Shown: one piece after another, positions 1 to 64,000 of the stretch
Layout: every line of letters begins with the position of its first letter
Position numbering within the stretch: position 1 is the first letter of the stretch
Assembly: GCA_002731275.1 (NCBI GenBank)
Contig: PCBK01000118.1
Location: 1-64,000, forward strand
Length of the DNA: 64,000 bases
From: Deltaproteobacteria bacterium
GTDB lineage: Bacteria; Myxococcota_C; UBA6777
Direction: 5' to 3'
Notes under the pieces: generated by a model
What the model was told of the DNA's origin: nothing
Seen by the model: only the letters and a program-made list of their open reading frames with translations
The model's database searches: none
Made by a program: the position numbers and the translations under genes

Positions 1-1611
1 ACCCACAAACCACTGCCACATATTTTTCACGCCACAAGAAGCGATCTTTCCGTTCTTGATGTCGCGATTCACCAACGCTGTCGGGCCATTGGCAATGTTT
101 GCATCCCACGCTGTTGGTGCGAATACGTACGAGAGCAGTTTACCTTTGTACTTTTCTTCGCTCGCGTGGCCAGGATTCAACATGTAAAGTGTGCGACAGT
201 AGCCAGGGTTCCCCGACTTGGTCACAGAGGTATCACATTTTTTGTCGTACTTGGGGAAGGCTGTGGGGTTGAGAGGGAACCACGCGTTCTCTTGCCAACG
301 TCCCCAGTGAGCGGCTTCTGGCTCGATCGTCTGGTGGCAGCTTTTGCAGCCACATCGCTTTGTCAGATCAGGTTGATTATGACAAGTGTCAGTAGGATCG
401 GGAAGACCGCCGGGAGGAGGAGAGAAGAACTGACACAAGAACGCGTTGTGGTATCGGTGCAAACGCCCTCTGTTTGTCGCGTACTTCAATGTGTAGAACG
501 GCAGCGTCAAGATCCCCGCACCGCGTGTCCCCATGTTCATACTTTTCCAGGTTGACTGATTATAGTAAGGAATCACTGGTGTTTTAAGCTCTGCAGGCGT
601 CGCCATATGGAGGCGGTTTGCGGCTTTTGCAGATTTATTAAAGAGGTGAGAAAGTGGCCCGTTCACTTGCGCCATCTTCCCTGTCAAAAGCGTGGTGTAG
701 GATTTGTCGTTCTTGATGACATCATCGATGAAGCGAAGTGTTTGTTCCATCATCGCTTCCATCAACTCAAGGTTCATGCCCTTCATACCTTTGACACCGC
801 TTCTTCCCTCACCAGCGCGAAGACACCAGTCGAGGTTTGGACCACAACCACAGTGTAAGTTGCTGAAGGAACCTCCCAAGTGCACAGAGCGACTGCTAGA
901 GCAGTAGTAGGTGCGTGTCCCGACCTTGGGTTGGGCTTTTTTCAGTGCAGCATAGCCACATGTTTTGACGGCTTTTTTGTTGCTATCCCAATAAGGGACA
1001 ACCATCTCATAGCCCTCTTGCGCGATATTTTTCTTGCCAGCACGTCGATCGTTGTAAGCCTGCAAACAGGTAACGTATTTCCCTGTCGCACGGATCTTAC
1101 AGAGCAGCTCACCATTTGCGTTGTACTTTGCCTTCTCATTGGGCAAACAACCAACATTTGCTCCACGCATCGTGACACGTGTCCCTGTGTTTGCTCGATC
1201 AATAACAATGGTGCGGTTTTTGGTATTGCCACTGACATAGTCTCCTTTGTCATTGACATACATGTACAAAGCCACGCGAGAACCACCGCGTAATCGAAGA
1301 TCGGTGATATTCAATGTGAGGAGATCTTTGAAGAACCCACGCATTTGCGTAAGGAAAGCGCCGGATTTGATCATGGTATCGATGGTTGCGTCAGTGACGT
1401 GTCCATCTTGATAGGCTTTCAATTGCTCTGCATAAGAAGGTAAACGTCCACGCAGGTCGAGGCTTAGACGGCGTAGATATTTGACTGCTGCTTGTTTCTG
1501 CTCAACTGTCGTGTCTTTTGGTTTGCACACTTGCGCATGTGTCGGGAATGACATCCCAAACACACACAATGCCAAACAGACACCTCCGACATGGTGAATG
1601 AACCGTTTCAT
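1..1611 (-). CDS. Secreted DUF1549/DUF1588-like haem protein, 3' end outside the window
   Basis: The frame is open from an ATG at 1611 to the window edge (537 codons, no stop), so the C-terminus is missing. Residues 1-26 form a signal peptide ending THAQ. Residues 46-58 (LRRLSLDLRGRLP) match the opening of DUF1549 (PSCyt2), a domain of planctomycete and myxobacterial cytochrome-associated proteins. A CKSCH haem-binding motif lies at 422-426, followed by IEPEA, in the style of DUF1588 (PSCyt3). Many additional cysteines fit an exported protein. The upstream gene on the same strand, 156 bp away, also ends in a c-type cytochrome domain, so the two probably form a periplasmic or surface redox pair. 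The family role is inferred from these short motifs and the substrate is unknown. Confidence 0.7.
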   Translation of the reverse strand, partial: MKRFIHHVGGVCLALCVFGMSFPTHAQVCKPKDTTVEQKQAAVKYLRRLSLDLRGRLPSYAEQLKAYQDGHVTDATIDTMIKSGAFLTQMRGFFKDLLTLNITDLRLRGGSRVALYMYVNDKGDYVSGNTKNRTIVIDRANTGTRVTMRGANVGCLPNEKAKYNANGELLCKIRATGKYVTCLQAYNDRRAGKKNIAQEGYEMVVPYWDSNKKAVKTCGYAALKKAQPKVGTRTYYCSSSRSVHLGGSFSNLHCGCGPNLDWCLRAGEGRSGVKGMKGMNLELMEAMMEQTLRFIDDVIKNDKSYTTLLTGKMAQVNGPLSHLFNKSAKAANRLHMATPAELKTPVIPYYNQSTWKSMNMGTRGAGILTLPFYTLKYATNRGRLHRYHNAFLCQFFSPPPGGLPDPTDTCHNQPDLTKRCGCKSCHQTIEPEAAHWGRWQENAWFPLNPTAFPKYDKKCDTSVTKSGNPGYCRTLYMLNPGHASEEKYKGKLLSYVFAPTAWDANIANGPTALVNRDIKNGKIASCGVKNMWQWFVG

Positions 1612-1767
1612 CTTCGGATCTCCGACTGCTAGGGTTGCTCAATGTCAATATGTTTCATTTTCAACAATTTCACGGGGTCTTGCAAACCAATTTGCGACGA
1701 CAACACAGATCTTTATCTTCGGCAAAAAGAATCATATGTTGCGAAGTTCATCAGTCACCGCAACCCA

Positions 1768-3312
1768 TCAGGGCTTGAAGCCACCTGTTTTCCAGCTTGT
1801 AAATTTCGCAATATCTGCGTTGGGAACGGTTTTGGCACCTGGAGGCATTGTCCCAGCGTTCATACGGATCACCATACGATCGACCTGCGCTTTGACTTGC
1901 GCGAGTGTCTCAAAGTACGGCATTTGCTTCCGAGTCGATTTGGAAGAGTGGCAGCTGATACAATTGGCAGTCACAATCGGTTTGATGTCTTTTGCGTAAG
2001 AGACTGCGGGAGGAGCTGTTGAGCCGATCTTCGCAAGTTTTTTGCCATCAGACAACCACATCGCCGAGTCACTAGTACTCGCTGCTGCTTTGACAGTGCC
2101 AAAGCCCGTCGGCTTGGTCAACGTAATCGCGGTCCCTGTCGCAAGACGATAGTAGATGTTTGCGGTCAGTGCCCAAGTGTGTTCCACTTTTTTCTGAAAA
2201 AGCATCGACGTCAACTTCAGTGTCTCGACGGTCTTGTCGTTTGCATCAGGCTTTAAGCGGAACAACCACCAAGCGGCATTGCTTCCGTTGATACGTCGAT
2301 AAAGAAGTGTCTTCTTGTCATCAAATCCCCAAAAGTTGACGGTTGCCCCCGCAAAGGAGGTCATGTCGAGCAGGGTGACATTCTCGCCTTTGAATGAACG
2401 CAAGTTCCACTTACCAGCATTCTCTTGTAGCGCAGAGAACTCGTTTTTGCTGTTGCGAATCAAGAGGAGTTTTTTCTTAGGGGAGTACGTGAGCGAAGCG
2501 ACATCGGTCACATTCTTGAATTGTTGAAGTGTGTTATTATCAAACAACCACAACGACTTGGCCGTTCCAATCCAGAAGGAGTTTTTATCTCGCTCAGCGA
2601 GCGCTCGGATGTTGGAACCGTCGAGGTTTTTGAAAAAGTTTGTCGGAGATAAGGCTGAGCCATCCCACAGGTAAAGTTGCTTGGAATGTGCGACCACGAC
2701 ATCTGTATCCTTCCAGGAAGCGACACCCACGACAGCTCGCGTATCAACCCTTCGGATGACATTGGCCTTACCGTTGTTGAAGACACGGAAAAAACCTCGG
2801 TTCGTACCGAGTACAGTCGTTGTATTCGCATGGATGGCCATATGAAGCTTCGTCGTTGTCGAAAAATAAGTGGGCAATGTCCACACTGACGAGACGAGTT
2901 TGTTGGCCTGGAACGCTTTTGGCGTCAACACTTGCTGTCGGATAATCACTTCGGGTGGATCGGCTTCTTGGCCCTGCTCAGGAGTTGTTGTATCAGGATC
3001 GTTCTCTTTGGGTGTCACATCTGTGGTAGGAACATCGCCGGGTTTGTCGTCGGCCACAGGAGGCTCAGTGGAGGGTGTATCCACAGCAGGGGGCTCATCC
3101 TTGACTTGCGTATCAGCGACCGTTTCGCGACCTGCATCATTGGGATTGGCTTCTTTGTAGCTCTCTTGTTTGGGATCTTTCTTTTCCTCATTGGACTCGC
3201 CAAGAGGTGGAGGTGCACAAGCTCCCCCCCATATCGAGAATGTCATACCAAGTGAACATAAAAAAGCAAGCAAAGTGACGCGCAACGTTTTGTTTCCAGA
3301 AAACATTTTCAT
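1768..3312 (-). CDS. Lipoprotein with C-terminal cytochrome c domain
   Basis: 514 residues starting ATG at 3312. The N-terminus is a lipoprotein-type signal with candidate lipid Cys at 32 (weak lipobox GGAC), then a roughly 90-residue Pro/Asp/Glu/Thr-rich linker typical of surface lipoproteins in this window. The middle (about 125-430) has repeating WxxDG/LWLFD-like strands that suggest a beta-propeller. The last 64 residues hold a haem motif CISCH (451-455) and a distal GTMPPG (Met 489), matching the axial-Met region of small cytochrome c domains. It precedes the DUF1549/1588-like gene and probably acts with it outside the inner membrane. The electron donor and substrate are unknown. Confidence 0.7.
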   Translation of the reverse strand: MKMFSGNKTLRVTLLAFLCSLGMTFSIWGGACAPPPLGESNEEKKDPKQESYKEANPNDAGRETVADTQVKDEPPAVDTPSTEPPVADDKPGDVPTTDVTPKENDPDTTTPEQGQEADPPEVIIRQQVLTPKAFQANKLVSSVWTLPTYFSTTTKLHMAIHANTTTVLGTNRGFFRVFNNGKANVIRRVDTRAVVGVASWKDTDVVVAHSKQLYLWDGSALSPTNFFKNLDGSNIRALAERDKNSFWIGTAKSLWLFDNNTLQQFKNVTDVASLTYSPKKKLLLIRNSKNEFSALQENAGKWNLRSFKGENVTLLDMTSFAGATVNFWGFDDKKTLLYRRINGSNAAWWLFRLKPDANDKTVETLKLTSMLFQKKVEHTWALTANIYYRLATGTAITLTKPTGFGTVKAAASTSDSAMWLSDGKKLAKIGSTAPPAVSYAKDIKPIVTANCISCHSSKSTRKQMPYFETLAQVKAQVDRMVIRMNAGTMPPGAKTVPNADIAKFTSWKTGGFKP

Positions 3313-3522
3313 CCGAATCAGCTCTCATGTTAGAGGACGCAAGTTGGGGAACAACAAACACAGACGCTCGACAATCCTGTTGGGTTGCAAGTGTCATGAA
3401 TTTTTCCATCCATAAAGACACATTCAAGAGTGTTTTTCCGAACTGCCAGGCCTATCTTTTGAAAAGGTCCTGTAATCACCCGGAAAAACAAACGAAAACA
3501 CGGTATTTTTCACACAAAAAAA

Positions 3523-3552
3523 AGTATACAACAGCATCAAAAGCTGAGTCAA
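3523..3552 (-). promoter_or_regulatory. Sigma70-type promoter for the cytochrome lipoprotein gene
   Basis: On the minus strand TTGACT (3552-3547) is separated by 18 bp from TATACT (3528-3523), followed by a T-run. Transcription would start near 3516, leaving a leader of about 200 nt before the ATG at 3312. The match to consensus is good. There is no experimental support. Confidence 0.55.
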
Positions 3553-3591
3553 ACCATTTTTTTTGCGATATCACGAGTCTACGGGGTTTGA

Positions 3592-4041
3592 CTAACGGAG
3601 AGTAGCGTGAGGATTCCAGACAAATGTGCGCACATCAAAAGAATCAAGTACACCCATCATCTCGGCGGAAGATGAATCTTCATTCAGTAGAACATGGGGA
3701 GTGGTATCTGCGTGTTGCTCGAAGAGGTGATGGTCAATGAGGCCAAGAAAGACGGAAACCCCTTGCTTCTTCGCGACATCAAGCATATACAAGCCTCTAG
3801 AGAGGGTGGAGGGCGAAGCACACAAGCAGATCGGGCGAAACCCTTTGGCAGCAAAACCCATCGCCAAACCAAACATGTGAGAGCCAGCGCACCCCACGTT
3901 GACATACCGGCTTGCGCTGTCTCCAGTCGGTATAGATTCCTCAAGAAAGACACCTGTATCAGGATCCAATATCACAACATTTTCATGCTCTTTGCTCAGT
4001 CCAAGCAACAAATCGGCAAAGAGATGTCCTTTTTTGGTCAT
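3592..4041 (-). CDS. Transketolase-like pyrimidine-binding domain protein, single domain, catalytic Glu absent
   Basis: 149 residues, starting ATG at 4041 and overlapping the upstream transketolase N-half by 4 bp (ATGA), so the two are translationally coupled and presumably form a heteromer. The sequence aligns with the PYR domain of transketolase/DXS proteins: ILDPDTG near 26-32, then YVNVGCAGSHMFGLAMGFA. The usual motif there is GIAEQ or GxREH, whose Glu activates the thiamine diphosphate cofactor. Here it reads GCAGS, so that Glu is Gly. The protein stops at TAG right after the PYR domain. The transketolase C-terminal domain, usually about another 130 residues in split C-subunits, is absent. 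It may be a degenerate subunit, a regulatory partner, or an enzyme with altered chemistry. Confidence 0.75.
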   Translation of the reverse strand: MTKKGHLFADLLLGLSKEHENVVILDPDTGVFLEESIPTGDSASRYVNVGCAGSHMFGLAMGFAAKGFRPICLCASPSTLSRGLYMLDVAKKQGVSVFLGLIDHHLFEQHADTTPHVLLNEDSSSAEMMGVLDSFDVRTFVWNPHATLR

Positions 4042-4859
4042 TCATTTTCCCCTTTTAATAGTTCACCACGGGCCCGATTCACCTGCTCTTTAGACAATGT
4101 AACAACATGTGAACTAGGTTCATTTTCCAGAAAAGAGACCCCTTTTCCCTTGATAGTGTGTGCGATGATCACTGTGGGTTGTCCACGATACTTTCGCGCC
4201 CAATGGAGCGCTTCATGGACTTGTTGCATATCATTTCCATCGATTTCGCGAATCGCCCATCCAAAGGCCTCCCACTTGAACGAAAGGGGATCAAGTGGCA
4301 TCACCTCATCCACAGCCCCGGAGGCCTGTAAGCGGTTAAAATCGACGATCGCAGTCACACCTTCGGCTCTCTTTGCGCCAGCATGCATCACAGCCTCCCA
4401 AAGAAGACCAGACCCACACTCTCCATCTCCAACAAGGCAAAAGGTATGACTGTTGTCATTCTTTAGGACCTTCGCAAACGCAGTCCCAACGGCAAAAGAA
4501 AGGCCCAAACCCGGCTCCTGACAAGTACGCGCCAACCCCATCAGCTCAGTGCCTTTGTACACTTCATCCAACCATCCCCTCGTCTCGATCATATTGTCAA
4601 ACTCGGCCTTTGGGATCTTACCCATTTGCACCAATGCAGTGTGTAGCAGGGGTGAAACATGACCTTTTGAAAGGATGAAGTCGTCGACCAACTCCCCTTC
4701 AGCGTTTTTCATGACATCAAAAAACAACGCCGTGACGATCTCAATGGAGGAAAGTGCACCTCCCACATACGCTCTCTTCCCACCAACATACCGCAACAAA
4801 TCAAGGCGAAGCTGCCTCGCAGCAGCACGCAACTTTACTATCTTTTGGCGACCACTCAT
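4038..4859 (-). CDS. Transketolase N-terminal (thiamine diphosphate/PP domain) subunit
   Basis: 273 residues, ATG at 4859 with AAAGGAG upstream. Visible family signatures are LSKGH (63-67), the cofactor motif GDGE (144-147) followed by WEA, and DFNRLQ about 30 residues later, which supplies the Asn metal ligand of the GDG...N thiamine diphosphate/Mg site. Length matches the N-subunit of split transketolases. It overlaps the PYR-domain gene downstream, so the pair would make the two-domain active site. Because the partner lacks the activating Glu, the reaction need not be the pentose-phosphate transketolase reaction. Nothing nearby shows a pentose pathway. The next gene upstream is a 2OG oxygenase 157 bp away on the same strand. 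Confidence 0.85.
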   Translation of the reverse strand: MSGRQKIVKLRAAARQLRLDLLRYVGGKRAYVGGALSSIEIVTALFFDVMKNAEGELVDDFILSKGHVSPLLHTALVQMGKIPKAEFDNMIETRGWLDEVYKGTELMGLARTCQEPGLGLSFAVGTAFAKVLKNDNSHTFCLVGDGECGSGLLWEAVMHAGAKRAEGVTAIVDFNRLQASGAVDEVMPLDPLSFKWEAFGWAIREIDGNDMQQVHEALHWARKYRGQPTVIIAHTIKGKGVSFLENEPSSHVVTLSKEQVNRARGELLKGENE

Positions 4860-5016
4860 ACTGATGCCACTCCTTTACTCAAGCTCGATGAAAACGCAAT
4901 CCGTGTGATCGCGGTCATATCAAAATGACTTGTACCACGATTTACACAACATGACAAAACGTATCCATCAGAGTCACACCGCATGACATCACTCCCCCCA
5001 AAGAACCGAAGCCAAC

Positions 5017-5565
5017 TCAGCCTCCAACCCTCTGGAACATCACATCTGTCCGCAACACATACTTACACCCCTCCTCCACCATCGCCCCCTCATGCAGTAG
5101 CCGATGTCGAAAACACAAAGCTTTTCCGACCTTTGGTGTGACTGAACAAGCGCTAAATAACGTCTCACCACCAACAAAGCCCTCATTTAAGTACACCAAA
5201 AACGTCCAAAAGCTTCTCTCTGATGCAGAACGTTGGAAGGCTCCGTCTCGATGCATTCGAAACACTTGGCCAGCCTGATACCGATACAATCGAAACCTCT
5301 CATTCAACCCAATCGCCTCCCAACCAGGCTGGACCACACCAAATCCCTTCAACAGCTCCCACAATGACGAAGCCCGCTGCACATCATCCAACATCACACG
5401 ATCGTTATTGCGTATATCTTTCCTCATCACCGGACCTCTGGACGTCGTGATCGGCGCATCATCAAAACCTGCAAATTCCCCCCAATGAATATACTCATCA
5501 CACTGCGCCTTTGTCAGAAATTCTGACACTGCAAATATATCCTCACTTACATACTCAAATTCCAT
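5017..5565 (-). CDS. 2-oxoglutarate/Fe(II)-dependent dioxygenase (prolyl 4-hydroxylase-like)
   Basis: 182 residues from ATG at 5565, chosen because AAGGAG lies 7 nt upstream; the frame is open further upstream, but there it runs through the promoter region. The Fe(II)-binding triad is visible: His105 and Asp107 in MHRDG, and His158 in LLHEG, with Arg172 (LRTDV) positioned to bind 2-oxoglutarate. NEGFVGGETLF before the second His is the standard P4H/2OG-FeII double-stranded beta-helix segment. No signal peptide, so cytoplasmic. The target, protein or small molecule, cannot be told. It is divergent from the lipoprotein gene at 6001, and the two share an unusual symmetric control region. Confidence 0.85.
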   Translation of the reverse strand: MEFEYVSEDIFAVSEFLTKAQCDEYIHWGEFAGFDDAPITTSRGPVMRKDIRNNDRVMLDDVQRASSLWELLKGFGVVQPGWEAIGLNERFRLYRYQAGQVFRMHRDGAFQRSASERSFWTFLVYLNEGFVGGETLFSACSVTPKVGKALCFRHRLLHEGAMVEEGCKYVLRTDVMFQRVGG

Positions 5566-5637
5566 ATCTGTGCTCCTTGAAACAACCTCCACCTTCAGCA
5601 TAAGCCTCAGGAAGGGGACTCTTGACTTGCCCAGTGT

Positions 5638-5701
5638 TTGACAACCTTTGATACACATTGCATACAACATCTTTTATGCACATTACATCAAAGATTGTCA
5701 A
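5638..5701. promoter_or_regulatory. Face-to-face promoters embedded in a 27-bp inverted repeat
   Basis: Two 27-nt arms (5638-5664 and 5675-5701) are inverted copies with roughly 20 matching positions, separated by 10 bp. The left arm, read on plus, has TTGACA, 17 bp, CATACA. The right arm, read on minus, has TTGACA, 17 bp, CATAAA. Each arm therefore looks like a promoter, one firing right towards the lipoprotein gene and one firing left towards the dioxygenase gene. Their -10 regions face each other, so both polymerases could not bind at once. Promoter assignment is inferred from consensus only. Confidence 0.5.
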
Positions 5702-5744
5702 TGAGCAAATCGTTCCTCTTTGTGCATCTCCAGAAGAACAGACA

Positions 5745-5805
5745 GTCCAGGATCCTGGACAAAAAGACCACAATCCTGGAAGACGAACCGTCCAGGATCC
5801 TGGAC
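5745..5805. repeat. Two identical 16-bp palindromes in the leader of the lipoprotein gene
   Basis: GTCCAGGATCCTGGAC, a perfect palindrome, occurs at 5745-5760 and 5790-5805, centres 45 bp apart. A partial half-site (AATCCTGGA) lies between them at 5772-5780. The arrangement is what a dimeric or tetrameric regulator binding two operators would use, but it could also act as RNA hairpins in the 5' leader. Confidence 0.6.
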
Positions 5806-6000
5806 AACATAGACTCCTGTGTTCGTCTCATTGTCTGTTTTCTTTTTCCATCCAGCGGCCTCACACGCCCCTCTCGTGAAACAAGCGCACAAACATCTTT
5901 GAACAAAAGAACAACCCAAAGACCCCATTGGCTTGTCGCGATGTTGGCACATATACTGCTATCAACCAAAACGCTCATGATTACTAGAAAGGAAGGAACG

Positions 6001-6786
6001 ATGATGAAACGCTCGTCTTTGTATGCGATGTTTTTGTTGGTATTATTGGCATGTACGGGATGTGAAGTTCCCACAAAATTCAAACAAGATGCTATCGACA
6101 TCTCGGGAAAGTATCTCCTCACCTCGCAAAAAGATCTCTTTGGTCCAGAAGCTTTTGGCCCAGAAGCTGGCTTTGAGATCGAAAATGAGACCGCAGTGTA
6201 CGATGTGAGGATGCTCTTTCGTAGAACAGTCTTTCCAGAGTTGGAGAGTCGCCTGTTTGACGCGGTGACAGTCGACTCTGAGAAAACATACCTGAGGCAA
6301 CGTGTCCTCCTTGGAGCGGGGTATAGAGAGATAGACTCAGGTGACCTGTTTGAGTCGAGAGAGAACTTGAGTCGGGATGGAGGAAAAACAGGTACAATCA
6401 CCCTCCGATCGCGCTTCTTCAAACTCAAATCTTCCAAAGTTCACATGGACTTTTTTACAAAAGGGGACGACTCACAAGCATACTGTTGCAAAACGAGAGT
6501 CGTGAGTTACAAGGACGATGTCGGGATCTCGATCTCCTGCACAGATGATAGCCGGACACTTGGAGACACATGTGCATCACAAGCAGAAGGTGGCGAGCTG
6601 TTCTTTCAGGCTTTCAGGTATCGGTTTGATGGAGAAACAAGCATTGACAGCAACGAGATCAAAGGCCGCCTGACCCTCGAAGTGCGAAGCATCCTCCGTT
6701 TATCAAGTGAAGAGTCGATCAACGTCACCAAACCTCTCTGGAGCAGCGATATTACACTCGAATACGATGCTCCCATATCCCGATAA
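6001..6786 (+). CDS. Predicted lipoprotein of unknown function
   Basis: 261 residues from the ATG at 6001 (a second ATG follows directly); GGAAGG lies just upstream. The frame extends further 5' but through the promoter and operator region, so the longer form is rejected. Residues 1-22 form a lipoprotein-type signal (LLVLLACTGC). The remainder has no recognisable domain. It contains Asp, Arg and Glu-rich strands, a CCKTR segment and a second pair of cysteines near the middle, and predicted beta-rich character. It is divergent from the 2OG dioxygenase and probably co-controlled with it. It ends next to the palindromic element at 6844-6955. Confidence 0.65.
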   Translation: MMKRSSLYAMFLLVLLACTGCEVPTKFKQDAIDISGKYLLTSQKDLFGPEAFGPEAGFEIENETAVYDVRMLFRRTVFPELESRLFDAVTVDSEKTYLRQRVLLGAGYREIDSGDLFESRENLSRDGGKTGTITLRSRFFKLKSSKVHMDFFTKGDDSQAYCCKTRVVSYKDDVGISISCTDDSRTLGDTCASQAEGGELFFQAFRYRFDGETSIDSNEIKGRLTLEVRSILRLSSEESINVTKPLWSSDITLEYDAPISR

Positions 6787-6843
6787 GGCCATCGGATGGA
6801 AAAAAGCGAAGACAAGAGGGCAGTGGGTGGGGCCTCAGGCAAG

Positions 6844-6955
6844 AAGTGGTCCTCTCGCGAAAAAGACATACTACATAGAGGTCGGACACAAGGCCCGACC
6901 CTACGGAAAAAATGCAACATCATACTCGTGCGTTTACTTCGCGAGAGGACCACTT
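6844..6955. repeat. 112-bp miniature element with 18-bp perfect terminal inverted repeats and an inner REP palindrome
   Basis: AAGTGGTCCTCTCGCGAA at 6844-6861 is exactly inverted at 6938-6955. Inside lies a 27-nt palindromic unit (6878-6904, stem GTCGG/CCGAC) that recurs exactly, inverted, at 48052-48078 and in diverged form at 48516-48542. The element fills the gap between two convergent genes. It could serve as a bidirectional hairpin, but there is no U-tract, so it is not a standard intrinsic terminator. A MITE-like or REP-like mobile origin is inferred. Confidence 0.7.
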
Positions 6956-6964
6956 AGCCCATGC

Positions 6965-7828
6965 TCACCAGCGCGCAGTCTCTGGAAGACATATCTCCGC
7001 AGGCACAATCCCCTCCCCCCTCAACATGAGGACATCATCGGAAGGTAGCGGCTCCCACTCGTCGGGTTCCTCCCATGTGTCCACCGTAAAATGACAACGG
7101 ACACGTGAGAAACGTTCAGGGATCATCCGCAAGATCTGTGCAAGCTCTGGGAGCTCTCTCGTCACCACGTCGATCAACTCAAGCGTCCCATCATGGACCT
7201 CATAGACAACGAAAAGTTTCCCCTCTTTGTCACAGTGAATGCGACGCAAACCACCCGCCTCAAAGTATTCACAGATCCCGAACACCGCTCCTGAATCCAC
7301 CATCGACCAACGCGTACTTGTGGGAACACGAGCAGACAGCTCAAGCTGCAACGCACTCAACGGAAGTCCACTCTCCAGGAAGGGACAAAGTGGCTGATCA
7401 ACAGGACCTTCGGAGCTACGAACGTATATCCCACGGTGTTCGGGATACGCAGTGAACCCAAAGCGAGTGTAGATATCGGGCTGTGAGCAAGTCAAAAGAG
7501 CTATTTGACCGATCTCATCAACGTAGGAGAGCGCCTGCTCCATGGCCTCCCTCATCAACCCATTCCCTCGATACTCAGGCTTACAAGAGACTGCATGGAT
7601 GCCAGCAATCGGCAGGCGCGCTCCCTGCATGAACATTTCGGACCTCAAGACACCGACATGTGCGACGATTTCACCATCTTTACGTCCGACAAAAGGCGTC
7701 GTCACTTGCTTCCAGTCCCAGCCGAGTTTGGCGCAAGTTCGTATCCCAGGCACAATCCTCGGCCACGTCGCATCCAGTACGGAAAAGATCTGTTCACATT
7801 CGCTCTTGTTCATATAATCGGCAGGCAT
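6965..7828 (-). CDS. GNAT-family N-acetyltransferase
   Basis: 287 residues from ATG at 7828, which has GAAGGAG 5 nt upstream; in-frame codons further upstream lack this. Residues 75-100 read IHAVSCKPEYRGNGL, where YRGNG is the acetyl-CoA pyrophosphate-binding Q/RxxGxG/A loop (86-90) followed by the expected helix. The length, the PDIYTRFGF segment and the extended C-terminal half resemble Eis-like and other two-domain GNAT enzymes rather than the short 150-residue type. The acceptor is unknown. It is convergent with the lipoprotein gene, with the palindromic element between. Confidence 0.85.
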   Translation of the reverse strand: MPADYMNKSECEQIFSVLDATWPRIVPGIRTCAKLGWDWKQVTTPFVGRKDGEIVAHVGVLRSEMFMQGARLPIAGIHAVSCKPEYRGNGLMREAMEQALSYVDEIGQIALLTCSQPDIYTRFGFTAYPEHRGIYVRSSEGPVDQPLCPFLESGLPLSALQLELSARVPTSTRWSMVDSGAVFGICEYFEAGGLRRIHCDKEGKLFVVYEVHDGTLELIDVVTRELPELAQILRMIPERFSRVRCHFTVDTWEEPDEWEPLPSDDVLMLRGEGIVPAEICLPETARW

Positions 7829-8049
7829 AGAAGCTCCTTCATCTTCGCTGGCTTGGGAATTCATTTTGTCGAGACCAATACGGGTTGTGTTGTCTCGTTG
7901 TTCACAACGATCATGTCCAAGCGACAAAAACGAACCTCATGAAGAGAAGAGCTTGACATCAAGGTGCGAATTGACCAGCATACAGGGCGAGAAAATGAGT
8001 CCGGCGGCAAGTAGCCCCTCATAGAACATATAAAACGAAGGAGAATCCT

Positions 8050-8535
8050 ATGAAAGGTGATGATAAAGTCCTCGAATTCCTGAACATGGCGTTGACAAAT
8101 GAATTGACAGCGATCAACCAGTACTTCCTTCACTCCCGGATCTTGATGGATTGGGGAATGGAGAAGCTCGGTAAGAAAGCCTACGAAGAGTCTATCGAGG
8201 AGATGCAACACGCAGATATCTTGATCCAGCGCATCCTCTTCCTCGAAGGCCTGCCACAGATGCAAGAGCTGAACAAGCTCAACATCGGCGAAGACGTCAA
8301 AGAGATCCTTGAGTGCGACCTTAAAGTTGAACACAAAGCAGTCCCAGAACTTCGCGACGCGATCGAGCATTGTGAAAAAGTACGTGACTATGTCAGCCGC
8401 GACATCTTCCAAAAAATCCTCGAAGATGAAGAAGGACACATCGACTGGCTCGAAACACAACTCAAACTCATCGAGCAAATGGGTGTCGGAAACTACATCC
8501 AATCCATCTCCAACCCCACAGAAGAGCAAGGCTAA
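8050..8535 (+). CDS. bfr: Bacterioferritin
   Basis: 161 residues, ATG preceded by AAGGAG. All ferroxidase ligands are at their standard positions: Glu18, Glu51, His54, Glu94, Glu127 and His130. Met52, the residue that ligates haem at the dimer interface of Bfr, is present, so this is a haem-binding bacterioferritin rather than ferritin. It would form the 24-subunit iron-storage shell in the cytoplasm. The matching ferredoxin Bfd, which releases iron from Bfr, is encoded 4.1 kb downstream on the same strand, separated by the STAND ATPase module. Confidence 0.96.
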   Translation: MKGDDKVLEFLNMALTNELTAINQYFLHSRILMDWGMEKLGKKAYEESIEEMQHADILIQRILFLEGLPQMQELNKLNIGEDVKEILECDLKVEHKAVPELRDAIEHCEKVRDYVSRDIFQKILEDEEGHIDWLETQLKLIEQMGVGNYIQSISNPTEEQG

Positions 8536-8686
8536 CACAGTCTCTCCACCTGCCCTTTCCCACCCAAACACCTCCCCAACAATCATCCAACACCGTTGAT
8601 CGAACTGTGTCTGATCATGACACGTAGATGATGTATCATTGCACAATGTGACTCCCATATGACAGGTACACAGGAGAATCAAGACG

Positions 8687-11600
8687 TTGGACGCACAAAC
8701 AGCCCCAAAAACCATCGCATATATCCACACTCACCCAATACCAGAAGACGCACTCACCGATGTGATCTGGCGCAGAGGCTACGCCCCTCAAAACGCCATC
8801 AACGGCCTGCCGACCACATGCCATGCTCTTTGTATCGTGCTCTCCGACAACCCATCAGACCAAACAGCTCTTGAATCGCTTGTCAATTCGGCAAAAGAGC
8901 AAGGGATCGCGTTCCTCACATACATCCCCCAACCCCCCTGCTCTCCCTTCAACTCTGCAGCCGAGCGCGTAAAAAAACACAAACTGCAAGCCCCAGCGCT
9001 CCAGGAACTTTACGAACTCGCACAACCATTCAAAACACAAGAAGAATTCGTCTCCACACTGTTCAAAGACCTTCTAGCACTAGAGTACACGCCCTCCTGG
9101 GAAGCAGATCAGCCAAACAGACAGCTTCTGCACCACCCCGAGACAGAGCGCCTTCCCATCGCGCCCACACCGTACATCGCCCATCCATATATCCTGACAA
9201 AGACATTTGTAGGTCGACGAGAAGAATTACAGCTTTTACACCAATGGGCAGACAGCAACGATCCTATGATGATCGTAGATGGCATTGGAGGATTGGGCAA
9301 AAGTGCGCTGACATGGGAATGGTTTACTCAATACGCACAAAAAGACATCAACGCGCTCGCGGGCGTCATTTGGTGGAGCTTTTACGAAAGTAACGCGACG
9401 ATAGGTCATCTCATCTATCAAGCACTACGGTACATGAGACAGCACACAGAGGAAGAGATCCACTCGATGTCTTTCAAACATAGACAGGCCGCCCTCATCG
9501 AAGGATTACGAAAGCAGCCCTACCTCTTGGTGCTCGATGGAATCGAGCGTATCATGGTCGCCTATCATCGACTGGATGCCCCTCAACTTCGGGATGAGCA
9601 GGTCTCCACAGGTGAAACCATCAGCGAACAAGAGCGTATGCGTCAATTTACAGACCCAAGACACGGTGAGTTCCTGAAGGACCTGTTGGCATGTACACCT
9701 TCCAAGATCTTGATCAGCACACGTCTCAAACCCAAGGACCTCGAAGACAAAGACAACAGCCTCCTACAAGGCGTCCGATACATCGCGCTCAACCACCTGT
9801 CACCAGACGATGCGATGGAGCTATTACATATTCAGGGCGTCAAAGAAGACAGCGCATCCATGCGTTCTCTACTCAAGAAACTCGACTACCATGGCCTGTT
9901 GATGGGGACTGTAGCAGGTCACTTTCGCCACGTAGAGGATGTTTCGGGTACACTCGCAGCGCTCGAAGAGACATTGGATTGGCAACATGAGAGTGGACCG
10001 GAGCGAAGAATTCGCTGGCTGGAGTACATCATGCAGCAGCTTCCAGACAAAGCCAAACAGCTCTTGTGTCAACTCGCAGCCTTCCGCTACCCCGTCCACC
10101 ACGAGGGCATTCGTGCGCTCAACCCCGATGCCCCCAAACCACCCCATCCAATCCGCCCTCCAGACGAGAGTTGGCTTGAAGAGCTGCGAAATGATCTGGA
10201 GAACGCAGATGACGATGCGGACAGAGAAGAGATCCTCGAAGACATCGAATACGAAGAGCAAGAGTTGACAGAGGCTTACGCAGAGTATGCCCAGTACAAA
10301 AATGAACTTCGTGAACACTACACCAGCGACGAATACGCACAAGCCCAGACGACATTCCACAAAACCCTTTGTGAATTGGAGTCTCGGGGCTTATTGCAGT
10401 GGGATCGTCCTGCAAACCGATACGATCTGCACCCTGTTATCAGGGGATACGCCTATGAACAGCTCGATCCAAATATACGTGAGAGCACATTCGAAAAGAT
10501 CCGCGACCACTTCGAGCGATTGCCTCCCAAAAAAGAAGAAGACATCCAGGATCTCAGTGATTTGAGGAGACGGCTAGAGATCTACCACGCGCTCATCGGT
10601 GCCGGGCAATACGACGATGCCTCTTACTTTTACGGTCATCAACTCGCAGACCCTCTCTATCAACGTCTATCTGCATACCACGCGATTATCGAGGTTTTGA
10701 CCCCACTATTCGTCAACGGCCTGGACGCTCCACCTGCGCTCTCTTCGGAATCCCAACAGAGCTACAGAATCACCAGCCTCGCCAACGCTGTGAGTATGGT
10801 CGGCAGGAACGATGACGCCAGAAAAATGCGCGCGCTCTCGATCAAAATGGACCTCGAAGCACGTAATGCTTCCAGCCTCTCCATCAGCTTGGTCAACTAT
10901 TCACTCTCCCTTCAAAGTGATGATCAACTCGAAGCTGCATGGCGTTGTATGGAGTTGGCGAGACGCTATGCGGAGTTTGGCTCCTCTCACAGCCGCTTGT
11001 CAGCCCTCATGTTTCAGGCGATGTATGCGTCAGGTCTTGGGCGCTGGAAGATCGTCGATGAAAACATCGAGCTCTTCGAGAGTCTTAACAGGACATCTCC
11101 CAGAGCGATTATCGAGACACGTATGGCCCTCGTGCAAGCGAAGAGTTACATTGCCCGCGATCTTCCCACAGAAGAAGCCCTCGATCGAGCGATGAAACTC
11201 GCACAAGAGCACCACTACAGCTCAGGTATCTGCCGCAATTACAACACAAGAGCTGGATATCTCTTCGCTCAAGGCAAGATCGACGAAGCCAAAGAAGCCA
11301 TCAAAGAGGCCATCACCATGGCCAAAAAAATGGGCTCGATCAATATTATTTTATACCTCGCGTTCCTCGCAGAGATCCACATCAAAGAAGGTGCCATCGA
11401 GGAAGCTGAACGCCTGCTCCAAGAGGCTGCCGGACTGGACGAACGCTACACGACATTCTTTACGTCATCGGCGCTGCTTGCCTTTGCCAAAGGTGAGCGA
11501 GAAAAAGGTATCCAATTTCTCGACAAAGCGTACAAAGAAGCCTGGGCAGAGGGCGAACCGTACAGCTGGGTCAACGATCTGAAAGATGTAAGAACATTTT

Positions 11601-11722
11601 ACAAAGAACACGATGTACCAGAACCAACACTTCCGGCCTATGACCCCACAAAGAGGCACGAGCTTCCTGTTGAAGCAGCATTACTAGAGTGGCTTGAAGA
11701 GCTCGAATCAGAGGCAGACTGA
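8687..11722 (+). CDS. STAND-type NTPase with TPR-like repeats (NB-ARC class signalling ATPase)
   Basis: 1011 residues from a TTG at 8687 with AGGAGAA about 9 nt upstream; no ATG occurs in frame before residue 194. Residues 1-135 form an N-terminal domain whose end (KTQEEFVSTLFKDLLALE) recalls the DUF4062/TIR-like effector domains in such proteins; this is tentative. FVGRREEL at about 174 leads into the NTPase: P-loop GIGGLGKS (199-206) and Walker B LLVLDGIERI (280-289). A charged segment follows at about 500-560, then about 400 residues of helical pairs (TPR-like) to the C-terminus. STAND proteins sense a ligand through the repeats, oligomerise and activate the N-terminal effector; many are antiphage or cell-suicide switches. 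A small gene follows after 7 bp. Confidence 0.85.
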   Translation: MDAQTAPKTIAYIHTHPIPEDALTDVIWRRGYAPQNAINGLPTTCHALCIVLSDNPSDQTALESLVNSAKEQGIAFLTYIPQPPCSPFNSAAERVKKHKLQAPALQELYELAQPFKTQEEFVSTLFKDLLALEYTPSWEADQPNRQLLHHPETERLPIAPTPYIAHPYILTKTFVGRREELQLLHQWADSNDPMMIVDGIGGLGKSALTWEWFTQYAQKDINALAGVIWWSFYESNATIGHLIYQALRYMRQHTEEEIHSMSFKHRQAALIEGLRKQPYLLVLDGIERIMVAYHRLDAPQLRDEQVSTGETISEQERMRQFTDPRHGEFLKDLLACTPSKILISTRLKPKDLEDKDNSLLQGVRYIALNHLSPDDAMELLHIQGVKEDSASMRSLLKKLDYHGLLMGTVAGHFRHVEDVSGTLAALEETLDWQHESGPERRIRWLEYIMQQLPDKAKQLLCQLAAFRYPVHHEGIRALNPDAPKPPHPIRPPDESWLEELRNDLENADDDADREEILEDIEYEEQELTEAYAEYAQYKNELREHYTSDEYAQAQTTFHKTLCELESRGLLQWDRPANRYDLHPVIRGYAYEQLDPNIRESTFEKIRDHFERLPPKKEEDIQDLSDLRRRLEIYHALIGAGQYDDASYFYGHQLADPLYQRLSAYHAIIEVLTPLFVNGLDAPPALSSESQQSYRITSLANAVSMVGRNDDARKMRALSIKMDLEARNASSLSISLVNYSLSLQSDDQLEAAWRCMELARRYAEFGSSHSRLSALMFQAMYASGLGRWKIVDENIELFESLNRTSPRAIIETRMALVQAKSYIARDLPTEEALDRAMKLAQEHHYSSGICRNYNTRAGYLFAQGKIDEAKEAIKEAITMAKKMGSINIILYLAFLAEIHIKEGAIEEAERLLQEAAGLDERYTTFFTSSALLAFAKGEREKGIQFLDKAYKEAWAEGEPYSWVNDLKDVRTFYKEHDVPEPTLPAYDPTKRHELPVEAALLEWLEELESEAD

Positions 11723-11729
11723 GAATACA

Positions 11730-12293
11730 ATGGACGCACTCGCGGATATCAAACAATGGCTTGAGGAAGCTTCTTTGCCATTACTTCGTTCGTACAGTCC
11801 CTTCTGTGCGACATGGATACTGCAACGAGAACGAGCGGAAGGTTTTTGTGTCGATCCCTTTTTTCAGACAGCGCTGACCTGCAAGCAACAATGGGAGCAA
11901 GGGAAGCTCTCAACACAACGTCTCAAGGAAGCTCGTATGGAGCTGCTTGGGAAGGCACGCACACCTTCCAAACACACCGACATCGAGTTCGATGAAGAGA
12001 CCTGCCTTGCGCACCAAAAAGCCCTATGTTGGTTCATTGCGTCGTGTATACAACCCTACCAATCGCACCCACGTACACGACAAGATGCGCTCTTTCACCT
12101 CAAACACCTCGACACAATCGTCCTCCTATGGGATCCGCATGCCCCCAAACAACTGTACACCGAGCTACTCCAATTACAGCACAACCACACTCATCAACAA
12201 AGACAGCTGCTCTCCCTCCTCCGTGAGCGAAAAACCCAACAAGACAGCACACTCGCCCACTTTCAAAAACAACTCGAAGAGGTGGTCTTTTGA
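11730..12293 (+). CDS. Hypothetical partner of the STAND ATPase
   Basis: 187 residues from ATG at 11730, 7 bp after the STAND stop codon, so co-transcribed and probably coupled. No family is recognised. The protein is mainly helical and cytosolic, with scattered cysteines and a Gln/His-rich C-terminal 45 residues (HNHTHQQRQ...) that look like a coiled coil. Position directly behind a STAND ATPase suggests an effector, sensor or regulator for it; this rests on context alone. Confidence 0.6.
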   Translation: MDALADIKQWLEEASLPLLRSYSPFCATWILQRERAEGFCVDPFFQTALTCKQQWEQGKLSTQRLKEARMELLGKARTPSKHTDIEFDEETCLAHQKALCWFIASCIQPYQSHPRTRQDALFHLKHLDTIVLLWDPHAPKQLYTELLQLQHNHTHQQRQLLSLLRERKTQQDSTLAHFQKQLEEVVF

Positions 12294-12344
12294 GACCCAC
12301 AGCAAGCGCTCCAAGAGACCTATACATCGCACGATTGTGTACTT

Positions 12345-12420
12345 TGATAGAAAATAGCTTATCAACTTGATAGGAAAACCTGATCTGGATCATTGACAAG
12401 GAATAAAAAAAAGCTATTCT
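12345..12420 (+). promoter_or_regulatory. Promoter of the bfd operon with an AT-rich inverted site upstream
   Basis: TTGACA (12393-12398), 16 bp, TATTCT (12415-12420) is a good sigma70 match. Just upstream, 12345-12364 reads TGATAGAAAATAGCTTATCA, an imperfect AT-rich inverted repeat in the manner of a Fur-type site, which would fit an iron-release ferredoxin. The Fur assignment is weak. Transcription would begin about 200 nt before the bfd start. Confidence 0.45.
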
Positions 12421-12534
12421 TGATCAAAGAATAACCGAGCAATGTGCTCTACTTTTCCTACAACGCTGTATTGGAGGACAAGTAAAACACACTGCTCATG
12501 GCATAGACCCACAGCAGAAAGACTGCTGACATAT

Positions 12535-12598
12535 ACATGACACTCCTTGTCATGTTTCACAGTACAATGGTCAAGGTAACCTTTTACTGTGTCACATG
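12535..12598 (+). promoter_or_regulatory. Leader with two mutually exclusive hairpins before bfd
   Basis: Hairpin 1: ACATGACA (12535-12542) pairs with TGTCATGT (12548-12555). Hairpin 2: CATGT (12551-12555) plus CACAGTA (12558-12564) pairs with TACTGTG (12585-12591) plus ACATG (12594-12598). Both need the CATGT at 12551-12555, so only one full form can exist at a time. The bfd ribosome binding site lies about 25 nt beyond. This is an alternative-structure leader in appearance; function is not known. Confidence 0.4.
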
Positions 12599-12630
12599 AA
12601 ATCGAATGCCATGACTCATGAGGTACCCCC

Positions 12631-12873
12631 ATGATCGTTTGTATTTGTCGAGCCATCAACGAAAAGAAAATCAACGCAAGCATCGACGGCGGCGCAAGAA
12701 CCGCAAAGCAAGTGTATCACTCACTCGGCGTCAAACCCAAATGCGGAAAGTGTCGTCCAGAGATCCAAGAGATGATCGATAACGCCTTGCAAGAACGTGT
12801 TCAGCGACTTCCCTTCCTCCACCAAGAAATCCTTCAGGCCCACGAACTGCTCAAAAGCCCCCAACCTGCATAA
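12631..12873 (+). CDS. bfd: Bacterioferritin-associated ferredoxin (BFD-like [2Fe-2S])
   Basis: 80 residues, ATG after GAGG. Cys4, Cys6, Cys38 and Cys41 give the CxC-x31-CxxC spacing of the BFD-like [2Fe-2S] domain, which normally ends near residue 60. In the best-studied systems Bfd binds bacterioferritin at its haem and donates electrons so that stored iron leaves as Fe(II). A bacterioferritin gene lies upstream at 8050. A 20-residue helical tail beyond the domain is extra. The next gene starts 3 nt after the stop. Confidence 0.92.
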   Translation: MIVCICRAINEKKINASIDGGARTAKQVYHSLGVKPKCGKCRPEIQEMIDNALQERVQRLPFLHQEILQAHELLKSPQPA

Positions 12874-12876
12874 TCG

Positions 12877-13368
12877 ATGCAACGAAGTATCATCGGCTAT
12901 TGCCAGGACGATGCAGGTGATTGGAAGGCTGAGCTGGATTGTGGACACTTTCAACACATCCGTCACCAGCCTCCTTTCATCCTGCGTCCTTGGAGCACCA
13001 CTCCAGAAGGTCGAGAGAGCAAACTCGGGCAAACACTTCATTGTGTCCTCTGTGATGAAGGAGCCTTTCCACCGTCCTTTGAAACGTATAAACAAACCCC
13101 TATCTTCGATCAAAACACCATCCCAAAGGGTCTCCTGCGTGCACACAGTACAAAAAAGGGTGTGTGGGCTAAAATTGTGCTCCTTGAAGGTTCGTTGCTT
13201 TACACCATCGAAGGAGCCCCTCCGCAATCCACAACGCTGACACCAACAGCACACGGTGTCGTCGTACCTGAGGTCGAACACCACGTCGCCTCAGAGGGTC
13301 CCGTGCGATTCTATGTTGCATTCTACAAAAAGCCCTCATCTCCAGAACAATCCCCCCACAAAGAGTAA
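12877..13368 (+). CDS. DUF3565-DUF1971 fusion protein
   Basis: 163 residues, 3 nt after bfd, so in one operon. Residues 1-65 match DUF3565: RSIIGYCQDDAGDWKAELDCGH, RHQPPF, RPW and a closing CVLCD, giving a probable metal-binding set Cys22, His24, Cys56 and Cys59. Residues 66-155 match DUF1971, a small cupin-like domain also found with TehB tellurite-resistance proteins: YKQTPIFDQNTIPKGL, KKGVWAKI, and the His-containing VVPEVEHHV. The two domains usually occur as separate proteins. The link with Bfd points to iron or oxidative stress, but no activity is established for either domain. Confidence 0.8.
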   Translation: MQRSIIGYCQDDAGDWKAELDCGHFQHIRHQPPFILRPWSTTPEGRESKLGQTLHCVLCDEGAFPPSFETYKQTPIFDQNTIPKGLLRAHSTKKGVWAKIVLLEGSLLYTIEGAPPQSTTLTPTAHGVVVPEVEHHVASEGPVRFYVAFYKKPSSPEQSPHKE

Positions 13369-13374
13369 GCAAGC

Positions 13375-15804
13375 TCACCAAACAGGTCCTTTTATCACGC
13401 GAATTTGATCATTACCGTAATCCGCGATGTAAAGATTGCCCTTCTTGTCAAACGCCATCTGGCTGATGTTGTTGAACCCTGATTTTGTTGCCAGGATATC
13501 ATTTACAGGGGAGGCTTTACCGTTTCCCGCGATCAACAACTTCTTTGGTAGACCAACATCAGCCAACATGAATATCTGCTCCCCTTCAAACACACCGAAG
13601 ATCTTCTCACCAGAAGATTGAAGAGATTCGTAATCGACTCCAGGAGAAGATGGACTACATACGGCAGTACAAGCGCCATCAAGACCGAGGAGATTGGGGG
13701 TCATCTTCGCGGAGTGTAACGCTAAACAGTCAGTACCAAAACAAGAACAAGACCCCTTCGCGCTGCACCCATCGACACGTTGCAATCGATACAATCGATC
13801 CATACTGTCGATCGTCAAGCCAAACATCCGAACTCTCATAGTGGAGTTGGCAACAGGTATGAGGGTCGCCGTTCCGCTGGTGCTTACTTGATACAACTCT
13901 GTCTCATTCACGACGTAGAGTGTACCATTTTTGGCAAATGCGAGGTCTCCAGGCTCCTTAAATCCCGTGGTGTATGTACTGACTGAGCCAGTCACACCGT
14001 CAATCCGACGAATGGAGTGATTATTTCGATCGGAGACAAATAAGTGTGTACCACTCAAATCAAAAGTGAGCTTCCCTGGATTGCGAAAACGTGCGTTAAG
14101 AGGGTTTGTGAGAGAGTCAACGTTTCCTTTCTCTGAGGCCTTCCCTGCGTAGACAACAACCTGTTTTGTCGTTGGATCGAGTTTGTAAATACATTGTGTG
14201 GAATTCGATGAAAAGAACACTTCTTGCTTCGAGTTGATAGCAATTCCCGTGATATTGACATTTGATTCTCCCAACAAGCTCTTGGTGGAGAGGACCAGAC
14301 TGACAATCCCTTCATCAACATAGCCATCACAATCATTATCCCGCTGATCAGCGAGTTCGGGTGAGGGCTGATTTATTTGAAAGCAAGTCAACTTCCCATC
14401 AATACACTGTTGTTGGCCAGTGGCACAGGCTCCCTTGGTCCCTACGACCTGACACGACTTGGCCTGGATGTCATCAACCATGCCGTTACAGTCATCATCA
14501 ATCTTGTTACACGTTTCAGGTTGTTTCGTCCTCTCTTTAGCGGCACAAACAGTTCCGTCCTTACTGTCATTGCACACAAACTTATCCGTTGTTTGACAGT
14601 CCCCTTGTCCAGCTGTACAGACCTGCCCTTTTTTGGTGAAATCTTCATCAACCTGTCCATCACAATCGTTGTCTTTATCGTCGCAAATCTCTGTGGTAGG
14701 TTGCCCAGGTAGACACACAGTCTTCTGTTTTTCACAGGCAGTACGACCATTTTTACACTCACCAAAGACACCACCTGCTGTGGGATTTGAACAAGCTTCT
14801 GCTTGCTCGGTAGGGGCTTCATCGATCTGCCCGTTGCAGTTGTTATCTAACCCATCACAGGTCGCTGCATTTTGTCCATCAAAGACTTTGTCGTACGCCG
14901 CTGCGTGCTTTTTGTACGCAGCGTCGTCACAATCAATCCAGCCTTTTTCACCACCACACGTTTTGCGAGCGCCTTTGCACACCCCCTCCTGCTTAGTACA
15001 CAGCGGTGCGCTGATGTTGTTATCGATAACACCGTCACAATCATCATCGACACCGTTACAATCCTCTTGTTTGCTCCCTTGTGGCTCCCCTTTGCAAAGG
15101 ACGCCAGAAAAGTCAGCCTTGCACTGCCAAACACCACTGACTTTGCAAGGACCAATGTTCTCGTTGCAACTCTTTTTTAGTTGTGGGAAATCTTCGTCAA
15201 CGAGGCCATCACAATCATTATCTCGCTCATCACAAAGTTCCTTCTCTGGCTTGCCTCCTGCAGACTGACATTTTCCCCATACACCTGCGTTTGTGCACTC
15301 CTGAAAGGCACTACAAACACCATCTTGTGTGCAAGGTTGTTTGCTTCCTGGCTCACAACTCCCCTCACACCGGTTATAGATACAAAAAGGTTTGGGTAAA
15401 CCCTCACAGTGTTCGTGCTTTGTACATTGCACACACCCTTCTCCCCCAAGGCAAAACTGTCCATCAGAACAATCCTTGTCCGAACCACAAATGCAGCGAT
15501 GATCTGTCGTACATTTTCGGGTAGGTGCGCTGTCCGAGCGACAATGTTCATCAAGCCTACAATTGAGGCAAACACCTTTGGTCCCACCAGGTTCCACAGC
15601 ACACCGGCTGTTCTCCAAGATCTTGAGACTCTCCTCTTTTGTCTTCACCCCTTCGAACGAAACACATGCATCACACCCACCTGGAATGATGATCACAGCA
15701 TTGCTTTCACACGCCAACAGTGAGAGAAAGACAAGGCTCACAACCCCCCAAGATAAAAAATAGAACAACGAGACAAACGTCCGCACACGCCTGGAATCTG
15801 ACAT
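13375..15804 (-). CDS. MopE-type lipoprotein with NHL-like C-terminal propeller
   Basis: 809 residues from ATG at 15804 (TAGGAG 8 nt upstream). Residues 1-33 form a lipoprotein signal ending LSLLAC. A Cys-rich N-terminal part (about 45-170) with EB-module-like CxxxxxCxxG units is followed by about seven copies of the MopE-type motif CDxxDNDCDGxVDE (about 190-510), named a putative metal-binding motif in Pfam and found in Myxococcota and in the copper-binding MopE of Methylococcus. The C-terminal 300 residues have repeated GxLYVxDxxNxxIRRI strands of NHL propellers. It should be an anchored surface protein binding Ca or Cu through Asp clusters. It converges with the DUF3565-DUF1971 gene with a gap of 6 bp. 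Confidence 0.8.
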   Translation of the reverse strand: MSDSRRVRTFVSLFYFLSWGVVSLVFLSLLACESNAVIIIPGGCDACVSFEGVKTKEESLKILENSRCAVEPGGTKGVCLNCRLDEHCRSDSAPTRKCTTDHRCICGSDKDCSDGQFCLGGEGCVQCTKHEHCEGLPKPFCIYNRCEGSCEPGSKQPCTQDGVCSAFQECTNAGVWGKCQSAGGKPEKELCDERDNDCDGLVDEDFPQLKKSCNENIGPCKVSGVWQCKADFSGVLCKGEPQGSKQEDCNGVDDDCDGVIDNNISAPLCTKQEGVCKGARKTCGGEKGWIDCDDAAYKKHAAAYDKVFDGQNAATCDGLDNNCNGQIDEAPTEQAEACSNPTAGGVFGECKNGRTACEKQKTVCLPGQPTTEICDDKDNDCDGQVDEDFTKKGQVCTAGQGDCQTTDKFVCNDSKDGTVCAAKERTKQPETCNKIDDDCNGMVDDIQAKSCQVVGTKGACATGQQQCIDGKLTCFQINQPSPELADQRDNDCDGYVDEGIVSLVLSTKSLLGESNVNITGIAINSKQEVFFSSNSTQCIYKLDPTTKQVVVYAGKASEKGNVDSLTNPLNARFRNPGKLTFDLSGTHLFVSDRNNHSIRRIDGVTGSVSTYTTGFKEPGDLAFAKNGTLYVVNETELYQVSTSGTATLIPVANSTMRVRMFGLTIDSMDRLYRLQRVDGCSAKGSCSCFGTDCLALHSAKMTPNLLGLDGACTAVCSPSSPGVDYESLQSSGEKIFGVFEGEQIFMLADVGLPKKLLIAGNGKASPVNDILATKSGFNNISQMAFDKKGNLYIADYGNDQIRVIKGPVW

Positions 15805-16125
15805 CCACAACACTCCTATAACTTTTCTGAAATGTCTCAAATGGAAAGGCAGAGTCTTGAGGAGCCCACTCCCTGGGCAATCGCTGAAACACGAACAACG
15901 TAAGATTCATTCTTAACAACAAACAGCCTTTTGCTTTCACGATTACAATCCATGAATTACAGACAAAAGGAAAACATGTCAAGCATCAAGCAAGATATTT
16001 CCTCCCCTTGCATTCAGAGTTGTACACATTGTCAAGCAGAAGCTACTTTGGCAAAGAAACACGAAATGGATGCAGTCCCCTTCTCCCCATACAATACCCA
16101 ACCGACAACCCACGCAAGAGGACGA
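15805..16125. other. Intergenic spacer without a convincing gene
   Basis: Upstream of the MopE lipoprotein gene and downstream of the membrane protein gene. A plus-strand reading frame starts here but runs mostly antisense through the next gene and is rejected. No clear promoter, terminator or repeat was seen. Confidence 0.4.
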
Positions 16126-17187
16126 CTACACTTTGGGGGGCATATTTTGAACGTGTGGTATGAGCCCTTGCCCTGCAGCTTTGATCCGCTCTTTGTCCCA
16201 AAAACCGACCTTCGCTCGCTGCTCCACAACAGTCTCTTCACCGCGTTCAATTTTGAGCGTGTAGGCCATCCCTCCCTTTGTCCTGACCTCCTCAACTTTG
16301 ACTCTCAACGACTCAAAGGGGATCTCGATGACATCTCTCTCATCACCACGTAACAACTCAATTTCACACGTATCACCACGAAAAGAGATGCTCTTAATGA
16401 AGTCTTTGACATACTTCTTGTAGAAGTAGTAATTGGTGAAGTTGATCGAGATAAACGCCGCCGCAAAGAGAAAGATCCACACCTGAAAAATCGCCCCCAC
16501 TGCCGCGAGAATCACGACCTGCACTCCGATCACATTGCGCAACATCACCCACGGCGTCCCTTGCCGCAAACGTTCATCCCAGTTGAGAAGCTCACTATCC
16601 GGCAGCGCTAGGGTTTTCTTTTGCCTCAAGAGATCTGTGATCGTCTCAGGGGGAAGCATCGCATAGACTTTGGGTTGCTTTTTGCGACCACGCCCGGCAA
16701 TCAAAAAGATAAAAACCGCACCAAAAAAGAACATCGAGTGTCCAGAGAACCCACGAGCTGTCCCAAGCTCTGCGCGTTTTTTGTCCTTCTTCCATTGCAC
16801 TTTGTCTTTGTACGTTTTGCGTATATCACCTCTGTACGTACGGACATACTTACCTTTTTTCACCTCATAGCTGCCCCCCTCACCGATGCTCGTGAAAAAG
16901 TTAAAGCCTGCGTACGCTCCCAAAAGGACTAACAATACGACTGGCCAGACAGGTCGCACCAACACATCAAAGAACTCGTTTTGCTCGTGCTTTTCGTATA
17001 CACTCAAACCAACGAGACCACCAATCGCCACGATCCCGCCGATGTGGAGGAGCACGACGAGAGGAAAACGCTGCTGCAAATTGATCCCCTGAAACGTCGA
17101 GATATGCACAGCAGCCGCACCAATCAGCCCCAAAGCAGAGAATAACAATAACGCTCCCCGAAACAACGAGGACTTTTTCTTCTCCAT
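16126..17187 (-). CDS. Integral membrane protein of unknown function
   Basis: 353 residues from ATG at 17187, chosen for AGGAG about 7 nt upstream. Four to five hydrophobic helices are seen: about 10-30, 44-64, 81-100 and 152-170, with a further pair at about 220-262. Between helices 3 and 4 lies a Lys/Arg/Tyr-rich stretch, and after the last pair there is a soluble C-terminal domain of about 90 residues rich in beta strands and charged residues, similar in look to PH-like domains of membrane proteins. No family is recognised. Upstream 17188-17468 is a 281-bp spacer, unusually rich in A and C on the plus strand, with no gene. Confidence 0.7.
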   Translation of the reverse strand: MEKKKSSLFRGALLLFSALGLIGAAAVHISTFQGINLQQRFPLVVLLHIGGIVAIGGLVGLSVYEKHEQNEFFDVLVRPVWPVVLLVLLGAYAGFNFFTSIGEGGSYEVKKGKYVRTYRGDIRKTYKDKVQWKKDKKRAELGTARGFSGHSMFFFGAVFIFLIAGRGRKKQPKVYAMLPPETITDLLRQKKTLALPDSELLNWDERLRQGTPWVMLRNVIGVQVVILAAVGAIFQVWIFLFAAAFISINFTNYYFYKKYVKDFIKSISFRGDTCEIELLRGDERDVIEIPFESLRVKVEEVRTKGGMAYTLKIERGEETVVEQRAKVGFWDKERIKAAGQGLIPHVQNMPPKV

Positions 17188-17468
17188 CAAATGATCTCCT
17201 ATGTTGTCATTTGTGTCCATTCACAAAGATAACGTACCACCGAAACAACAACGATAACAGGCTCACACAACACAAATTCACCAGATCGGAGAATTCTGCG
17301 CACAAGTCCTCCAAAACAAACCAACAGGCATACGACACAAGACTCAGACACAATCAAGGGCCGACCACACGACAACACCACATAACAAGCGAAACAAAAA
17401 GACCGGACCTACGAAAACAAAATAGTCAAACAAAAACCAAATCATACAAAAAAACTGTCACATCTTGT

Positions 17469-18947
17469 TTAACGCAAGAACAACCTCTTCATCACTTCTC
17501 GGTCCGATGGCTCTGCGCTGTTCCAGGTCGCGATCTCGCGGTGATCCAAGATATCCACAGCAGCACAATCGACAAAGCACACGAGAAGATATCGAACCCC
17601 TTTTTTCACAGGATACCCTCCGTGTTGTATCTTCCCACAATGCACGAGCATGTCCCCAGCCCTCTCCAACGTTATAACCTCTTCAATCGACGGAAAATAC
17701 GTACCACCTCCGACGTAATCAGCTCGATCATTCAACGCGACACTGCACGTCAAGATAGACGCATCTCTGTGTAGATCGAGTTTACACTGGACGTGCTCGT
17801 CGTACTTCACAATGAATGCCTCTTTGATACCGAGCTGTTCGGCAGGAAAACGATACAATGAAGCCACCAGTGGCAGAATATCTTTTTGCAAACAAGCTGT
17901 GAGTTCGTCGTATATCGCAGGGAGTGTATCGATTCGCTGATCTTGTGTCGCCTGTGTATGTCGCTCTTTCGTCCACGAACCAGCCTCAGCCGCACGGAGA
18001 CACTGTGAACAGAGCGTTTTCGACATACAACCCCTGCGGATGTAGCCATACTTCAGAGGGTGTTCAAGCTCCGAAGGGAACACAATCATATCCCTTCGCA
18101 AGGGTAGAAAACGGACGAGCAAGAAACGAGACACCAGCAACAGACATAACGCCCCCAAAAACACCCCCCAAAGGGACAAGCCCTTTGACTCGATAACCAT
18201 TTGTTTGTCAGGACGCTTGATGCTCGAAAAGAGTCGTGTGTTGGAGTCGGAGTGCTCACGCGACATGTGAAGAGAGGGCCACGACCATCGGACCAACAAC
18301 CCTCTCCTTCGAGAAGACCAAGGGATTGGTCCCGACCATTTCCACCCTCCAAGAGAGAAGGCGAGCCCACTTAACAGAGAACCTTCTTGCCAAAACCTCC
18401 AACGTATAGGCCGCAACTGACGATCAAGCCAAAAGCAATCGATGCGTTTTGTGTGTTTTGATAAGGCGCATATCTCCGAAGTCTCTTTGTGCTGGGAGAC
18501 ATGAATCAAACTCTCACGCTTGAAAAGCACGGTATACGGAAACAACCAGCGAACCTCTTGCTTCCACATGTACCAATGTCGCCGCGCAGCATGCGCAGCC
18601 TTCTGGCCTTTTACGTCGATCCCTTGGCGCATAACACGTGCAGTTGAAGGTCCTCTTTCATGAAACAAGAACGTCATGTGTGTTTGGGGAACGTCGACAC
18701 GAACGACCGCACGCACTCGATCCCACAGGATGCTTGTTCCATCCCAACGTTTCCATCGAAGAATACGAGCGGAGAGCCATTGTTTGTGTCGTAAACGCTT
18801 CGCGAGTGTTTGCCGGAGTGGATGTTCGCTTTGGAAAGAGCGCAGTGAAGGCCTACTCTTGTGAGAAAAGTACCAGAGTATACTCCCGACAGCGAGGAGG
18901 AAAGCAAAGACCATCCACATTTGGTAGAGCCATCTTCGTCGTTTCAC
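17469..18947 (-). CDS. Membrane-anchored 2OG-Fe(II) dioxygenase (prolyl 4-hydroxylase-like C-terminus)
   Basis: 492 residues if translation starts at the GTG at 18947, 7 nt after the stop of the methyltransferase gene; a TTG at 19016 would add 23 residues and overlap that gene. A first membrane helix lies near 10-28 and a second near 250-270. The C-terminal 150 residues are a P4H-type dioxygenase: HRD (His393, Asp395), the distal His442 in IQHGGYP and Arg452 for 2-oxoglutarate, with YVGGGTYF between. The long segment between the two helices is basic and Trp-rich, unlike known P4H proteins. Directly behind a methyltransferase, it could modify the same product. Confidence 0.78.
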   Translation of the reverse strand: MKRRRWLYQMWMVFAFLLAVGSILWYFSHKSRPSLRSFQSEHPLRQTLAKRLRHKQWLSARILRWKRWDGTSILWDRVRAVVRVDVPQTHMTFLFHERGPSTARVMRQGIDVKGQKAAHAARRHWYMWKQEVRWLFPYTVLFKRESLIHVSQHKETSEICALSKHTKRIDCFWLDRQLRPIRWRFWQEGSLLSGLAFSLGGWKWSGPIPWSSRRRGLLVRWSWPSLHMSREHSDSNTRLFSSIKRPDKQMVIESKGLSLWGVFLGALCLLLVSRFLLVRFLPLRRDMIVFPSELEHPLKYGYIRRGCMSKTLCSQCLRAAEAGSWTKERHTQATQDQRIDTLPAIYDELTACLQKDILPLVASLYRFPAEQLGIKEAFIVKYDEHVQCKLDLHRDASILTCSVALNDRADYVGGGTYFPSIEEVITLERAGDMLVHCGKIQHGGYPVKKGVRYLLVCFVDCAAVDILDHREIATWNSAEPSDREVMKRLFLR

Positions 18948-18954
18948 GTTGCGT

Positions 18955-19821
18955 TCACTTTTGGACGGAGTGGAGAGGAGGAAGTATGGAGGGCACTTGT
19001 TTGGCACACAACACAAAAGACTGAAAGCGGAACATCCGTTCTCTCTCGTAGCTACCGGTCAATGCAAGGCAGGCCTCATCAAAACGTGTGATGTCGACGT
19101 AGCGGAGACCCTCTTCGAATAGCAATGGCAACGGATCATTTGTCCCCCATCGAAAGGGTTCTCCCATGTCTTCGACCATTTGGACACTCTCCCGATCGCC
19201 TTGCTGCCCAGTATCAGCCCGGACAAAGCGCTTACTGAAGATATCGAAGAGCAACAAACTTTGAGGATGCGCTTGCTCCGCAAAGCTTCTCACAGTCGCC
19301 CTAACAGCCTCCTCCGTGAGATAATAGGTCACCCCCTCCCACACAAAGAAGGCGGGAAGTTCTGTCGAAAATCCGGCTCGCTGAAGTCTCTCGATAGGAT
19401 CTTGGTGTTCGAAGTTGCAGGTGACATATGTCGCAGCATCGAGGGGATACCCATCGAGACGCTGGAGCTGCGTTTGTTTATGTTGGCTGCTTTGTGGTGT
19501 ATCGACTTCGTAAAAAGAGACGTTGGGGTGTGCCAGACGCTGTGCACGTGTATCCAATCCAGCTCCAAGGAGCACGACTTGTGTCCCAGCGTGTTCGATA
19601 AAGTGGCGGACATGAGCGTCGATATAAGCGGTCCTGACGGCGAGCCAAAGAGCCATAGGAGGAAAGGAGCGCTTGCTACGTTCGGCATATCGGAGACCTT
19701 CTTCGCCAGCAAGTTGGGCAGCCCAGGGGTCGTGACAGATCGCATCAGGCCACGCCGATGCTTCTGCACGTAACGCAGCGACCATCACTGCGGTAAGGCT
19801 TGCTCGTTTTTCTTGGGTCAT
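18955..19821 (-). CDS. LCMT/TIGR00027-type SAM-dependent methyltransferase
   Basis: 288 residues from ATG at 19821 with GGAGG 6 nt upstream; an upstream in-frame ATG has no such site. Residues 3-18 (QEKRASLTAVMVAALR) match the start typical of the leucine carboxyl methyltransferase family. The SAM-binding loop is VVLLGAGLDTRA (82-93), followed by FYEVDTPQ and FVWEGVTYYLTEEAV, both standard in the group (Ppm1/TIGR00027, often polyketide O-methyltransferases in actinomycetes and myxobacteria). Substrate is unknown. It is followed by the membrane-anchored dioxygenase in the same operon and diverges from the YfcC-type carrier gene. Confidence 0.88.
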   Translation of the reverse strand: MTQEKRASLTAVMVAALRAEASAWPDAICHDPWAAQLAGEEGLRYAERSKRSFPPMALWLAVRTAYIDAHVRHFIEHAGTQVVLLGAGLDTRAQRLAHPNVSFYEVDTPQSSQHKQTQLQRLDGYPLDAATYVTCNFEHQDPIERLQRAGFSTELPAFFVWEGVTYYLTEEAVRATVRSFAEQAHPQSLLLFDIFSKRFVRADTGQQGDRESVQMVEDMGEPFRWGTNDPLPLLFEEGLRYVDITRFDEACLALTGSYERERMFRFQSFVLCAKQVPSILPPLHSVQK

Positions 19822-19943
19822 ACTCAGCCTCCATGGTTCGCGATTTTTCCGAAAATCTTCCACACGATGTGGGATCTGGGTTAGTATACCCGCCATTGAA
19901 CAAAAGCGAAAACAAAACCTGGTGTGTACCAAAGGAAGTGTAA

Positions 19944-21374
19944 ATGACGGAAAGTAACGAGCCGAGTCTCATTGAGGGCAAGGTGTTTTTGACGACGATC
20001 TTGTTTTTGGGTGCGTTGATCTTTGTGGCAGGCTTTGCGAGCTACTATATCCCAGCAGGGACATTCGAAGAGGTCGCCAAACAAGGCAAGCAGATCAAGG
20101 TTTACAAAGCCGCGCAGGCAACCCCCATCCCGATTTGGAAGATCGCGCTCTCTCCGATTCTCTGTCTCACAGGGAAAAATGGTCCAAAGATCATCGTGTT
20201 GATTCTGTTTATCCTCTTGATTGGTGGTAGCTTCTCGATCATGAACAAGAGCGGCGCCTTGCCGGCCATTTTGGCCAAGTTTGCGACACAATTTGCCGAC
20301 AAAAAGACGCTCTTTTTGTGTATGAATGTCGGTGTCTTCATGTTGTTAGGAGCCTCTCTCGGTATCATGGAAGAGATCGTGCCGATGATCTTGTTCTTTG
20401 TGCCTATCGCCTACAGGATGGGTTGGGACTCGGTCACGGGGTTGGCGATACCGTTTTTGTCGGCGGGTTTTGGTTTTGCGGCGGCGATGTTTAACCCCTT
20501 CACAGTGGGGACCGCACAAAAACTCGCAGAGCTTCCGTTGTTTTCGGGTTTATGGCTGCGCGCACTGTTTTTTGCGATCACCTTGTTGATGGTGCTTGGG
20601 TATTTGCTTTACTACACGAGAAAAATCGAGAAAGACCCGACAAAGAGTCCAACATATGAGCTGGATCAAAAACGCAAATTGCAGTCTACAGAGGGACAAG
20701 ACATCGAAGAGGTTGCCAACCCAGGAAAAATCACGGTTTACTTACTCGTGTGTTTTGCGCTCGTCGCAGGTGTGGTCTTTGGTGGCACACAGATCTCCAT
20801 TTTGCAGGAGCTGGCTTTCCCGATCATCGCGTTGATCTTTTTAATCATGGGCTTTGGTGTCGGTCTTCTCGCACAAATTGGTATCGGACAGACCTTCAAA
20901 CACTTCCTGAAAGGACTCGCGGACTTTGCACCTGCGATTGTCTTGATCTTGATGGCGGCGAGTGTTGGGTACATGATCGAGATCGGGAATGTGATGCCGA
21001 CGATTCTGCACAAGACATCTCAATACGTCGGTGGGATGGGAAAAGGACCGGCGATCGTGATCATCTACGGTTTTCAGATGTTGCTCAATTTGTTTGTCCC
21101 ATCAGGGACCGGACAGGCTGTTTTGACGATCCCGATCCTCGCGCCACTTGGTGACATTGTGGGGATCTCCAGACAAAGTATTGTGTTGGCGTATCAATTT
21201 GGGGATGGCTTCTCGAACTTGCTCTGGCCGACCAATCCGATGTTGTTGATCGCGCTTGGGCTCGCAGGTGTCAGTTATAAACAGTGGCTCAAGTGGGTGC
21301 TCCCTCTGCAGCTCTGCTTGATGGCTGTCTCTGTCGGATTCTTGCTGCTCGCCGTCTCTATCGGCTACGCCTGA
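19944..21374 (+). CDS. YfcC/DcuC-family C4-dicarboxylate-type carrier
   Basis: 476 residues, ATG with AAAGGAAG about 7 nt upstream. About 12 hydrophobic helices span the protein, with a short cytosolic loop around 225-250. Family features include the N-terminal PAGTFE, EEIVPMILFFVPIAYRMGWD at about 145-165, FNPFTVGTAQ at about 185, and a second-half PSGTGQAVLTIPILAPLGD. These identify the C4-dicarboxylate anaerobic carrier superfamily (PF03606), YfcC branch. Substrates for YfcC proteins are poorly defined and may be dicarboxylates, basic amino acids or peptides. No catabolic genes sit beside it to narrow this. Confidence 0.88.
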   Translation: MTESNEPSLIEGKVFLTTILFLGALIFVAGFASYYIPAGTFEEVAKQGKQIKVYKAAQATPIPIWKIALSPILCLTGKNGPKIIVLILFILLIGGSFSIMNKSGALPAILAKFATQFADKKTLFLCMNVGVFMLLGASLGIMEEIVPMILFFVPIAYRMGWDSVTGLAIPFLSAGFGFAAAMFNPFTVGTAQKLAELPLFSGLWLRALFFAITLLMVLGYLLYYTRKIEKDPTKSPTYELDQKRKLQSTEGQDIEEVANPGKITVYLLVCFALVAGVVFGGTQISILQELAFPIIALIFLIMGFGVGLLAQIGIGQTFKHFLKGLADFAPAIVLILMAASVGYMIEIGNVMPTILHKTSQYVGGMGKGPAIVIIYGFQMLLNLFVPSGTGQAVLTIPILAPLGDIVGISRQSIVLAYQFGDGFSNLLWPTNPMLLIALGLAGVSYKQWLKWVLPLQLCLMAVSVGFLLLAVSIGYA

Positions 21375-21399
21375 CACAACTCCCCTCTACTCTGTCTAT

Positions 21400-22122
21400 C
21401 TAGTCTGTACACACACCAGCCTGACAAGTCCCACTACAACAATCTGTACGCATTGAACAAATCCCCTGAGCAAGGGAACAAGCTTCTTTCGCACACTGTC
21501 CAATTGCCATATTGCAATATCCAGAGCAGCAGTCTCCAGAAACAGAACATGTATTTCCGACGTCTGTGCAAAACGCTTCGGGACCGCTCCCTCCATCGGG
21601 ATACCAGGGTTCGTAGTTAGCATCGGGCCCCCAGATATCATCGGGGTAATACATACCATCAGGACCATACATGCCGTCAGGACCATTTGGTCCACCATCA
21701 GGAGAGGATGGCTCTTTTTTGGGTTCAGCAGGTGTGCCCGTTTTCCAACCTGATTTGCAGGTACAATTTCCCCAATAGGCTTCGCTCATTCCTTCTGGTT
21801 TACACACTTGGTGCAGCTTCGCGTCAGGACAATATTTGCCAACAAAGACCTTTTTGAAGGCACTCGGAAGGCTACACTCTTGGTCTTTTTTGGGTGCATC
21901 ACAAGTAGAGCGTTTGAACGCGGTGCACTTCCCTTCATAGCAATAACCTTCGTAGCGCTGGTTACTGCAATCACAATCCTGCTCACATGGGCTGCCAGCA
22001 GGATCGATCAAGGCAGTGTTGATTCCGTGAGTGCAGGTGGGCTTATTGCAAGATGGCATCAAGCAAGTCAACGCCATGAGCAGGCAAGCTCCAAATATAC
22101 TTCCAACACGCAAACTTATCAT
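21400..22122 (-). CDS. Cys-rich lipoprotein with CCSG motifs
   Basis: 240 residues from ATG at 22122 (AAGGAG 7 nt upstream). Lipobox LMPSC puts the lipid Cys at 25. Two disulfide-rich segments follow (30-130), then a linker with repeats of GPDGMY and YPDD (about 145-185), then two copies of a 25-residue Dickkopf-like motif, CSxxGDCCSGYC and CSMRTDCCSGTC, at the C-terminus. Such motifs are common in myxobacterial surface lipoproteins and look like small disulfide knots. It is convergent with the carrier gene. Function unknown. Confidence 0.75.
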   Translation of the reverse strand: MISLRVGSIFGACLLMALTCLMPSCNKPTCTHGINTALIDPAGSPCEQDCDCSNQRYEGYCYEGKCTAFKRSTCDAPKKDQECSLPSAFKKVFVGKYCPDAKLHQVCKPEGMSEAYWGNCTCKSGWKTGTPAEPKKEPSSPDGGPNGPDGMYGPDGMYYPDDIWGPDANYEPWYPDGGSGPEAFCTDVGNTCSVSGDCCSGYCNMAIGQCAKEACSLAQGICSMRTDCCSGTCQAGVCTD

Positions 22123-22397
22123 CCAAGGCTCCTTTTTTTGTCTCCAGACAAGATCCATTTGACAGTTCTCCAATGTCTCATAATCCCCTTAAAAGCTCAA
22201 TAAAAGAACTCGTAGAGTGAAAAAGACAACATCAGATGAAAAACGTTCTGTCACAGAACACTATTTCCCCTGAAAACCTGGCAAAGGAAACAACAAAAAA
22301 GCGAACACTTCTCCTTTTTGGGCAAAGAGTGTGCTATGTTGGGGCGTGAAAAAGTGAATGAACACGCACCGATTGATCCACCCCGTGAGGATTGCGT

Positions 22398-23870
22398 ATG
22401 GCAAAAAAAGAAGTCTCCACAGAGCAGCGCGTCGAACAACTCAAAGCTCTCCTACCAGAGGCGTTTTCAGAAGGAACTCTTAACTTCGAGCGGCTCGCAT
22501 CGACACTTGGAATGGACTTCAGCGCTCCCTCTCATGAGTCCTATGGGTTGCAGTGGGTAGGTAAACAAGAAGCCCAGAACACAGCCAAAACACCTTCAAC
22601 GACAGTCCTCCATACAACCGATGGAGTCGAAGAGACTCCCCCTTCAGACAAAGACATCTTGATAGAGGGTGACAATCTCGAAGCCCTCAAGATCTTGTCC
22701 GACACACACGCGGGAAAAGTCGATGTCATCTACATTGACCCTCCGTACAACACAGGACAAGACTTCGTGTACCTCGACAACTTCCGAGAGTCCCCTTCCT
22801 CCTACCTCAAACAGCTCGATCATCGTCATCACAAACAAGAGCAGGCCCGGCAATTGGAAGGTCGCTACCATTCACGTTGGCTCTCAATGATGTACCCGAG
22901 ATTGTCATTGGCGAGGGACTTGCTCTCGGAGAAAGGTGTCTTGTTTTGTTCGATTGACGATCATGAATGTCATAATCTACGCCATCTACTCGATGAGATC
23001 TTTGGTTCCCAACACTTTGTGGGGATGTTAATCTGGGAACGCAAGCGCAAAGGGAGTCATCTCTCCAAGCAATTGACCAAAAAGACGGAGTACATCTTCG
23101 TCTACGCAAAGCAGAGCAAGGGACTCAAGTTGTACGGTGAACCAGCCTCGGCCCAAGAGACCCAGCCGCTCGTCAAGAAGATCTCGAATGAGGGGACATT
23201 GCGCTTCCCAAAAGAGAGTGTGCGGACGCGCTTGAAGGACCAATCGCTCGCTCCGGGTGTGTATGGTAAAGGGAACAGTCAGGTCGAATTGTTGGAGGAG
23301 ACTTCTATCAAGGATGGTGGATTCACGGAGGATATCGTGTTGAGGGGTCGTTTTATTTGGACACAGGAGCGGGTCGATTTGGAGGTCTCACGTGGGGGTC
23401 ACTTTACGATGCACACAAAGCGTTTACAGCCGAGGGTTCTCAAGTCAGAGGCCAGTCGTGGGTTCAAAGCGCTCTCGACTTTGTTGCTCAAAGAGGTCGG
23501 GACAAACGAGGACGCGACAGAAGAAGTGGCCGAGCGTTTGGGACTACCTGTGGACAGTCACTTGATAGGGTATCCCAAGCCACTTGGTTTGATCGAGACT
23601 TTGTTGCGGGCTGCGACATACTGGAAGAAAGACGCGGTTGTGTTGGACTTTTTTGCGGGGACAGGGACGACAGGAGAAGCTATCTGGTCACTCAACCAAG
23701 AAGACGGTGGGACGAGGCGTTTTATCCTTGTGCAATGGCCTGAAGAGACAGGAGATGAGATCTATCCAACGATCTCTTCATTGACGGCTGCGCGATTGCG
23801 GATAGTCGCGCAGAGGTACGACAAAGGTGATGAGGATGTTGAGAGGTACATTTTGTGTACCCGTGAGTAG
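22398..23870 (+). CDS. Type III-like DNA methyltransferase (Mod, beta-class amino methylase), without a Res partner
   Basis: 490 residues from ATG at 22398. Motif IV DPPYNTG (114-120) comes before motif I FAGTGTTG (419-426), the order of beta-class N6-adenine/N4-cytosine methylases such as Mod of type III systems. The IEGDNLEALKIL leader before motif IV is also standard. Between the motifs lies the variable target-recognition region. Length is somewhat below the usual 600 for Mod. No helicase/endonuclease (res) gene is next to it: a spacer and a tRNA follow. It therefore appears to be an orphan methylase, possibly regulatory or a remnant. Methylated site unknown. Confidence 0.87.
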   Translation: MAKKEVSTEQRVEQLKALLPEAFSEGTLNFERLASTLGMDFSAPSHESYGLQWVGKQEAQNTAKTPSTTVLHTTDGVEETPPSDKDILIEGDNLEALKILSDTHAGKVDVIYIDPPYNTGQDFVYLDNFRESPSSYLKQLDHRHHKQEQARQLEGRYHSRWLSMMYPRLSLARDLLSEKGVLFCSIDDHECHNLRHLLDEIFGSQHFVGMLIWERKRKGSHLSKQLTKKTEYIFVYAKQSKGLKLYGEPASAQETQPLVKKISNEGTLRFPKESVRTRLKDQSLAPGVYGKGNSQVELLEETSIKDGGFTEDIVLRGRFIWTQERVDLEVSRGGHFTMHTKRLQPRVLKSEASRGFKALSTLLLKEVGTNEDATEEVAERLGLPVDSHLIGYPKPLGLIETLLRAATYWKKDAVVLDFFAGTGTTGEAIWSLNQEDGGTRRFILVQWPEETGDEIYPTISSLTAARLRIVAQRYDKGDEDVERYILCTRE

Positions 23871-23963
23871 GCTTTTGGGGTGGAAAAGAATGATGTGATG
23901 GGAAAAAGAGAGGATGAATTATGTTGTGCAAACGTGGAGTTGAAAGAAAGTCATCTTTTTTGC

Positions 23964-23992
23964 TTGACAGTAGGGGGTGATCTCCGTATAAA
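23964..23992 (+). promoter_or_regulatory. Promoter of the tRNA-Leu gene
   Basis: TTGACA (23964-23969), 17 bp, TATAAA (23987-23992), with transcription expected about 6-7 nt before the mature tRNA 5' end at 24006. A near-consensus sigma70 promoter. Confidence 0.85.
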
Positions 23993-24005
23993 TCACGTCC
24001 GTACC

Positions 24006-24090
24006 GCCACGGTAGCCGAATTGGTACAGGCGGCGGATTCAAAATCCGTTTGGGGAGACTCAGTTGTCGGTTCGAGTCCGACCCGTGGTA
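24006..24090 (+). tRNA. tRNA-Leu (anticodon CAA)
   Basis: 85 nt. Acceptor stem GCCACGG/CCGTGGT with a terminal G-U pair and discriminator A at 24090. D arm with GCC/GGC. Anticodon stem GCGGA/TCCGT around loop TTCAAAA, giving anticodon CAA (codon UUG). A long class II variable arm follows, as expected for Leu, then T arm GTCGG-TTCGAGT-CCGAC. The 3' CCA is not encoded, so it must be added by nucleotidyltransferase. Confidence 0.97.
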
Positions 24091-24091
24091 C

Positions 24092-24135
24092 AAAAAGCCC
24101 GGAAGCAAATTTGATTGCTTTCGGGCTTTTTTTTT
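24092..24135 (+). terminator. Intrinsic terminator after tRNA-Leu
   Basis: A 17-bp stem (24092-24108 with 24115-24131, one G-T pair) closes a 6-nt loop and ends in a run of T to 24135. It contains GCCCGGAAGC. A strong rho-independent terminator directly behind the tRNA. Confidence 0.95.
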
Positions 24136-24222
24136 ATCTCCATACCATCCAAATAATCAAAAGGGGAACCATAAGGGGAAAAAGACAGGGGAACAGGCGG
24201 AAGAAAGAAGGAAAACCGAGAA

Positions 24223-24869
24223 GGGCAAGTTCTCACCTGCCCCAACAGGCAACAGGCAGAAGAAAAAGAAAAAACCGAGAAGGGCAAGTGGCCACTTGCC
24301 CCAACAGCAACAGGCGGAAGAAAAAGAAAATGAAGGGCAAGTTGCCACTTGCCCCAACAGGCAGAAGAAAAACCGAACAACGTCCCATGAAAAGGGCAAG
24401 TTGCCACTTGCCCCAACAGCAGACAGGGAAAAAGCCAACTGATAGGGGGAGCCAACCGACAGAAAAACCAACAGGACCAGAGTCTACCCTAGCAGACAGA
24501 GAGCCAGACCTCCAGCAAACAAAGACAAAAGTAAGGGTAAGCGGAAACCTGCCCCAAGGTAAAGGTAAGGGCAAGTGGAAGCCTGCCCAGAGTAAGGGCA
24601 AGTGGAAACTTGCCCCAGAGCAAGGCAAGCGGAAACCTGCCCCAAGGTAAAGGTAAAGGGCAAGTGGAAGCTTGCCCCAGAGTAAGAGTAAAGTAAGGGC
24701 AAGTGGAAACTTGCCCCAGCAACAGCCAACCGGCCGAGAGTAAGAGTAAGGGCAAGTGGAAACTTGCCCCAAAGTAGTAAAGTAAAAGTAAGGGCAAGTG
24801 GAAACTTGCCCCAAAGTAGTAAAGTAAGGGCAAGTGGAAACCTGCCCCAGGGCAAGTGGAAACCTGCCC
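24223..24869. repeat. Array of 14 REP hairpins upstream of the RAYT gene
   Basis: Fourteen 20-21 nt hairpins of the form GGGCAAGT-N4-ACTTGCCC occur in about 650 bp, starting at 24223, 24282, 24335, 24394, 24535, 24569, 24596, 24623, 24658, 24697, 24750, 24792, 24828 and 24850. Two subtypes are visible. Units 1-4 lack the GGAA/GGAG centre; unit 2 is a perfect 20-bp palindrome, and spacers carry CAACAGGCAGAAGAAAAA. Units 5-14 have centre GGAA or GGAG and spacers rich in AGAGTAAG. Variants keep pairing potential at the stem. The last unit ends 24 nt before the RAYT start codon. The array lacks stop codons in several frames, giving spurious open frames on both strands. Confidence 0.95.
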
Positions 24870-24893
24870 AGAGTAACGAAGAGGGGAAAACAG

Positions 24894-25415
24894 ATGAAAC
24901 ACAATCGTCAATCGACACGTGCAAAAGGACACGACTACACCCAAGAATGCACGTACTTTATCACGCTTGTCACCTGGAGAAGGAGACATCTTTTTGGGGA
25001 GATTGTGGATGGGGAAATGCAAGTAAGCCCATGGGGTGAGATCGTCACAGAAGAATGGGAAAAATCCGCACAACTAAGACCATATATCCGGTTGGATGAA
25101 TACGTTGTCATGCCAGATCACTTCCACGCGCTGGTACACTTTGACAACACAACACAAACAGATCAACCAACTCAACCTTCGAACTCCCCATGTATACTGA
25201 ATGGTGCAAAGAAACAATCTCTGGGTGCGGTGGTTGGGAACTTCAAAGCATCTGTCACAAGAAGAATCCGTACACACACAGAAAACCCATACCTTCGTGT
25301 TTGGTTGCGGAACTATTACGACAGCATCGTCCATACATCGCGTGCATACCCAAGGGTACGACAATACATCAAAAACAACCCACAAAAATGGGAACACAAA
25401 ACAAAAACCCCCTAA
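24894..25415 (+). CDS. REP-associated tyrosine transposase (RAYT, Y1/HUH family)
   Basis: 173 residues from ATG at 24894 with GAGGGG upstream; an upstream in-frame start would lie inside the hairpins. HUH motif is PDHFHALVHF (His76 and His78). The catalytic Tyr lies in WLRNYYDSIVH (Tyr141 or Tyr142), and the closing RVRQYIKNNPQKW is characteristic of TnpA-REP proteins. Such enzymes bind and nick REP hairpins as single-stranded DNA. All active-site residues and the full length are present, so it is probably functional. The 14 hairpins directly upstream should be its substrates. Confidence 0.93.
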   Translation: MKHNRQSTRAKGHDYTQECTYFITLVTWRRRHLFGEIVDGEMQVSPWGEIVTEEWEKSAQLRPYIRLDEYVVMPDHFHALVHFDNTTQTDQPTQPSNSPCILNGAKKQSLGAVVGNFKASVTRRIRTHTENPYLRVWLRNYYDSIVHTSRAYPRVRQYIKNNPQKWEHKTKTP

Positions 25416-25534
25416 GAATGGGCAACAAACCAAACGGCCGCAACTTTTCCCCTGCAAGAACTTGATCCACCACATCATCGCACGTACATTGGCTGTGTCC
25501 AAACATATCCCAGCTCCATACACTCTCAGACAGG

Positions 25535-28500
25535 ATGAGACACATGCACAGAAGATACGTACAACCCCCTCCAAACGGCCTCTACGAACAAATCACTCAC
25601 ACGCTCATTTTATTGGCGCTCTTCGCAATGGGCTCATTTGGTTGTGGTGGCGAGAACAACAACAATAACAACAACGCACAAAATGATTGCAAAACATGCC
25701 CCGAACGCTGCCTCAAAGAAGGCGACGTCGCAGGAAGATGTGTCGCCTGCCTCAAAGATGAACACTGCCGCACAACAAACGCCCCAACACGTGTATGCAC
25801 AGACGACAAGCGCTGTGTCTGTGGGAGCGAAAAAGATTGCGCCGCCGGCGAAAGCTGTGACGAAGGCGTCTGCGTTTCATCCTGCCCGGCCAACCCTCCC
25901 TGCAAACAAGGTGACCGACGCTGCGCAACAAGCGCTTCTGACCAGTACCTTGAGTGCGCGCAAAACGACAAAGGCTGCTGGGAATGGAGCACTACGGCCA
26001 AAACATGTCCATCAGGAAACAAGTGTTCGGGACAAGGCGCATGTGGCCTCAACTGCGAAGCAGGCACAAATGCCTGTGGCACAACATGTGTCGATTTCAA
26101 AAAAGATACAAAACACTGTGGCGGGTGCAACAAAGTCTGCAAAAGCGGAGAAGTCTGTGTCGACGGTTCCTGTAGTATCACTTGCAAAGACAACAAAACA
26201 GCGTGCTCTGGCCAATGTGTCGACACACAAGACAATGACTACCACTGTGGGGCCTGTGGCAACCAATGCCCCGCAAAGAAAACTTGCTCCAAAGGCACAT
26301 GCGAACCCTGCACGACAACCAACATCCGCGAGATCTGTGGCAATAACAAAGACGACGATTGTGACGGCGAAATCGATGAAGCATCCGAATGCACATTCAT
26401 CAATGTCAACGGCAACATCGCTGACTACGCGGTCTTACCAGAAGGACAAATCTTTGTCGTCGCTGGAACCGATAAAAAAGACATCAAGGCGAGCTGTTAC
26501 AAAACTGATGGCTCGACACTTCGCGGGACATTCACGGCCGCGACCATCAAGGGCGAAGCAGCCGCAGGTGTATCCGTACGAAAGAACACTGCAAACAAAA
26601 CATTCCTGCTGAGCTGGGTCGAGTGGGCTCAAAAAAATACGGCACCAACCCAACTCTTTATGCAACGCTTCGACGCCTCATGTCAGCCCATCGGTGACGT
26701 GATCAAATGGCCCTACAACAACGCCACAAATCACTACACACATAGCATTACATTCGATGGACAAGGCAACTTCGCAGCTCTGTTCAACGATGAGAAGAAA
26801 CAACTACGCATCGTCTTTTACGACAAAGATGGCAAAAAACAAACAGACCTGACCGTCGAAACAGGTGACACACTCAAATGTCCAGGGGGCACATATGGGG
26901 TCCATGTCGTGATGGACCCCACAGGCGCAGGGATGGTTTCATGTCAAAAACATTCAGGAGATGCTGTGTATTATAGACGCTTCTCTGCAAACCACACCTT
27001 CACAGACACAGGTCTCCAAGAACTCCCAGGCTCCATCAAAAACAGCTCCTGGTACAAGAGCCATGCCCTCGGTATCAATGACAAAGGTGAATCCGTACTC
27101 TACTGGCAAGCCAATAACAAAAAACAAAATCTCGCGACGTTCTTTGGAAAGGACGGTAAAGCCACTAAGTCCGATGTCCTGATCACGACATTCGTAGGAT
27201 CCGGATATGATGGTTTTCGCTATGAACACCAAGAGCTCCCACTGATCGGTAGTGACTTCATCCTGAGAAGCACTCCAAGACAAGCCCGTGATATCCCCAT
27301 CTGGTACCGATACACAGCAGATGGAACACTCGTGAGCGCGCTACGTGGCGCATTTCAGCCCTGGCTACTGCGAACAAACGGGAAGCAAGCCTACATCGTG
27401 GAGAACAGAACCATTAAGCCCATAAACTTCGACAGTGGAATCGGCCTCTGTGGAAACCAACCATGTCTCTGCAAACCCAACAGCACACGAACATGTTACA
27501 ACGGTGGCAGCTCTTCCAATGTACGCGGCACGTGTAAAACGGGCATACAAACGTGCCAGGCCGATGGACTCGGCTGGAGCACATGTAAAGATGAAATCCT
27601 CCCAGCACCAGAGATCTGTGGCAATCAAAAAGACGACGACTGCGACGGCAAAGCCGACGAAGACTGTGATGGCTCCAAAGATATCAGTGTTCCAGGAATC
27701 ACCGACTTCACAGTATCAGACAAAGGCGACATCGCCGCGATTCACTGGACCCAAAAAGCACTCTTAGGGTACTGCTTTGCTCCTGATGGAAAGGTCAAAC
27801 GCAGCACCTTCAAGATCAGCGAACGCTCAAAGAGGATCGTCTCTCCTATCATCAAAATGTCACGAAATGGCCAATATATAGTCGTCATGTGGCGAGGAAC
27901 AGGACCGTACACAGAGACGAACTATCGTATCTACGCACGCTTGTACAAAGGTGATTGCACCCCCATTACAGACACCATTGAGTTGACCAACAAACAAAGT
28001 CGAGAGTGGTACGACGCCGCAATCGATAACAAAGGGCAATTCTCCCTGGTCTACTACAATGAAGATGCCCTCCTCACCTGGCGACGATATGACAACACAG
28101 GCACACTCACAACACCAGCAACAGCCCTCGAAAAGCTCGACGCAAATAACAGCCGCAAAAAATGCGTACACATGATCCATATTGCAGTCTCATCTTCAAA
28201 CGGAAATGGTGTCGTATCGTGTCAGAACCATTCATCCAACCCCATCTATTACAAACGCTTTGATGGAACCGGTAAGCTGCTCGATGACGCTCTCGTCGAA
28301 GTCAAGGACACCAAAAGTAACAGCTCCTGGTACGCAAGCCACCTTCTCGGTGTCAACGACAAAGGGGAGTTTGTGATTGAATGGCAGAGTAGCTACCAAA
28401 AGACCTTCTTTGCACACTTTTACGCGGCCGATGGAACGCTCACAAAATCCCTAACTGTCGGTACAGCAATGGATCAAATTTTTGATGCTTTCCGCTTCGC

Positions 28501-28723
28501 CAATATCGATGTTGAGCTGCTCGGCGATGACTTTGTTCTCCGAGATGGTGGCAATCGAACCGCTGCCGTCACGTGGTATCGATACACTCCCCAAGGGGTC
28601 AAGAGCACAAAAGCCACGATGGACGTAAAGACATACCAACGAAACAGTCTCCGCATTCGTAACGGAACATCCTATATCATCGACGGAAAATACATCCGTG
28701 TAGGTACCATCACCTTTAAATAA
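25535..28723 (+). CDS. Large Cys-rich MopE-type lipoprotein with an internal duplication
   Basis: 1062 residues from ATG at 25535 (a second ATG is 9 nt on). Lipobox MGSFGC puts the lipid Cys near 37, followed by a Gly-Asn linker. The Cys-rich region (about 45-270) contains EB-like units and CGGCNKVCKSGEVC. A MopE-type motif CGNNKDDDCDGEIDE sits near 270-285 and a second, CGNQKDDDCDGKADE, near 690-705. Each introduces a domain of about 340 residues, and the two are clear tandem copies, sharing for example SSWYxSHxLGxNDKGE and RYTxxGxxxS near their ends. The domains look like beta-propellers. Function unknown; probably a surface-exposed binding or adhesion protein. Confidence 0.78.
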   Translation: MRHMHRRYVQPPPNGLYEQITHTLILLALFAMGSFGCGGENNNNNNNAQNDCKTCPERCLKEGDVAGRCVACLKDEHCRTTNAPTRVCTDDKRCVCGSEKDCAAGESCDEGVCVSSCPANPPCKQGDRRCATSASDQYLECAQNDKGCWEWSTTAKTCPSGNKCSGQGACGLNCEAGTNACGTTCVDFKKDTKHCGGCNKVCKSGEVCVDGSCSITCKDNKTACSGQCVDTQDNDYHCGACGNQCPAKKTCSKGTCEPCTTTNIREICGNNKDDDCDGEIDEASECTFINVNGNIADYAVLPEGQIFVVAGTDKKDIKASCYKTDGSTLRGTFTAATIKGEAAAGVSVRKNTANKTFLLSWVEWAQKNTAPTQLFMQRFDASCQPIGDVIKWPYNNATNHYTHSITFDGQGNFAALFNDEKKQLRIVFYDKDGKKQTDLTVETGDTLKCPGGTYGVHVVMDPTGAGMVSCQKHSGDAVYYRRFSANHTFTDTGLQELPGSIKNSSWYKSHALGINDKGESVLYWQANNKKQNLATFFGKDGKATKSDVLITTFVGSGYDGFRYEHQELPLIGSDFILRSTPRQARDIPIWYRYTADGTLVSALRGAFQPWLLRTNGKQAYIVENRTIKPINFDSGIGLCGNQPCLCKPNSTRTCYNGGSSSNVRGTCKTGIQTCQADGLGWSTCKDEILPAPEICGNQKDDDCDGKADEDCDGSKDISVPGITDFTVSDKGDIAAIHWTQKALLGYCFAPDGKVKRSTFKISERSKRIVSPIIKMSRNGQYIVVMWRGTGPYTETNYRIYARLYKGDCTPITDTIELTNKQSREWYDAAIDNKGQFSLVYYNEDALLTWRRYDNTGTLTTPATALEKLDANNSRKKCVHMIHIAVSSSNGNGVVSCQNHSSNPIYYKRFDGTGKLLDDALVEVKDTKSNSSWYASHLLGVNDKGEFVIEWQSSYQKTFFAHFYAADGTLTKSLTVGTAMDQIFDAFRFANIDVELLGDDFVLRDGGNRTAAVTWYRYTPQGVKSTKATMDVKTYQRNSLRIRNGTSYIIDGKYIRVGTITFK

Positions 28724-28755
28724 CCCTCTCTTCTCTCCTCAAAACCCCAACGACC

Positions 28756-29037
28756 TTACTCCTTCGAGACCAAAGGCACTCCATACAAGTAAAATAGCGA
28801 GCTAACAAATATCCCAACCCCCCAACACAGTAGCTTAGGGACAAGTGTATCCGCAGCCTCTGCCAACACAACAGAGATGAAAGCCGGTACCATCGCAAGC
28901 CAAGCAATCGCAGAGACACCAAAGTGCCAACCACAAACCTCGCACTTCCTCGACATCATTGCCCCAAGGGATAGTTTCTGAAACACCGTCAAGCTCTCTT
29001 CACCACAGTGGGGACAACACAAATGTTCTCGTTTCAT
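28756..29037 (-). CDS. Small zinc-ribbon membrane protein
   Basis: 93 residues, ATG at 29037 with AGGAG 7 nt upstream. Cys pairs CPHC (9-12) and CEVC (about 33-36) form a zinc ribbon in the N-terminal 40 residues. Two hydrophobic helices follow (about 44-62 and 68-88). Similar small zinc-ribbon membrane proteins are common and of unknown role. It is convergent with the large MopE lipoprotein gene. Confidence 0.7.
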   Translation of the reverse strand: MKREHLCCPHCGEESLTVFQKLSLGAMMSRKCEVCGWHFGVSAIAWLAMVPAFISVVLAEAADTLVPKLLCWGVGIFVSSLFYLYGVPLVSKE

Positions 29038-29316
29038 CACTTCGCTCCTGGCTGTAAAGAATCACCACACTCGGAATGTCGAGCTGAGGCATCACACTGC
29101 ACACTAGAAAACCAAATACGCGTTAATCATTGAAACAAAAAACGAAAAAGTACGATGATAGAAGTTCCCAAGTAGAGGAAAAAATAGGCATCAGATACAA
29201 GCCCTTCCAAAGCCCAAAATGAATAAAGAGACTCTCCCCTCGTCCAACTTCCCGTGTCCCAAACAGGATAGTTTGTAGGTCAACACCCAACTTTTCATAC
29301 CAAAGGAGAGCTACCC

Positions 29317-29778
29317 ATGAAACACATCTTATCCATCACCTTGTTGATGTTCGCAGCGCTGACTTTTACTGCACAAGACGCACAAGCTGGCAGAAAAAAG
29401 TGTCTCAAAAAATGCAGAAGCAAGTGCAACTCCCAAAGCAACAGCTGCAAGGGGACTTGTTTTCGCAACCTCGATCGATGCAAAATGGCGAAATATACAG
29501 CCCACAAAAAATGCATGGCCGTCTGTAAACGTCCTGGGCACACCAACCCCATCCGCTGTATCGAGAGCTGTAACAGCATCGGAAACGCACGAACCAAGCG
29601 CTGTCACAAAGCATACAAGAAGTGTAGTCGCCGCTGTAATATTCGCAAAAGATCCTGCAAAGCCCGTTGCAAAACCAAATGCCCCAAAAGGAAAAAGCTG
29701 AAGAAGAAAATCAGCAAAAGAAGCAAGCTCATCCAAAGAACACTCAAGCAAAAACTCGCCAAGCGTCGCAAAAAATAA
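29317..29778 (+). CDS. Secreted Lys-rich protein with a mirror-symmetric 16-cysteine ladder
   Basis: 153 residues, ATG with AAAGGAGAG upstream. Signal peptide 1-24 (ends AQA). The mature part holds 16 Cys at 29, 33, 37, 44, 48, 55, 66, 70, 81, 85, 96, 103, 107, 114, 118 and 122. Every Cys has a mirror partner: the pairs 29/122, 33/118, 37/114, 44/107, 48/103, 55/96, 66/85 and 70/81 all sum to 151, centred on the turn PGHTNP (73-78). Spacings are only 4, 7 or 11, which place all Cys on one face of a helix. The simplest model is an antiparallel helical hairpin held by eight disulfides, like an extended CX3C alpha-hairpin. Residues 123-153 are a Lys/Arg-rich tail. No family is recognised. Confidence 0.85.
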   Translation: MKHILSITLLMFAALTFTAQDAQAGRKKCLKKCRSKCNSQSNSCKGTCFRNLDRCKMAKYTAHKKCMAVCKRPGHTNPIRCIESCNSIGNARTKRCHKAYKKCSRRCNIRKRSCKARCKTKCPKRKKLKKKISKRSKLIQRTLKQKLAKRRKK

Positions 29779-29787
29779 CGCGTCCCC

Positions 29788-31002
29788 TCATCCCTCAACA
29801 CACGACGAGATCGCATCACATAGGCGCAAACAACGTGGTGAACGAACCCGCCAATCAAGTGAACCTGTAATATAACCAATGGACACGCGATTGACAGGAT
29901 CTGCCCAACCAAGCGCCCCACCCAGACCTGAGTGACCAAAACTCTCTTCGTTGTTTGAGAACATCCCCACCTCTTCCTTTAAAAACCCTCTATTCCAACC
30001 AAGTGGCTTCCCCAAAACTGCGTCCTGTGTGCTCCAACCTTCTCGTTGGTAAACAGGTCGCAAGAATCCCTCCTCAAAGATCTTCACATCATCAAATTGA
30101 CCATCATTCGCGAGCATACCGAAGATCCTCGCGATCCCTTGCGCAGAACCAATCCCCCCAGCCCACAACACCGGATGCTTACGGACATCTGGGAGATTAT
30201 AGGCTTCAGGCCCTCCTCTCTCCGATTTTATCGCAAGTAATGCCCTTTTGCTGATGCTTCCCCTCTTAAAGAATGAACGCCCAACGTTCGCCTCTGTCGT
30301 TCCTCCTTTGATAATATGAGGTAACATCCCGGCCAACCGCTTCAAAGTAGAAGGAGGTTCAACCTCCGCGATCCTTGGTGCCAATGTATCATCCACACCA
30401 ACCCACACGTCCGCACCTAAAGGTTCGGCGATATGCTCTCGGAAGAACGCACCAAAAGGCTGGTCTTCCAGCCGTTTGTACAACTCGTGAACATACAAAC
30501 CATACGTCAGTGCGTGGTATCCTTGCCCTTCTCCAGGTGTCCACAGAGGTTTTTGGCTGGCCAAACGTGCAACGAGCTCCGCTTGCTTAGAAGGCTCGAA
30601 GATCTCCTCAAGACAAAGCACATCATCCAGGGCCGGAAGACCACCGCGATGAGAGAGCAAGGTCTTGATCGTCATGTCTTCCTTGCCAGCTTGTCCAAAC
30701 TCCGGCCAGATCTCAGAGACCGGCATCTCATAAGTAAACCGCCCCTGCTCATGAAGCTTCATCATCACAGTCGCCGCGAGCGCCTTTGTCACAGAATACA
30801 TCAGGCAAAGTGTGTCTTCTTGCCAGGGCTGTTGCTTCGCTTTGTCTTGGTATCCGCCCCATATATTCACGACAATCTCTTGATCTTTGGTCACACATAG
30901 TGCCGCGCCCCGCTCCTCACCACTTCGTAAGTGCTCCAAAAACTGTTCCTGTACTCGCTCGAACCCTGCTGCCACAAAACCCTTCACCTGATCTTGACTC
31001 AT
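29788..31002 (-). CDS. Serine hydrolase of the beta-lactamase/EstB family
   Basis: 404 residues from ATG at 31002 (AAAGGA 8 nt upstream). The nucleophile motif SxxK is SVTK in LMYSVTKALAATVMMKL (about 70-73). The second catalytic element is the Tyr-containing YHALTYG (about 162-168), and the C-terminal HSGLGG replaces the KTG box. This pattern is typical of class C-like esterases and EstB proteins rather than true beta-lactamases. No signal peptide, so the enzyme should be cytosolic. Substrate is unknown, probably a small ester or amide. It is convergent with the 16-Cys protein gene, only 9 bp away. Confidence 0.88.
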   Translation of the reverse strand: MSQDQVKGFVAAGFERVQEQFLEHLRSGEERGAALCVTKDQEIVVNIWGGYQDKAKQQPWQEDTLCLMYSVTKALAATVMMKLHEQGRFTYEMPVSEIWPEFGQAGKEDMTIKTLLSHRGGLPALDDVLCLEEIFEPSKQAELVARLASQKPLWTPGEGQGYHALTYGLYVHELYKRLEDQPFGAFFREHIAEPLGADVWVGVDDTLAPRIAEVEPPSTLKRLAGMLPHIIKGGTTEANVGRSFFKRGSISKRALLAIKSERGGPEAYNLPDVRKHPVLWAGGIGSAQGIARIFGMLANDGQFDDVKIFEEGFLRPVYQREGWSTQDAVLGKPLGWNRGFLKEEVGMFSNNEESFGHSGLGGALGWADPVNRVSIGYITGSLDWRVRSPRCLRLCDAISSCVEG

Positions 31003-31020
31003 CACATGTTTCCTTTGGTA

Positions 31021-32298
31021 CTAGCGTGTTTGACCGACCGCCCAACTGCGAAATCCACCAGGACTGTTGCCACGAGGTTGCAGCTTCAATCCCTGAAGCG
31101 TTGTACCAGTGTACACGTCTGCGTAACGCATCGCCAACCATAACCCATTCGCAAACAACCCAGAGAATGGCTTCAGCGTAAAAGTCTTCCATGTCTTGGC
31201 GTCTTTGGAGTGAGTGATAAATGTCTGGTAAGGCCCCCCCATAAACACAAACAGTTCACCATTCGCGACAACAGCGGAGTGAACGCTCTTGGTCGTAAAT
31301 GGACAATTGCTCCATGTCTTCAGATCTTTGGATACACCACAATAGTCCCCAGAGGCCGTATACCAACTCCCTTTAAAGTAAGTCACAAACTTGAGCCCGC
31401 CCTTGCCGACAAGTTGCCGATCGACCCATGTCACCCCCTTATCCGATGACACATACAGAGAACCATTGTCACCAAACATCATGACCTTTCCTTGCCCCGC
31501 GGTCATATTCCGAATGCCAGAGCTGCGCCTGATCTTGGACTTCGACATATCGACGGCGGTCCAAGTTTTTCCCTTATCCACTGAACGCAACACCTCGGCG
31601 CTGTAACCTTTTGCCGCAAACCAAGTCTTCGTATCTGCAAAGTACGTCACCCCACCGAGCCATCCCCCCGTCTTGAAGCCAACATCCGTCCACGTCGCGC
31701 CACCATCTTCCGTCCTCATGATCCCGGAGTTCGTGTTTCCACCGACAGCGACAAAGACACCATCACCATAATCAACGCCACGAAGAAGATCTGCGGTGTG
31801 TTGGTTTCCGCTGCCATTCCCACCGATCTTGAGCCACTTCACACCGTCGAATGTACGAGCACGAAGGCCAAAATTCCCCACACCAACCCACACAGAACGG
31901 AGCGGAGGTGCTGGTTCAGGTTGAGGTTCTGGAGCGATCTCCACTGTTGACTCAGTCATATCAGGAAGTCGCTCTTCCATCATGTCAGGGACAGACTCCT
32001 GTGCTTGCTCAACAAGAGCGTCAGGCAGCCCATCGTTCCCACTCGAAGCGTCGGACATCGAAGGCTCTTGTTTATCAGGCTCAACAGCGCTCTCAAAGAC
32101 AACAGGTTCAGCCTGTGGTTCAGAGGTCACAGGCTCCGATTGAGGCTCAGTCCGCGAGCTGGGAGGCTCAACATTGGGCTCTTCATCCCACAAATCCGAC
32201 GGACGCAGTGTACCAGGACACCCAACAGCGACAAACACAAAAGACAGACTGAAAACGAACACAACCCAACGCAAACACCGACCCAAAACGCGCTCCAT
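31021..32298 (-). CDS. Lipoprotein with BNR/Asp-box beta-propeller
   Basis: 425 residues from ATG at 32298. Lipobox VAVGC gives a lipid Cys near 27. A Glu/Pro/Ser-rich linker runs to about 140. The propeller region has Asp-box motifs SxDxGxTW: TEDGGATW, SVDKGKTW, SSDKGVTW and the degenerate SKDAKTW. Such repeats occur in sialidase-like and photosystem-assembly-type propellers; no catalytic residues were recognised, so a binding role is more likely. The serine hydrolase gene lies 18 bp downstream on the same strand and may be in the same transcript. Confidence 0.75.
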   Translation of the reverse strand: MERVLGRCLRWVVFVFSLSFVFVAVGCPGTLRPSDLWDEEPNVEPPSSRTEPQSEPVTSEPQAEPVVFESAVEPDKQEPSMSDASSGNDGLPDALVEQAQESVPDMMEERLPDMTESTVEIAPEPQPEPAPPLRSVWVGVGNFGLRARTFDGVKWLKIGGNGSGNQHTADLLRGVDYGDGVFVAVGGNTNSGIMRTEDGGATWTDVGFKTGGWLGGVTYFADTKTWFAAKGYSAEVLRSVDKGKTWTAVDMSKSKIRRSSGIRNMTAGQGKVMMFGDNGSLYVSSDKGVTWVDRQLVGKGGLKFVTYFKGSWYTASGDYCGVSKDLKTWSNCPFTTKSVHSAVVANGELFVFMGGPYQTFITHSKDAKTWKTFTLKPFSGLFANGLWLAMRYADVYTGTTLQGLKLQPRGNSPGGFRSWAVGQTR

Positions 32299-32640
32299 CG
32301 ACCTCACCTTTCATCGACCAACAAGGAATATCACCTCCCCTCCTTCGCTCCGTAACAAGCGAGGAGAGAACACGATACTACCATACAACATCCTCCCCCA
32401 ACCGACAATCAACCTGAAGCTCTGCAAACATCCAAACTCCGCTCATTCCCTCGCGAAACGACACCCAACACAAACATCCCAACTTCTCTTGACAACGCCT
32501 ACCCCTCCTGATAGACTGCCGCGAATTGTGCAGCGCAAAAGCAAACATAACACACTGAAAATGTTTTGCTTTTATTAAAATGCACAAGAGATTATAGACA
32601 TAAAATGAAGCCTCATTGGCGACATTCTCGTTTGACGGAG
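32299..32640. other. Intergenic region between divergent transcripts
   Basis: No gene was found. It contains the promoter at 32489-32517 for the riboswitch-controlled transcript. Further right is an A/T-rich stretch with an imperfect inverted motif around AACACACTGAAAATGTTTT. No separate promoter for the leftward lipoprotein gene was convincing. Confidence 0.4.
32489..32517 (+). promoter_or_regulatory. Promoter of the cobalamin-controlled transcript
   Basis: TTGACA (32489-32494), 17 bp, TAGACT (32512-32517). Transcription would start near 32524, about 130 nt before the conserved riboswitch core. The -10 is a partial match only. Confidence 0.45.
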
Positions 32641-32649
32641 ACCGCTGTC

Positions 32650-32830
32650 CACAAACAGCGGCCTCAGCCCACAACACCAACGTGAGCAAAGGGAAACCGG
32701 TGAAATTCCGGTACGGACCCGCCACTGTAATCGGTCAAGCTCTTCTTTTTCGACCACTGTCTGCAACAAGCGATGGGAAGGCGGAAGAGACAAAGGCCGT
32801 AAGTCAGGAGACCGGTCAAGCGAGACATCT
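32650..32830 (+). promoter_or_regulatory. Cobalamin (vitamin B12) riboswitch
   Basis: Conserved core elements are in the right order and spacing: AAAGGGAAACCGGTGAAATTCC from 32688, then GGACCCGCCACTGTAATCGG at about 32715, and the B12 box AAGTCAGGAGACC at 32801-32813. These define the cobalamin riboswitch family that binds adenosyl- or other cobalamins and switches off B12 uptake or synthesis genes. The outer limits are approximate. It precedes a propeller lipoprotein and a TonB-dependent receptor, consistent with control of cobalamin uptake. Confidence 0.95.
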
Positions 32831-32833
32831 CTA

Positions 32834-32955
32834 CTATCCTCGGGACATGGGATAGGCGAGAAATCCTACAACATGTGTTCGCGACCCAAGACCTGACAAC
32901 GCGTTCCCATCCCCTGTGGGTTTCCCTGCCCTATCCCCAACAAACATGTTGGGAG
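32834..32955 (+). promoter_or_regulatory. Expression platform with a ribosome-binding-site hairpin
   Basis: CCCAACA-AACA-TGTTGGG (32936-32953) is a 7-bp hairpin that buries most of the ribosome binding site GGGAG (32951-32955), which lies 6 nt before the ATG. Upstream, CTATCC (32834-32839) pairs locally with GGATAG (32850-32855). The same strand GGGATAGG (32849-32856) can instead pair with CCTATCCC (32930-32937), which would compete with the ribosome-site hairpin. This fits translational control by the riboswitch. Pairings are seen in the sequence; the switching logic is inferred. Confidence 0.55.
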
Positions 32956-32961
32956 ACATTC

Positions 32962-34413
32962 ATGACACAACCATCCCCATCTCATGGCGCGAAACATCTC
33001 GCGTTTTTTATCCTTTTTTCGATCTGCTTGGCTTTTGCTCTCACCTCCACAACCACTGGTTGCTCTACCCCCGTCAACAACGAAACCACCAAAGACAGTG
33101 GTACACCTGACGAGTCCACAACCAAAGAAAAGGCCGAAGAGCCCACACAAGAAGAGACTGCCGAAGAACCCAAACAAGAAGAGCCCACACAAGAAGAAAC
33201 CGCCGAAGAACCAAAACAAGAGGAACCATCCAAAAACGACGCAGGTCCAGCGGATGACATCGTCAAAGAAGACCCACCCAAAGACGAACCCACACAACCC
33301 CAAGACCAGATGGCCTTTGTGCTCAGCCGTCAGGGACAGACAGGCTTCTTCGGAACCATCGACACGAAAACCCAAACCGCCAAAGTGCAGCTCGGCTCCA
33401 CTCACTCAGATGCCTTTATGCGCTATTGGAATGGTTACATCTTTGTCGTCAACAGACTTGGCGCAGATAACATTCAGGCCATGAATGCCAAAGACTTTTC
33501 TCTCGTAAGACAATACTCAACAGGTTCAAAATCCAACCCCTACGACATCGCGATCGTCGACAAAAACAAAGCATACATCAGCCGCTATGCCCTCGCGAGC
33601 ATCTTAATTGTCGAACCACTTACAGGGAAAAAACTCGGAGAAGTCGACCTCACAGACCTCATCGAGGTCGATGACACAAAAACCTGTGCAACGGATAACG
33701 AGTGCAGTGCATCCAAAAAATGTGTGAGCGGGAAATGTGCTCGTGATGGCATCCCAGAAGCCGGCCTCATGCATCTTTACAAGGACAAATTGTTTGTCCT
33801 CATCCAACGCCTTGATCGCAACCAACAATTCAAAGCATTTGATGGTTCCTACATCGCGGTCATCGACACCACAACAGATAAGGTCATCAAGAAGATTAAG
33901 ACAAAAGCCCAAAACCCCACAGCCCTATTTGTCGGAAGCGATCCCACAAAACTCTATGTGGGAGAGACAGGCAACTTCTCAAAACCCGACTTTTCACCAG
34001 ATCTCGACGGATACATCGAAGTCCTCGACTTGGAGAAGCAAGAGTTCACAGGTACAGTGCTCTCTGAGCAGGAGTTAGGCGGAAACATCGGAAGCTTCGT
34101 CATCGCAGGAACCACTGGATATGTCATCCGCACCAACGCGAAGTTCCAGACAGAGGTCATCTCTTTCGACACAAGTACGCAAAAAGTAGGCAAAACAGTC
34201 GTCTCAGCACCTTGTACGTCAACGACAGACTGCTACACCTTCTCGGACATCGCGTACAACAAAGTCCTCGGTGAGTTCTACATTGCAGATGGTTTGGCGA
34301 CAGCACCAGGTGTGCGTATCTTCGACGGCGCAACAGGCACAGAGAAGACCACCAAACCCATCGACATGAAGCTCCCTCCTGCGTCCATCTTCTTCTACCC
34401 CGTCCAACCGTAA
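32962..34413 (+). CDS. Riboswitch-controlled beta-propeller surface lipoprotein (BtuG-like role proposed)
   Basis: 483 residues from ATG at 32962 (GGGAG upstream). Lipobox near TTTGC gives a lipid Cys near 33. A linker of repeated EEPKQEEPTQEETA follows to about 90. The rest has about seven repeats of strands such as DIAIVDKNKAYISRY and VIDTTTDKVIKKI, as in YncE-like seven-bladed propellers. A small Cys-rich insert, CATDNECSASKKC, sits near 242-255. It is first in a cobalamin-riboswitch operon with a TonB-dependent receptor 11 bp behind. In Bacteroides the propeller lipoprotein BtuG captures B12 for BtuB. The gene order suggests the same role here; homology to BtuG itself is not shown. Confidence 0.75.
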   Translation: MTQPSPSHGAKHLAFFILFSICLAFALTSTTTGCSTPVNNETTKDSGTPDESTTKEKAEEPTQEETAEEPKQEEPTQEETAEEPKQEEPSKNDAGPADDIVKEDPPKDEPTQPQDQMAFVLSRQGQTGFFGTIDTKTQTAKVQLGSTHSDAFMRYWNGYIFVVNRLGADNIQAMNAKDFSLVRQYSTGSKSNPYDIAIVDKNKAYISRYALASILIVEPLTGKKLGEVDLTDLIEVDDTKTCATDNECSASKKCVSGKCARDGIPEAGLMHLYKDKLFVLIQRLDRNQQFKAFDGSYIAVIDTTTDKVIKKIKTKAQNPTALFVGSDPTKLYVGETGNFSKPDFSPDLDGYIEVLDLEKQEFTGTVLSEQELGGNIGSFVIAGTTGYVIRTNAKFQTEVISFDTSTQKVGKTVVSAPCTSTTDCYTFSDIAYNKVLGEFYIADGLATAPGVRIFDGATGTEKTTKPIDMKLPPASIFFYPVQP

Positions 34414-34424
34414 GGCCGTCTCTG

Positions 34425-36554
34425 ATGCGGTATCCTCTCCTATGGTGTTGCCTTCTGTTTGTGTTTGGTGCAACGGTTGACGCCAAAACCAACCCCACGC
34501 CCTCCAAGAAAAACACCCCAAAAAAGGCAACATCCCCCATCACGATCAAACCCATCGACGTCAAAAAAAAGAAACGCGTAGAAACACCCGAAGAAAAAGA
34601 ACCAACAGGTTTTGCGACCGTCATCGATCTGAGCAAACAACACCAGCGTGTGCGCTCTCTCGGTGAATCTCTCAGAGAGAGCGCAGGGGTCAATGCGCGT
34701 TCAACAGGAGGAACAGGCGCCTGGAGCGCCCTCTCCATCAGAGGCTCTTCCTCCTCACAGGTCCAGATTTTACTCGACGGTATCCCCCTCAATCACGGCG
34801 GAAGTGGCGCGATTAACCTCAGCGACCTGCCACTTGATACGCTCAAAGAAGCGGTCATCTACAGAGGCTTCGCGCCCGCACACTTAGGCGGCGCGATCGG
34901 GGGGGTCGTCAACCTCATCACGCTCTTTCCTCAGGAATCTTCGACCTTCCAAGCCAATATCACCGCAGGCTCCTTTGGGACGCTCAAAACAAATCTCTCA
35001 TGGGGAGGCAGACAAGGTCAGTGGGAATGGTTCTTACTCGCCCATTACATCGGCACAGAAGGAAATTTCCCATACTTTGACAACCACGGAACCCCCTTAC
35101 AGACAGAAGACGACTTACCTGACGCAGTAAGACAGAACAACCAAAACCACCTATTCTCAACGCTCGCACGTGCCGCCTTTCAACCCATCAAAAAACTCAA
35201 ACTCTCCCTCACCTACATGCTCGTCGGTCGAAATATGGGCGTACCAGGTGTCGGAAACTATCGTTCAGAAGAGGCGAGTTTTGGTTCAACAAGACACCTC
35301 CTCCAATTGCACGTTGCAGGCAAGCATCTCCCACTGGCAGGCCTTCGTTGGCAGAGCAGAGTGTATTTCATCCAACAACAAGAGGTGTTTAAGGACCTGC
35401 TAGGTGAGATTGGACTCGGTCGTCAGGATACCAATAACCACAGCCTCGTGGCTGGGTGGAAGTCTCTCATCCGCTGGGCGCCTGTGGCTTTTTGGGAAGG
35501 AACACTCAGTTTCCACGCCCGTAGAGAGAGCTTCCAACCCAAAGATGAGCTACAACCCACACTGGAACAACCAGAGCGCTCAAGATGGTCGCTTCAACCG
35601 ACTCTACAGAGCTTGTTTTACCTGTGGGATGAACGGATCTCGATCATTGCAAGTGGTCAATTAGAATACCTTTGTACACCTGCACTTCCAGTCCCTATCA
35701 TGCCGGGCTTCCAGCCAGAAGAAGAGACCATGTTGTTACCGATAGGCCGAGCTGGACTGCGCATTCAGCCCTGGTCATTTGTCCTCGTCCAAGGCAACGT
35801 CGGACGTTATGTGCGTCCTCCCACGTTTTGGGAACTTCACGGAGACAGAGGGATCACGATCGGTAATCCAAGGCTCAAACCAGAAGTCGGCCTCAGCATG
35901 GACGCAGGGGGTGTGCTCCAATTCAAGAAGCTCGGAATCTTACGAGAGGTCCGCTTTGGGTACGCCTTCTTTCATACACAAAGTACTGATCTGATAAGAT
36001 TCATCCAAAACTCCCAACAGACAGCGATCGCGGTCAACATCTCAGAGGCCCATATCACCGGTCATGAACTGCAAGCTCGCGTGAATATCGCAGACATATG
36101 GCATCTATCTGCTGATATCACATGGATGGAGGCTATCAACCAGTCGGAGATTGTCGCGGAAAACGGAAAACAACTCCCTGGCCGTCCGCTCTGGGAGGTC
36201 TCCATACGAAGCGACATCACACTTTCATGGGGACGATTGTTTTATTCTTACACAGGCTTAGGTGGAAACTACCTGGACACAGCGAACCTACAAGAGCTCG
36301 CACCTCGACACATTCACAACCTTGGTCTCACCATCTCGCCCATCAAACTTGCCCGCGCACTCGGGAGTACATTCCCTTGGCATCACCTTAGATTGACACT
36401 TGAGGTCAAAAATATCCTCGATCAACGTGTCGCTTTTGTCCCTTTACGTCCCCCTCTTCCAAACATCAAGGAGATCAAGCAAGCACTCTCAGATTATGGT
36501 GGGTACCCCTTGCCAGGGCGCTCATTCTACATCTCTATTCAATGGAAATTGTAA
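34425..36554 (+). CDS. TonB-dependent outer-membrane receptor, probably for cobalamin
   Basis: 709 residues, ATG at 34425, 11 nt after the propeller gene. Signal peptide 1-20 (ends VDA), then a Lys/Pro-rich linker (25-65). The plug domain follows with SLGESLRESAGVNARSTGG, ALSIRGSSSSQVQILLDGIPLN and GAIGGVVNLIT (about 80-165), all typical. The remaining 540 residues alternate aromatic beta strands for the 22-strand barrel. The last residue pattern (FYISIQWKL) ends in a hydrophobic residue as barrel proteins do. Riboswitch control marks cobalamin or a cobamide as the likely ligand. No BtuCDF transport genes lie in the window. Confidence 0.9.
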   Translation: MRYPLLWCCLLFVFGATVDAKTNPTPSKKNTPKKATSPITIKPIDVKKKKRVETPEEKEPTGFATVIDLSKQHQRVRSLGESLRESAGVNARSTGGTGAWSALSIRGSSSSQVQILLDGIPLNHGGSGAINLSDLPLDTLKEAVIYRGFAPAHLGGAIGGVVNLITLFPQESSTFQANITAGSFGTLKTNLSWGGRQGQWEWFLLAHYIGTEGNFPYFDNHGTPLQTEDDLPDAVRQNNQNHLFSTLARAAFQPIKKLKLSLTYMLVGRNMGVPGVGNYRSEEASFGSTRHLLQLHVAGKHLPLAGLRWQSRVYFIQQQEVFKDLLGEIGLGRQDTNNHSLVAGWKSLIRWAPVAFWEGTLSFHARRESFQPKDELQPTLEQPERSRWSLQPTLQSLFYLWDERISIIASGQLEYLCTPALPVPIMPGFQPEEETMLLPIGRAGLRIQPWSFVLVQGNVGRYVRPPTFWELHGDRGITIGNPRLKPEVGLSMDAGGVLQFKKLGILREVRFGYAFFHTQSTDLIRFIQNSQQTAIAVNISEAHITGHELQARVNIADIWHLSADITWMEAINQSEIVAENGKQLPGRPLWEVSIRSDITLSWGRLFYSYTGLGGNYLDTANLQELAPRHIHNLGLTISPIKLARALGSTFPWHHLRLTLEVKNILDQRVAFVPLRPPLPNIKEIKQALSDYGGYPLPGRSFYISIQWKL

Positions 36555-36763
36555 GCCAAACGCCAAGCGATGGTGACAACTTTTATACACACAGTGTTAC
36601 CCATAGTTAACACTTGTGCGGCTGAAAAAAAGAACAGTGTCTGTTTATATTGGCACAAACACAATCACTCAATTCATCCAACCCGTAATTCGGCACGGAT
36701 AGTGCAAGTCTGCAAGAAAAGGAAGTGGCTCGTTTACGCGAAGCAACAAGGAAAAGGACTTCA

Positions 36764-38068
36764 ATGACCCACATCAACCCTAAGATCTTCCACTTATCAG
36801 GTAAATTTTTGCACAAAAGCCTGCTCGCAGATGACGAAATCTATCTGCGTGCCATGTTTTTCTTTTTCTCGGCGCTTTGTTGCTCCCTTGGTTCATTGTT
36901 GTTGTTGCCCTTGTACGGATGGATAGGTGCTCCCAAACAACTCTTGTACGTGCTCTTCACCTCCGGGCTGCTTTATCTCACTCTCCCTCCTCTGTGTCTC
37001 AAGCTCGGTTATTTGAAGTCAACAGGTTACATCATCTGTGGCCTCTACTTGGTCTCGATCACCGGATTGTCCTTGACCTCGGGGAGGATATACTCCGAGT
37101 TTTTCGACCTCCTCTTCTTTCTTCCCTTGTTGACTGTTTTGTATCTCGATACAAAAGGAAGCATCCTTTTCGGCGTTTTGGGCGTAGGGGCTGCGACTTT
37201 GTTGTTTGTGGTTGACACACAACTTCTACCGCAACCTCACGCATCCAGCCCCTCATCTCGCTATACAACCTTCGTCGTCGTCCTGGTATCTTCGATGATA
37301 GGTAGTATCTTCTTCCACAAAAACCAACGCAACCTCAAGGCGCAAGCAAAAGAAAACCAAAACAAAAAGAACGAGTTCATCACACGTGTGAGCCATGAAT
37401 TGAGGACCCCACTCACTTCGATCAAGGGCGCGCTTCAGTTGCTCGAACACACAGACAAAGCTGCCTTGTCACCACAAGGAAAACAGCTCCTCTCCATCGC
37501 CAACCGAAACTCGGAACAGCTACACAGATTGATCAACAATCTCCTCGACTTTCAGGCAACAGACCAAAGCAAAGCTGTCGTTCAAACGAAGGTCTGCCAC
37601 TTGCAAGCGCTCCTCCAAGACAGCCTGAAACGATATGAACCCGCCGCACAAAGCAAGAACAGCGGCATCACCCTCGACATGGGACACAACGAGCATGTAC
37701 ACGTCACATTAGATCCAGACGTGTTCAAAAAGGTTGTCGACGAGTTGTTGTCCAACGCCATTAAGTTTTCATGGGAAGAAAGTCAGATACGAATCTCTGT
37801 CCACAACAACAGCAAAGAGTTGTGTATTAGGGTCGTCGATCAGGGACCAGGTATCCCCACAGAGTTTCAGCCCCAACTTTTTGATCAGTTTACAAAAACA
37901 GAGACACACGTGCTGCGAACAACGAGCGGATTGGGGCTCGGTCTGAGCTTAAGCAAGCGACTGATCGAAAATATGGGTGGGCAGCTCTCTTTCAAGAGCG
38001 AAAACGGCTCAGGTAGCACCTTCTGTATCCATCTCCCCTCTGCGATGGTCCAACAGTCCGAAGCGTAA
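36764..38068 (+). CDS. Membrane sensor histidine kinase
   Basis: 434 residues from ATG at 36764 (AAAAGGA 5 nt upstream). Six hydrophobic helices in 30-190 form the sensing membrane part. HisKA domain with VSHELRTPLTSIKG, phospho-acceptor His211. HATPase: N-box DELLSNAIKFS, G1 box VVDQGPGIP and G2 box SGLGLGLSLSKRLIENMGG. All catalytic boxes are intact. No response regulator gene is adjacent, so it is an orphan kinase. Signal unknown; the membrane part has no separate periplasmic domain, so it may sense membrane state. Confidence 0.92.
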   Translation: MTHINPKIFHLSGKFLHKSLLADDEIYLRAMFFFFSALCCSLGSLLLLPLYGWIGAPKQLLYVLFTSGLLYLTLPPLCLKLGYLKSTGYIICGLYLVSITGLSLTSGRIYSEFFDLLFFLPLLTVLYLDTKGSILFGVLGVGAATLLFVVDTQLLPQPHASSPSSRYTTFVVVLVSSMIGSIFFHKNQRNLKAQAKENQNKKNEFITRVSHELRTPLTSIKGALQLLEHTDKAALSPQGKQLLSIANRNSEQLHRLINNLLDFQATDQSKAVVQTKVCHLQALLQDSLKRYEPAAQSKNSGITLDMGHNEHVHVTLDPDVFKKVVDELLSNAIKFSWEESQIRISVHNNSKELCIRVVDQGPGIPTEFQPQLFDQFTKTETHVLRTTSGLGLGLSLSKRLIENMGGQLSFKSENGSGSTFCIHLPSAMVQQSEA

Positions 38069-38092
38069 AAACCAACCTACAAAAACATCGTC

Positions 38093-39919
38093 TCAACGTC
38101 CCTGAACACAGTAATCAACGCTGTCATCCAGAGACAACCCGTCTGCGTTCTTTTTGAGGACAAGTCGCCACTTACGCTTGTGAAACTTCTTTTGAAAAGA
38201 ACAAGGTTGGTATCCTGGTGCGGTCATGTTGACCGTAATCTTCTCTCCAGGCTTGCTCTGCATGAGACAATACCAACTCGCAAAACGAATATAAGTCGAT
38301 TTTGTGGAAAAGCGCGCAGAGAATGGACGCACGCTCAAATATATCCACCGACTAGGGAGCGGGTCCTTGGGACATCCCTTGATCCTCGTCGATGGAATGT
38401 CAGCTCTCATACGAGGCTTCACCTTCCTCACAACAACCCGACGAGGACGACTCCTTGAGATACGCTTGCGCCGTCGTACAGGACGTCTTCTTCTCTTGAC
38501 AAGGCGACGACTCGGTGGGGACTTTCTAAGAACGGGTCTTTGGGGTGGAGTGCGACGACGTACAGGCACAGTGGCTTTTACGGGGCGGCGTGGCGTTACT
38601 TTTTTCAAACGTACAGTGACCGCTCTTCTACGTAGTGGCGAGGCTTGTTTTTTTGGTGGCAGAAAGAGTTGATAGACACCAACCCCTCCCATAAAAAGGA
38701 ACAACAACAACATCACCGACATAAACACAAAGATGTATCGCTCCCCCTCCGAAGTTCTCTCATCAGGATCGTGTTCAAGTCCGGTGTGTGTATGTATGCG
38801 AGGATTTGTCTGTGGTGTAACAGAAGCAGCTCCACCACCAGGACCCTTCGCAGCAAGCTCCTTCTCAAACGCAAAGAATGGCTCCAAAATACTCGCGATC
38901 TCTTCACGATTCTGCTGTTCTGCCTCTTGCACTGGAGAAGATGAAGTTTGAAGCTCCTCCAACGTCTCCCCCATACGATCGAGGTACTCAAGGACCTCGT
39001 AGATACTTTGGGGACGATCATCTGGTTGTTTTTGCAAACAATGCATTACCAGGAAATCGACCTCTGGGGGAACATCTGTACGAAGTCCAGACGGCGGCTG
39101 AGGAACAAAGTAGAGTTGTCGCTCCATCAGCTTCACGAGCGAAACAGACTTTTGACTTGGATCCACAAATGGCGTCTGTTTGGTGAGCATTTCGTAAAGC
39201 AAGATCCCAAGCGCATAAAGATCCGTTCTGTGATCGATAGAGCTCGTGAGGATTTGCTCAGGTGCCATGTATACAGGCGTACCAAGCGCACCTTCGCCTG
39301 GATTTGTCATGATCTCGCTGGACTCTTGGAACTTTGCGATACCAAAATCGAGAACTTTGACAAAGTGGGGATCCCTTCCTCTCTTCGTCAGCAATATGTT
39401 CTCAGGTTTGAGATCCCTGTGAATGATGTTGTTCGCGTGTGCGCTCACAAGTGCCGAACAGACTTGTTTGAACATATGCATGATCAAAGATAACGGAAGG
39501 GGCTCTGTAGACGAGGTCAACATCTCCTGCAAGCTCTGCCCTTCGAGATACTCCATCACATAAAACGCGCCTAGGTTCGGCACAACACCAAAATCATCAA
39601 AGACCCTGACGATATGTTCGTTTTCCTGCGAAACCCCCGCAGTCAGCAGAATTTCCTGGTAAAACCGTTCACGCAACTGCTCGTTTTGCATGAACTGAGG
39701 AGGTAAAAACTTGATCGCGCGGTAGGGGTTGATCGTCAGGTGGAGGTGCTTGGCGAGATACACCAATCCAAACCCACCTTCGCCGATTTTCTTTTTGATA
39801 GAGTATTTCCCTGCGACGACGATGATCGGCAAGTGACAAAAAGGACACATCTGATCAGGAAGCTGTTCGGGCAAGGGCGATTTACATTGTGGACAGAGCG
39901 GTTGTGAAGACATATCCAT
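38093..39919 (-). CDS. Membrane Ser/Thr protein kinase with zinc ribbon and PEGA-like tail
   Basis: 608 residues, ATG at 39919 overlapping the stop of the upstream gene (TGATG). N-terminal zinc ribbon CPQC...CPFC (Cys 9, 12, 25, 28). Hanks-type kinase domain about 38-320: GEGGFG (46-51), Lys70, HRDLKPEN (167-174) and DFG (191-193). A helix at about 400-425 crosses the membrane. Outside lies a segment of about 100 residues very rich in Arg, Pro and Val, then a C-terminal beta domain of about 75 residues resembling PEGA, ending with two Cys-linked strands. It is the last gene of a four-gene operon whose other members have PEGA-like and Cys-rich exported domains, which may supply or sense its signal. 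Confidence 0.93.
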   Translation of the reverse strand: MDMSSQPLCPQCKSPLPEQLPDQMCPFCHLPIIVVAGKYSIKKKIGEGGFGLVYLAKHLHLTINPYRAIKFLPPQFMQNEQLRERFYQEILLTAGVSQENEHIVRVFDDFGVVPNLGAFYVMEYLEGQSLQEMLTSSTEPLPLSLIMHMFKQVCSALVSAHANNIIHRDLKPENILLTKRGRDPHFVKVLDFGIAKFQESSEIMTNPGEGALGTPVYMAPEQILTSSIDHRTDLYALGILLYEMLTKQTPFVDPSQKSVSLVKLMERQLYFVPQPPSGLRTDVPPEVDFLVMHCLQKQPDDRPQSIYEVLEYLDRMGETLEELQTSSSPVQEAEQQNREEIASILEPFFAFEKELAAKGPGGGAASVTPQTNPRIHTHTGLEHDPDERTSEGERYIFVFMSVMLLLFLFMGGVGVYQLFLPPKKQASPLRRRAVTVRLKKVTPRRPVKATVPVRRRTPPQRPVLRKSPPSRRLVKRRRRPVRRRKRISRSRPRRVVVRKVKPRMRADIPSTRIKGCPKDPLPSRWIYLSVRPFSARFSTKSTYIRFASWYCLMQSKPGEKITVNMTAPGYQPCSFQKKFHKRKWRLVLKKNADGLSLDDSVDYCVQGR

Positions 39920-40935
39920 CAGTACCTCACGAGGATCGAGCCGGCAGGTTCTCTACGTGGATGAGGAGGTGACTTGGGTGCTTTGTTACCTGCGTAAGCA
40001 CGCTCCGTCAAAAAATGTGTCAGACCGGCTCCAGCAAGAGTAAGAACCCCCATCGACATCACAACAAAGCCGATGGTCGTAATAGAGCGAGCTTGTTCAA
40101 ACTCACTTTTGGCCACTGCAGGCGGCAACTCACGCTGCCGATTCGGATCGGATACGATGGCGTTAATTTCGCTTTGCCGTGTCCCTCCGTAAATGGCCAA
40201 TCCACCTCCAACAGTAAGCGCGATCCCCCCAACGACGTATCCAACGATGACAAAGGCTGGGACCTTCTTTGCGAGCAATATTTTGCGCTTGACGATGCGA
40301 ATCTTTGCCGGTGTCAGGTTGAGCGTCAGTGGACGCCCTGCGAGGAGCTGTATTTTCTTTGTAAAGGGGGTTTTTTTGGGATAGGTGATGTGTACAGTGT
40401 AGGGCCCTGGCCTCAACGTGTTATGTAATTCGTAGCGTTTTTGAGAGCGAAAGCGAAATCCCTTCAGGGTGATCACTGCACCTTGGACACCGGTCAGGAT
40501 GGAGAGGGGTGTTTTCCTGACCTCTTTCATGAGCGCTTCGGCCTTTGTGCGACGGACTCTACAAGAAGAGGTCGCCATACAGTACTTTTTGTCAAAAGAT
40601 ATGGTGAGGAGGTCAGCGGCTCTCTCCTTCCAATATCGTTGCACCTCTGGTCTCGTCACTTGCCCAGCTCTTTTGACGAAGCAAGCCGCCGCGTTGGATA
40701 AAAATCGGTCTTTGTAAAACGCTTTTTTTTCCTTCCAACTGAGGTGCTTACTCACCTGCTGCGTCAATTGCAAAAAACAACGCCCGGCTTTCACAAATTG
40801 ATTGTTGTGATACAACTTCTTACATGCTTTTTCACCAGACCACCCATACGCAGGCATAAGCAAGCAAGTCATCAAGTACAACCCTCCTCCCTGCAGGAGC
40901 GAAAGTCTCCACCTTTTTACATCGTATCTGTCCAT
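39919..40935 (-). CDS. Exported PEGA-like membrane protein, paralogue B
   Basis: 338 residues, ATG at 40935. A signal or anchor helix lies at 12-32. The region to about 135 is helical with a TPR-like look (CKKLYHNNQFVKAGRCF) and four Cys. Residues 140-215 form a PEGA-like beta domain (GVQGAVITLKGFRF, LRPGPYTVHITYP). Two membrane helices follow at about 228-250 and 285-310, with a basic tail. It shares this architecture and many residues with the protein at 41994-42995, so the pair arose by duplication. Together with the kinase gene it overlaps, it probably forms a cell-envelope sensing complex. Confidence 0.72.
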   Translation of the reverse strand: MDRYDVKRWRLSLLQGGGLYLMTCLLMPAYGWSGEKACKKLYHNNQFVKAGRCFLQLTQQVSKHLSWKEKKAFYKDRFLSNAAACFVKRAGQVTRPEVQRYWKERAADLLTISFDKKYCMATSSCRVRRTKAEALMKEVRKTPLSILTGVQGAVITLKGFRFRSQKRYELHNTLRPGPYTVHITYPKKTPFTKKIQLLAGRPLTLNLTPAKIRIVKRKILLAKKVPAFVIVGYVVGGIALTVGGGLAIYGGTRQSEINAIVSDPNRQRELPPAVAKSEFEQARSITTIGFVVMSMGVLTLAGAGLTHFLTERAYAGNKAPKSPPHPRREPAGSILVRY

Positions 40936-40986
40936 ATGCCATCCCGGTCATTGTCCGAAAGCGACGAGGAATATCGTCTTGCTGCA

Positions 40987-41994
40987 TCATTTCGCCGAAA
41001 CACAGCCAGCTTCATCAATCGCACCATCACAGTTATCATCCATCAAATTTCCACAAAGTTCAAGGAGACGACACTCACTCCATGCGGAACCTTCGCAGAC
41101 TTGGATCCGACAGCTCTCTGGTTGAGATGAACAGCGACGCCAAAGAGGTGCGGTTGTTCCACTTTGGTTGTCGATCAGACCATCACAATCGTCGTCGAGC
41201 TGGTTACAAACAGCCCCTTGTCCGGAGGGATTCTCCTCGGGTGTGGGTAACACTTGCTCTTCACAAAACCCCCACACCCACCGATTCTTTTCGGGATCTT
41301 GAACACACCGCTGTGTTCCAGCCTTACAGGGTCGTCCATCACCTTGCTGTTTGGGATCACCGAGATAACAAGAGCGTGTTTGTCCTTTCTCACACAAACA
41401 CGCAGGGGTCTCATCGAGTAAACCGTCACAATCTTTGTCGCGATCGATACAAGCAGTCAGTCTGTCGTGGGTGGCTTTGGTGCCATTCAGGTTGTGGACT
41501 TCGGCGACAAGCTGTTGTTGTGGCAAGATCTGGACCAGACATCGCCCCCATGTTTGCTCTTGTGTACAATATTGAATCCCACGGGAACATGGCGCGGTAC
41601 TCGACTGCAACAAGCGCTCATTTGCGCTGAAACAAGCACGCCTTGTACCCCTCTCACAGCCACATTCGAGACCCTCATCGATGCTCCCATCACAATCGTT
41701 GTCCAAGCCATCACATCGTTCAGTTTGCTTGGTCACTTGTGCAAGGCATTCGGACCACGCGCTGCCATGATCTGTGCAATACTGTAACCCTCCGACACAG
41801 ACCCCACGCTCAGTCACCTCGGTACACTTTTGTATATCTCCGAGATCACAGAGCTTAGGAAGGCATCGCTGGTTATGACACACAGTCACTTCGTTCGTCA
41901 GGCAATTGTCGTCTGTCTCACACACCCGCTCGACTCGCTCGATACAACCAGCCAACAACAACAAACAAACAAACAATAGACAGCCCCGCATCAT
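40987..41994 (-). CDS. MopE-type Cys-rich lipoprotein of the kinase operon
   Basis: 335 residues from ATG at 41994, overlapping the stop of the upstream gene (TGATG). Lipobox LLAGC gives lipid Cys17. The protein has four MopE-type motifs: CDGLDNDCDGSIDE, IDRDKDCDGLLDE, CNQLDDDCDGLIDN and the final DDNCDGAIDE, separated by disulfide-rich segments. Each Asp-rich motif resembles a calcium-binding loop closed by a Cys pair. Placed between two PEGA-like paralogues and ahead of the kinase, it may be the surface part of that signalling complex. The ligand is unknown. Confidence 0.78.
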   Translation of the reverse strand: MMRGCLLFVCLLLLAGCIERVERVCETDDNCLTNEVTVCHNQRCLPKLCDLGDIQKCTEVTERGVCVGGLQYCTDHGSAWSECLAQVTKQTERCDGLDNDCDGSIDEGLECGCERGTRRACFSANERLLQSSTAPCSRGIQYCTQEQTWGRCLVQILPQQQLVAEVHNLNGTKATHDRLTACIDRDKDCDGLLDETPACLCEKGQTRSCYLGDPKQQGDGRPCKAGTQRCVQDPEKNRWVWGFCEEQVLPTPEENPSGQGAVCNQLDDDCDGLIDNQSGTTAPLWRRCSSQPESCRIQVCEGSAWSECRLLELCGNLMDDNCDGAIDEAGCVSAK

Positions 41995-42995
41995 CAATCC
42001 ATCCCCCGAAACAAAATGACCTCAGACTTTACACGGACAGGCTGCATGACTCTTTGTTTTTTTTGAGGCGTTGCCATGTACACAATGAACCCGACAGAGC
42101 CCAACACAAACGCTGCCCCCCCCACAACAAAACCAACATCTCGTACCCTCTCTGCCGTTGTGAACTGCTCATCGTACTGTTTATCCGTGAGTTGTTTGTT
42201 ACGCGTCACATCCTGAAGTTGGGCGTTGAGATACGTCTGTGTGGAGAGAGAATGAGCGAGCATTAAGAGCGAGCTCACAAACGCAATCCCACCTGCCACA
42301 TAACTCACCATCACGAGTGGTGGAATCTTCTTCTCCACAATAATTCGTTGTTCGAGGATCTTCACTTTGACCTGGTCGACTTTGAGCACCATTCTCTTCT
42401 TGGGACCGAGTCGGATCACATGCTTATGCTTTTTCCCTGATGGCAAGCTGACAGTCACGCGGTATGTTCCAGGCCGCAACGTCGCTTGGAATTGATGTCT
42501 TTCGAAATGACTGTACTGAAAGCCGTTCACCTCAATGCCAGCGCGCGTTTCTTTTGTCGAGACAACAAGCTCGGCATATTGGATTTGCTTCTCAAATGTA
42601 TCCGCGAGGCTGCGGTGTAAGTGACAACGACTTGTCGCCTCACAGTACCCCTTTTGAAACGTAATTTTGAGCAAAGCAGAAGCACGTGACAACCAAAAAC
42701 CACGGTGTTCGGTGGACTTGGTCTTTTTAGCAGCCTTCGCGTAGGAGATCGCAGCGAAGCGCAGGTACCGGTCTCTGAAGAAACCAACCCGCTCCTTTGG
42801 GGTATGCTGCTCGACCTGCTCGTCAAGCCCACGAAAGCATTCAGCCGATTTCACATAGTGTTTTTGTGCAAAGAGACGCTTACATCGAAGCTCCTTCTCT
42901 TGTAGAACAGGATGCTTGGCTTCCACATCGGAAGCACACAACCCCAACCCTCCTAACACGATCAGACCTCTGACCCAATGACCAACACAACGCAT
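41994..42995 (-). CDS. Exported PEGA-like membrane protein, paralogue A
   Basis: 333 residues, ATG at 42995. Signal peptide 1-26. Like paralogue B it has CKRLFAQKHYVKSAECF, a second Cys pair near 120-125 (CEATSRC), a PEGA-like domain (GIEVNGFQY, LRPGTYRVTVSLP) at about 145-210 and two membrane helices near 227-250 and 285-308. It is the first gene of the operon, so the promoter should lie in 42996-43179, where none was clear. The order is PEGA-like A, MopE lipoprotein, PEGA-like B, kinase, with overlaps or short gaps throughout. Confidence 0.72.
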   Translation of the reverse strand: MRCVGHWVRGLIVLGGLGLCASDVEAKHPVLQEKELRCKRLFAQKHYVKSAECFRGLDEQVEQHTPKERVGFFRDRYLRFAAISYAKAAKKTKSTEHRGFWLSRASALLKITFQKGYCEATSRCHLHRSLADTFEKQIQYAELVVSTKETRAGIEVNGFQYSHFERHQFQATLRPGTYRVTVSLPSGKKHKHVIRLGPKKRMVLKVDQVKVKILEQRIIVEKKIPPLVMVSYVAGGIAFVSSLLMLAHSLSTQTYLNAQLQDVTRNKQLTDKQYDEQFTTAERVRDVGFVVGGAAFVLGSVGFIVYMATPQKKQRVMQPVRVKSEVILFRGMD

Positions 42996-43179
42996 ATCTC
43001 ACCATTTCGCGTAAAACGGTTCGTGCTTCCTGGCGACTTTTTTCCGCAGCGACTTCCGTGCTGCGGCACTTCTTGTACGATAAAGACCTTCAGACAAGAT
43101 GTAAAGAAAAACAAGACGAGGAGACGACATCCCGGAAGATTTCGTACGTTATTGGGTAAAAAAGATGCTCCCTCTCCTC

Positions 43180-44952
43180 TTAGGATGAAGGTCCGGCCTC
43201 ACTGGCTGTTCGATATCTCCCTTTGTAATCAAAGATCTTGTCTTCAATGCGCCAAAACTTCCCCTGTTTTTTGGCGATCACAAAGTCGGGGTGGCGGAAT
43301 TGGTGAGCGTCTTCAATGATCTGCTCGATACTTTTGATTTGGAACGTCGTCCCAGGTAGACGATGATGTTCTCTCACAAAGTAGTAGTAAAAGGCCCGCT
43401 TTTGCTTGGGCGTATCGAGCCGAAAATATTCATCGATCTCACCGCCTTCTTCACCGTGATAGGTCACCTTCAGGCTGGATTGATCGTGTTTGTTGAGATG
43501 CCTGGAAAACTGGATCCCCGCACATCGTATCACCATCGTTCCACGCTCTCTCAACGCATCGCGTAACTTCTTGTCAGGATCCACCAACATCTGCTTACAC
43601 GAGTGACATTGTCTCGCAGAGATGTCATTTTCAGCACCACAAGCAGGACACACCTTGTAGCGAAAGCGAAAGTCACAATACTCGATCTCACCGTGAAGCT
43701 CGGCAAAACCCTTACACTTACGACCGTAGTGCTCGATCAACTCTCCACCTGGACCGACCTTCCCCCAAAAGTCGTTGATATGACCACATTGAGGACATGG
43801 GATTTCAACGGGGACGGACTTTCGATCGGGACGAGGTTCCCCAACCTCAGGCGCAAAGAGATCAAAACCGTTACACGCGTAATCCAGCACCAAGCACTCG
43901 GTCTTGTCAGGAAACAAACGCAACCCTCGACCGATCATCTGTTGAAACAGACTCACAGACGCAGTCGGCCGCAGCAACGCGATCAAGTCGACATGTGGCG
44001 CGTCAAATCCAGTCGTCAAGACCGAGACATTTACGAGGTACTTGATCTTCATGTCCTTGAAAGATTGGATCAGCTCATCGCGCTCCTCAGAGGGCGTATC
44101 ACCGACAATCAGCGCCGCCTCACCCTTCGGCAACAAACCCAGTATCTCCTTGGCGTGCTGTACAGAAGAGGCAAAGATCATCACGCCCTTTCGGTCCCTT
44201 GCGTACTCAATGACCTGCTGAATAATCAACGGCGTGACACGCTTATTCTCCGCAACAAGACGTTGTAACTCGGACTCGATATACGAGCCATCCAATTCGT
44301 GCTCCAACGCACTAAAGTCGTACTGTGCCGCGAGCACATCGACGATGTGAGCTGGTGTCAGGTACTGTTGATCGATCAACGTACGCAAAGGCAACTCGTA
44401 CACACAGTGATCAAAAAACTTCGGCTTGGTCGAACGCACTGTACCCTTGTGATGATAGCGATAAATCCACCCCATCCCCAAACGATACGGCGTCGCAGTC
44501 AACCCGACAATTTTGACCTCCCTGTTGGTCTGCATCATATGGCGAAAGACTTGTTGGTATTGGGTCTTTTCACCTTCTGAGATGCGGTGACACTCATCGA
44601 CGATCAGCAGCGAAAATTGCTTGTCAAACTTGTCCAAGTGGCGAGAGACTGATTGAACGCTCCCAAAAACAACCTTTCCCTGTGTCTCTCGTCGACTGAG
44701 TCCTGCAGAAAAAATCGCACCTTGTTCACCAAGAGCCTCGAACTTCCCGTGGTTTTGCTCGACGAGTTCTTTTACGTGTGCGAGCACCAACACCCGCCCA
44801 TTCGCGATCCTGCACAACTCCGCGATCACAAGACTCTTCCCTGCCCCTGTCGGCAACACCACGAGCGCCGGGTCTTTTCGCGTTCGAAAGTGTTGTACAA
44901 CCGATCCAACCGCTTCCTTTTGATACGGTCGCAATGTAAATTTGGACGCCAT
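43180..44952 (-). CDS. radD: RadD-like DEAD/H-box helicase
   Basis: 590 residues from ATG at 44952 (AGGAG 8 nt upstream). Walker A PTGAGKS (34-40), DECH box (119-122), LTATPYRLGMGW and the C-terminal helicase signature QMIGRGLRLFPDK. Sequence pieces such as VLPTGAGKSLVIAEL, LVLAHVKELVEQNHGK and VVFGSVQSVSRHLD match E. coli RadD (YejH) closely. After the helicase core come zinc-ribbon Cys sets (CPQCGH; CPACGAENDISARQCHSCKQ), also found in RadD. RadD acts with SSB and RecA in DNA repair and limits crossovers. Full length, probably functional. It diverges from the MopE lipoprotein gene at 45325. Confidence 0.9.
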   Translation of the reverse strand: MASKFTLRPYQKEAVGSVVQHFRTRKDPALVVLPTGAGKSLVIAELCRIANGRVLVLAHVKELVEQNHGKFEALGEQGAIFSAGLSRRETQGKVVFGSVQSVSRHLDKFDKQFSLLIVDECHRISEGEKTQYQQVFRHMMQTNREVKIVGLTATPYRLGMGWIYRYHHKGTVRSTKPKFFDHCVYELPLRTLIDQQYLTPAHIVDVLAAQYDFSALEHELDGSYIESELQRLVAENKRVTPLIIQQVIEYARDRKGVMIFASSVQHAKEILGLLPKGEAALIVGDTPSEERDELIQSFKDMKIKYLVNVSVLTTGFDAPHVDLIALLRPTASVSLFQQMIGRGLRLFPDKTECLVLDYACNGFDLFAPEVGEPRPDRKSVPVEIPCPQCGHINDFWGKVGPGGELIEHYGRKCKGFAELHGEIEYCDFRFRYKVCPACGAENDISARQCHSCKQMLVDPDKKLRDALRERGTMVIRCAGIQFSRHLNKHDQSSLKVTYHGEEGGEIDEYFRLDTPKQKRAFYYYFVREHHRLPGTTFQIKSIEQIIEDAHQFRHPDFVIAKKQGKFWRIEDKIFDYKGRYRTASEAGPSS

Positions 44953-45324
44953 CAACCATGCTCCTATCAGGTCTTCTCCAACAACATACAATCACACCTC
45001 GCCACCATACCCCATCCACGTGTCACTTTGAAACACATATACACAAGACCAACAAACGAAACTACTTTCTATCCTATCGAACAAGATCGGATACCTTCTA
45101 TCCTCCCGATCTCCAAAAAAGAAGCCATGAGTATCGCAAAACAGACTCTCCCCCTCCCACGTGATTGACTGATTTATATAAAGAAAAAGACAAAGACAAG
45201 ATGAAAAAGAGGTTTTCATCGCCCTGTGGTATCATCTTTGCAAATAAGCAACACAAAACCCAAGTTTCTCGTTTATTGGACGAAAAAAAGAACACGGAAG
45301 TTGAAGACCACAGGAGGAAGGTAT
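44953..45324. other. Intergenic region between divergent radD and lipoprotein genes
   Basis: No gene was found; frames here are interrupted or antisense. It contains a short repeated motif TCTATCC (around 45067 and 45098) and TTGACTGATTTATATAAAG near 45172, whose -35 and -10-like parts are too close to form a usual promoter. The strong ribosome binding site AGGAGGAAGG lies at its right end. Confidence 0.4.
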
Positions 45325-46485
45325 ATGAGACGTTTTTGTTTGTTGATGATGCTCCCATTCTTTTTGATGTGTGCTGCTTGCCAGACATTCTCCCCAAACA
45401 ACACCTCCACTGATTGTAAGACAGAGGGGACGTGTAAATCATCCCCAAATGATGGTGGCTCCGAACCAAAGGAGCAAGAGCCAGTCGTTGAAGAAGAAGC
45501 GACACCTCCAGAGCCAAAACCGACAGACACTTCCAAAACGGTCGGTTGCAAAAAAGACGATGATTGCTTGATGACAGAATACTGTCAGGCAGGTGCTTGC
45601 TACAAACTTCCACCGTGTAAAGACGGTGAGACAAGGTGTGGCCGGTACTGTACAGTCCTCTCTGACAGCGAAAAACATTGTGGGGCTTGCGGGAACGCCT
45701 GCCCAACAGGGAAGGTCTGCCATGCAGGTGCCTGTAAAACGTGCACACCCGGTGAAACAACCGCTTGTGGCCCCTCACAGGGCGCATGTACACAAGGCAC
45801 GAAAACGTGTGATGTCACAGGTAAATGGTCTGGACAGTGTGTCGGCGCGACCCTCCCCACACAAGAAACGTGTAATGGACTGGACGACAATTGTAACGGT
45901 ACCATCGATGATAATGTCGTAGACGAAGGTGTCGCCTGCGACCACTCCACACAAAAGCAAGGTGAGTGCGCAAAAGGCGTTCAACATTGCGAACAAGGTA
46001 CGTTTGTCTGCAAGCCCAAACAAACCTCTTCAAAAACAGAAGAGTGCAATGGATTAGATGACGATTGTGATGGTCAAATTGACAACGGACGAGGTGGCAA
46101 CTCCGTGTGCCAGACAGGTTGTACGTTCCCCTTTGAGACGACAAGACCTCCGACAGATCCACGTAGTTACAGTTACACGACAACACTCCAGCTCGACCCC
46201 ACAACAGGCTCACATTGCCCTTCGAGAACACTCGAAGTCGCCCTTCGCTTCAACGTATCGTGGGATAAGTATCATGGATACCGTATCGTTAGTTTCACCA
46301 GAGGCAAAGGCTGGAAAGACCTCGCGACTTACTCCCTCTTAGGCAAGAGGGAGAAAGACTTCCCGTATGCACACAGCAGTGTCTACACAAAACTACAGAG
46401 TCCAACAGGCGCGATCATCGAGGTTGTATTTGATTGGACCACGACGAACTTCGTCAAAGTCCACTCGATCAAACGTATTCAATGA
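45325..46485 (+). CDS. MopE-type Cys-rich lipoprotein
   Basis: 386 residues from ATG at 45325, chosen for AGGAGGAAGG directly upstream. Lipobox LMCAAC gives a lipid Cys near 19. A Pro/Glu linker (about 40-75) is followed by EB-like Cys units, including HCGACGNACPTGKVC (about 118-132), and two MopE-type motifs, CNGLDDNCNGTIDD (near 188) and CNGLDDDCDGQIDN (near 248). The last 125 residues are a beta-rich domain without matches known to me. Similar in design to the other MopE lipoproteins in this window but with its own C-terminal domain. It is convergent with the Arg-rich protein gene (gap 13 bp). Confidence 0.78.
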   Translation: MRRFCLLMMLPFFLMCAACQTFSPNNTSTDCKTEGTCKSSPNDGGSEPKEQEPVVEEEATPPEPKPTDTSKTVGCKKDDDCLMTEYCQAGACYKLPPCKDGETRCGRYCTVLSDSEKHCGACGNACPTGKVCHAGACKTCTPGETTACGPSQGACTQGTKTCDVTGKWSGQCVGATLPTQETCNGLDDNCNGTIDDNVVDEGVACDHSTQKQGECAKGVQHCEQGTFVCKPKQTSSKTEECNGLDDDCDGQIDNGRGGNSVCQTGCTFPFETTRPPTDPRSYSYTTTLQLDPTTGSHCPSRTLEVALRFNVSWDKYHGYRIVSFTRGKGWKDLATYSLLGKREKDFPYAHSSVYTKLQSPTGAIIEVVFDWTTTNFVKVHSIKRIQ

Positions 46486-46498
46486 CCGAACTCTTCTC

Positions 46499-47626
46499 TT
46501 AGAAAGAACTGCGCTGCCTTTGACATGCAGCGAGCACTTCTCTACGGTGGTGGGAAAATTGCATGACACCGAGAACATATCGAAGATTCTGGGGATCGTT
46601 GATGCGATGACAATAGAGTTTGGCGACGCGCGCACGATCCGCGCCAAATGAGAAGAGTTTCAGTAGACGTGCGAGTTGTTTTGCGGTTAGATTGCGAGGT
46701 AGGAAGGGGCGCAGGACTTGCGCAGCTTGGTAGCGAGTCAGTGCGTAGTCAAAGTCCCGCAACAAAACGCGCACGTGATTGTACCGCAGCAAAGCTCCGC
46801 GTGGTTTGAGTCTCTTTTGAAGCCAAACATTGATCAACTTCACACGCCGCTGTTCCCCTCTTTGTCTCTTCAAGAAGTTCTTAAATTTCCAGAAACGATC
46901 ATCTGAATAGTACTTTGTCTTTGTCGCCGGGCTGCGTCCAGCGAGCGTTTTCGGCGCTTGTGGACGCCGAGTCGCGCGAAAGATACCAGCTCGATGCTTG
47001 GTCGTCGCGCGTGTACTTCGTCTCAAGCGACGGCGATAGGTACGTGTGCGTGTCGACCTTCGCAAGGTCCGGGTGCGTGTTGCCCTTCGCAATGTCCGGG
47101 TGCGCATCGAACGAGCACGAGTGGACCTACGAAGCACTCGGGCACGTGTGGCTTTACGCAATGTACGTCCCCTTCGGCCAGCGAAAGGATCTACCACACG
47201 GCGCTTGAGTCCTTTGCCACAAGAGATGGTTGTTTGTTTGCGCGTCATGTAGGTGTAGTTTTTTTTCCACCTTCTGCTGCTTCGATCCCACCACCAGTCA
47301 CGAAAACGAATGGAGATATCAAAAGAGAGCGCAACCTGACCAGAAGCACGTTTACAAAGGGTCACTCGGGGAAATGTCGCGACCCAGCGTTGTGTTGGGA
47401 TAACTTTTTGTAGAATCACACGAGAGGAAGGATCGGAGATACGAGCTACAAACTGCCACTTTTGACGTTGTATTTGCTGCCATCTCTTCGGCGCGATAGA
47501 GACTTGCGCGAAGAGAGTTGTTTGTGAAGGTGCAAGAGTCACTTCGATGGGGACGGCGTGCGCTTGTTGTCCTCCTGCGAAGAGAACACAACCCAACAAG
47601 AACAGATTCAAATGATACGATTTCAA
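46499..47626 (-). CDS. Exported Arg-rich protein with DUF4476-like C-terminus
   Basis: 375 residues from TTG at 47626 with AGGAGA 6 nt upstream. Signal peptide 1-24 (ends AHA). A beta domain runs to about 140. Residues about 145-225 are degenerate repeats of about 12 residues built from Arg, Thr, Leu and Ser (RTRTLRRATRT, RRSTRTRTYRR), giving a very high positive charge. The last 130 residues are helical, with LLKLFSFGADRARVAKLYCHRINDP and VLGVMQFSHHRREVL resembling tandem DUF4476 units. The basic segment may bind lipopolysaccharide, DNA or polyanions outside the cell. The Arg-rich block could also reflect repeat expansion. Confidence 0.7.
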   Translation of the reverse strand: MKSYHLNLFLLGCVLFAGGQQAHAVPIEVTLAPSQTTLFAQVSIAPKRWQQIQRQKWQFVARISDPSSRVILQKVIPTQRWVATFPRVTLCKRASGQVALSFDISIRFRDWWWDRSSRRWKKNYTYMTRKQTTISCGKGLKRRVVDPFAGRRGRTLRKATRARVLRRSTRARSMRTRTLRRATRTRTLRRSTRTRTYRRRLRRSTRATTKHRAGIFRATRRPQAPKTLAGRSPATKTKYYSDDRFWKFKNFLKRQRGEQRRVKLINVWLQKRLKPRGALLRYNHVRVLLRDFDYALTRYQAAQVLRPFLPRNLTAKQLARLLKLFSFGADRARVAKLYCHRINDPQNLRYVLGVMQFSHHRREVLAACQRQRSSF

Positions 47627-47837
47627 CGCTCTTCTCCTGGAACAGCGCGGGCTTTTTCATGCCCAACATAATCAACCAAGCAGAGAGATGCAACCCCCCA
47701 AGACAACTGCAAGAAAAAAGAGCACATCAACAACCTACTCCCAATCAGCCTTGGAAAGACCGATCCATTCGAAAAGAAGTCCTTCTGCGAGAATGTTCTT
47801 CTGGTTCTTGAGGAAAAACGCAAAGGAGCGAGACAAG

Positions 47838-47996
47838 CCCCCCTCAGTCCGAGAAAATGCTCGTCCAGTTCCCTCTGCAGTTCAACTTCGTTGGCAAGGA
47901 GAGCAATGCAAAACCCCCTCAGTCCGAGCGAATGCTCGTCCAGCTCCCCCTACACGACTTGCGCTCCGCTCCTGTCGGCAAGGGGAGCGATGCATA
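47838..47996. repeat. Two tandem copies of a 75-85 bp repeat
   Basis: Both copies begin CCCCCTCAGTCCGAG followed by AATGCTCGTCCAG (about 47838 and 47914). Each later contains a CTCCC...GGGAG-type inverted segment before GCAATGCA or GCGATGCA. The second copy carries an 11-bp longer middle. Origin unknown. Confidence 0.75.
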
Positions 47997-48051
47997 CCAA
48001 ACGATATATCGCGATACAAACGAATAATTCGTGTATACCGGTAGAATGTCA

Positions 48052-48078
48052 GTAGGGTCGGGCCTTGTGTCCGACCTC
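48052..48078. repeat. REP-like 27-bp palindromic repeat, copy 2
   Basis: An exact inverted copy of 6878-6904 over 27 nt, with stem GTCGG/CCGAC. Here it lacks the 18-bp terminal inverted repeats seen around copy 1. Confidence 0.85.
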
Positions 48079-48090
48079 AATCCTCGCGCA

Positions 48091-48370
48091 TATCGGCTGA
48101 TTGGTCCCTCCTCTCGAAAGGCTTGAGAGGAGGGAAGTCGCGAAGCGACAGGGTGGAGAGTTTGTTGAGGCATATGTTGCAAAGCGTACGGAGCAAACGT
48201 CCTCATAGGACGCTTTGCTTTGGGCGCAAGTGCAACGTCTGCCGGATCAAATTCCAAGCTACCCCCCCTATATATCGGTTAAATGGCCCCTCCTCTCGAA
48301 AGGCTTGAGAGGAGGGAAGAGCCGAAGGCGAAGGGTGGTGAGTTTGTTGAGGCATATGTTGCAAAGCGTA
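48091..48370. repeat. Pair of about 100-bp direct repeats with a strong hairpin
   Basis: Copies begin near 48091 and 48273, 182 bp apart. Each starts with TATCGGxT, then the hairpin CCCTCCTCTCGAAAGGCTT followed by GAGAGGAGGG, then a variable part, and ends GAGTTTGTTGAGGCATATGT and TGCAAAGCGTACG. The hairpin arms are identical in both copies, while the stretch between the shared parts differs. Confidence 0.85.
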
Positions 48371-48515
48371 CGAGGCAAATCAGCCACGAAGAGAAGCCCC
48401 TCCTAGAAGAGTTCTGCAAGTGGTAAAGCCCCAACCCCGCGGGGGTTCAAATGCGGTCCAGCGCGCTGCGATGGTGCAACATCCGCCGGATCAACATTGC
48501 ACAGATTGGCCTGTA

Positions 48516-48542
48516 GTCAGATACAAAGCCTGACCTTACGGG
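48516..48542. repeat. REP-like palindromic repeat, copy 3, overlapping a stop codon
   Basis: GTCAGATACAAAGCCTGACC matches the unit at 6881 with 5 changes in 26 nt. Two of these are a compensatory pair in the stem (GTCGG/CCGAC becomes GTCAG/CTGAC), so the hairpin is kept. It covers the TAA of the hybrid kinase gene. Confidence 0.7.
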
Positions 48543-51469
48543 GATTCTGCTCCGTCGAGGAAACCTTCAATACGCTTGATCAACTCCTTCATTGAGACGG
48601 GCTTAGCAACGTAGTCATCGGCACCGGCTTCTAAACAACGCTCGCGATCCCCTGGCATCGCGAGCGCGGTGAGTGCGATAATAGGAAGCCTCTCACCTTT
48701 GAGACGTTGGCGAATCATTCGCGTCGCAGTCAGTCCGTCCATTCCAGGCATCTGAATATCCATTAAGACCAGATCTGGTTTGTTATCACGGACCATTTCA
48801 ATCGCGCGCAGACCACTCATCGCGATGTCGACATCAAACCCAGAGCCCTCCAGGTACGCCGTCGTGCTCTCAATATTGTCTTTGTTGTCGTCGACGAGGA
48901 GAAGGCGTCCTTTTCCTTTTCCTTCGCGTGGAACCACCTCAACCCCATCTGCAGGCGTCTCACGACTCCCCATCACGTCGTTATATACAGACACAAAATA
49001 TCCACGAGAGAACGGTTTTAACAAGAACCCTTGCGCCCCGAGAGAGCGCGCTCGCTTCGCGTCATCCACGACAGAGGCGACCAAAACAGGCAATGAACGA
49101 TACAGAGAGTGTGAACGAATACGCTTCAACACCTCCCATCCCGAAATGTCAGGTAGTTGGATGTCGAGTATCACGAGAGATGGTTGGAGCAACTGGATAC
49201 TTGATAGAACATTGCTACCATTTGAGAGGATCGTGCACTGACAATTCATCTCTGCCAGATAATACGTGATCTGTTGGACAAACTCGGTCGAATCATCCAC
49301 GATCAACACTCGTCCATTCGCAGGCTGGAGTTTTTGTCGGTATGATTGGTGAGGTGCTGTGTCATTCTCATCGACAATCAACTCAGAGGGAAACACAAGG
49401 GAGAAGCGACTCCCCTCGCCAAGTTCGCTCTCCACCTCGACCTCGCCATGATGCAGCTCCACTAATTTGCGAACCAACGCAAGCCCCAGTCCCGAGCCGG
49501 TATACTGGCGACTCAGCTTGCTGTCGATTTGTGTGAAGGTTTCAAACAACCGATGCAGGTCATGCTCTGCGATCCCAATCCCTGTGTCGAGTACAGAGAA
49601 CCTGATACCGTCTGTGAACGTTGAAGCCGTTCCAGGCCGTGTGGGCGTTGTCGCGCCCTCAAATTGTTCAACGACGAGTTTGACCTTCCCACCCCGTGGA
49701 GTAAACTTCACGGCGTTGCTCAACAAGTTGATCAACGCTTGCTGAATACGACGATCGTCGATCATCAACTTCACGCGACGGAGAGAGTCAGGCAAATCCA
49801 ACTCAAGCTGAATCTCTTTGTGGAATGCCATCTGGCGAACAAAACTCAAACTCGCACTGCAGACATTCAAGATAGGAACTTTGGACAACTCAAGATCGAG
49901 TCTCCCCGATTCGATCTTGGATAGATCGAGAATGTCATTGATGAGGTTCAGCAGGTGACGCCCTCCCCGCTCAATCGACTTTACAGCCTTACGCTGCCTG
50001 TCATTAATCGAACCAAACACAGAGTCGAGCATCCCCTCTGACATCCCAAGAATTGCAGTCAAAGGCGTACGAAGTTCGTGGCTCATGTTTGCCAAAAATT
50101 CATCCTTAAGCCGGGTCGCCCTCGCGAGAGCCGCGTTGGTATCCCTAAGCTGCAACTCATATCGCTTTCGCTGGCTGATATCACGACAGACACAAACAAT
50201 CACTCCTCCATCAAGGATAGTCAGAGAGAGCCCCTCCGAAAAACTCGTCCCGTCTTTTTTGAGACCGACCGCCTCACCGCTCCAAAAACCACGAGCCTCC
50301 GCCCGGGGTAAGATCATCCTCTCAAAACGACCAATCTCGTCTTCCCCATACAATACCCGCCATGAATGACCTAAAAGGTCTTCAGCCTTTTGGTAACCAA
50401 AGAGATCGATGTGGGCCTGGTTGAGATAAACAAACTTTCCCTCTTCAAAAATCGCGACACCATCAACAGCTGACTCGATCGCAACAAATAAACGCTTAAG
50501 ATTTTGCTCCACACGCTTTGTTTTCGTGACATCGCGGAAAATGCCTCGAAGTGTGAGCGCTTTACCGTCCACCATTTGACAGTCCAAACTGCCTTCGACG
50601 AGGACGTGCTCTCCTGACTTCGTAATCAGCGTCAGTTCGAACCGTTTTGACCCCTTCTCCTTACCCTCTATGACTCGTTCAATCCATCCGTCCAACTCTG
50701 AGACATGTTCACGATGCACGATGTGACAAAAACCAAACTCACGAGCCTCTTCCTCGGAGTATCCTAATCTTTCACGCCAAGCCCGATTGACAAACAAAAA
50801 GCTGTAGCTCTCAAGAGAGACAATTTGAATGAGATCATGTGCGTTTTCAAAGAAGTCCATCAGCTGAAGCTCACGCTCTCTCAGCTCAGATGTGCGTGCT
50901 TGGATTCTCGATTCAAGCTCAATATTGAGGATGGCTATTCGTTCAGCAGACTCATAACGAGAAAGCTCGGCAGAGGCTCTCGCCGCAAAGATATTCAAGA
51001 TCTTCTTAAACCATCTGACATCCGCTAATGGGGTGCGGTTACCAATACACAAAGCGCCAATCGCCTCTCCTTGTGGGCTGTGTAGAGCCACGCTGAGTGA
51101 AACATTGATATCTTCACCAGCCATCGCCTGACAATCGCGATCACAATCACTCAACGAAGAAACACAATACACACTCCCCTCATGAAGAGTACACTCACAA
51201 CAACCCCCACCCCTTCGCGGTCTTATCTCCTCGCCATGCAGATTACCGTCGATCGACATCGCCAAGAATCGGATGTGTTCTTTTTCATGCCTTGAGATAC
51301 TCACAAAATCAACGCCAAATGATTCCGCGATGTGCGTCACCAACGCTGGAAAAAAACGCTCTCCAGTCACAGAGGCCGTTCCAACGACGAGATTCTCCAG
51401 TGCCTTCTCCGCATCAAACTCTTCGGATCGATGACGTTCTTTGATATTCTCTACCACTCCTGCATCCAT
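48536..51469 (-). CDS. Hybrid histidine kinase: GAF-PAS-PAS-HisKA-HATPase-REC-REC
   Basis: 977 residues, ATG at 51469 with GAGAGG upstream; no membrane helix, so cytosolic. GAF domain about 30-170, containing an unusual cluster of Cys at 90, 91, 93, 102, 109 and 113. Two PAS domains at about 205-320 and 325-435, both ending in PAC-like RDVTKTKR and RDISQRKR. HisKA with NMSHELRTPLTAILG (His464), HATPase with DTGIGI and SGLGLALVRKL, then two receivers with LVILDIQLPDISG and LVLMDIQMPGMDG carrying the phospho-Asp. No separate output protein is adjacent. The Cys cluster may make the GAF domain a redox or metal sensor. Confidence 0.94.
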   Translation of the reverse strand: MDAGVVENIKERHRSEEFDAEKALENLVVGTASVTGERFFPALVTHIAESFGVDFVSISRHEKEHIRFLAMSIDGNLHGEEIRPRRGGGCCECTLHEGSVYCVSSLSDCDRDCQAMAGEDINVSLSVALHSPQGEAIGALCIGNRTPLADVRWFKKILNIFAARASAELSRYESAERIAILNIELESRIQARTSELRERELQLMDFFENAHDLIQIVSLESYSFLFVNRAWRERLGYSEEEAREFGFCHIVHREHVSELDGWIERVIEGKEKGSKRFELTLITKSGEHVLVEGSLDCQMVDGKALTLRGIFRDVTKTKRVEQNLKRLFVAIESAVDGVAIFEEGKFVYLNQAHIDLFGYQKAEDLLGHSWRVLYGEDEIGRFERMILPRAEARGFWSGEAVGLKKDGTSFSEGLSLTILDGGVIVCVCRDISQRKRYELQLRDTNAALARATRLKDEFLANMSHELRTPLTAILGMSEGMLDSVFGSINDRQRKAVKSIERGGRHLLNLINDILDLSKIESGRLDLELSKVPILNVCSASLSFVRQMAFHKEIQLELDLPDSLRRVKLMIDDRRIQQALINLLSNAVKFTPRGGKVKLVVEQFEGATTPTRPGTASTFTDGIRFSVLDTGIGIAEHDLHRLFETFTQIDSKLSRQYTGSGLGLALVRKLVELHHGEVEVESELGEGSRFSLVFPSELIVDENDTAPHQSYRQKLQPANGRVLIVDDSTEFVQQITYYLAEMNCQCTILSNGSNVLSSIQLLQPSLVILDIQLPDISGWEVLKRIRSHSLYRSLPVLVASVVDDAKRARSLGAQGFLLKPFSRGYFVSVYNDVMGSRETPADGVEVVPREGKGKGRLLLVDDNKDNIESTTAYLEGSGFDVDIAMSGLRAIEMVRDNKPDLVLMDIQMPGMDGLTATRMIRQRLKGERLPIIALTALAMPGDRERCLEAGADDYVAKPVSMKELIKRIEGFLDGAESP

Positions 51470-51728
51470 GCAAAGCCTCTCACTGGGAAGATGAAAGAAA
51501 AAGTCTTACTCTGATTACGTACAAATGTAGCATGCATCCTACGACTTTACAAAGAGGTTTCTTTGGGAGGCACTTCATTGTGTACATGGAGACTACGTAG
51601 AGTCGTAGACTCACAGACATCGTATTTTGCACATAGAAATAGAGAACGGCAGTCTGTTGTGAGGACTTGAGTATGGAGCGAAAAAATGTGGAGAGTGAGG
51701 AGAGCGGTGGAGGTGTCGAAAAAAGAAA

Positions 51729-52820
51729 TCAGGTATTGATCAAGGTATATCCGATTGTTCCAGGATTACCATTTGCATTCAGGTCACGCCAGAAACGTCG
51801 CCACTCAGTGGGATTGAGTGTTTGACAGCCCGCGCTTCCAGTCATCGAGTTACCGCCTTTGTGGAAGAGCATGCTCCGACCTGCGCTGCCTGTTGCACCA
51901 TCGTTGAACAGTCCATCTTGGTTGGTGTCACGTTCAGCCATTGTGTTTCGAGTCGGACGGAGAACACTACCAAGTCGACTGGAGTGACCTTTGGTGAACT
52001 CGTAGTATCCTGAGGGCAAGCGTCCTTGATCCAATCGACCGTCTCCATTGACGTCAACCCCCATACGACCGCGGTAGCGTGCGCTTGGCTCTGTGTTTCC
52101 AGTGTACTCGCGGACTTGCTTGCGTCCTTGGCTGTCTTTCCAGATCATCACCATTTTATCGTCATAGCGACCATTTCCGCCATTGACATCGGCATCCGTC
52201 TCAGTCCGAAGACCGACGATATTGCGTTGGTTGACACCATCTTTCAGCTGACCACCATTTTGTTCGATCAACTGAGCGTAGTAGTCGTACTTTTGATCTT
52301 GTGACATGCCAGAAGTGTCCTGCACACCTTGCGCCCCTTGTGCGCCCTGTGGCCCTTCTGGTGCAGTTGGGTTTCCGGGATTTTGTGGCGAAGTCGGATT
52401 GGCTGGCGTTTGGGGTGCAGCGGGGTTCATCTGGAGGCTTTGCTGCATCGCTCCCATACTTTGGGGACCAAATTTGCCATCAACGGAGATGTTGCTTTGT
52501 TGTTGGAACTGACGCAGCGCTGTTTGTGTCTTGGGACCAAACTTACCGTCTGTTTCGAGAGGAGGATTGGCACCTGCTCTGTTGAGCAATTGCTGCATCT
52601 CTTTAACATCTTCACCAGACGCCCCTTTCTTGAGGATTTTACCAGAACCAACAGATGATTGCAGTCGCTGTCCAACATTGGACTGAGCGATATGGTGGGG
52701 ACGAGCAGTTTCAAACCCTGCACCATTTCCAGTCACTGCAGCGCGTTCACGCTCGAAGATCTCTGTGGTCGTGGGTTGGTTGGCTCTTACGGTTGCTGTA
52801 GGTTGAGCGATTCTGGTCAT
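51729..52820 (-). CDS. Signal-less peptidoglycan-binding protein with EF-hand-like loops and an SxGC motif
   Basis: 363 residues from ATG at 52820 (GAGGAG 6 nt upstream). No signal peptide. PG_binding_1 domain about 60-125 (KKGASGEDVKEMQQLLNRAG, DGKFGPKTQTALRQFQ), then a Pro/Asn/Gln/Gly linker (131-170). The C-terminal domain contains three calcium-loop-like motifs: DVNGGNGRYD (211-220), DVNGDGRLD (256-264) and DTNQDGLFND (298-307). His320 and Cys332 in FHKGG...GSAGCQT resemble the H...SxGC active site of L,D-transpeptidase (YkuD) enzymes, though the spacing is short. A wall enzyme without a secretion signal suggests export by a special system or release on lysis. Confidence 0.72.
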   Translation of the reverse strand: MTRIAQPTATVRANQPTTTEIFERERAAVTGNGAGFETARPHHIAQSNVGQRLQSSVGSGKILKKGASGEDVKEMQQLLNRAGANPPLETDGKFGPKTQTALRQFQQQSNISVDGKFGPQSMGAMQQSLQMNPAAPQTPANPTSPQNPGNPTAPEGPQGAQGAQGVQDTSGMSQDQKYDYYAQLIEQNGGQLKDGVNQRNIVGLRTETDADVNGGNGRYDDKMVMIWKDSQGRKQVREYTGNTEPSARYRGRMGVDVNGDGRLDQGRLPSGYYEFTKGHSSRLGSVLRPTRNTMAERDTNQDGLFNDGATGSAGRSMLFHKGGNSMTGSAGCQTLNPTEWRRFWRDLNANGNPGTIGYTLINT

Positions 52821-53239
52821 GGTGGACTCCTCTATATTTGGTGACGACATCGTCGATATGTGTCTCTTTGTTGCTTTCAGTATCGGCAGAGCCATTGATG
52901 AGTTGTGCAAAAAATACATTTTTTTTCATCAAGCACAATTCTTTGAAATATTGCGCACACAAACGCTCTCGAAAAAGTGCCGGGTTTGGTGTATGGTGCT
53001 CGTGCGTTGAACTTAAGGCTACTGCAAGAAAAAAAGTGTAGAGGAAAAAGAAACGCACGTGGAGGTTGCAGCTGAAACCGCAAGCATCGTGATTCGTCGT
53101 CGACATGGCGGTGCCATGCCTTCTCCTCATGCCTTGCCTGAGGCTCCATCTCCTGCCCTCCTACGTGCGCTTTTTTCCTCGCAGTAGTCTAAATGATAGA
53201 CGTCTGCCCTACTTTCACCCTATTGGAGGTTCCAAAACG
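52821..53239. other. Divergent intergenic region of 419 bp
   Basis: It lies between the leftward peptidoglycan-binding gene and the rightward S9 peptidase gene. There is no convincing gene; a plus frame extends the peptidase upstream but without a better start. A T-run and A/T-rich segment lies near 52920-52950. No promoter matched both boxes well. Confidence 0.4.
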
Positions 53240-55456
53240 ATGCACAAACCGACAACATTGAGCGGTATCATCGCACAAAGTCTGCTACTCATAACGTTCC
53301 TGCTCTCCCCACATGCCGACGCACAGACCAAAAAGACACAAAAGGCTGAAAAGTCAGCGTCCCAAAAAACATCCAAAACCCAGAAGTCGGCAGCTCAAAC
53401 GCCCCCCACCAAAGCGAAGAAGCCGACCCCTGCACCAAACAAAAAAACCAAAAAACAACGTAGAACCCACACCATTCAGTTCAAGGATTACTTTTCGCTG
53501 GGCTACGCGTTTGGCGGTGTTGTCTCTCCAAAAGGTAAGCACGTAGCGTACACGGAGAGTCGGTGGCAAGGCGCCTCACGTAACATCGACCTGTGGGTTG
53601 TCAACACAGCAACACGTCGTCGTCAACGACTGACCTTCTCGAAAGCCGCAGATCTTCGACCACAATGGTCAGCAGATGGAAGATGGATCTATTTTATGAG
53701 CCGACGAAAGGCTAAAAAAAGCGATCCCGCCCTGGGGAAAAGACAGGTCTGGCGCATCCGGCCAGATGGAGGACGCCTGATGGCTGTCACACGCGCCCCA
53801 AAAGGCATCCACGCCTACCAGTTGAGCAAAGACGGTCGGTATGTCTACTACAAAACAGCAGCCAAACACGTCCAAAAGGGTCCCTTTCAAGGGCTGCGAA
53901 AACAATTCTCCAAGCTGCGTTATGCACATGGAACACTCCGCGCAGGTCGGATCTGGCGTCTCGATTTAGAGTCATGGCGCACCAAACTCATCCTCAAATC
54001 AACCCGCGCGATCAACGAGTTCCAGCTCTCACCAAATGGACAAAAGCTCGCCCTGTTGACCGCACCAGACAACAAACTGATCAGCAACGAAGGTTGGTCT
54101 CGACTCGACATCTACGACATCAAAAGCCAAAAGATGTACACACCAGATGCGAGTCTTTGGCGTAAAAAAGCTCCATCTCCCTACGGCTGGTTGGAACACC
54201 CACGCTGGTCACCAGACAGCAACATCGTCTCCTTACACGTCGGATATGACGGATACCCACCAGAAGTGTACTTCGTCCTGCTCAAAGAGAAACGCTCCTT
54301 CAAACTCAAGCGCAAAGAAGAGGAACACTACGAAGGCCCCTCAAAGTGGGCACCTCACGTACCAGCCTTCTGTTATGTTGGCGCCCACAAAGCCAGAAAA
54401 CACCTGTACTGCACGGGATACAGAAGAGGCAAACAAATGCCCGTAGAGAAGGTCGACTTCTCAGGTCGAAACGTCCAGGACTTTGCGTACTCAGGTGATG
54501 GCAAAAAGTTCTTGGTGCTCGCAGATGGGCAGGACTTCCTGATCGACTTCTTCTTTGGTCCGGCGTTTGTGAGTCCAAAAGCACTCAAGAGACTGACTCG
54601 TATCAACCCCCAAATCGACACCTGGAAATTGCCCACGATCAAAAAAATCCAGTGGAAAAGCAAAGACGGCAGCATCGTCGAAGGGATCTTGGAGCTACCA
54701 CCGGGATACAAGCCAGGCAAACCACTTCCCCTCGTCGTCATCCTTCATGGCGGTCCCACCTGGTCTGTCAAACAAAGATTCCGCTTCTCCTATGCAGGAC
54801 GCACGATCTTTGCCTCGAAGGGTTGGGCAACACTTAGCCCTAATTACCGCGGCTCAACAGGTTATGGTGACACATTCCTCACACAGCTCATCGGTCACAA
54901 AAATGACCGGGACATCGACGACATCCTCACAGGTGTACAGGCGATGATCAAGCTCGGCATCGCCGACCCCAAAAAACTCGCGATGATGGGTTGGTCCAAC
55001 GGTGGCTATCTCGTCAACTGTTTGATCACAAAAACCAACATCTTCAAGGCCGCAAGTAGCGGCGCAGGCGTCTTTGACTTGAGCATGCAGTGGATGATCG
55101 AAGACACCCCCGGTCACGTGATTAACTTCAACAAGGGGCTCCCGTGGCAACGAAGCCAACAGCTTCAAAAAGCATCCCCACTGTACGGTATCCACAAAGC
55201 CAAAACCCCCACACTCATCCACGTCGGACAAAAAGATCCTCGTGTCCCTGTCGCCCACAGCCAAGGACTCTATCGATCACTCTATAAATATCTCAAGGTG
55301 CCCTCACAACTCTTGATTTACCCCGGCGCATACCACGGCCTGAGCAAGCGCTCACACAGACTCGCGAAGATCAAATGGGATATCCGTTGGTTTGAGTACT
55401 ATGTCCTCGGAAAACACAAAGGCAGCAAAAAGAAGCCTTCCAAAAAGAAGAAGTAA
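53240..55456 (+). CDS. Secreted S9-family (prolyl oligopeptidase-type) peptidase
   Basis: 738 residues from ATG at 53240 (GGAGG 10 nt upstream). Signal peptide 1-28 (ends ADA), then a Lys/Thr/Pro-rich linker to about 75. A WD40-like/TolB-type propeller (about 80-460) precedes the alpha/beta hydrolase domain: HGGPTWSVK, YRGSTGYGD, nucleophile Ser586 in GWSNGGY, Asp666 in KDPRVP and His699 in YHGL. This is the S9 acylaminoacyl/dipeptidyl peptidase layout. The enzyme should degrade peptides in the periplasm or outside. A Lys-rich tail ends the protein. It is followed after 16 bp by phzF-like and aspartate dehydrogenase-like genes on the same strand. Confidence 0.92.
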   Translation: MHKPTTLSGIIAQSLLLITFLLSPHADAQTKKTQKAEKSASQKTSKTQKSAAQTPPTKAKKPTPAPNKKTKKQRRTHTIQFKDYFSLGYAFGGVVSPKGKHVAYTESRWQGASRNIDLWVVNTATRRRQRLTFSKAADLRPQWSADGRWIYFMSRRKAKKSDPALGKRQVWRIRPDGGRLMAVTRAPKGIHAYQLSKDGRYVYYKTAAKHVQKGPFQGLRKQFSKLRYAHGTLRAGRIWRLDLESWRTKLILKSTRAINEFQLSPNGQKLALLTAPDNKLISNEGWSRLDIYDIKSQKMYTPDASLWRKKAPSPYGWLEHPRWSPDSNIVSLHVGYDGYPPEVYFVLLKEKRSFKLKRKEEEHYEGPSKWAPHVPAFCYVGAHKARKHLYCTGYRRGKQMPVEKVDFSGRNVQDFAYSGDGKKFLVLADGQDFLIDFFFGPAFVSPKALKRLTRINPQIDTWKLPTIKKIQWKSKDGSIVEGILELPPGYKPGKPLPLVVILHGGPTWSVKQRFRFSYAGRTIFASKGWATLSPNYRGSTGYGDTFLTQLIGHKNDRDIDDILTGVQAMIKLGIADPKKLAMMGWSNGGYLVNCLITKTNIFKAASSGAGVFDLSMQWMIEDTPGHVINFNKGLPWQRSQQLQKASPLYGIHKAKTPTLIHVGQKDPRVPVAHSQGLYRSLYKYLKVPSQLLIYPGAYHGLSKRSHRLAKIKWDIRWFEYYVLGKHKGSKKKPSKKKK

Positions 55457-55472
55457 GCACAAGAGGTTGTCG

Positions 55473-56375
55473 ATGAAAGAGATCGTCGTAGATGTCGTCT
55501 ATGCCTTCACGAAGGATGGACAGGGTGGAAATGCCGCAGGTGTCTTGCTCGACGCCAGCGCGCTCACTGCACCACAAATGCAGGATATCGCAGCACAAAC
55601 CAATTACTCAGAGACCGTGTTCTTTTGCCCCCCCAAAGAAGGCGCGGATCACACGGTCCGCTTCTTCGCGCCTCTCAAAGAGGTGCCCCTCTGTGGTCAT
55701 GGGACCATCGCGGGATACGCACAACAATTCCACCAAGGCAAACTCACAGCAGGTGCGTATACAATGTGGACACAAGCTGGTGTCCAAGATATCACAGTGT
55801 CGGAAGATGGCTTGATCGGAATGAGCCAAAACAGGCCGACCTTCGGTGCAACACTCTCTCCCAAAGAGATCGGTCCACTGCTTGGCATCTCGGCAGATGA
55901 CTTCGCTTCGGATATCCCCATTCAGATCGTCTCCACAGGGCTTAACAAGATCCTCGCCCCCATTCGCTCACTCTCAGCGATACAGTCGATTCAGCCAGAT
56001 CTCGAAGCGATCAAGACGCTCAGTCATCAACACAACGTGACAGGCATCTACACCTTTACACTGGAGAGTGAGACGGGCGCAACAGCCCATTGTCGCAACT
56101 TCGCGCCGGCAGTTGGGATATCGGAAGACGCCGCGACAGGGACCTCCTGTGCGGCCCTCAGCTGCTTGCTGTACACTTACGACCAGCTCGCCCCTCACGC
56201 ACTCACCGACCTCTCGTTCGAGCAGGGATACGAGATCGGTGAGCCCTCTGAATTACTCGCATCGCTCGAAGTCTCCAACGGAGACATTGTAGGTGTTCGC
56301 GTCATGGGGCGAGCAACACAGCGAGGCGAACGTCGAATCCAACTCACACAAGAAACCAATGGAGAGCCTTCATGA
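55473..56375 (+). CDS. PhzF-family isomerase/epimerase-like protein
   Basis: 300 residues from ATG at 55473 (AGAGG upstream), 16 nt after the peptidase stop. Opening VDVVYAFTKDGQGGNAAGVLLDA and the paired motifs NYSETVFF, RFFAPLKEVPLCGHGTI and RNFAPAVGISEDAATGTSCAAL identify the PhzF family, which has a diaminopimelate epimerase-like two-lobed fold. The acid/base Glu of PhzF corresponds to that in NYSET. Most members outside phenazine clusters have unknown substrates. No phenazine genes are present. It overlaps the next gene by 4 bp. Confidence 0.9.
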   Translation: MKEIVVDVVYAFTKDGQGGNAAGVLLDASALTAPQMQDIAAQTNYSETVFFCPPKEGADHTVRFFAPLKEVPLCGHGTIAGYAQQFHQGKLTAGAYTMWTQAGVQDITVSEDGLIGMSQNRPTFGATLSPKEIGPLLGISADDFASDIPIQIVSTGLNKILAPIRSLSAIQSIQPDLEAIKTLSHQHNVTGIYTFTLESETGATAHCRNFAPAVGISEDAATGTSCAALSCLLYTYDQLAPHALTDLSFEQGYEIGEPSELLASLEVSNGDIVGVRVMGRATQRGERRIQLTQETNGEPS

Positions 56376-57193
56376 GCCACACACGCAAAGTAGGCATTGT
56401 AGGATATGGCCGAGTCGGCCGCTATCTCGTCGATAAGATCAAACAAACAGAAGATATGGAGTTGTCCTTTGTCTGGAATCTCGATCCCAAAGAGATAGAT
56501 GAAGGGCTCCCTGTTCTGCACGAATTAAAAGATTTTCACACCATCGAGACCGATTTGATCGTGGAAGTCGCCCACCCTGTGATCAGCCGAGATTACGGCG
56601 CCGATTTTCTCGCGCACACCAATTACATGGCGGGCTCTCCCACAGCCTTCGCCGACCAAGCTCTCGAAGATGCACTCAGAGCAGCCGCCGAAACGCCAAA
56701 TGGTCATGGGCTTTACATCCCCAAAGGTGCCCTGCCGGGTCTGCGTGATGTACTCGATATGGCCGCCGATGGCCGACTCGTCGAAGCTGACATCGCCATG
56801 ATCAAGGCCCCAGAGAGTATCAACTACCTCGGACCACTCGACAAACCACTCTCAGAAGTCAAAGAGACCACCACGCTCTACGAAGGTCCCCTTCGAAAGC
56901 TCTGTGAATACGCTCCCAACAACGTCAACACAATGGCCATCCTCGCCCTCTCAAGTGGTTTGGGGTTTGATAAGGTGAAAGCCAGACTGATCGCCGAACC
57001 AGACCTCGAATACCACATCACAGAGGTCAATTTGTGGGGTCCAAAGAGCGAAGACAGTGGCCGTTTTTGTCTTGAAATGAAACGGATCAACCCCGCCGCG
57101 AAAGGTGCGGTGACAGGCAACGCGACATACCGCTCTTTTTGGAACAGTGTCCGGCGATGTTTTGATGCTGGTGATGGGATTCACTTTCGCTAA
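56372..57193 (+). CDS. L-aspartate dehydrogenase-like protein (ASPDH family)
   Basis: 273 residues; the ATG overlaps the phzF-like stop (ATGA). Rossmann motif VGIVGYGRVGRYL (7-19). ETDLIVEVAHP (about 59-69), YIPKGALPGLRD (about 115-126), NVNTMAILAL and the closing DUF108 segment match animal and archaeal aspartate dehydrogenases of the NadX group. The reaction would be NAD(P)-dependent conversion of aspartate to iminoaspartate or the reverse amination. The central His of the family is not placed with certainty. Coupling to a PhzF-like gene suggests joint work on one amino-acid-like substrate, but nadA/nadC are not nearby. Confidence 0.85.
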   Translation: MSHTRKVGIVGYGRVGRYLVDKIKQTEDMELSFVWNLDPKEIDEGLPVLHELKDFHTIETDLIVEVAHPVISRDYGADFLAHTNYMAGSPTAFADQALEDALRAAAETPNGHGLYIPKGALPGLRDVLDMAADGRLVEADIAMIKAPESINYLGPLDKPLSEVKETTTLYEGPLRKLCEYAPNNVNTMAILALSSGLGFDKVKARLIAEPDLEYHITEVNLWGPKSEDSGRFCLEMKRINPAAKGAVTGNATYRSFWNSVRRCFDAGDGIHFR

Positions 57194-57201
57194 AGAAAGT
57201 C

Positions 57202-58236
57202 TTACTCTTCGGTGGGGAAAAACAGTAGGGAGTCTTGCTCGATCAACTCTTGCATCATCAACGCCTTCATATTCTGCTCACAGAACAGCAACAAAGGAAT
57301 ACGTTTTAGCTCCGATGCTCTAGCAAGCTCGCGAAACAACACGAGCCATTTGTCGAGACCTTGGGGTAACACTCTCACGATCAACAAGTGGGGGATGCGT
57401 TGGTACAACGTCCGCAGCGCAACCCACGGGTCTTCGATCACTTGAAGCTCTGCGTTGTTGCCACAACAAAATTTGATCAGCGATTCGAGGCGGACCTCTT
57501 CGAGCACAAAGCCTCCAACCATGATGTCACGATTTTCAACAAAACGAAGGCGCTTGTGCCACTCCCGCCAGAACTCCTGCGTGTTTGGCTCCGTCGCAAA
57601 CTCATCCCAACAGAGCTGTGAGAGGCCCCCCTCTGTCTCTTTCATACAGGCAGGTTGCACATTTGTGCGTGTCGCAACAACGGCTCGTAGTGTTTGTGAG
57701 CTTTGGGAGATCTGTGAGTGGGGCTGTTTGGATGTAGGTGGAACAGCACCTCGTACAACCGATGTGTTAGGCAATGGTGTTTTGCTGGAGATCCCTGAAG
57801 GAGGTGTCCGCCGGAGAAGTTTTGGGGCTGTCTCGGGGCGAGTGTTGTAGGCAAGTGATCCTGATGACTTTTGACCGTACGTTGCGCCGAGGTCGTCGAG
57901 AAGAGAGCCGGTTTGCAACCCATCTCTTGGCGCCTGCTTCGGAAGGGCTTGCAGACGATCTTGGCTCCTCTCAGCTTCGAGACCACCAAACTCAAGATCT
58001 TGGTTGTGGAAACGATCGAGTGTCTCTCGGAGAGAGGCTTCTTGGGGTTTCCTTGCGGCTGTCTCGACATAATGCTCTTCGGGTTCGTACATATGTTCAA
58101 CATGCACAAACTGCGCGAGAGGCTGGATTGTCGGCTTCATCATCCGAGGACGTACGCCCTGTGGGTCAAACCCACAAAACGAACAAAAGAGCGCATCGTC
58201 CGGACTCATTTGTTTACATCGAGGACATGATTTCAC
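57202..58236 (-). CDS. Zinc-ribbon protein with degenerate receiver-like C-terminus
   Basis: 344 residues from a GTG at 58236 (AAAGGAA about 10 nt upstream). Zinc ribbon CPRC...CSFCG at 4-21. A long disordered, Ser/Pro/Thr-rich middle follows (40-215). The last 120 residues (from NRDIMVGGFVLEEVRLESLIKF) follow the alternating strand/helix pattern of receiver domains (PHLLIVRVLPQGLDKWLVLFREL, RIPLLLFCEQN), but the phospho-Asp position is not conserved. No membrane segment. It is convergent with the aspartate dehydrogenase-like gene, 8 bp apart. It may be an adaptor in kinase signalling; function unknown. Confidence 0.62.
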   Translation of the reverse strand: MKSCPRCKQMSPDDALFCSFCGFDPQGVRPRMMKPTIQPLAQFVHVEHMYEPEEHYVETAARKPQEASLRETLDRFHNQDLEFGGLEAERSQDRLQALPKQAPRDGLQTGSLLDDLGATYGQKSSGSLAYNTRPETAPKLLRRTPPSGISSKTPLPNTSVVRGAVPPTSKQPHSQISQSSQTLRAVVATRTNVQPACMKETEGGLSQLCWDEFATEPNTQEFWREWHKRLRFVENRDIMVGGFVLEEVRLESLIKFCCGNNAELQVIEDPWVALRTLYQRIPHLLIVRVLPQGLDKWLVLFRELARASELKRIPLLLFCEQNMKALMMQELIEQDSLLFFPTEE

Positions 58237-58817
58237 GAAACTAGTATTCCTTTTGCCAACGGATTAGCCCGGTCTCACAGCCAGACGCAAGGCCTTTAGG
58301 AAAAAAAGAACATCCCTGAAGTCATTGCAACACAGATGATACACCATTTGGCACAAAAATGAACCAAAAAGTCATAAAGAGCCCTCACCTCCTCCTTATA
58401 CCGAGGTGTTGAGTCCTCTCCAAACGAGCACAGTCCTGTGCTCGTTTGGGCCATTTCGCTGCACATCTTCAGACATTCTTGTGATGTAACAGACAGGTGG
58501 TAGGATTCTCCTGGAACAGAAATCGGTCGCCCATTACGAGAAAAAAGATGAAAATTTCACGCGAACTTCACACTTAGCTCATGATTGACAAGATACTTCC
58601 ATCTCGTGAGTGTCTATTACTCAACAACTGTGCTAAAGTCCCAGCCAGAACAAACAGCGCTCCCATGCTTGGAGGGTTCCAAGGCTCCTAAGGTGATCTC
58701 TACCCCAGTGAAAGATCATCACAAGAGGAGCACATCAAGACGATGTGAACACGCCAAAGAACGGATGGGATATGCGCTTCGCTCTCTATTTGTTTTGTTC
58801 GCAAAAAGGAGTCAAAC
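58237..58817. other. 580-bp intergenic region upstream of the macroglobulin gene
   Basis: No gene was found. It contains a 30-bp near-perfect palindrome at 58420-58449 (listed separately). A TTGACA at 58585-58590 has no good -10 at the right distance. The ribosome binding site AAAAAGGAG precedes the ATG at 58818. Confidence 0.5.
58420..58449. repeat. 30-bp palindrome with 14-bp arms
   Basis: CCAAACGAGCACAG is exactly inverted after two bases (TC). As RNA it forms a 13-bp stem with a tetraloop, but no T-run follows, so it is not an intrinsic terminator. It may be an operator or a processing site. No second copy was noticed. Confidence 0.7.
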
Positions 58818-61800
58818 ATGAAACACCTCGTCCTCCAAAAAGCCGAAGGAAGAAAAGCATGGTGGCTGCTCGCTTTCCTCTTCGCCTTTTTGTCACTCCC
58901 CGCTCCACAAGCAGACGCTGGCGCAGCGACAGTCTACGTCGTGTCTTACAGCCCACGCTATTCATGGCAGGTTAAAAACAAACGACCTATCCAGATTCGC
59001 TTCAACAAGCCGATGGTCGCGCAGGCATTCGTCGGAAAAGTCGCAACCAGCATCCCAGTCCAGATCACACCAGCCCTGCGCACAGCGCCTTACTGGTCTG
59101 ACCGGCAAACCCTCGTGATCAAACCGCTGGAGAACTTTACACGCTCCACAAAGTACACGATCACGATCAACGCAAAGGGCATGGCCAGACCTGTGAGCAA
59201 ATCCTTTGTGTACGCTCCCGTCCGGTTGACCCGATACAAAGGTATCCACTACCGCTACACAGCCCAGTTGCCCTCTATCGAGCTGATGTGGAACCAGGAC
59301 GTAAAAGTCGCAGAGGTACTGGCTCGCTGCCGGTTTGTCGTCTCTAAAGGTCGCTCTAGCGTCAAGTTAAAGCTCATCACCCCTCAACAAACTCCCGTCG
59401 CAAGCAACATGACAATTCGCCCTGTACACAGCCTCACCCCAGGCAAACGCTACCGATTTAAGTGCATGGGACTCAAAGGCATCGGCGGCAATTACAGCTA
59501 CTACAGTCGCTGGGGTTACTTCTCTTTTCGCGTGCGAGAGAGCTTCAGAGTTGTCAAATACAGCCCAATGGGACTTGTACGACACGACAGCGCAAAGGTG
59601 CAGATCCACTTCTCCACCCCCGTCAAGCGCAAAACACTGCAAAGTATGCTCGTCATTGAGCCTACGCCCAAGGGGTTTAAGTGGAAAGGAACACTCGATT
59701 ACTCCCGCACCACCTACACCACATATCTCAAGCTCAAAGAATCACAGACTTACACCATCCGCCTCAAACCAGGGTTGACGGACGATTTTGGTCGCAAACT
59801 CGAAGAAGATCTCCGCTTCGCATTTGTCACCGCAAAAGCCCAACCACGTATAGTCGTTGAGCGTGGGCGTTTCTCCGTCGAAGCGACTCGTGGCTACCCA
59901 GTGTGGTTGCGGGACCTTGGAAAATTCAACCTGACTTGTGCGCGTGTCCCCCTCGCCAAAATGGGCACAACACTCCACGCCCTTAGTCATTACAAAACCA
60001 ACCCACTGTCAGGAAACCCCAACAAAAAACCCATTAAATGGAAAAAGTTGGGTCTCACCCCCCAAAACAACACAGTCAATGTCAAGATCCCCGAGAAGAA
60101 GTGGACCCTCAAATACCTTCAGCTCGGAAAACTCTGTGACAACGGCGACAAGAATGGCCTCTACGTCGCAGAATTCACACACGCAGAGAAGGTCACCGTC
60201 AAAGGCTTCTCAGGTGAGGCACCACCACACCGTATCGTCGCAAACATCACGAACATGTTTATCGTCGCCAAGACCGGCGAACGAAATGGTATCGCCTGGG
60301 TCACAAACCTCAAGACAGGTCAACCTGTCTCCGGCGCGAATGTCGATGCCTTCGACGCAAAAGGAAAAAAGGTGTTCTCTGGCGTCACCAACGCCAAAGG
60401 TTTGCTCCGCCTGCCTTCACAATCACAACTCCGAGGAAAACGCTACGGCGCTTTTCTCCTCGTCGCCAAAAAAGCAAATGACGTCGCCGTCTTCAACAGC
60501 AACTGGAGAGACGGACTGTACAAATGGAGCTTCGGTGTTCCCACTGATTCTTACAAGCAAAAAGTCGCGATCCGTGGCTTCATTCAGTCGGACCGAGGCA
60601 TCTATCGTCCAGGCGAGACCGTCCACTTTAAAGGACTCGTTCGCGAGATCGCCTTCGGCACACTTCCTCGTGTCCCTGGCCAAAAAACATTAAAAGTGAA
60701 GATCATCAACTCACGACGTGAAGAGCTTTACAACGGCACAAAGACGCTCACAGAGTTCGGTGGCTTCTCACTGGACCTCAAGCTCAAAAAGAACGCCTCA
60801 CTCGGTGACTACTACGTCAAAGCGACATTGGGCAAAAAGACCTTCGTCGAAAAATTCTCGGTACAAGAGTTTCGCAAAGTCTCCTTTACATTGGCGCTTC
60901 GCAAGGTCGCAGAAGAACAACACACCATGCGCGTGAAGGTCAGCGGACAATACCTGTTTGGCTCCCCTCTCACCGGTGCGAAAGTGGGCTGGCGTGTATA
61001 CCACCGCCGACACTATATCTCCTTTCCTAAGCACGCAGGATACTCCTTCTACGATGCCGCATCCTCCGGGCACTGGTACTACAACAGCCCAAGTTCTTAC
61101 CGCTCCTATCTCGCGAGCGGAAATGGCACACTCGACGCAAATGGTGAGTTGGTCCTCTCCTTCAAAAAACGCCAGGTCAGCTCTCCCTGGGACTACATCG
61201 TCGAAGCGACAGCGACAGACAAAACCAACCAGGCAGTCAGTAAGAGCAAGATGTACCTCGTCCACTCAAGTGACACGTATGTCGGCGTGAAATTCAAAAG
61301 CTACGTCGGAAAAGTAGGTGAGGCGACCAAAGTGCTGCTTCGCGCTGTTGACCAAAAAGGTCGCCGTGTCGCAGCAAATGCACAGGTCGAGTTCTACCGA
61401 ACGTACTGGAAAAGACACTGTAAAAAGAGTGGATACTGCCGATGGAAACGACACAAAGAGCCCGTCTCGATGTTCGGTACCAATATCCTCGCGAGTGGTG
61501 TCTCAACGGCAGATGTGACCGCAAAGGTCGCAGGGACATACTTTGTCCGCGTCACAACAACAGACAAAAAAGGCCGAAAATCCGTCGCATCGAGCTACAT
61601 CTGGATGTCCGGTGGAGCCTACGCAAACTACAGACCTTCCAACAGCCCTCGTATGAAATTGCTCGCCAACAAAGCCTCCTACAAGGTCGGCGACACAGCC
61701 AAGATCGTCCCCAACACACATCTCAGCGGAACAGCCCTCGTCACCGTTGAACGCGATGGTGTCGCGGACGCATTCATCACACAGGTCAAAGGTGGAAAGG

Positions 61801-64000
61801 TCATCAACCTTCCCATCAAAAAAGCGTACGCTCCTAACGTCTTCGTCTCGGTCTTCACGTACCAGACCCGAAAAGGTAACGACGCGAGCAAACGCCCACG
61901 TTTCCAAATGGGTGTCGTACAGCTCAAGGTCTCGACCAAGCAACATAAACTCAAGGTCGTGATCAACACGGATAAAGAGACTTACAAGCCCGGTGACAAA
62001 GTCAGCGGTGTGATCAAAGTCCTCTCAGGTGGACAACCCGTCCTCTCAGAGGTCTCACTCTCCGTCGCCGACGAAGGTGTCTTGCAACTGATTAACTACA
62101 AAACACCTGCACCCAAGAAGACCTTCTACGCACCTTGGGGATGGGGTGTCGATGTCGCGACGAGCCTCGTGACGCTCCTCTACACCAAATCCGCAAAAGC
62201 CATCATCCGCCAACAAGGTTCGGATGGAGGTGCGATGGCGGCTTCCCAGGCGAAAGTACGTTCAAAGTTCGTCTCATCAGCGTTCTGGGCACCTCACCTG
62301 CTCACCAACGCAAAAGGTGAAGTCCGCTTCTCCTTCAAGCTGCCTGACAACCTCACATCTTTCCGTTTGATGGCTGTTGCCGCTGACAAAGGTAGCAAGT
62401 TTGGTTCTGGTCAACGCAACATTCGCGTCCGCAAAGACTTGATGGCCACACCTATCCTGCCGCGCTTTTTGGTCCGAGGTGATGTCGCACGTGTCGGTAT
62501 CGTCTTGCACAACTACTCCAAAAAAGATGGGAAAGCCACCGTCACGATGCAGGCCAAGGGTGTCGAAGCCAAAGAGACCCAAAAAGAGACCTTCGTCTCC
62601 AAAAATGGCTCAACACGTGTACTCTTCGATGTCCGCGCAAAGGATGTCTCACAAGGCTCTTTCTTATTTGTCGCGAAGCTCGGCAAACACAAAGACGCCG
62701 TGCTCAAAAAACTCCCCATCAACCAGATCATCATGAAAGAATCACAACTCGTCGCGAAGGCAGAGTTAAAAGATTCGAAGATCACCACACGAGTTAGCTG
62801 GCCTCAAAAAGGTGTCTTTGCCAACCAAAGTCGCCTCAACGTCAGCATGGATCGCACAGGCGTCCTCGACCTCCGCGAAGGGTTGATGTATCTTATCCGC
62901 TATCCATACGGTTGTCTCGAACAAACACTGTCTAAGACGATCCCTCTGACCAAAGCACGAGAGCTGCTCTCCGCCCTCAAGCTCAAAGGCAATCTGCGTA
63001 AACAGATGAAGAAGTTCTTGAAGATCGGACTCGCCAAAATCGTGCGTCACCAACACGCCAACGGCCACTTCAGCTTATGGCCTGGTGGTACACCACAAGC
63101 GCAGCTCACAGCGTACGCTCTTTACGGCCTCAACGAGGCCAAAAAAGCCGGTCTCAAAGTCGACGAGCGCGCGATCAAAAAAGGTCTCAAAGCACTTCAC
63201 AAGTGGAGTCAACAGAAGACCAAATTGCTCTTTGGCGGAAAATCCGGAACCCTGGCGATGGCAGCGTTTGTTCTCGCAGAACTTGGTAAACCCAACGCTA
63301 GCCTTAACGCCCGTCTTTACGAAGCGCGACAGCTCCTGCCAACATACGGCAAAGGCTTCCTGCTCCGTGCGATGAAGCGCTCTGGGACGTCGGAAACACA
63401 ACTCAAAGCCTTCTTGAAAGAGATCACCTCTGCGATTGAGATGAAGGGCGCGATCGCGATGGCCAAACCTTGCCACGCGATGTTCTCCAAAGCACTCTGT
63501 CGCCCACTCGCATGGTACATGAGCTCAACGGTCCGCACGACAGCCATTTTGCTCTCCGCCATTCTCGAAGTCTCACCCAAGCACCCACTCATCCCGATGT
63601 TGGTACGTGGACTGAAGAGTCGACAAAACCGCTGGGGACGCTGGAGTAATACACAGGAGAACATTTACTCACTCGTCGCGATCGCGGACCACGCAAGAAC
63701 ACTCGCCAAAGGTTCTTCGACAGTCCAGATCAGGCTCAAAAACAGCACGACGATGAAGTTCATCTCTGGCCGAAGCGTGGTCCGCCACAACCCAACATTG
63801 AAGTCTGTCCCACAAGGTCCCATGACCATCGAGTCAAAAGGACGCGCTCACGTCAGAGCTGTCCTCAATCTCGTCGGTCGTTGGAAAGCGCCGAACTTCA
63901 AGTTCAATGGCTTCAGCATCACACGTCTGTATCTCGATCCCAAGACCAATAAAGTGATCGACAGCTTTAAGGTTGGACAGGTCGTAAAAGTCCGTGTCAT
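58818..64000 (+). CDS. Secreted bacterial alpha-2-macroglobulin, 3' end outside the window
   Basis: At least 1727 residues, open to the window edge; ATG at 58818 after AAAAAGGAG. A cleavable signal peptide (about 1-35, ending ADA) with no lipobox, unlike the E. coli lipoprotein YfhM. Macroglobulin-like domains of about 100 residues follow, including MG2/MG3-type strands such as SDRGIYRPGETVHFKGLVR (near 595). VSLSVADEGVLQL and RFSFKLPDNLTSFRLMAVA (near 1175) are family hallmarks of the A2M domain. The thioester motif is GCLEQ with Cys1366 and Gln1369, intact, followed by the helical TED domain. Such proteins trap foreign proteases covalently. The usual partner pbpC is not in the window. Confidence 0.95.
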   Translation, partial: MKHLVLQKAEGRKAWWLLAFLFAFLSLPAPQADAGAATVYVVSYSPRYSWQVKNKRPIQIRFNKPMVAQAFVGKVATSIPVQITPALRTAPYWSDRQTLVIKPLENFTRSTKYTITINAKGMARPVSKSFVYAPVRLTRYKGIHYRYTAQLPSIELMWNQDVKVAEVLARCRFVVSKGRSSVKLKLITPQQTPVASNMTIRPVHSLTPGKRYRFKCMGLKGIGGNYSYYSRWGYFSFRVRESFRVVKYSPMGLVRHDSAKVQIHFSTPVKRKTLQSMLVIEPTPKGFKWKGTLDYSRTTYTTYLKLKESQTYTIRLKPGLTDDFGRKLEEDLRFAFVTAKAQPRIVVERGRFSVEATRGYPVWLRDLGKFNLTCARVPLAKMGTTLHALSHYKTNPLSGNPNKKPIKWKKLGLTPQNNTVNVKIPEKKWTLKYLQLGKLCDNGDKNGLYVAEFTHAEKVTVKGFSGEAPPHRIVANITNMFIVAKTGERNGIAWVTNLKTGQPVSGANVDAFDAKGKKVFSGVTNAKGLLRLPSQSQLRGKRYGAFLLVAKKANDVAVFNSNWRDGLYKWSFGVPTDSYKQKVAIRGFIQSDRGIYRPGETVHFKGLVREIAFGTLPRVPGQKTLKVKIINSRREELYNGTKTLTEFGGFSLDLKLKKNASLGDYYVKATLGKKTFVEKFSVQEFRKVSFTLALRKVAEEQHTMRVKVSGQYLFGSPLTGAKVGWRVYHRRHYISFPKHAGYSFYDAASSGHWYYNSPSSYRSYLASGNGTLDANGELVLSFKKRQVSSPWDYIVEATATDKTNQAVSKSKMYLVHSSDTYVGVKFKSYVGKVGEATKVLLRAVDQKGRRVAANAQVEFYRTYWKRHCKKSGYCRWKRHKEPVSMFGTNILASGVSTADVTAKVAGTYFVRVTTTDKKGRKSVASSYIWMSGGAYANYRPSNSPRMKLLANKASYKVGDTAKIVPNTHLSGTALVTVERDGVADAFITQVKGGKVINLPIKKAYAPNVFVSVFTYQTRKGNDASKRPRFQMGVVQLKVSTKQHKLKVVINTDKETYKPGDKVSGVIKVLSGGQPVLSEVSLSVADEGVLQLINYKTPAPKKTFYAPWGWGVDVATSLVTLLYTKSAKAIIRQQGSDGGAMAASQAKVRSKFVSSAFWAPHLLTNAKGEVRFSFKLPDNLTSFRLMAVAADKGSKFGSGQRNIRVRKDLMATPILPRFLVRGDVARVGIVLHNYSKKDGKATVTMQAKGVEAKETQKETFVSKNGSTRVLFDVRAKDVSQGSFLFVAKLGKHKDAVLKKLPINQIIMKESQLVAKAELKDSKITTRVSWPQKGVFANQSRLNVSMDRTGVLDLREGLMYLIRYPYGCLEQTLSKTIPLTKARELLSALKLKGNLRKQMKKFLKIGLAKIVRHQHANGHFSLWPGGTPQAQLTAYALYGLNEAKKAGLKVDERAIKKGLKALHKWSQQKTKLLFGGKSGTLAMAAFVLAELGKPNASLNARLYEARQLLPTYGKGFLLRAMKRSGTSETQLKAFLKEITSAIEMKGAIAMAKPCHAMFSKALCRPLAWYMSSTVRTTAILLSAILEVSPKHPLIPMLVRGLKSRQNRWGRWSNTQENIYSLVAIADHARTLAKGSSTVQIRLKNSTTMKFISGRSVVRHNPTLKSVPQGPMTIESKGRAHVRAVLNLVGRWKAPNFKFNGFSITRLYLDPKTNKVIDSFKVGQVVKVRV

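Follow-up and report, generated by a model that had tools for sequence, protein, structure and literature searches.

A secreted-looking bacterial protein with sixteen mirror-symmetric cysteines, predicted to fold as a disulfide-zipped helical hairpin

The locus and its protein

The window analyzed here, meaning the whole 64,000-nucleotide stretch (contig PCBK01000118.1, positions 1 to 64,000 of the forward strand), belongs to assembly GCA_002731275.1 of a Deltaproteobacteria bacterium, a genome of 10.75 Mb in 200 contigs. The gene of interest, which we refer to as the Cys-ladder gene, has the following features.

29303..29308, + strand: ribosome-binding site AAGGAG, 8 nt 5' of the ATG (sequence reading)
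29317..29778, + strand: Cys-ladder gene, an ORF of 153 aa with an ATG start, secreted-looking
29317..29388, + strand: signal-peptide-like N-terminus, residues 1-24, ending AQA/G (sequence inspection, no predictor)
29401..29526, + strand: arm 1, residues 29-70, eight Cys in a CX3CX6 (11-residue) register (Cys positions and AlphaFold model)
29491..29493, + strand: Lys59, an unfilled Cys site on arm 1 of the 11-residue register (59 + 92 = 151)
29527..29556, + strand: turn, residues 71-80 (KRPGHTNPIR), mirror axis at 75.5 (Cys positions and AlphaFold model)
29557..29682, + strand: arm 2, residues 81-122, eight Cys mirroring arm 1 (Cys positions and AlphaFold model)
29590..29592, + strand: Arg92, an unfilled Cys site on arm 2 and the partner of Lys59 (sequence register)
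29683..29775, + strand: basic tail, residues 123-153, with 18 K/R of 31 (sequence; helix 126-151 in the model)

The N-terminus, MKHILSITLLMFAALTFTAQDAQA, was judged signal-peptide-like by inspection. Composition counts gave 50 Lys and Arg with only two Asp and Glu in the mature part of the protein, and 18 with none in the tail. We describe the product as small, very basic and apparently exported. The first-pass annotation had called it a secreted protein with a basic tail; the signal-like start and the Lys/Arg tail are both present, and secretion itself is an inference.

Other features of the window were recorded as separate observations. A 20-nt palindrome (GGGCAAGTGGAAACTTGCCC type) is repeated 11 times or more at 24150-24890, just 3' of a tRNA-Leu, and the ORF beside the array (24834-25415, +) encodes a Y1 transposase (PF01797, E 7e-7); the two are likely a REP array with its RAYT. 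At 32691-36554 (+) a Cobalamin riboswitch (RF00174, 79 bits) precedes the genes for a DUF5074 lipoprotein and for a TonB-dependent receptor, a set that is likely a B12 uptake operon. Both assignments are inferred from sequence alone. The product of 25535-28723 (+) resembles a lipoprotein; it is Cys-rich, 1062 aa long, and contains repeats of STIG1 type together with a metal motif like that of MopE.

The cysteine spacing is an exact palindrome

The 16 cysteines occupy positions 29, 33, 37, 44, 48, 55, 66, 70, 81, 85, 96, 103, 107, 114, 118 and 122. Their gap list, 4,4,7,4,7,11,4,11,4,11,7,4,7,4,4, reads the same in both directions, and 8/8 mirror pairs sum to 151; these claims of the first-pass annotation held exactly on recount. 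The null for a single-protein mirror test was taken as random reorderings of that protein's own Cys gaps, under which an exact palindrome has a probability of 105/225225 = 4.7e-4 (4.5e-4 by simulation). Seven consecutive gap pairs are mirrored in the Cys-ladder ORF and two in the runner-up among the 144 open frames of the window with at least six cysteines, making it the only such mirror frame in the 64-kb window.

One explanation is that the mirror is an accident of a low-complexity CX3CX6 repeat and has no structural meaning. In its favor, uniform repetition of CX3CX6 yields a palindrome trivially, and the K/R/C-rich sequence is of low complexity. The palindrome observed here is not automatic, however, because the gap list is not a simple periodic repeat, and the value of ~4.5e-4 was obtained within the protein's own gaps. 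Further evidence against an accident comes from other proteins and is given with them below.

Each arm follows a spacing rule that extends the original claim, an 11-residue repeat (CX3CX6) in which eleven residues correspond to three helical turns. The register sites are 33, 37, 44, 48, 55, (59), 66 and 70 on arm 1 and 81, 85, (92), 96, 103, 107, 114 and 118 on arm 2, with the sites in parentheses unfilled. Residues 59 and 92, where the register is empty, add up to 151, the extra cysteines 29 and 122 pair likewise, and the gap and the addition are therefore each matched across the hairpin. A single matched empty site is weak evidence alone, being expected 1 in 9 times by chance; it becomes strong evidence because matched gaps recur in other proteins.

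Predicted fold and rung geometry

Structure prediction of the Cys-ladder protein was carried out with AlphaFold2 on the single sequence, without a homologue alignment. Helices span residues 13-70, 78-121 and 126-151 in the model, and the block means of pLDDT are 84-97 across the hairpin; two models agree (82.6 overall) and three of the five are poor (57-59). The monomer is predicted to fold back on itself into a hairpin of two antiparallel helices, turning at the mirror axis. The PGHTNP turn that had been proposed for the center of the protein corresponds to residues 73-78, which straddle the axis at 75.5.

The AlphaFold output gave no coordinates, and the pairing of the rungs was checked solely with our own two-helix geometric model. 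A simple fit of coiled-coil parameters placed the eight mirror pairs at Cβ-Cβ distances of 3.3-4.8 Å, with the seven inner pairs at 3.8-3.9 Å and the helix axes ~9.4 Å apart. The mirror pairing fitted with an rmsd of 0.56 Å for eight rungs and 0.00 Å for the seven inner rungs, and register-shifted pairings were worse (1.2-2.0 Å). Two features fit less well. The end rung, 29-122, lies off the stripe and can be accommodated only when distorted (4.8 Å), and Lys59 opposes Arg92 at the position of the missing rung, which counts against the ladder reading. Searches with Foldseek and VIA-align returned nothing beyond long helices of a generic kind (best E 0.65, Z 10), under the level that is informative for helical models.

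The two antiparallel helices and eight disulfides claimed by the first-pass annotation are thus supported by the AlphaFold hairpin and the geometric model, and its structure-prediction test brought no refutation, with the reservation that the pairing comes from the geometric model only. We consider it very likely that the protein forms two long antiparallel helices stapled by eight disulfides; the helices are predicted by the model, and the disulfides are inferred, none having been measured.

Relatives in the same family preserve the mirror and vary the ladder

The source genome was compared with four relatives, all of the same family. A BLAST search of 60 genomes with the Cys-ladder protein gave only chance-level matches, none with E < 0.009 except itself, and no match was found in viral contigs. 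No orthologue was found in the four family relatives, even at the matching beta-lactamase locus of the sister genus; this syntenic locus was recognized by the beta-lactamase neighbor, which is 62% identical, and is without the Cys-ladder gene.

A search by cysteine pattern recovered roughly twelve further Cys-ladder proteins that look secreted, within the same family. The patterns specified the Cys spacing of one arm and the 11-residue Cys ladder, and left the second arm out of the query. The mirror order of the relatives' own gaps gave a Fisher combined p of ~1e-14 with the window protein excluded; individual values were strong for G (5e-5), H (1e-4), I (3e-4) and K2 (4.5e-4) and weak for J1 (0.10) and L (0.33). 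Relative L109 likewise ends in a Lys/Ala/Pro tail. The same Cys-rich protein occurs in relative G002 and in Myxococcota bacterium MAG.451 (JAKLKB010000089.1). As a further observation, L067 (G003:C49) is a 400-aa protein in which three SLRSWKGDYLHRPN-type repeats precede a partly mirrored Cys-ladder domain.

The homologues of paralogue B were found by BLAST and not by Cys pattern. Read from the turn outward, arm by arm, the gaps are 4,7,4,7,11,10,18 / 4,7,4,7,11,13,17 in paralogue B itself, 4,7,11,10,18 / 4,7,11,13,18 in L265 and 4,7,11,11,10 / 4,7,11,11,13 in L271. The mirrored cores differ in length (4,7,4,7,11 in B, 4,7,11 in L265 and 4,7,11,11 in L271), and in these homologues a rung gained or lost on one arm is gained or lost on the other as well. 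Paired rung loss is a direct test of disulfide pairing without a structure. Relatives retain the mirror while the length of the ladder differs, so the homologue test set out in the first-pass annotation also brought no refutation. This comparative evidence is the decisive support for the mirror-pairing reading.

Ladders in other bacteria

Named genomes were scanned, to a limited extent, with a five-rung pattern. Most matches were out-of-frame or simple Cys repeats; real secreted proteins of unrelated bacteria were also among them. L211, a Nevskiaceae PilY1, has 28 Cys with 14/14 mirror sums equal. L252, a Stagnimonas PilY1 homologue, has 18 Cys in an exact palindrome of ~9 rungs, and L235, an Acidobacteriota M19 peptidase with a basic C-terminal domain, also has 18 Cys in an exact palindrome. 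In both L252 and L235 there are 11-residue irregularities outside the pattern-selected part, and they are matched on the two arms. L210, a Stagnimonas aquatica PilY1 that is 47% identical to L252, contains 36 Cys with 16/17 gaps mirrored and arms of 4,11x5,9-or-7,11,11,7,4,7,4,7,4,7,4; its hairpin was not selected by the search, because the pattern matched only the other strand. Four-rung lipoprotein versions occur in other genomes, where the symmetry was imposed by the search pattern.

With the family relatives also mirror-ordered, independently of the window protein, and with the matched irregularities of L252 and L235 lying beyond what the search selected, an accidental mirror is all but excluded.

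The PilY1 homologues L210, L211 and L252 (Stagnimonas/Nevskiaceae) carry hairpin inserts of ~18, 14 and ~9 rungs, the same protein with different lengths. The L252 hairpin folded alone was helical, at a low confidence of 52.9. The ladder module occurs in fusions with PilY1 and with peptidase M19, as expected for a stiff spacer. The PilY1 inserts and the L235 domain have the CX3CX6 lattice and the mirror in common with the window protein; they carry 9 to ~18 rungs and are fused to large proteins, whereas the window protein is free-standing, and homology between them is not shown. Lipoproteins L121, L122 and L130 are acidic and the PilY1 inserts are rich in Ser/Thr/Asn, so the class is not uniformly basic. 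The mirror Cys pattern thus spans 4 to ~18 rungs across bacterial proteins, with shared ancestry or convergence undecided, and the eight-rung ladder that the first-pass annotation did not recognize is one member of a wider class rather than a singleton. A distant array was also noted in Candidatus Equimonas faecalis (L216, minus strand, 1664-2305), a secreted-looking protein with a long CX3CX6 array and no visible turn.

A covalent antiparallel dimer, in which the mirror pairs form between two extended-helix molecules without a hairpin, would also satisfy the mirror sums, since these equally permit inter-chain pairing, and the array of L216 has no obvious turn. Against this, the axis of the window protein falls on the helix-breaking PGHTNP turn and AlphaFold2 folds the monomer back, and in L211 and L252 too the turn at the axis contains Pro and Gly (CLPGALGNAC). 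We regard the dimer as very unlikely and retain the single-chain hairpin.

Proposed mechanism and function

In the mechanism that we propose, a Sec-type signal would export the Cys-ladder protein, and its two antiparallel α-helices would pack so that the stripe on which they face each other holds every cysteine. After export, disulfides would form between C29-C122, C33-C118, C37-C114, C44-C107, C48-C103, C55-C96, C66-C85 and C70-C81, through periplasmic oxidation by the encoded DsbA-like/VKOR machinery. The genome encodes a VKOR domain adjoining a DsbA-like domain, plus other DsbA-like domains; if the proposal is true, ladder proteins would be ready substrates for VKOR/DsbA oxidation in these bacteria. 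Separately, we noted an unusual arrangement of several tandem DsbA-like domains (PF01323) in each of two open frames, G000:C1:18739-21887 (838 codons) and G000:C36:6929-10156 (1167 codons).

The product would be a stiff, protease-resistant rod of ~6-7 nm, estimated from ~42 residues per arm x 1.5 Å, with a strongly cationic surface and a cationic C-terminal helix. The most likely role of such a rod would be structural: LPS, DNA or acidic polysaccharide, as polyanions of the envelope or extracellular matrix, would be bound and thereby held or spaced. We favor polyanions because of the net charge, the basic tail and the Lys/Ala/Pro tail of L109. Taken by itself, this function is the more doubtful element, an inference without direct binding evidence that we rate somewhat below even odds. 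For the reading as a whole, a disulfide-zipped secreted rod that binds polyanions, we estimate a probability of about 0.62; its disulfides, secretion and function are inferred, and what the computations show is the mirror pattern, the predicted hairpin, its geometric feasibility and mirror-preserving evolution in relatives.

The main functional rival is a cationic antimicrobial or bacteriocin-like protein, whose stapled hairpin and basic amphipathic tail would attack the membranes or walls of competitors, as in plant α-hairpinins. The extreme positive charge (K+R 50, D+E 2), the fit of the core CX3CX10CX3C to the α-hairpinin motif (PMC11591084), the signal-like N-terminus and the large, fast-diverging set of relatives are consistent with it. 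On the other hand, no immunity or export gene was recognized beside the Cys-ladder gene, the protein is far larger than α-hairpinins, and not all class members are basic. We consider this alternative unlikely. The wall-binding, DNA-binding or antimicrobial role suggested in the first-pass annotation remains a guess, with no functional data.

A bolder reading extends the disulfide-zipped rod to the whole class. We lean toward the view that these proteins represent an undescribed, extendable building block, helical hairpins zipped by 4 to ~18 mirror disulfides on an 11-residue lattice. On balance, the better supported option is that the block is used in two ways, as a free-standing cationic rod, as in the window protein, and as a rigid spacer within pilus-tip adhesins, lipoproteins and enzymes, and we would modestly favor its having evolved in steps of a whole rung, gained or lost simultaneously on the two arms. 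If this is true, rung number would set hairpin length, disulfide pairing could be read from sequence alone, and rods that are stiff and resist proteases would be naturally built in this way. Cys-rich secreted proteins of Myxococcota-like genomes that lack annotation would also be accounted for, as would the Cys-rich inserts of some PilY1 adhesins.

Comparison with known systems

The window protein has no sequence match in Pfam (E up to 10), NCBIfam, PHROG or the PDB, and in every member tested the ladder part falls outside the curated families of Pfam and NCBIfam. The ladder architecture is undescribed in the literature that we searched (hendecad Cys, disulfide ladders and Cys-rich PilY1), with incomplete coverage. 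One study (PMC13190605, 2026) counts PilY1 cysteines and predicted disulfides, and its relevant passages contain no description of a ladder.

The copper storage proteins Csp1 and Csp3 resemble the window protein in their Cys-rich inner helix faces and in having exported forms, raising the possibility of a periplasmic metal-thiolate store in which reduced cysteines lining a helix bundle would bind Cu(I). The CX3C repeats face the interior of the helix bundle, and exported copper storage proteins exist (PMC12510493, PMC7558416). However, Csp1 and Csp3 are four-helix bundles that hold Cu(I) on free thiolates with no requirement for mirrored pairs; our model is a two-helix hairpin with a tail helix. 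A copper store is disfavored because thiolate binding does not require matched Cys pairs, yet the missing cysteines here are matched across the arms. The genome also encodes oxidizing machinery, and the window protein matches nothing in Pfam or NCBIfam, although a short Cys-rich protein could escape such profiles. We consider a metal store very unlikely and keep to the disulfide-zipped hairpin.

CHCH (twin CX9C) and small Tim (twin CX3C) proteins are helix-turn-helix proteins with two mirror disulfides, oxidized after import into the mitochondrial intermembrane space. They have only two rungs, and their spacing and size are unlike those of the window protein, whose gap list lacks the 10-residue Cys step of a twin CX9C motif.

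The nearest known idea is the α-hairpinin, defined by CX3CXnCX3C or, in the 6C form, CX3CX3CXnCX3CX3C, with 4-6 Cys; a protein carrying at least three additional Cys beyond the core is excluded (PMC11591084). The segment C66X3C70X10C81X3C85 meets the core criterion CX3CX4-20CX3C, and the helix-loop-helix criterion is met by prediction only (H13-70, H78-121). With 16 Cys the window protein exceeds the limit and is not a member. Like EcAMP1 (2L2R) and Nigellin-1.1 (2NB2), it is modeled as an antiparallel hairpin with inter-helix disulfides and CX3C steps, and it is cationic, as α-hairpinins often are. α-Hairpinins are plant proteins with antimicrobial or trypsin-inhibiting activity and two to three rungs, whereas the window protein is bacterial, has eight putative rungs set by an 11-residue lattice, and bears its basic tail as a separate element; no sequence similarity between them was found. 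The principle of a hairpin with two to three rungs was thus known already; what would be new is an undescribed kind of rigid protein rod.
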